A stretch of 14,705 nucleotides of DNA from a bacterium (GTDB taxonomy: Bacteria > UBP7 > UBA6624), in NCBI GenBank assembly GCA_014384545.1, contig JACNFQ010000023.1:1-14705 (forward strand), in the 5' to 3' direction. A program made the translations under genes and the position numbers. Positions within the stretch are counted from its first letter, which is position 1, and every line of letters begins with the position of its first letter. Shown here piece after piece: positions 1 through 14,705 of the stretch. Below the pieces are notes generated by a model. That model did no database searches. It was not told the DNA's origin and was given only the letters and a program-made list of their open reading frames with translations.

Positions 1-381
1 CATCGGGGACCCATACCTTGTCGACGAAGCGGGCGAGCCACGGGGCATCGTGCCTTTCTCGGCTTGGGAAAAGGTGGTCTGGTGGGATTGATTACTCGGA
101 CAGACCTCCTCCATGCTGTTCGCCCCGATCCCCATGGAAAGATTGAAAGGTCGGTCTTATCACTTCCCCTTTCGCAATGGATGATTCCGTATGATGACCT
201 CGTGGTCGCTTATCCTGACGAAGCACTCCAACCCGTTGCTGCCCGTATGAGCCGTCGTGAAGACACGATGGGGCAAATGCCCGTTGTCTCTCGCTCCAAC
301 CCCCACCAAGTCCTAGGTCTCCTGACGCGAGAGGGGCTCTTGACAGCTCTCGCAAGAGTAGACCCCACGCCCATCCCATAG
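1..381 (+). CDS. C-terminal end of a CBS-domain protein, probably a ClC-type chloride channel/antiporter (5' partial)
   Basis: The gene enters from the left edge and stops with TAG at 379-381. From about position 49 the frame encodes the end of one CBS repeat (GLVGLITRTDLLHAV) and then a second, complete-looking repeat with VVAYPDEALQPVAARM, QMPVV and VLGLLTREGLLTA. The pattern 'PVV-R-x-N/D-P-x-x-vlGlltR-x-xLL-A' is typical of the CBS pair at the C-terminus of bacterial ClC channels, where it binds nucleotides and tunes transport. No membrane part is visible, so a different CBS protein is possible. Positions 1-48 read poorly in this frame (rare-looking codons, no CBS helix), whereas the +2 frame gives a CBS-like YLVDEAGEPRGIV over 14-52; a frameshift near 50-80 is possible. 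The stop lies 17 bases before secD. Confidence 0.6.
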   Translation, partial: HRGPIPCRRSGRATGHRAFLGLGKGGLVGLITRTDLLHAVRPDPHGKIERSVLSLPLSQWMIPYDDLVVAYPDEALQPVAARMSRREDTMGQMPVVSRSNPHQVLGLLTREGLLTALARVDPTPIP

Positions 382-398
382 AATCCCCCCCTTCAGTG

Positions 399-1658
399 AT
401 GGAAAAAAACAGAAGACGCTGGTTGTGGATTGCTGGGGTTCTTGCCCTTGTGATGTCGGGGCCGGTTTTTAGGGTTTCTCAAGGGACATCTTTGGTTCAG
501 CTTGGTTTGGATCTTTCGGGGGGAGTTGATCTCCTTATCAAGGTCTCGCCCCCCCCCGAGGCGACATTGGCAGAAGTGATTCCCAGTGTCGTGGATGTCT
601 TAGGAAAGAGATTAGATCCTCAAGGCACCCTCTCAATCTCTGTACAACAAGTGGGTCCTGATCGCGTGGGAATCCAGGTGCCAGCGAGTGCAGGCGAAGA
701 TCCCATGAGGGTAAGGCGCTTGGTGGAACAATCCGCCCACTTGGAACTCGTCGATACGGGACATCGCTCCTATCTGCAGGGTGATAAGGCATGCCGGGAA
801 CCCGACCCCTCTTGTGCCTTTGTCTATTCCATCACCCAGACGATTATCAGTGGAGAAGACTTGGTTCGAGCCGCCGTGACCCCCGACCCCAACAGACCAG
901 GCTCTTGGCAAGTCGCCTTTGACTTGCGTGCAGGGGAGGCGAGCAACCGGTTTGGTCGTCACACGGCATCCCACATCGGTCAGTACTTGACGATTGTCCT
1001 TGATGGCATCGTCCAATCCAGCCCTTCAATCACCTCTGCTATCTATGGGGGAAGTGGTCGTATCACGGGGGGTTATTCGGTTGAAGGAGCTAATGAACTT
1101 TCAACCCTTCTCAATGCGGGGCGACTTCGGGCGGATGTGGATATCCTCCGTATGGCTTCGGTGGGTCCCACTTTGGGAAAGGTGAGTTTGGATAGAAGCC
1201 TCAAGGCTGGTCTTATTGGCTTGGGTCTCGTTGCCCTATTCATGGTCGTCCTTTACCGTAAGCGTGGGTTTGTTGCAGTCGTTTCTCTAGCCCTATTTGC
1301 TCTCCTCCTTTTCTCTTTGATTAGTGATTTCAACATCACCCTAACTTTGCCTGGAATCGCTGGTTTGATTCTCTCACTAGGCATGGCAGTAGATGCAACG
1401 ATCATTATCTTTGAGCGCATCAAAGAAGAAGAACGGGGTGGTGCCACCACCCAGAAAGCGATTCGGGGGGGATTTGCGAATGCCCACTCGGTTATTATTG
1501 ATGCGAATGTCACCACACTCCTTATCGGACTCGTTCTCTACTCTTTAGCTACGGGTCCCGTTCGGGGCTTTGCCGTCACCCTCTGCTTGGGAATCGCTGT
1601 ATCGCTCTTCACTGCTTTGGTCGTTACACGAGCCCTCCTGACACGGGAGAACGCCTGA
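399..1658 (+). CDS. secD: Protein translocase subunit SecD
   Basis: SecD works with SecF in the inner membrane, using the proton gradient to pull proteins out of SecYEG. The 419-residue product has an N-terminal membrane helix (about 8-26), the GLDLSGGVDL motif (36-45), a periplasmic P1-type region with LVLDG-like strands (QYLTIVLDGIVQSSP), then LLNAGRLRADV and VGPTLG (256-261) leading into five membrane helices. The helix motif is GMAVDATIIIFERIKEE; the usual form is AVDAN, so the Asn is replaced by Thr while the conserved membrane Asp (D332) is kept. It is short, as in bacteria with separate SecD and SecF. A GTG (396) directly precedes the ATG (399); neither has a clear Shine-Dalgarno, and the leader is a C7 run. 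I chose the ATG. secF overlaps the stop as TGATG. A run of nine C lies at 549-557. No yajC lies upstream. Confidence 0.95.
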   Translation: MEKNRRRWLWIAGVLALVMSGPVFRVSQGTSLVQLGLDLSGGVDLLIKVSPPPEATLAEVIPSVVDVLGKRLDPQGTLSISVQQVGPDRVGIQVPASAGEDPMRVRRLVEQSAHLELVDTGHRSYLQGDKACREPDPSCAFVYSITQTIISGEDLVRAAVTPDPNRPGSWQVAFDLRAGEASNRFGRHTASHIGQYLTIVLDGIVQSSPSITSAIYGGSGRITGGYSVEGANELSTLLNAGRLRADVDILRMASVGPTLGKVSLDRSLKAGLIGLGLVALFMVVLYRKRGFVAVVSLALFALLLFSLISDFNITLTLPGIAGLILSLGMAVDATIIIFERIKEEERGGATTQKAIRGGFANAHSVIIDANVTTLLIGLVLYSLATGPVRGFAVTLCLGIAVSLFTALVVTRALLTRENA

Positions 1659-2692
1659 TGAACACCGAGCGCCCTAGCCGATCTTTCTCTTTTGTGGGTG
1701 CACAACGGGGGATGGCAATCCTCAGTGCTCTCCTAATCACCATAGCGGTAGGGGCGATGATCCGTAATCTTCAGGGCACCCTTGGGCACCCTCTGAATCT
1801 GGGCATTGAGTTCACGGGGGGGGTTGAACTCCAACTTGATCTGGGACCTTCCCCTGATGTGAACACCATTCGGGGTGCGATCGCCCCCCTCCTTGACCGA
1901 GACCCTACCGTTCAGGTCTTGGAAGATGGAGGAAGACGAGTCGTTCGTTTGCGCACGGAACAGCTGGAAGACAGCTCCGTTCTCTTGGAGGCCCTCTCCT
2001 CCTCCTTTCCCGACTTTGATCCCGCAGACGATCTTCTTCTTGAAGAGGAGATTGGCGGACAGTTCTCTTCAGAGTTGGCAAAGCGTGCTTTGGTGGCTAC
2101 TTTTGTCGGTATCCTCATCATCTTAGGTTATATTGGGTTTCGCTTTACCTTTTCGTTTGCCCTTGGTGCCGTCGTTGCACTCGTTCACGATCTCGTTGTG
2201 CTTTTGGGCGTCTTCGCCCTCTTCGGTATTGAAGTGGGACTCCCTTTTGTCGCCGCTATCTTGACGATTTTGGGATACTCTATCAACGATACCATCGTCG
2301 TCTTTGACCGCATTCGTGAAACTCGAAGGAAGAAGACGGATCTCCCCATAGAAGAGGTCGTTGAGGAGAGTTTGTGGGCCACACTTTCTCGGACCATCAA
2401 CACCACAACCACTACACTTCTAGCGATTTCTGCAATCCACATCTTTGGGGGGATTACCCTTCGCCCCTTTACGACAGCTTTGTTGGTCGGTTTCGTTTCT
2501 GGAACCTACTCTTCACTTTTCGTAGCAAGCCCTTTCGTCATCTGGTACGAGAGACGAGCCCAACGAGTGCGGACGCCTTCCTCGCCCAAAAGTGATAAAG
2601 AACCCGAGATTTCCTCGTCACCCAAAACTCCTGCCCCAAAGAGAGAGGCTCGTCCCTCTCGCCGTTCTCGTCGCCGCAATCGGCGAAGGTGA
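1658..2692 (+). CDS. secF: Protein translocase subunit SecF
   Basis: Partner of SecD in the SecDF proton-driven export motor of the inner membrane. The 344-residue product has one N-terminal membrane helix (about 18-35), the SecF signature GIEFTGGVEL (49-58), a short periplasmic segment and five C-terminal helices (about 143-297). GYSINDTIVVFDRIRE (206-221) is the canonical SecF helix motif with its conserved Asp (D211). LSRTINTTTTTLLA and SGTYSSLFVASPFVIWYE also match the family. The ATG overlaps the secD stop (TGATG) and is preceded by GGGAGA at 1645-1650, seven bases upstream. Unusual: after the last helix there is a tail of about 45 residues, rich in Pro, Ser, Lys and Arg, ending in an Arg cluster (335-344). 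It should be cytoplasmic and could touch the membrane surface, the ribosome or nucleic acid (inference). A G8 run is at 1816-1823. Confidence 0.95.
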   Translation: MNTERPSRSFSFVGAQRGMAILSALLITIAVGAMIRNLQGTLGHPLNLGIEFTGGVELQLDLGPSPDVNTIRGAIAPLLDRDPTVQVLEDGGRRVVRLRTEQLEDSSVLLEALSSSFPDFDPADDLLLEEEIGGQFSSELAKRALVATFVGILIILGYIGFRFTFSFALGAVVALVHDLVVLLGVFALFGIEVGLPFVAAILTILGYSINDTIVVFDRIRETRRKKTDLPIEEVVEESLWATLSRTINTTTTTLLAISAIHIFGGITLRPFTTALLVGFVSGTYSSLFVASPFVIWYERRAQRVRTPSSPKSDKEPEISSSPKTPAPKREARPSRRSRRRNRRR

Positions 2693-4206
2693 CCCCTGCT
2701 ACGGAACTTAGGGACCAACTCCTCCACCATTGGGGGATTGCCCCGGAGACGAGGTCCTCTTTTCTTTCCCCCACAATCGAAGACCTTATGGGGCTCCTAC
2801 CCCCCCAAGGCGACCGCTGTCTAGAGCGCCTTAGAACGGCTGGAAAGAGAAGAGAAAAGGTGATCGTTTACGGTGATACCGATATTGATGGCTGTATGGG
2901 TACTGCCATCATGATGCGAGCTCTCACTCTGATTGGAGCACATCCTATTCCTGCTTTTGGGGTGGGAAACCCCGCAGCGGGACCGGGTGTGCGGTGGGAA
3001 TCCCTCGAACCAGGGCTCCATGAAGGCGCTTCGCTTGTCCTTACGGTTGATTGTGCGGTACGAGATCCCGAGATTGAGCGCAAGCTTCTAGAGAAGGGTG
3101 TTGATTTGTGGATGACTGACCACCATCCCTACCCACCAAACATCTGTGCCCCTGCCGTGAACTGTTGCGAGGAGGGAGCTCATTTTCCCTCTCTCTGTGG
3201 GGCGGGTATCTCCCTCCGATTAGCACTCCATCTCTTTCCGAAGGAATCTCCTTCTTCCACGACCGATGACGCCCTTGCTGTGGCGATGTTGGCCACATTG
3301 GGAGATGCCGTCCCGTTGGTTGGTGAGAACCGCTCCATCGTCCTGTTGGGGGTAGAAGCCCTAGCTAGGACAGAACATTCGGGGCTCCTATCTCTACGCC
3401 CCAACACGGTCTCAATCAGTGAAGAAGGTCTGTTGGCTCTAAGACGAAAGATGATTGCTCCTCTAAATGCCGCCCCGCGTTTTGGGGATGTAGAGAGCCC
3501 TCTCTCGTTCTTTTTGGAGAGTGACCCACCTGCCCATTCAGCCACATCCCAACGCCTCATCGCTCATAATCGACGAAGGCAACGACGCATGAAGAGCTTG
3601 CTCACACGCATAGGTACACCGAAGAAACCTAAGGAGGGAAGGATTGGGCTCTTTTTTTCACCCCAACTCCCCGCTGAGTTTGTCTCCCAAGTCGCTGGTC
3701 GGCTCGTCTTTCAAATGGGTGTTCCTTTTATCGCATTTGGTCGAGCCTCCAAGGGGCTTCTTAGAGGTTCTTGTCGTAGCCTTGATGGTCTTCCCCTTCG
3801 AGACAGTGCGATCGAAGCGTTGGGCTCGCTTGCGATAGATATTGGTGGACACCCCCTCGCTTTTGGAATCACGGTCAAGGAATCGGATTGGAACGAAGTT
3901 GAGAAGCGCCTATCTCCCCTCTCCCCTTCTGTCCCACCTCCAATGGAGAGAGGTCTGGAGGTTCCCTTCTTGCCCCCCTCAGAAATCCTAGTGGTCCAAG
4001 AATCTTTGGGTCCTTTTGGCCCCGGATTTCGTCGTCCTTACTATTCCCTTGAGGGTGCAAGAGTGATTGAAGGAGGAAAAGCACTCCTATGGCGAGGAGA
4101 AAGCCACCCCTTGGTCCTTAGAGGGTCTGATGATGAAGTTCCCCTGATGGGACGGTTGATTCCTCGTGGCTCCCAACTCCAGATCTATGCCGTTCCTTCC
4201 CCATGA
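2689..4206 (+). CDS. recJ: RecJ-like single-strand-specific 5'-3' exonuclease (DHH/DHHA1 family)
   Basis: RecJ digests single-stranded DNA from the 5' end in recombination, mismatch and base-excision repair. The 505-residue product shows the DHH-family manganese motifs in order: YGDTDIDG (61-68), TVDCAV (119-124), TDHH (143-146) and LGDAVPLVGENR (204-215). It then has PLNAAPRFGD (258-267), the DHHA1 segment GLLRGSCRSLDG (356-367) with IGGHPLAFG (385-393), and a C-terminal part with GPFGPGFRRPYYS (441-453), as in RecJ's OB region. It is somewhat shorter than the usual 560-580 residues. Divergences: the usual 'PxRxxEGYG' segment reads GNPAAGPGVRWESLE, and 'DxGi' reads DCAV. A GTG start overlaps the secF stop (GTGA) and rel overlaps its end (ATGA), so it is translated within the operon. 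RecJ is favoured over a nanoRNase because of length and synteny with secDF and rel. Confidence 0.88.
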   Translation: MTPATELRDQLLHHWGIAPETRSSFLSPTIEDLMGLLPPQGDRCLERLRTAGKRREKVIVYGDTDIDGCMGTAIMMRALTLIGAHPIPAFGVGNPAAGPGVRWESLEPGLHEGASLVLTVDCAVRDPEIERKLLEKGVDLWMTDHHPYPPNICAPAVNCCEEGAHFPSLCGAGISLRLALHLFPKESPSSTTDDALAVAMLATLGDAVPLVGENRSIVLLGVEALARTEHSGLLSLRPNTVSISEEGLLALRRKMIAPLNAAPRFGDVESPLSFFLESDPPAHSATSQRLIAHNRRRQRRMKSLLTRIGTPKKPKEGRIGLFFSPQLPAEFVSQVAGRLVFQMGVPFIAFGRASKGLLRGSCRSLDGLPLRDSAIEALGSLAIDIGGHPLAFGITVKESDWNEVEKRLSPLSPSVPPPMERGLEVPFLPPSEILVVQESLGPFGPGFRRPYYSLEGARVIEGGKALLWRGESHPLVLRGSDDEVPLMGRLIPRGSQLQIYAVPSP

Positions 4207-6407
4207 ACTCTCCCCTCTTTCCTCTGTCCCCTGGTAAGCACCCTGAAGAAGCAGCGATTCGTCGAGACTTCTCTCATTGGTTGAAAGATCTAGCCAAGAC
4301 CTATAAGGGCGATGTGGATAGAGAGTTTGTACGGGATGCATTTACGCTTGCCCTCATCGCTCATCGGGGTCAACTGCGAGAAGGTGGAACTCTCTATATC
4401 ACCCACCCTGTCGCCGTAGCCAAGATCTTGACCAAAGATGGGTATCCAGGGAATTGTGCCGTCGCGGCAGCCCTTCTCCACGATGTCGTAGAAGATACCT
4501 CGGTTCGTGCTATGGATGTGGTGGCATGGTTTGGTCCAGAAACGACAGACCTAGTTTTGGGATTGACAAAGTTGACGAGCTTGCCCGCTGAAGCGCGTGA
4601 TCTTAGGACCGAAAACCTCAGAAAGATCTTCCTCGTTACATTTAGTGATATTCGCATCTTGATGCTAAAACTCGCCGACCGCCTCCATAATCTACAAACA
4701 CTCACTGCAAAGAAAAGTCGTGAAAAAGCAGACCGCATTGCTAAGGAGAGCGAACTCTTCTTTTCTCCCTTGGCGGCACGATTCGGTCTCTTTCGCCTCA
4801 AACTCGCTTTGGATGATGCCGTCTTCTCCTATTTTCATCCCAAAGAAGCTAGAGATATTCGTCACCGAATAGAGTCCATTTCTGCCGATAGAGATAAAGC
4901 TCTAAAGAAACTGACTAAGGGGTTGCGCACGCGGATTTCGGATCGGCTAAAAGGACTCAAGTTTAGGATGACTTTCCGCGTCAAGAATATCCAAAGCACA
5001 TGGCGAAAGATGGAGATGGACGGACTCCCTTTTGAGGAGATTAGGGACCTGTATGCGATGCGAATCTCTGTACCTACCGAAGAGGACTGCTACCGTGTAT
5101 TGGGATTGGTTCATCAACTACACCCTCCTATTCACGGCTTTTTTCACGATTACATCGCCGACCCCAAATCGAATGGATACCAATCTCTCCATACCGTTAT
5201 TGCCCCTACAGGAACACCCAGTCTGGAAGTCCAGATTAGGACCTACGAAATGGATCGTATTGCCCAGTGGGGCGGTGCTGCTCATTGGGTTTATAAGGGT
5301 GCCTCCTTGCCCCCTTCTTTCCAAAAAGAGATGAGCCGATTGAATCGCTTCCGTAGCCGATTTGGGTGGGGTGAACTTAGGGGACAACCAAGAGATTTGG
5401 TGGAGGAACTCCAACAAGACTTCTTCAAAGAGAGGTTATTCGTATATACGCCCCAAGGAGACAAGGTCGAACTCCCACGAGGGGCATCTGCTTTGGACTT
5501 TGCTTTTGCCATACATAGCCAACTGGGTGCCCGAACCCTTGGTGCACTGGTCAATGGCCGACCTGTCCCCCTCAACCACCCTTTGTCGTTGGGTGATGAA
5601 GTCGAGATTGAATCGGGACATGAAATCGTCATTGAACCCGCTTGGAGCGAATGGTTAACGACGACTCAAGGGAAAAGAGAGGTTCAAGCTCATCTGAAGG
5701 CAGTAGACCGCACATTGGCTGAATCCTCGGGTAAGAATGCCTTCTTGAAAGTAAGTTCAAGCGAAGGCGTTCACCACCTCCCTCTCCTTTCAGGTCCCTC
5801 CTTCCGCTCTTTCTGTCGGTCAACAGGTATCAAAAGCGATCAAGACTTATTCTGGCGGATTGGGACGGGTCAGATTCGTGTGGATTGGGCTGTTCACCGC
5901 TTGACGATGCTCTATGAAGTCGGGCAAGAAGGCACTGCTCAAGTGGAAGAGACCGACTACCCGGGTGAATTCCATCTACCCAAGGGGATGGAGGGTGATG
6001 CCCAGAGTGGAAGTTGTTGCCACCCTCTTCCAGGTGATGTTCTCGTCGCCGTAAGAGAGGAAAAGGGGCTCGTTGTCCATCGCACGGCTTGCCGAAATGC
6101 CAAGGGCGAGCCCAAGAGCTCTCAGGCACGGTGGGGATCCGATTGTCGTCCCCTTTATCAAACGGAGATTCACATTACCCTTGTCAACCGAAAGGGAGCT
6201 TTGCTCAATGCCGTCAAATCTCTTTCTGAAGGGGGCGTCAACATCCTTGACCATGAAGTCAAGATTCAAGAAATCAAAAAGGATGTTGGCTTTGCCCGAT
6301 ATACGATTGAGGTCCGAGACTTGGATCATCTTAGGCAGACTCTTGCCCGACTTGACAAAGTTGAAGGCGTAGTCAAAGCGAGGCGTGCTCTTCCCCGTCC
6401 CCTATGA
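4203..6407 (+). CDS. rel: Bifunctional (p)ppGpp synthetase/hydrolase, Rel/SpoT family
   Basis: Makes and degrades the stringent-response alarmone (p)ppGpp. The 734-residue protein has the full long-RSH layout. The HD hydrolase (about 40-200) keeps H54, H93-D94, E97-D98 and D159 within ADRLHN, so hydrolysis is expected. The synthetase (about 240-370) has RDLYAMRI with D282, NGYQSLHT, EVQIRT with E342 and AAHWVYK, so synthesis is plausible. A TGS domain (RLFVYTPQGDKVELPRG, from 411), a Cys-rich zinc-finger-like segment (SCCHPLPGD, C605/C606, and C630) and a C-terminal ACT domain (about 652-730) follow. Two synthetase sites are unusual: the RxKD/ExDD position reads FFHD (313-316), and the usual 'AExG' before AAHW is AQWG. 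The ATG at 4203 overlaps the recJ stop (ATGA), and dtd overlaps its own stop in the same way. Whether to call it rel or spoT cannot be decided from sequence. Confidence 0.93.
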   Translation: MNSPLFPLSPGKHPEEAAIRRDFSHWLKDLAKTYKGDVDREFVRDAFTLALIAHRGQLREGGTLYITHPVAVAKILTKDGYPGNCAVAAALLHDVVEDTSVRAMDVVAWFGPETTDLVLGLTKLTSLPAEARDLRTENLRKIFLVTFSDIRILMLKLADRLHNLQTLTAKKSREKADRIAKESELFFSPLAARFGLFRLKLALDDAVFSYFHPKEARDIRHRIESISADRDKALKKLTKGLRTRISDRLKGLKFRMTFRVKNIQSTWRKMEMDGLPFEEIRDLYAMRISVPTEEDCYRVLGLVHQLHPPIHGFFHDYIADPKSNGYQSLHTVIAPTGTPSLEVQIRTYEMDRIAQWGGAAHWVYKGASLPPSFQKEMSRLNRFRSRFGWGELRGQPRDLVEELQQDFFKERLFVYTPQGDKVELPRGASALDFAFAIHSQLGARTLGALVNGRPVPLNHPLSLGDEVEIESGHEIVIEPAWSEWLTTTQGKREVQAHLKAVDRTLAESSGKNAFLKVSSSEGVHHLPLLSGPSFRSFCRSTGIKSDQDLFWRIGTGQIRVDWAVHRLTMLYEVGQEGTAQVEETDYPGEFHLPKGMEGDAQSGSCCHPLPGDVLVAVREEKGLVVHRTACRNAKGEPKSSQARWGSDCRPLYQTEIHITLVNRKGALLNAVKSLSEGGVNILDHEVKIQEIKKDVGFARYTIEVRDLDHLRQTLARLDKVEGVVKARRALPRPL

Positions 6408-6832
6408 AAGCTGTTCTACAACGACACTTGGGTGCTACTCTTCGGTGCAACGAGACTCTCATTGTGGTAAAGGGGGGGCTTCTGCTTCTCTTGGGCTTAG
6501 AACGAGGAGATTCTCTCAGCAAAGGGCATTCCCTCTTAGAAAAGGTGGCAAGAACCGCTGTATTTTCAGACAAGGACGGACGCATTTCACTCCCTCCACC
6601 CCGAAACACTCCTCTCCTTATTGTGCCCAACTTCACCCTCCCTGCACGGTTCAAAGGGGGTATTCCCGACTTTGGTCGTGCACTCGTTTCTTCTGATGCG
6701 CGCCCCTTATTCTCGTACATCGTAGATCGTGCCCACGACCATGGCTTTGAGGCTAAGGGAGGGCCCTTTGGGGCTCAGGTTACTCTCCAAGTCACTCTAG
6801 AAGGCCCCGTGACCTACTTCTTTGACCTATGA
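6404..6832 (+). CDS. dtd: D-aminoacyl-tRNA deacylase, divergent Dtd-like
   Basis: Dtd frees tRNA from D-amino acids (and glycine mischarged on tRNA-Ala), working in the cytoplasm. The 142-residue product has nearly the family length (about 145) and its start MKAVLQR, the GGLLLLLGLERGD strand, LLIVPNFTLPARFKGG and GPFGAQVTLQVTLEGPVTYFFD. The Gly-cisPro GPVT motif (134-137) that excludes L-amino acids is kept, as is the Thr of the SQxTL motif (T78). Other signature residues differ: SQFTL reads PNFTL, the G-x-R-P-S/D-F motif reads GGIPDF, and 'NxGPVT' reads LEGPVT. The gene sits directly after rel, its place in many bacteria, with an ATGA overlap at both ends. It is a dtd homologue by length, ends and context; its activity is less certain. 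A G7 run lies at 6472-6478. Confidence 0.82.
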   Translation: MKAVLQRHLGATLRCNETLIVVKGGLLLLLGLERGDSLSKGHSLLEKVARTAVFSDKDGRISLPPPRNTPLLIVPNFTLPARFKGGIPDFGRALVSSDARPLFSYIVDRAHDHGFEAKGGPFGAQVTLQVTLEGPVTYFFDL

Positions 6833-7479
6833 CATTACCTAGTGGACTGACTATTGAAAGGTTGGAACAACCTCCCTTTGGCACCAATACCTACATGATT
6901 CAGGCAGAAGGAGAGAGGGGCGTTTGGATTGTGGACCCCAGCGGAGACCCCGCCTCTGTCTTTGGAAAACTCACACAATGGGGCAGAGAGCCAGAACGCA
7001 TTCTGCTGACCCACGGTCATATGGACCACTGGTTGGGAGCAAGAGCGATTCAAGACCAGTGGGATGTGCCCGTCTACCTTGACCCAAGAGATTTCCACCT
7101 GATTGATGCCTCTGCGGGACGCCTCTTTGGGCTCTCCCTGCTCCCCCTACCCCGAAGAGTTACTCCTTATGAGGGCGACACCCTCACTCTTGGCGATCAT
7201 CAATGGCGCTTGGTGGATGCTCCGGGGCATTCTCCAGGACATCTCCTTTTCTTGGGTGAAGGGCATGCCCTAGTTGGGGATGTTCTATTTCGCGGGAGTA
7301 TTGGAAGAATGGACCTTCCCGGTGGATGCGAAACGACGATGAAGAAGACTTTGGAAGAAGTCGTTCTGACCTTGCCCCTAGATTACGATATCCTCCCGGG
7401 TCATGGTCCCCCCACGACGATGGAACGGGAAAGACGCGAAAACCCCTATCTAAGGAGGGAAGGATGGCTCACGAAATAA
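6829..7479 (+). CDS. Metallo-beta-lactamase-fold hydrolase, glyoxalase II-like
   Basis: A 216-residue single-domain hydrolase with a complete binuclear metal site: THGHMDH (H62, H64, D66, H67), DAPGHSPGH (H134), VGDVLFRGSIGR (D151) and LPGHGPPTTMERERRENPYL, starting at 189 (H192). GDVLFRGSIGRMDLPGG and GHGPPTTxxxER are typical of the small YcbL/GloB-like branch, which hydrolyses thioesters such as S-lactoylglutathione; the true substrate is not predictable. The ATG at 6829 overlaps the dtd stop (ATGA). Hydrolases of this type commonly follow rel-dtd, so this is probably the conserved neighbour. The gene ends 13 bases before the coding frame of ahcY, and its last codons contain the ahcY ribosome binding site. 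Confidence 0.88.
   Translation: MTLPSGLTIERLEQPPFGTNTYMIQAEGERGVWIVDPSGDPASVFGKLTQWGREPERILLTHGHMDHWLGARAIQDQWDVPVYLDPRDFHLIDASAGRLFGLSLLPLPRRVTPYEGDTLTLGDHQWRLVDAPGHSPGHLLFLGEGHALVGDVLFRGSIGRMDLPGGCETTMKKTLEEVVLTLPLDYDILPGHGPPTTMERERRENPYLRREGWLTK
7452..7458 (+). promoter_or_regulatory. Ribosome binding site of ahcY
   Basis: AAGGAGG lies five bases before the ATG at 7464 and inside the last codons of the upstream hydrolase gene. It decides the ahcY start: the open frame extends up to 7326, but those codons overlap the conserved end of the hydrolase, and homologues begin near MAHEITGGKRIAWA. Confidence 0.85.
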
Positions 7480-8714
7480 CAGGTGGAAAACGGATTGCTT
7501 GGGCGGGGCGTGAAATGCCTGTCGTCCATAAACTGGCTAAACGGTTTTCTGTGGCAAGACCATTTGAAGGGAAACGGATTACTTGTTGTTTGCATCTGAC
7601 GACCGAAACTGCGAATCTAGCCGTGGCACTCCAATCAGGCGGTGCCCAAGTCGCCCTTTGTGCCTCAAACCCCCTCTCTACCCAAGATGATGTCGTCGCT
7701 TGGCTGAACACCCAAGAGGGGATTGAAGCCCATGGTGTTCGGGGTGATACAAGAGAGGATTATTATGCCCGAATTGACAGAGCATTGAGTTTCCGTCCAC
7801 ACCTTGTGATTGACGATGGAGCCGACCTAGTGACCCGCGTTCACACTCTTTTCCCTGAAATGGCGGATGGTATTGTCGCCGGGTTGGAGGAGACCACCAC
7901 AGGGGTTATTCGCCTTCGAGCGATGGCTGAAGATAATGAACTTCCTTTTCCGATGATTGCCGTCAATGATGCCGACACCAAACATCTCTTTGACAACAGG
8001 TATGGCACCGGTCAATCAACTCTTGATGGCATCCTGCGAGCGACAAATATCCTCCTTTCTGGTAAGACCTTTGTCGTTGCCGGTTATGGATGGTGTGGTC
8101 GGGGCATTGCGATGCGAGCCCAAGGGATGGGGGCAAAGGTTGTGGTGACTGAAATCGATGCCGTAAAAGCACTGGAAGCCCATGCCGATGGGTTCCAAGT
8201 AGCCCCCATGAAAGAAGTCATTCGCCAAGCGGATATCGTGGTGACTGTGACGGGGTGCAAGGATGTCGTAACGGTAGAGATGCTCCAAGAAGCTAAGGAG
8301 GGGGTTCTCTTAGCCAATAGTGGTCATTTCGATTGTGAAATCGCCGTGGCGCATCTCCAAGAGGTTGCCGGAGAGGGCGTACCCGTTCGGAACGAAGTCA
8401 AAGCCTACACCCTACCCAATGGACCTACAATTCACCTTATCTCGGAAGGTCGGTTGGTCAATCTTGCTGCTGCCGAAGGACATCCAGCGAGTGTGATGGA
8501 CCTCTCGTTTGCCACCCAAGCATTGACCTCGGTGTGGGCGATTCAAAACGCCGGCAGTCTTCGTCCCAACGGTAAGAACAGTGTCGTTGAAGTGCCGGAC
8601 TCTGTCGTGGATGAGGTCGCCACTCTTAAACTGGAGGCTTCGGGCATTTCCATCGATACATTGACCCCCGAGCAGGTCGCATATCTCACGGGCTGGGAGG
8701 AGGGCACTTCCTGA
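7464..8714 (+). CDS. ahcY: Adenosylhomocysteinase (S-adenosylhomocysteine hydrolase)
   Basis: Reversibly splits S-adenosylhomocysteine into adenosine and homocysteine, using bound NAD, and so removes the inhibitory by-product of methyltransferases. The 416-residue product has the substrate-domain motifs HLTTETANLA (44-53), DDGADL (117-122), EETTTGVIRL (142-151) and NDADTKHLFDNRYG (168-181), which carry D118, E142, K173, D177 and N178. The NAD domain shows VAGYGWCGRG (205-214) and EGHPA (338-342). It is the short form: it lacks the extra segment of many proteobacterial and eukaryotic enzymes and ends at the WEEGT stretch without the Lys/Tyr tail, as in archaeal and Thermotoga-type enzymes. The start is set by a strong AAGGAGG at 7452-7458. 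The next gene is a purine nucleoside phosphorylase whose probable CTG start overlaps the ahcY stop, suggesting a salvage pair. Confidence 0.95.
   Translation: MAHEITGGKRIAWAGREMPVVHKLAKRFSVARPFEGKRITCCLHLTTETANLAVALQSGGAQVALCASNPLSTQDDVVAWLNTQEGIEAHGVRGDTREDYYARIDRALSFRPHLVIDDGADLVTRVHTLFPEMADGIVAGLEETTTGVIRLRAMAEDNELPFPMIAVNDADTKHLFDNRYGTGQSTLDGILRATNILLSGKTFVVAGYGWCGRGIAMRAQGMGAKVVVTEIDAVKALEAHADGFQVAPMKEVIRQADIVVTVTGCKDVVTVEMLQEAKEGVLLANSGHFDCEIAVAHLQEVAGEGVPVRNEVKAYTLPNGPTIHLISEGRLVNLAAAEGHPASVMDLSFATQALTSVWAIQNAGSLRPNGKNSVVEVPDSVVDEVATLKLEASGISIDTLTPEQVAYLTGWEEGTS
8698..8703 (+). promoter_or_regulatory. Ribosome binding site pointing to a CTG start
   Basis: AGGAGG lies seven bases before CTG at 8711-8713, inside the end of ahcY. 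No ATG, GTG or TTG is at a suitable distance in the frame of the following gene. The in-frame TTG at 8747 has only AAGGA three bases upstream (8739-8743), which is too close. Confidence 0.6.
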
Positions 8715-9523
8715 ACCGTATCCCCCATCTCCTGCCCCAAGGAACTTTGGGATGGTCTCCTCCATTTCAAGTTGATGTTGCCGTCATTCTTGGGTCAGGG
8801 TTGGGAACGGGAGTCGTCCAGGGCATGGGGCTTGAAGAGGGTGTTCCCTATTCCTCTATTCCTTTCCTTCCTCCTGTCACTGTTCCTGGTCATCCGGGAC
8901 TTCTCCTCCAAGATGACTGGGATGGTGTTCGTGTAGCCCTTATGGCGGGGCGATTCCATCTTTACGAAGGTTTGCTCCCTAGAGAAGCCGCCATGACGGC
9001 GATCTTGGCTAAGTTGTTGGGAGCTAAGAAACTGATTCAGTTTGCTGCTGTCGGACAAGTCCATCCCGCGATGCCACCGGGTACTTTGGTGGGAATCAAC
9101 GATCATATAAACCTGACAGGGCGTTCTCCCCTAGAAAAAGTCTCGGTTCGAGGAGGCAATCCCTTCGTTCCTGGTGCATTTCATTCTGAAGTTGGTCGGT
9201 TAGCTGGACGCGTGGCTGCCAAGAACAAGGGAGTTCTTTGGCGGGAAGGTGTCTATGCTCAGATGCCTGGTCCGCAGTTAGAGACAGCCTCTGAAGTGGA
9301 GATGGTTCGGAGATTAGGGGGGGATATCGTGGGGATGTCTACCGTCCCTGAAGCGATTGCAGCCGCTTACTTGGGGCTGGAACACCTTGGGATGGGAGCC
9401 GTTACAAACATCGCTCCTATGCCCCCGGGAAGCGATTCACATAAGGATGTATTACGCGTGGCAGAGCGCATCCAAGAACAGGTGCCAAAGTTCCTCCATT
9501 CATTGGTCAAGATTTGGTCATGA
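8711..9523 (+). CDS. Purine nucleoside phosphorylase (PNP/MTAP family), probable CTG start
   Basis: Phosphorolysis of a purine nucleoside to free base and (deoxy)ribose-1-phosphate. The product has VAVILGSGLG (23-32, phosphate loop), VPGHPG (58-63), AGRFHLYEG (79-87), NDHINLTGRSPL (130-141), EGVYAQMPGPQLET (179-192, with the base-contacting Glu), VGMSTVPE (207-214) and AVTNIAP (230-236). The Asn in TNIAP is the residue that goes with 6-oxopurines (inosine, guanosine) rather than MTA. The usual LTNAAGG strand reads IQFAAVGQ (109-116). Start: CTG at 8711 overlaps the ahcY stop as CTGA, matching the ATGA/GTGA overlaps along this array, follows AGGAGG by seven bases and gives 270 residues, the usual size. 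The alternative TTG at 8747 gives 258 residues and leaves only about 12 before the phosphate loop. Its place next to ahcY suggests purine salvage. Confidence 0.85.
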   Translation: MNRIPHLLPQGTLGWSPPFQVDVAVILGSGLGTGVVQGMGLEEGVPYSSIPFLPPVTVPGHPGLLLQDDWDGVRVALMAGRFHLYEGLLPREAAMTAILAKLLGAKKLIQFAAVGQVHPAMPPGTLVGINDHINLTGRSPLEKVSVRGGNPFVPGAFHSEVGRLAGRVAAKNKGVLWREGVYAQMPGPQLETASEVEMVRRLGGDIVGMSTVPEAIAAAYLGLEHLGMGAVTNIAPMPPGSDSHKDVLRVAERIQEQVPKFLHSLVKIWS

Positions 9524-10509
9524 AACTCCTGGTAACAGGGGGATGTGGCTTCATTGGAAGTGCCTATCTACGCCTCTTTGTTCCTCAACGCCCGCACAAC
9601 CACTATACAAACTTGGACTTACTGACCTATGCAGGAAACCCTAAGAATGTGGCGTCTGTCTCCGCCCTCCCTAACTACGATTTTATCCATGGGGATATCC
9701 GGGATAACGAGCTCGTTTCTAACTTAGCATCCTCAGCAGATGGCATCATTCATTTCGCCGCCGAGACCCATGTAGACCGAAGTATTGAGTCTTCTTCAGC
9801 TTTCGTAACGACGAATGTCGTCGGGACGCACCACATCGTTGAGGCTGCCCGGCATTGTGAGATTCCTCTTTTGGTGGTCAGTACCGATGAAGTTTACGGC
9901 TCCTTGGACGAAGATGACCCCCCTACTTCGGAGTCTTCCCCCCTGAAAGGGAGCAGCCCCTATGCCGCAGCAAAAGCAGGTGGTGACCTTCTTGCCTTGG
10001 CTTCCCACCGCACTTTTGGTACCCAGGTCTGTATTACCCGCTGTGCCAACAACTATGGACCTTATCAATACCCCGAAAAACTGATCCCTGTCTTGGTGCG
10101 ACAAGCTTTGGACGGAAAACCCCTTACGCTTTATGGGGACGGAAGAAACCTCCGTGATTGGCTCCATGTTGATGACCACGCCCGTGCCATTGATACCGTC
10201 TTTTCAGGCGGCAAATCGGGTGAAGTCTACAATATTGGGGGGGTTCCTCGTAGGAATATTGAGATTGCCAAAGAGGTCTTGATTGCCTGTAACCAACCTC
10301 CCGATCAACTTGCCCTCATTTCTGACCGTCCTGGTCATGATTGGCGGTACGCTGTAGATGATAGGAAGATTCGGAGTGAACTGAACTGGAAGCCTCTTAT
10401 CTCTTTTGAAGAAGGAATGGGTGAAACGATTCAGTGGTATCAATCTCATGAATCGTGGTGGCGCCCCCTTTTGGGAGAGGCGGGGGGGAGACGAGGACTC
10501 TTGAACTGA
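9520..10509 (+). CDS. rmlB: dTDP-glucose 4,6-dehydratase
   Basis: Converts dTDP-glucose to dTDP-4-keto-6-deoxyglucose with bound NAD, the second step to dTDP-rhamnose and other deoxysugars of surface polysaccharides. The 329-residue product begins with the Rossmann motif TGGCGFIGS (6-14) and has HFAAETHVDRSI (78-89), STDEVYGS (121-128, with the catalytic Asp-Glu pair), SPYAAAK (146-152, Tyr148 and Lys152 of YxxxK), RCANNYGPYQYPEKLIP (174-190), GDGRNLRDWLHVDDH (206-220) and YNIGG. These match RmlB better than UDP-glucose epimerases. The ATG at 9520 overlaps the phosphorylase stop (ATGA); a TTG six bases upstream is in frame but less likely. rmlA, rmlC and rmlD are not in the window. A G7 run lies near each of 10237 and 10482. 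Confidence 0.93.
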   Translation: MKLLVTGGCGFIGSAYLRLFVPQRPHNHYTNLDLLTYAGNPKNVASVSALPNYDFIHGDIRDNELVSNLASSADGIIHFAAETHVDRSIESSSAFVTTNVVGTHHIVEAARHCEIPLLVVSTDEVYGSLDEDDPPTSESSPLKGSSPYAAAKAGGDLLALASHRTFGTQVCITRCANNYGPYQYPEKLIPVLVRQALDGKPLTLYGDGRNLRDWLHVDDHARAIDTVFSGGKSGEVYNIGGVPRRNIEIAKEVLIACNQPPDQLALISDRPGHDWRYAVDDRKIRSELNWKPLISFEEGMGETIQWYQSHESWWRPLLGEAGGRRGLLN

Positions 10510-11474
10510 TGTATCGAAAAGGGCGTTTGGCTGGATTACTGGGTGCCCTCCTCCTTATTCTCGTTCTGGGTACGGAGGGGTTTATTCAAACAGAAGATCT
10601 TGGGAGAGATGAAGCGTTCTACTTGACGATTACAACGATTAGCACGGTAGGGTACGGAGATGTGCACCCCAAGACCAGAGAAGGAAGGGCGTTGGCGATG
10701 GTGCTTATTATGGGAGGGATTGCTGTCTTCCTGTGGACTGTGAATGAGGTTACTTCAGCCGTCGCAGATGGTCATTTTCAAGAGCTCCTAAGGAGGACCC
10801 GCATGGAAAGAACAATCAATAGACTTCATGGTCATCACATCGTTTGTGGATATGGACGGATGGGAACGCGTGTGACGAAAGAGCTCTTGGCTAAGAGGAG
10901 TAAAGTCGTCGTCATCGACATGGATGAGGAATCTCTAGATTCACTTGAAGCAGAGGGGATACCTTTCATCCACGGTGATGCGACGGCTGATGCAACTTTG
11001 CTCCAAGCAGGGATCAAGAGCGCCTCAGGTATCGTTGCATGTTTGGGTACTGATGCAGAGAATGTCTTTGTCACGCTCGCGGCACGAAGCCACTCCCCGG
11101 GCGACTTGGCCATTGTCGCTCGAGCCTTTTCGGCTGACAGTTTGGACAAACTCCATCATGCGGGAGCGAATAGGGTAATCTCTCCGTTTGAAGTTGCCGG
11201 ACCTTGGCTTGCTCGTGCTGTATTGAACCCCGAAGAACATGATTTCCTTGAAGTGCTCATGGGGAGTGGGTCGGAGAATCCGTCTCCACTGACGCAGTTT
11301 CGGGTGGGCACAGACCCCCCCGCCGGAAAGGCGTTGAGGGAGAGTGGCATTCGCAAAGAGAAAGGGGGAATCGTCTTGGCTATTAGGCGAGACGGAAAGA
11401 CCCATTTCAACCCCGAACCCGATTTCGTTCTCGCCCCTAACGACCTCGTTTTCCTCCTTGCTCAAGGAGCGTAA
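10509..11474 (+). CDS. Two-helix potassium channel with RCK (TrkA-N/TrkA-C) domains
   Basis: A ligand-gated inner-membrane K+ channel of the MthK/Kch type. The 321-residue product has helix 1 (about 6-24), a pore loop with selectivity filter TVGYGD (46-51) preceded by YLTITTIS, helix 2 (about 60-86), then a cytoplasmic RCK-N Rossmann domain starting HHIVCGYGRMG (109-119) with acidic VVVIDMDEE (133-141) and GDATAD (156-161). The RCK-C region runs from about 260 to the end (PAGKALRESGI, DFVLAPNDLVFLL). The ATG overlaps the rmlB stop as TGATG. A longer frame from GTG 10455 would lie inside the rmlB 3' end and add no recognisable sequence, so it was not used. The ligand (Ca2+, nucleotide) cannot be told. 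A C7 run sits at about 11315-11321. Confidence 0.92.
   Translation: MYRKGRLAGLLGALLLILVLGTEGFIQTEDLGRDEAFYLTITTISTVGYGDVHPKTREGRALAMVLIMGGIAVFLWTVNEVTSAVADGHFQELLRRTRMERTINRLHGHHIVCGYGRMGTRVTKELLAKRSKVVVIDMDEESLDSLEAEGIPFIHGDATADATLLQAGIKSASGIVACLGTDAENVFVTLAARSHSPGDLAIVARAFSADSLDKLHHAGANRVISPFEVAGPWLARAVLNPEEHDFLEVLMGSGSENPSPLTQFRVGTDPPAGKALRESGIRKEKGGIVLAIRRDGKTHFNPEPDFVLAPNDLVFLLAQGA
11464..11469 (+). promoter_or_regulatory. Ribosome binding site supporting a TTG start
   Basis: AAGGAG lies ten bases before TTG at 11480, at the end of the potassium-channel gene. No in-frame ATG or GTG gives a complete N-terminus, and the TTG yields the family start MSRRLLIVEAAYLGDLV. Confidence 0.65.
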
Positions 11475-11479
11475 TCGGC

Positions 11480-12409
11480 TTGTCTAGGCGGCTCCTTATC
11501 GTGGAGGCAGCTTACTTGGGCGACCTCGTCATGACGACCCCTCTCATGGGCGCTGCCTTACGAGACAAGTGGGAAGTGCATGTCGCGATTAGACGCTCCT
11601 CTGTGGGCGTATTGGAGGGGTTGATTCCCCAAGAGCAGATTCATATCCTCCCCTCCCATTTTCTCTCGGCACAGAAAAAACTGCAATCGATTCGACCCCA
11701 GTTGACGATTGTCACCCATCGAGCCCACTCCTCCGTCCTTGCGGCTCTTGGGGTAAGTCCGCGTTGGGGTTACGGTGGTGGTCGGTCTCTCTTGCTGTCA
11801 GGGACTGTTCGATTTGACCCGATGGCTCATCGCGTAGAAAACCACATCAATCTGGGCAGAGCAGCTGGGCTTGCCCTCCCTATGGATGAACCCCTCGTTT
11901 TACGGACTACGGCTGGGGATTCTCCATCACTTCCTGAAGGAGCTTTGGTCCTAAACCCCAATGCTTCGTGGCCTGAAAAAGCTTGGACCACTCCTCGGTG
12001 GGTACGCCTTGCGAAAGCACTGGGAGAGAGATTGAGTGTTCGTCCCGTCGTTGTAGGAGGACCTAATGATAGAGAAAGATGCTCTGCGATTGCAAATGGT
12101 TGCGGTGGGATTGACCTAGGGGGCAAGACCGACTTGCCTATGCTCAAGCGCGTCTTGGAACGCGCTCGTCTTCTGATTAGCCATGATTCTGGTCCCGCTC
12201 ACATCGCCGCTGCTTTGGGCACACAAGTCATTTCTGTCTTTGGTGCGACCCACCCAGAACTCGTCGGTCCATGGCCCCCACGAACGGGATTCGTTCTTTC
12301 TTCCCCAAGAGCGAAATCTCCTCCCCCTCCAAAAGGAAAGAGAGAACGGTGGATTGACGGAGTCCACTGGAAACATGTCGTAGCACTCGCATCCGAACTA
12401 TGGGTATAA
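11480..12409 (+). CDS. GT9-family glycosyltransferase (ADP-heptose:LPS heptosyltransferase-like)
   Basis: Family-9 glycosyltransferases transfer heptose to the lipopolysaccharide core at the cytoplasmic face of the inner membrane. The 309-residue product has the N-terminal LIVEAAYLGDLVMTTPLMGA (6-25) with the Asp of 'GDxVxTTP' (D15), then LNPNASWPEKAWTTPRWVRL, starting at 158, VVVGGPNDRE (190-199) and the nucleotide-sugar site SHDSGPAHIAAALGT (234-248) followed by VFGATHPELVGPW (253-265). These are WaaC/WaaF/RfaF hallmarks, but the exact acceptor cannot be assigned. Start: TTG with AAGGAG ten bases upstream, five bases after the channel stop. Its 3' end overlaps rdgB by ten bases. With rmlB two genes upstream it suggests surface glycan synthesis, but no other LPS gene is present. 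Confidence 0.88.
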   Translation: MSRRLLIVEAAYLGDLVMTTPLMGAALRDKWEVHVAIRRSSVGVLEGLIPQEQIHILPSHFLSAQKKLQSIRPQLTIVTHRAHSSVLAALGVSPRWGYGGGRSLLLSGTVRFDPMAHRVENHINLGRAAGLALPMDEPLVLRTTAGDSPSLPEGALVLNPNASWPEKAWTTPRWVRLAKALGERLSVRPVVVGGPNDRERCSAIANGCGGIDLGGKTDLPMLKRVLERARLLISHDSGPAHIAAALGTQVISVFGATHPELVGPWPPRTGFVLSSPRAKSPPPPKGKRERWIDGVHWKHVVALASELWV

Positions 12410-13008
12410 GACTTCTCTTTGGAACGACTTCTAAGGGGAAATGGTCGGAGGCAAGCCAAGCACTTCCATCACTAGAGGTTCTCTTTCCTAGAGATTTGGG
12501 ACTTGAGGGGGAACCGATTGAAGACGGAGCGACTTTTGCAGAGAACGCTCGAATCAAGGTCCACTGGTATGCCTCCGCAAGTGGAGAGCGCCTCGTCTTA
12601 GCCGAAGATGCGGGATTGGTCGTTGATGCATTGGGAGGAGCGCCCGGGGTCTATTCCTCTAGGTATGGTCAGGATGACGCTTCTCGAAACCTTCGCCTTC
12701 TTGAAGAATTGGAGAAAGTTCCAGCGGAAAAACGGACCGCCACCTTCGTCTCCCTCTTTGCCCTTTGGGTCGGTCCCGCAACGACCTTATTGTGGGAGGC
12801 TAGGACAACCGGTTTTATCCTAGATGCTCCTAAAGGAGAAGGTGGTTTTGGGTATGACCCTCTCTTCTTTCATACAGGTCTGGGAAAGAGTTTTGCTCAA
12901 GCCTCAATCCCCGAAAAAGCATCCGTTTCCCATAGGGGAAAGAACCTTGATTCACTCAAAAGGTGGCTCAAAGGATGGAGGCACCCCACCCGTCCTTATC
13001 GTCCTTAG
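12400..13008 (+). CDS. rdgB: RdgB/HAM1-type dITP/XTP pyrophosphatase
   Basis: Hydrolyses non-canonical purine NTPs (dITP, ITP, XTP) to monophosphates so that they are not built into DNA or RNA. The 202-residue product has the N-terminal LLFGTTSKGKWSEA (5-18), DGATFAENARIK (42-53), LAEDAGLVVDALGGAPGVYSSRYG, starting at 67 and containing the catalytic Asp (D70), GEGGFGYDPLF (146-156) and SHRGKNLDSLKRWL (177-190). In the first motif the usual Asn of (S/T)xNxxK is Ser11. It starts with ATG inside the end of the glycosyltransferase gene (10-base overlap). It is the last gene of the plus-strand array: its TAG is 16 bases from the end of the convergent minus-strand operon, and no clear terminator hairpin was seen there. 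Confidence 0.93.
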   Translation: MGIRLLFGTTSKGKWSEASQALPSLEVLFPRDLGLEGEPIEDGATFAENARIKVHWYASASGERLVLAEDAGLVVDALGGAPGVYSSRYGQDDASRNLRLLEELEKVPAEKRTATFVSLFALWVGPATTLLWEARTTGFILDAPKGEGGFGYDPLFFHTGLGKSFAQASIPEKASVSHRGKNLDSLKRWLKGWRHPTRPYRP

Positions 13009-13024
13009 GTTCTCTTACTTTTCC

Positions 13025-14011
13025 TCAGTCGCGGAGGAATGGGATGAGTTTGGCTCGCGTAGCCACACCGATACCTTTTACCGATGTGAGGGTATCTACA
13101 GAGAGATTTCCCTCTTCTCTTGCTGCTATGATCTTTGCCGCTTTGCTGGGACCGATACCCGGTAACCAATCTAGCTCTTCAGCGGTCGCCGTAGATAAAG
13201 AGAGTTGCGTCGCTTCAATCAACAACCGCTCCAAATCATCCACGGCTGAATGGTCCACGCCGTGCTGATGTTGAGCAGCTCTCTTGAATGCATCCTTCAA
13301 AAGGGAGTCAGGAGTCTCTGATGCCATCTCTTCCATAATCGCCACAAAAGCGGCGTGGTTATCTAGATGTCCTCTCTTTGCAGTCCTAAAAGCTGCCAAA
13401 CGAGTCCACGCCTCGTCAAAAACGCCCCCCATCAATTCCGTTGAACCCTCTCCCATGACAAAGTCGCCAAAAGGAGTTTGGAGCTTTTTTCCTCCCTCCA
13501 CTTGGATGGTGAATGGTTGGGACATCGGGCTGAGAGACTGAATATACGCCAAAACAGCTCGCATGTTCTCCATCGGGAACGTCGCTGGCGAATAGATAGG
13601 GGGCATTGTAGGGGGCCAAGGCTCGATACAGGTTTCTTCAGAGACCACTTTACACGCAATCGCTTCGGCAGGGTGATGAATGCTGTGAAAAATATAGTGG
13701 TCATCAACCAAGACCTTTGAACCATCATCAAGGGTCTCATACCGCCCCCACAATCCTTTCCAAGAGGGTCCAACGATCGCGGAACCATCCACACTGTGAC
13801 ATGCTTGGCAAGCGATGGGCGTAGCAGAAAGCCTCAAATCTGCCCCTTGGGCAACGAGTGCAGGATCTGGTGAAAAGGGGAGAAAGAGAACTTGATCACC
13901 TTCTTCAATGACCAAGGCGGGAGGGGAAGCGACCCATTGCCCCCCCTCCATACTGACAGCGACTGTATGTGTTGATGCCAAAAGGGCAACCCATCCTAAA
14001 TAGAGTCTCAT
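13025..14011 (-). CDS. Exported cytochrome c - helix-hairpin-helix fusion protein
   Basis: A 328-residue protein with an unusual domain pairing. Residues 1-20 look like a short signal peptide (hydrophobic 3-19, possible cleavage near VAVS). A class-I cytochrome c domain follows (about 48-162): heme motif CQACH (68-72), GPSWKGLWGR (81-90), DDGSKVLVDDHYIFHSI (95-111) and a probable axial Met in TMPPIY (M136), ending AYIQSLSP. It resembles the heme domain at the C-terminus of cytochrome oxidase subunit II, but there is no CuA site. Extra cysteines C120 and C128 lie between heme motif and Met. A helical middle part without recognised family (about 165-265, with HQHGVDH at 248-254) leads to an HHH domain (about 269-326): LSTATAEELDWLPGIG and TSVKGIG, the ComEA/PsbU pattern. 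ATG overlaps the upstream stop (ATGA) with AGGAGG nine bases before it. Domain calls are firm; function is unknown. Confidence 0.85.
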   Translation of the reverse strand: MRLYLGWVALLASTHTVAVSMEGGQWVASPPALVIEEGDQVLFLPFSPDPALVAQGADLRLSATPIACQACHSVDGSAIVGPSWKGLWGRYETLDDGSKVLVDDHYIFHSIHHPAEAIACKVVSEETCIEPWPPTMPPIYSPATFPMENMRAVLAYIQSLSPMSQPFTIQVEGGKKLQTPFGDFVMGEGSTELMGGVFDEAWTRLAAFRTAKRGHLDNHAAFVAIMEEMASETPDSLLKDAFKRAAQHQHGVDHSAVDDLERLLIEATQLSLSTATAEELDWLPGIGPSKAAKIIAAREEGNLSVDTLTSVKGIGVATRAKLIPFLRD

Positions 14012-14532
14012 TGAATCAATCCTCCTAAATCTTCTTCTTTCTCTTCAGGGATTTGGGGCAACCCCGCCCCTTTCAATGCACCACCTTCAACACCCTCCAA
14101 AGCATCTATCCATCCCGGAATGTCTTGGACCACAAAAGCGAATCTCACTCTACCCTTTGGTGTAATTCCCGTAACGATAAGATGACGCATCGATTGCCCC
14201 AAAAACTGAGTGCCCAACGTAGCAGTCTCTAACTCTGTCAACGACAGCTCTACTTCTCTCCTCGGAAAGCCTCGCATGAAGGCGACTTTCTTCTTTGATA
14301 GGAGCAGCGTACCTTTCGCCATCCCTTGCCCCAGCCCCAGTGATTCTCGCCCCAAATACCCTGCGCCATTCTCTAAGCGGATAATGCCATCGCCTCTGTG
14401 AAATGCTAGAAATCTCCGCAGCTCTAATCGTGCCGAAACCGCAAGAACACTCCACAAGACCCCCAAGAACAAGGGCACCAATAGGTAAAGGCGTGTCGAT
14501 AGCCAAAACCATACATCAGCTAGGGGAAACAT
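14008..14532 (-). CDS. Small membrane protein with possible PH/GRAM-like domain, function unknown
   Basis: I do not recognise a named family. The 174-residue product has one membrane helix near the N-terminus (about 13-36, LYLLVPLFLGVLWSVLAV) followed by a basic stretch (RLELRRFLAFHR), so most of the chain should be cytoplasmic by the positive-inside rule. Residues about 72-145 look like a series of beta strands (GTLLLSKKKVAFMRG, REVELSLTELETATLG, RHLIVTGITPKGRVRFAFVV) ending in a helix with PGWIDALEG. This is the pattern of bacterial PH/GRAM-like domains, but the assignment is only by shape. The tail is acidic (PEEKEEDLGG). It starts with ATG nine bases after the carA stop, without a clear Shine-Dalgarno, and its TGA overlaps the ATG of the cytochrome-HHH gene, so the two are probably translated together. 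Confidence 0.75.
   Translation of the reverse strand: MFPLADVWFWLSTRLYLLVPLFLGVLWSVLAVSARLELRRFLAFHRGDGIIRLENGAGYLGRESLGLGQGMAKGTLLLSKKKVAFMRGFPRREVELSLTELETATLGTQFLGQSMRHLIVTGITPKGRVRFAFVVQDIPGWIDALEGVEGGALKGAGLPQIPEEKEEDLGGLIQ
14021..14026 (-). promoter_or_regulatory. Ribosome binding site of the cytochrome c-HHH gene
   Basis: On the minus strand AGGAGG lies nine bases before the ATG at 14011-14009, inside the end of the upstream membrane-protein gene. It confirms the start that gives the signal peptide. Confidence 0.8.
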
Positions 14533-14541
14533 AGATCTATT

Positions 14542-14705
14542 CTAAGAACCCCCAACGATCTTCTTGAAATCTCCAAAGAGGGGAAGGCTATCTCGGGGAC
14601 CTGGAGCCGCTTCTGGATGGTATTGGACCGAGAATACCGGCTCTGATTGATGAGCCAACCCTTCCACAGTGCCATCATTCAAGGCAGTATGAGTGACGGA
14701 TAAAC
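14542..14705 (-). CDS. carA: Carbamoyl-phosphate synthase small subunit, C-terminal end (5' partial)
   Basis: The glutamine-hydrolysing subunit of carbamoyl-phosphate synthase supplies ammonia for pyrimidine and arginine synthesis. Only the last 54 codons are in the window; the gene runs off the right edge on the minus strand and stops with TAG (14544-14542). The frame reads [19 protein letters not shown], then [16 protein letters not shown] and [14 protein letters not shown]. The 'LNDGTVEGL' and '[16 protein letters not shown]' segments are the CarA C-terminal signature; the His and Glu of YHPE complete the class-I amidotransferase Cys-His-Glu triad. It lies nine bases upstream of the PH/GRAM-like membrane-protein gene, in the same direction, so the three minus-strand genes may be co-transcribed. 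Confidence 0.93.

Follow-up and report, generated by a model that had tools for sequence, protein, structure and literature searches.

Outside the cytoplasm, the helix-hairpin-helix (HhH) folds of PsbU and of the type II secretion (T2SS) pseudopilin GspK are protein-contact modules. The DNA receptor ComEA, described from Bacillus subtilis, Geobacillus stearothermophilus (PDB 8dss) and Vibrio cholerae, carries an (HhH)2 domain in an extracytoplasmic setting, where one lysine (K164 in B. subtilis, K166 in Geobacillus) is central to DNA binding and the purified K166A protein bound no DNA (PMC9747964). HhH domains of the ComEA type are also known fused to other partners and strengthen DNA binding, as in DNaseTA (PMC4777378), and ComE1 of Pasteurella, which has an HhH of this type, binds both DNA and fibronectin (PMC2601033). 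The third point of reference is the heme c domain of caa3 oxidase subunit II from Rhodothermus marinus (PDB 1w2l). Here we describe a bacterial gene that joins a monoheme cytochrome c domain of this last kind to a ComEA-type (HhH)2 domain, a real and well-defined new combination of two known domains that is apparently undescribed, that occurs as a singleton, and whose function we infer.

The gene lies at 13025..14011 (stop included) on the minus strand of the window, which is the whole of a contig of 14,705 nucleotides (C72), and it starts ∼700 bp from the contig end. It is a single ORF without interruption, 984 bp long without the stop, and encodes an exported-looking protein of 328 amino acids, arranged as cytochrome c, a middle region and the HhH domain. 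A Shine-Dalgarno sequence, AGGAGGA (14020..14026, minus strand), stands 8 nt before the ATG (14011-14009), and the start overlaps by ATGA with an upstream gene on the same strand (14008..14532); these two features argue that the fusion gene is real. The upstream gene, with which it likely forms one transcript, encodes 174 amino acids with a hydrophobic N-terminus, matches no family and has no match in the two family relatives compared (G001 and G002). By eye only, the C-terminal part of its product is PH-like. The codon score of the whole fusion gene is 0.049, within the 0.046 to 0.097 of ten other genes in the window, whereas randomly recoded synonymous versions come out at −0.088 (sd 0.026), and G+C is even along the gene. 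The rdgB gene (12400-13008) is convergent with it. Farther upstream on the minus strand, the final bases of the window appear by eye to be the end of a carA-like gene. The window contains neither com nor cox genes. Residues 1-20 (13952..14011, minus strand) contain the hydrophobic stretch LYLGWVALLA, and a hydropathy scan and inspection by eye make a signal peptide plausible; the mature protein would be acidic, with a net charge of about −18.

The cytochrome portion (residues 50-161; 13529..13864, minus strand) has 1w2l as its best match by phmmer, Foldseek and Z score alike. The phmmer match reaches E 1.2e-11, and an AlphaFold model, built on an alignment of the fusion protein with 25 domains from other genomes and its own genome, fits 1w2l with a Z score of 11.7 and 2.5 Å over 97 residues at 33% identity. 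In these 26 aligned sequences, C68, C71 and H72 of the heme-binding motif and the distal M136 are invariant, so that heme ligands and predicted fold are both shared with the Rhodothermus domain. The Pfam Cytochrom_C profile falls just under its cut-off on the fusion protein (residues 67-160, 18.7 bits vs 21.3), and in the whole-genome scan the domain scored 18 bits, passing the cut-off only with frame neighbours added. Alignment and model confirm the predicted class I monoheme His/Met cytochrome c of the COX2-tail type. Compared with caa3 subunit II, however, the fusion protein has no CuA domain and its locus no oxidase operon, and compared with the heme domain itself it adds the HhH tail and a 10-residue insertion (residues 120-129; 13625..13654, minus strand) that holds C120 and C128. 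No other cytochrome in the 26-sequence alignment has this insertion, which the model renders as low-confidence strands. In the cytochrome tree, the domain falls loosely (84/86), on a long branch, near two cytochrome c domains of its own genome, and the separate trees of the cytochrome and HhH domains are too weak to name a donor. Besides those on contigs C68 and C74, other cytochrome c domains of the genome are found in a COX2-cytochrome c gene beside COX1 (contig C69) and on contig C78. Several other CXXCH proteins are encoded in the genome, and heme c is therefore evidently made and exported by this organism.

At the other end of the protein, residues 269-327 (13031..13207, minus strand) match HHH_3 (PF12836) at 38.2 bits, above the cut-off of 27, and the whole-genome PF12836 scan agrees. 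With this match, the sequence-only reading of the gene holds in its main features, namely the uninterrupted frame, CQACH at residues 68-72 with M136, the COX2-tail cytochrome c, and a C-terminal HhH domain with the hairpins LPGIG (283-287) and VKGIG (311-315). A phmmer search with the HhH part finds Geobacillus ComEA (2e-9) and a ComEA-related protein of Thermus (8.7e-8). The model of residues 160-328, with a pLDDT of about 95 across the HhH part, fits Geobacillus ComEA (8dss_B) with a Z score of 11.6 and 1.1 Å over 63 residues at 51% identity. The NCBIfam comE profile TIGR01259 (7.1e-12) gives 45.4 bits against a cut-off of 152.35 and is matched at positions 58-116 of 120 only; outside the (HhH)2 domain, the fusion protein matches no other part of ComEA, the SLBB/oligomerization part included, and it carries a heme domain.

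We aligned the DNA-contacting residues of ComEA with the fusion protein, where K290 corresponds to the central lysine, K164 in B. subtilis and K166 in Geobacillus. Geobacillus T196 aligns with T318 and K199 with K321; in place of K195 and K201 the fusion protein has A317 and I323. Expressed through the four mutagenised lysines in the DNA-binding domain of B. subtilis ComEA (K164, K193, K197 and K199), two are kept as K290 and K321, and K193 and K199 give way to A317 and I323. Since a lysine stands at the K290 position in 5 of the 21 HhH rows compared, its retention is suggestive only. The HhH domain has a net charge of 0, its inter-HhH loop is two residues shorter than that of ComEA, and the usual HGxF is missing from it.

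PsbU was also considered as the nearest relative of the HhH domain and was rejected. Its family, PF06514, is absent from the Pfam matches of the fusion protein up to E 1, and a search of PDB sequences with the HhH part gives no PsbU at E values up to 10. Structurally, PsbU (7n8o_U) fits the HhH model with a Z score of 5.2 and 2.3 Å over 58 residues, far below ComEA, and XcpX (6utu_F) reaches a Z score of 6.0. Both alignment and predicted fold place the module as clearly ComEA-like and only distantly PsbU-like, so that of the two extracytoplasmic parallels drawn in the sequence-only reading the one with ComEA finds support and the one with PsbU does not. PsbU resembles what is proposed for the fusion protein in having an extracytoplasmic HhH fold associated with electron transfer, but it has no fused heme.

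Between the two domains, the middle region (residues 165-266; 13214..13519, minus strand) has no match in Pfam or NCBIfam. Both models predict short, low-confidence strands followed by four helices, with no convincing fold match when the region was compared together with its neighbouring domains. The stretch HQHGVDH is modelled between two of the helices, and a metal site there is speculation. The sequence-only reading proposed metal or disulfide chemistry for this stretch and for C120/C128, a putative role to which the analysis adds the position of the two cysteines in their unique insertion.

Searches of 60, 386 and 57 genomes, about 520 overall with overlap, gave no second frame with both domains among the matches listed; the 386-genome search scored no more than five candidates in each genome and might have overlooked a divergent fusion. 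The frames with cytochrome c matches were mostly ∼300-350 amino acids long, like a COX2 that carries a heme tail, and the ComEA-type HhH matches were separate from them. In 20 HhH-bearing stretches from other genomes, mostly with long frames, no HhH frame contained CXXCH, and plasmid records gave single-domain matches only. A PHROGs match (transposase, 0.0053) was put down to chance. The match spanning 1-193 in L066 belongs to a different, diheme protein. The 8-residue pattern scan of genome contigs found no relatives and carries little weight, since a scan of this type likewise found none for the window's RelA/SpoT gene. The literature search found no paper describing a cytochrome c-HhH fusion, in line with the sequence-only reading. 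The nearest published case comes from Niveibacterium and Aquincola, where an HhH gene is adjacent to mtrC (PMC8805035); there too an HhH protein is associated with c-type cytochromes, but the genes are separate and the cytochromes are multiheme surface proteins. DNaseTA and the metallo-beta-lactamase-HhH proteins resemble the fusion in joining a ComEA-derived HhH to an unrelated domain, but the partner there is not a cytochrome c; it is either a nuclease or a domain of lactamase fold with nucleic acid as its presumed substrate (PMC4777378).

The host genome (G000) is 1.39 Mb in 107 contigs and 79% complete, the phylum being compared through three genomes. HHH_3 occurs in it four times, and the other three occurrences are in proteins that are apparently membrane- or lipid-anchored. 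Two tandem ComEA-like genes lie beside leuS (L015, contig C14, 920-1839, minus strand), one with an SLBB-like domain just below the cut-off. The small ComEA-like protein of the genome gives weak matches to the T2SSK and PsbU profiles. Another locus (L039, contig C86, 913-2673, minus strand) encodes a lipoprotein-like protein with an M48 metalloprotease domain (HEAAH) and HHH_3 C-terminal to it; the same arrangement is found in both family relatives (L079 and L080), and extracytoplasmic use of HhH therefore recurs in the lineage. Type IV pilus-type ATPases are present in G000. ComEC gave no match in G000, G001 or G002 (79, 86 and 62% complete), and its absence from the family genomes is likely. 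The fusion protein itself has no match in G001 or G002.

Because the heme ligands are intact, the HhH module is complete and a helical spacer separates the two, we tentatively favor an exported electron carrier whose HhH tail anchors it outside the cytoplasm, most likely to double-stranded DNA. In this proposal, a monoheme His/Met cytochrome c, kin to the heme domains of caa3-type oxidases, would have gained the spacer and a ComEA-type (HhH)2 module. In the periplasm, the heme domain would carry electrons one at a time, probably delivering them to the organism's oxidase chain or taking them from it, while the tail would fix the carrier to something extracytoplasmic; double-stranded DNA could be held through the two GxG hairpins together with K290, T318 and K321. 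What the analysis shows is the anatomy, namely the domains with their heme ligands, the fold of ComEA type and the retained residues; export, attachment of heme, the redox partner, a DNA ligand and any role in the cell are inferred. DNA is somewhat more likely than protein as the ligand of the tail, because the module is of the ComEA type, the key lysine is kept, and a nuclease fused to a ComEA-type HhH holds DNA more strongly (PMC4777378). Against a DNA anchor stand the A317 and I323 substitutions, the zero net charge of the HhH domain on an acidic protein, a K290 that is not rare, the lack of a ComEC match in three incomplete family genomes, a single occurrence without conserved neighborhood, and the ability of a ComEA-type HhH to bind protein. 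The more specific proposal of a redox protein residing on extracellular or periplasmic DNA, with electron transfer localized on, or sensing, that DNA, we consider rather unlikely.

Several of these points would fit a tail that serves as a protein-docking module and seats the cytochrome on a complex of the membrane or periplasm (an oxidase, pilus or secretion machinery) with no DNA binding, a close rival to which we give somewhat less credence than to the anchored carrier as a whole. The HhH folds of PsbU and GspK contact protein, the HhH model has matches in XcpX (Z 6.0) and PsbU (Z about 5), and the small ComEA-like protein has its weak T2SSK and PsbU matches. The lack of net positive charge, fibronectin binding by Pasteurella ComE1 and the family-wide HHH_3 of the M48 protease point the same way, whereas the domain is much nearer ComEA than PsbU or GspK, keeps the key DNA-contact lysine, and has no partner gene adjoining it. 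A part in natural transformation as a heme-bearing DNA receptor that acts like ComEA, one of the roles suggested in the sequence-only reading, is possible but improbable. It draws on the ComEA-type domain, in which K290, T318 and K321 are kept, on the type IV pilus-type ATPases and on the two further ComEA-like genes, but those two genes could already fill the role, neither com nor pil genes lie near the fusion gene, and the domain lacks two ComEA lysines and has a net charge of 0. A role in transformation is also unlikely because ComEC was not found in the three family genomes, all of them incomplete, and we know of no part for heme in DNA uptake.

The remaining readings question the fusion itself. 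An assembly artefact, with two genes joined by sequence error or in a chimeric contig, is about as improbable: the gene comes from a single genome in 107 contigs, near a contig end and with no second copy found, but it has an open frame of 984 bp, a single start preceded by a strong ribosome-binding site, an operon-like overlap, even G+C and, over the whole gene, codon use like its neighbors, and in the model a folded-looking middle region of 100 residues links the two domains. We give even less weight to the possibility that the domains were joined recently and that no selected function attaches to the combination, the tail being a passenger on an ordinary electron carrier; absence from the two family relatives and the long branch of the cytochrome domain would suit it, but both hairpins, the predicted HhH fold and the heme ligands are intact, and neutral decay is not expected to keep them.

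Because both halves are well understood, the fusion offers a direct test of whether ComEA-type HhH modules also serve, apart from DNA uptake, to position an electron carrier. Should the favored DNA binding be true, a heme protein would be physically linked to extracytoplasmic DNA, which bears on how biofilm or periplasmic DNA could participate in electron transfer; should protein docking be true, the protein would join PsbU as the second example of an electron-transfer complex that makes use of an HhH module.

Among other respiratory genes of the family, COX1 is present in both G001 and G002. In G000, a COX4-type membrane domain is fused to cytochrome c between CoxIII-like and CtaG-like genes (L013, contig C74, 1396-2133, minus strand). 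On contig C68 (L014/L042), a seven-CXXCH protein with a C-terminal cytochrome c domain of the caa3-tail type adjoins a cytochrome b-like gene; for respiratory genes this arrangement is unusual.
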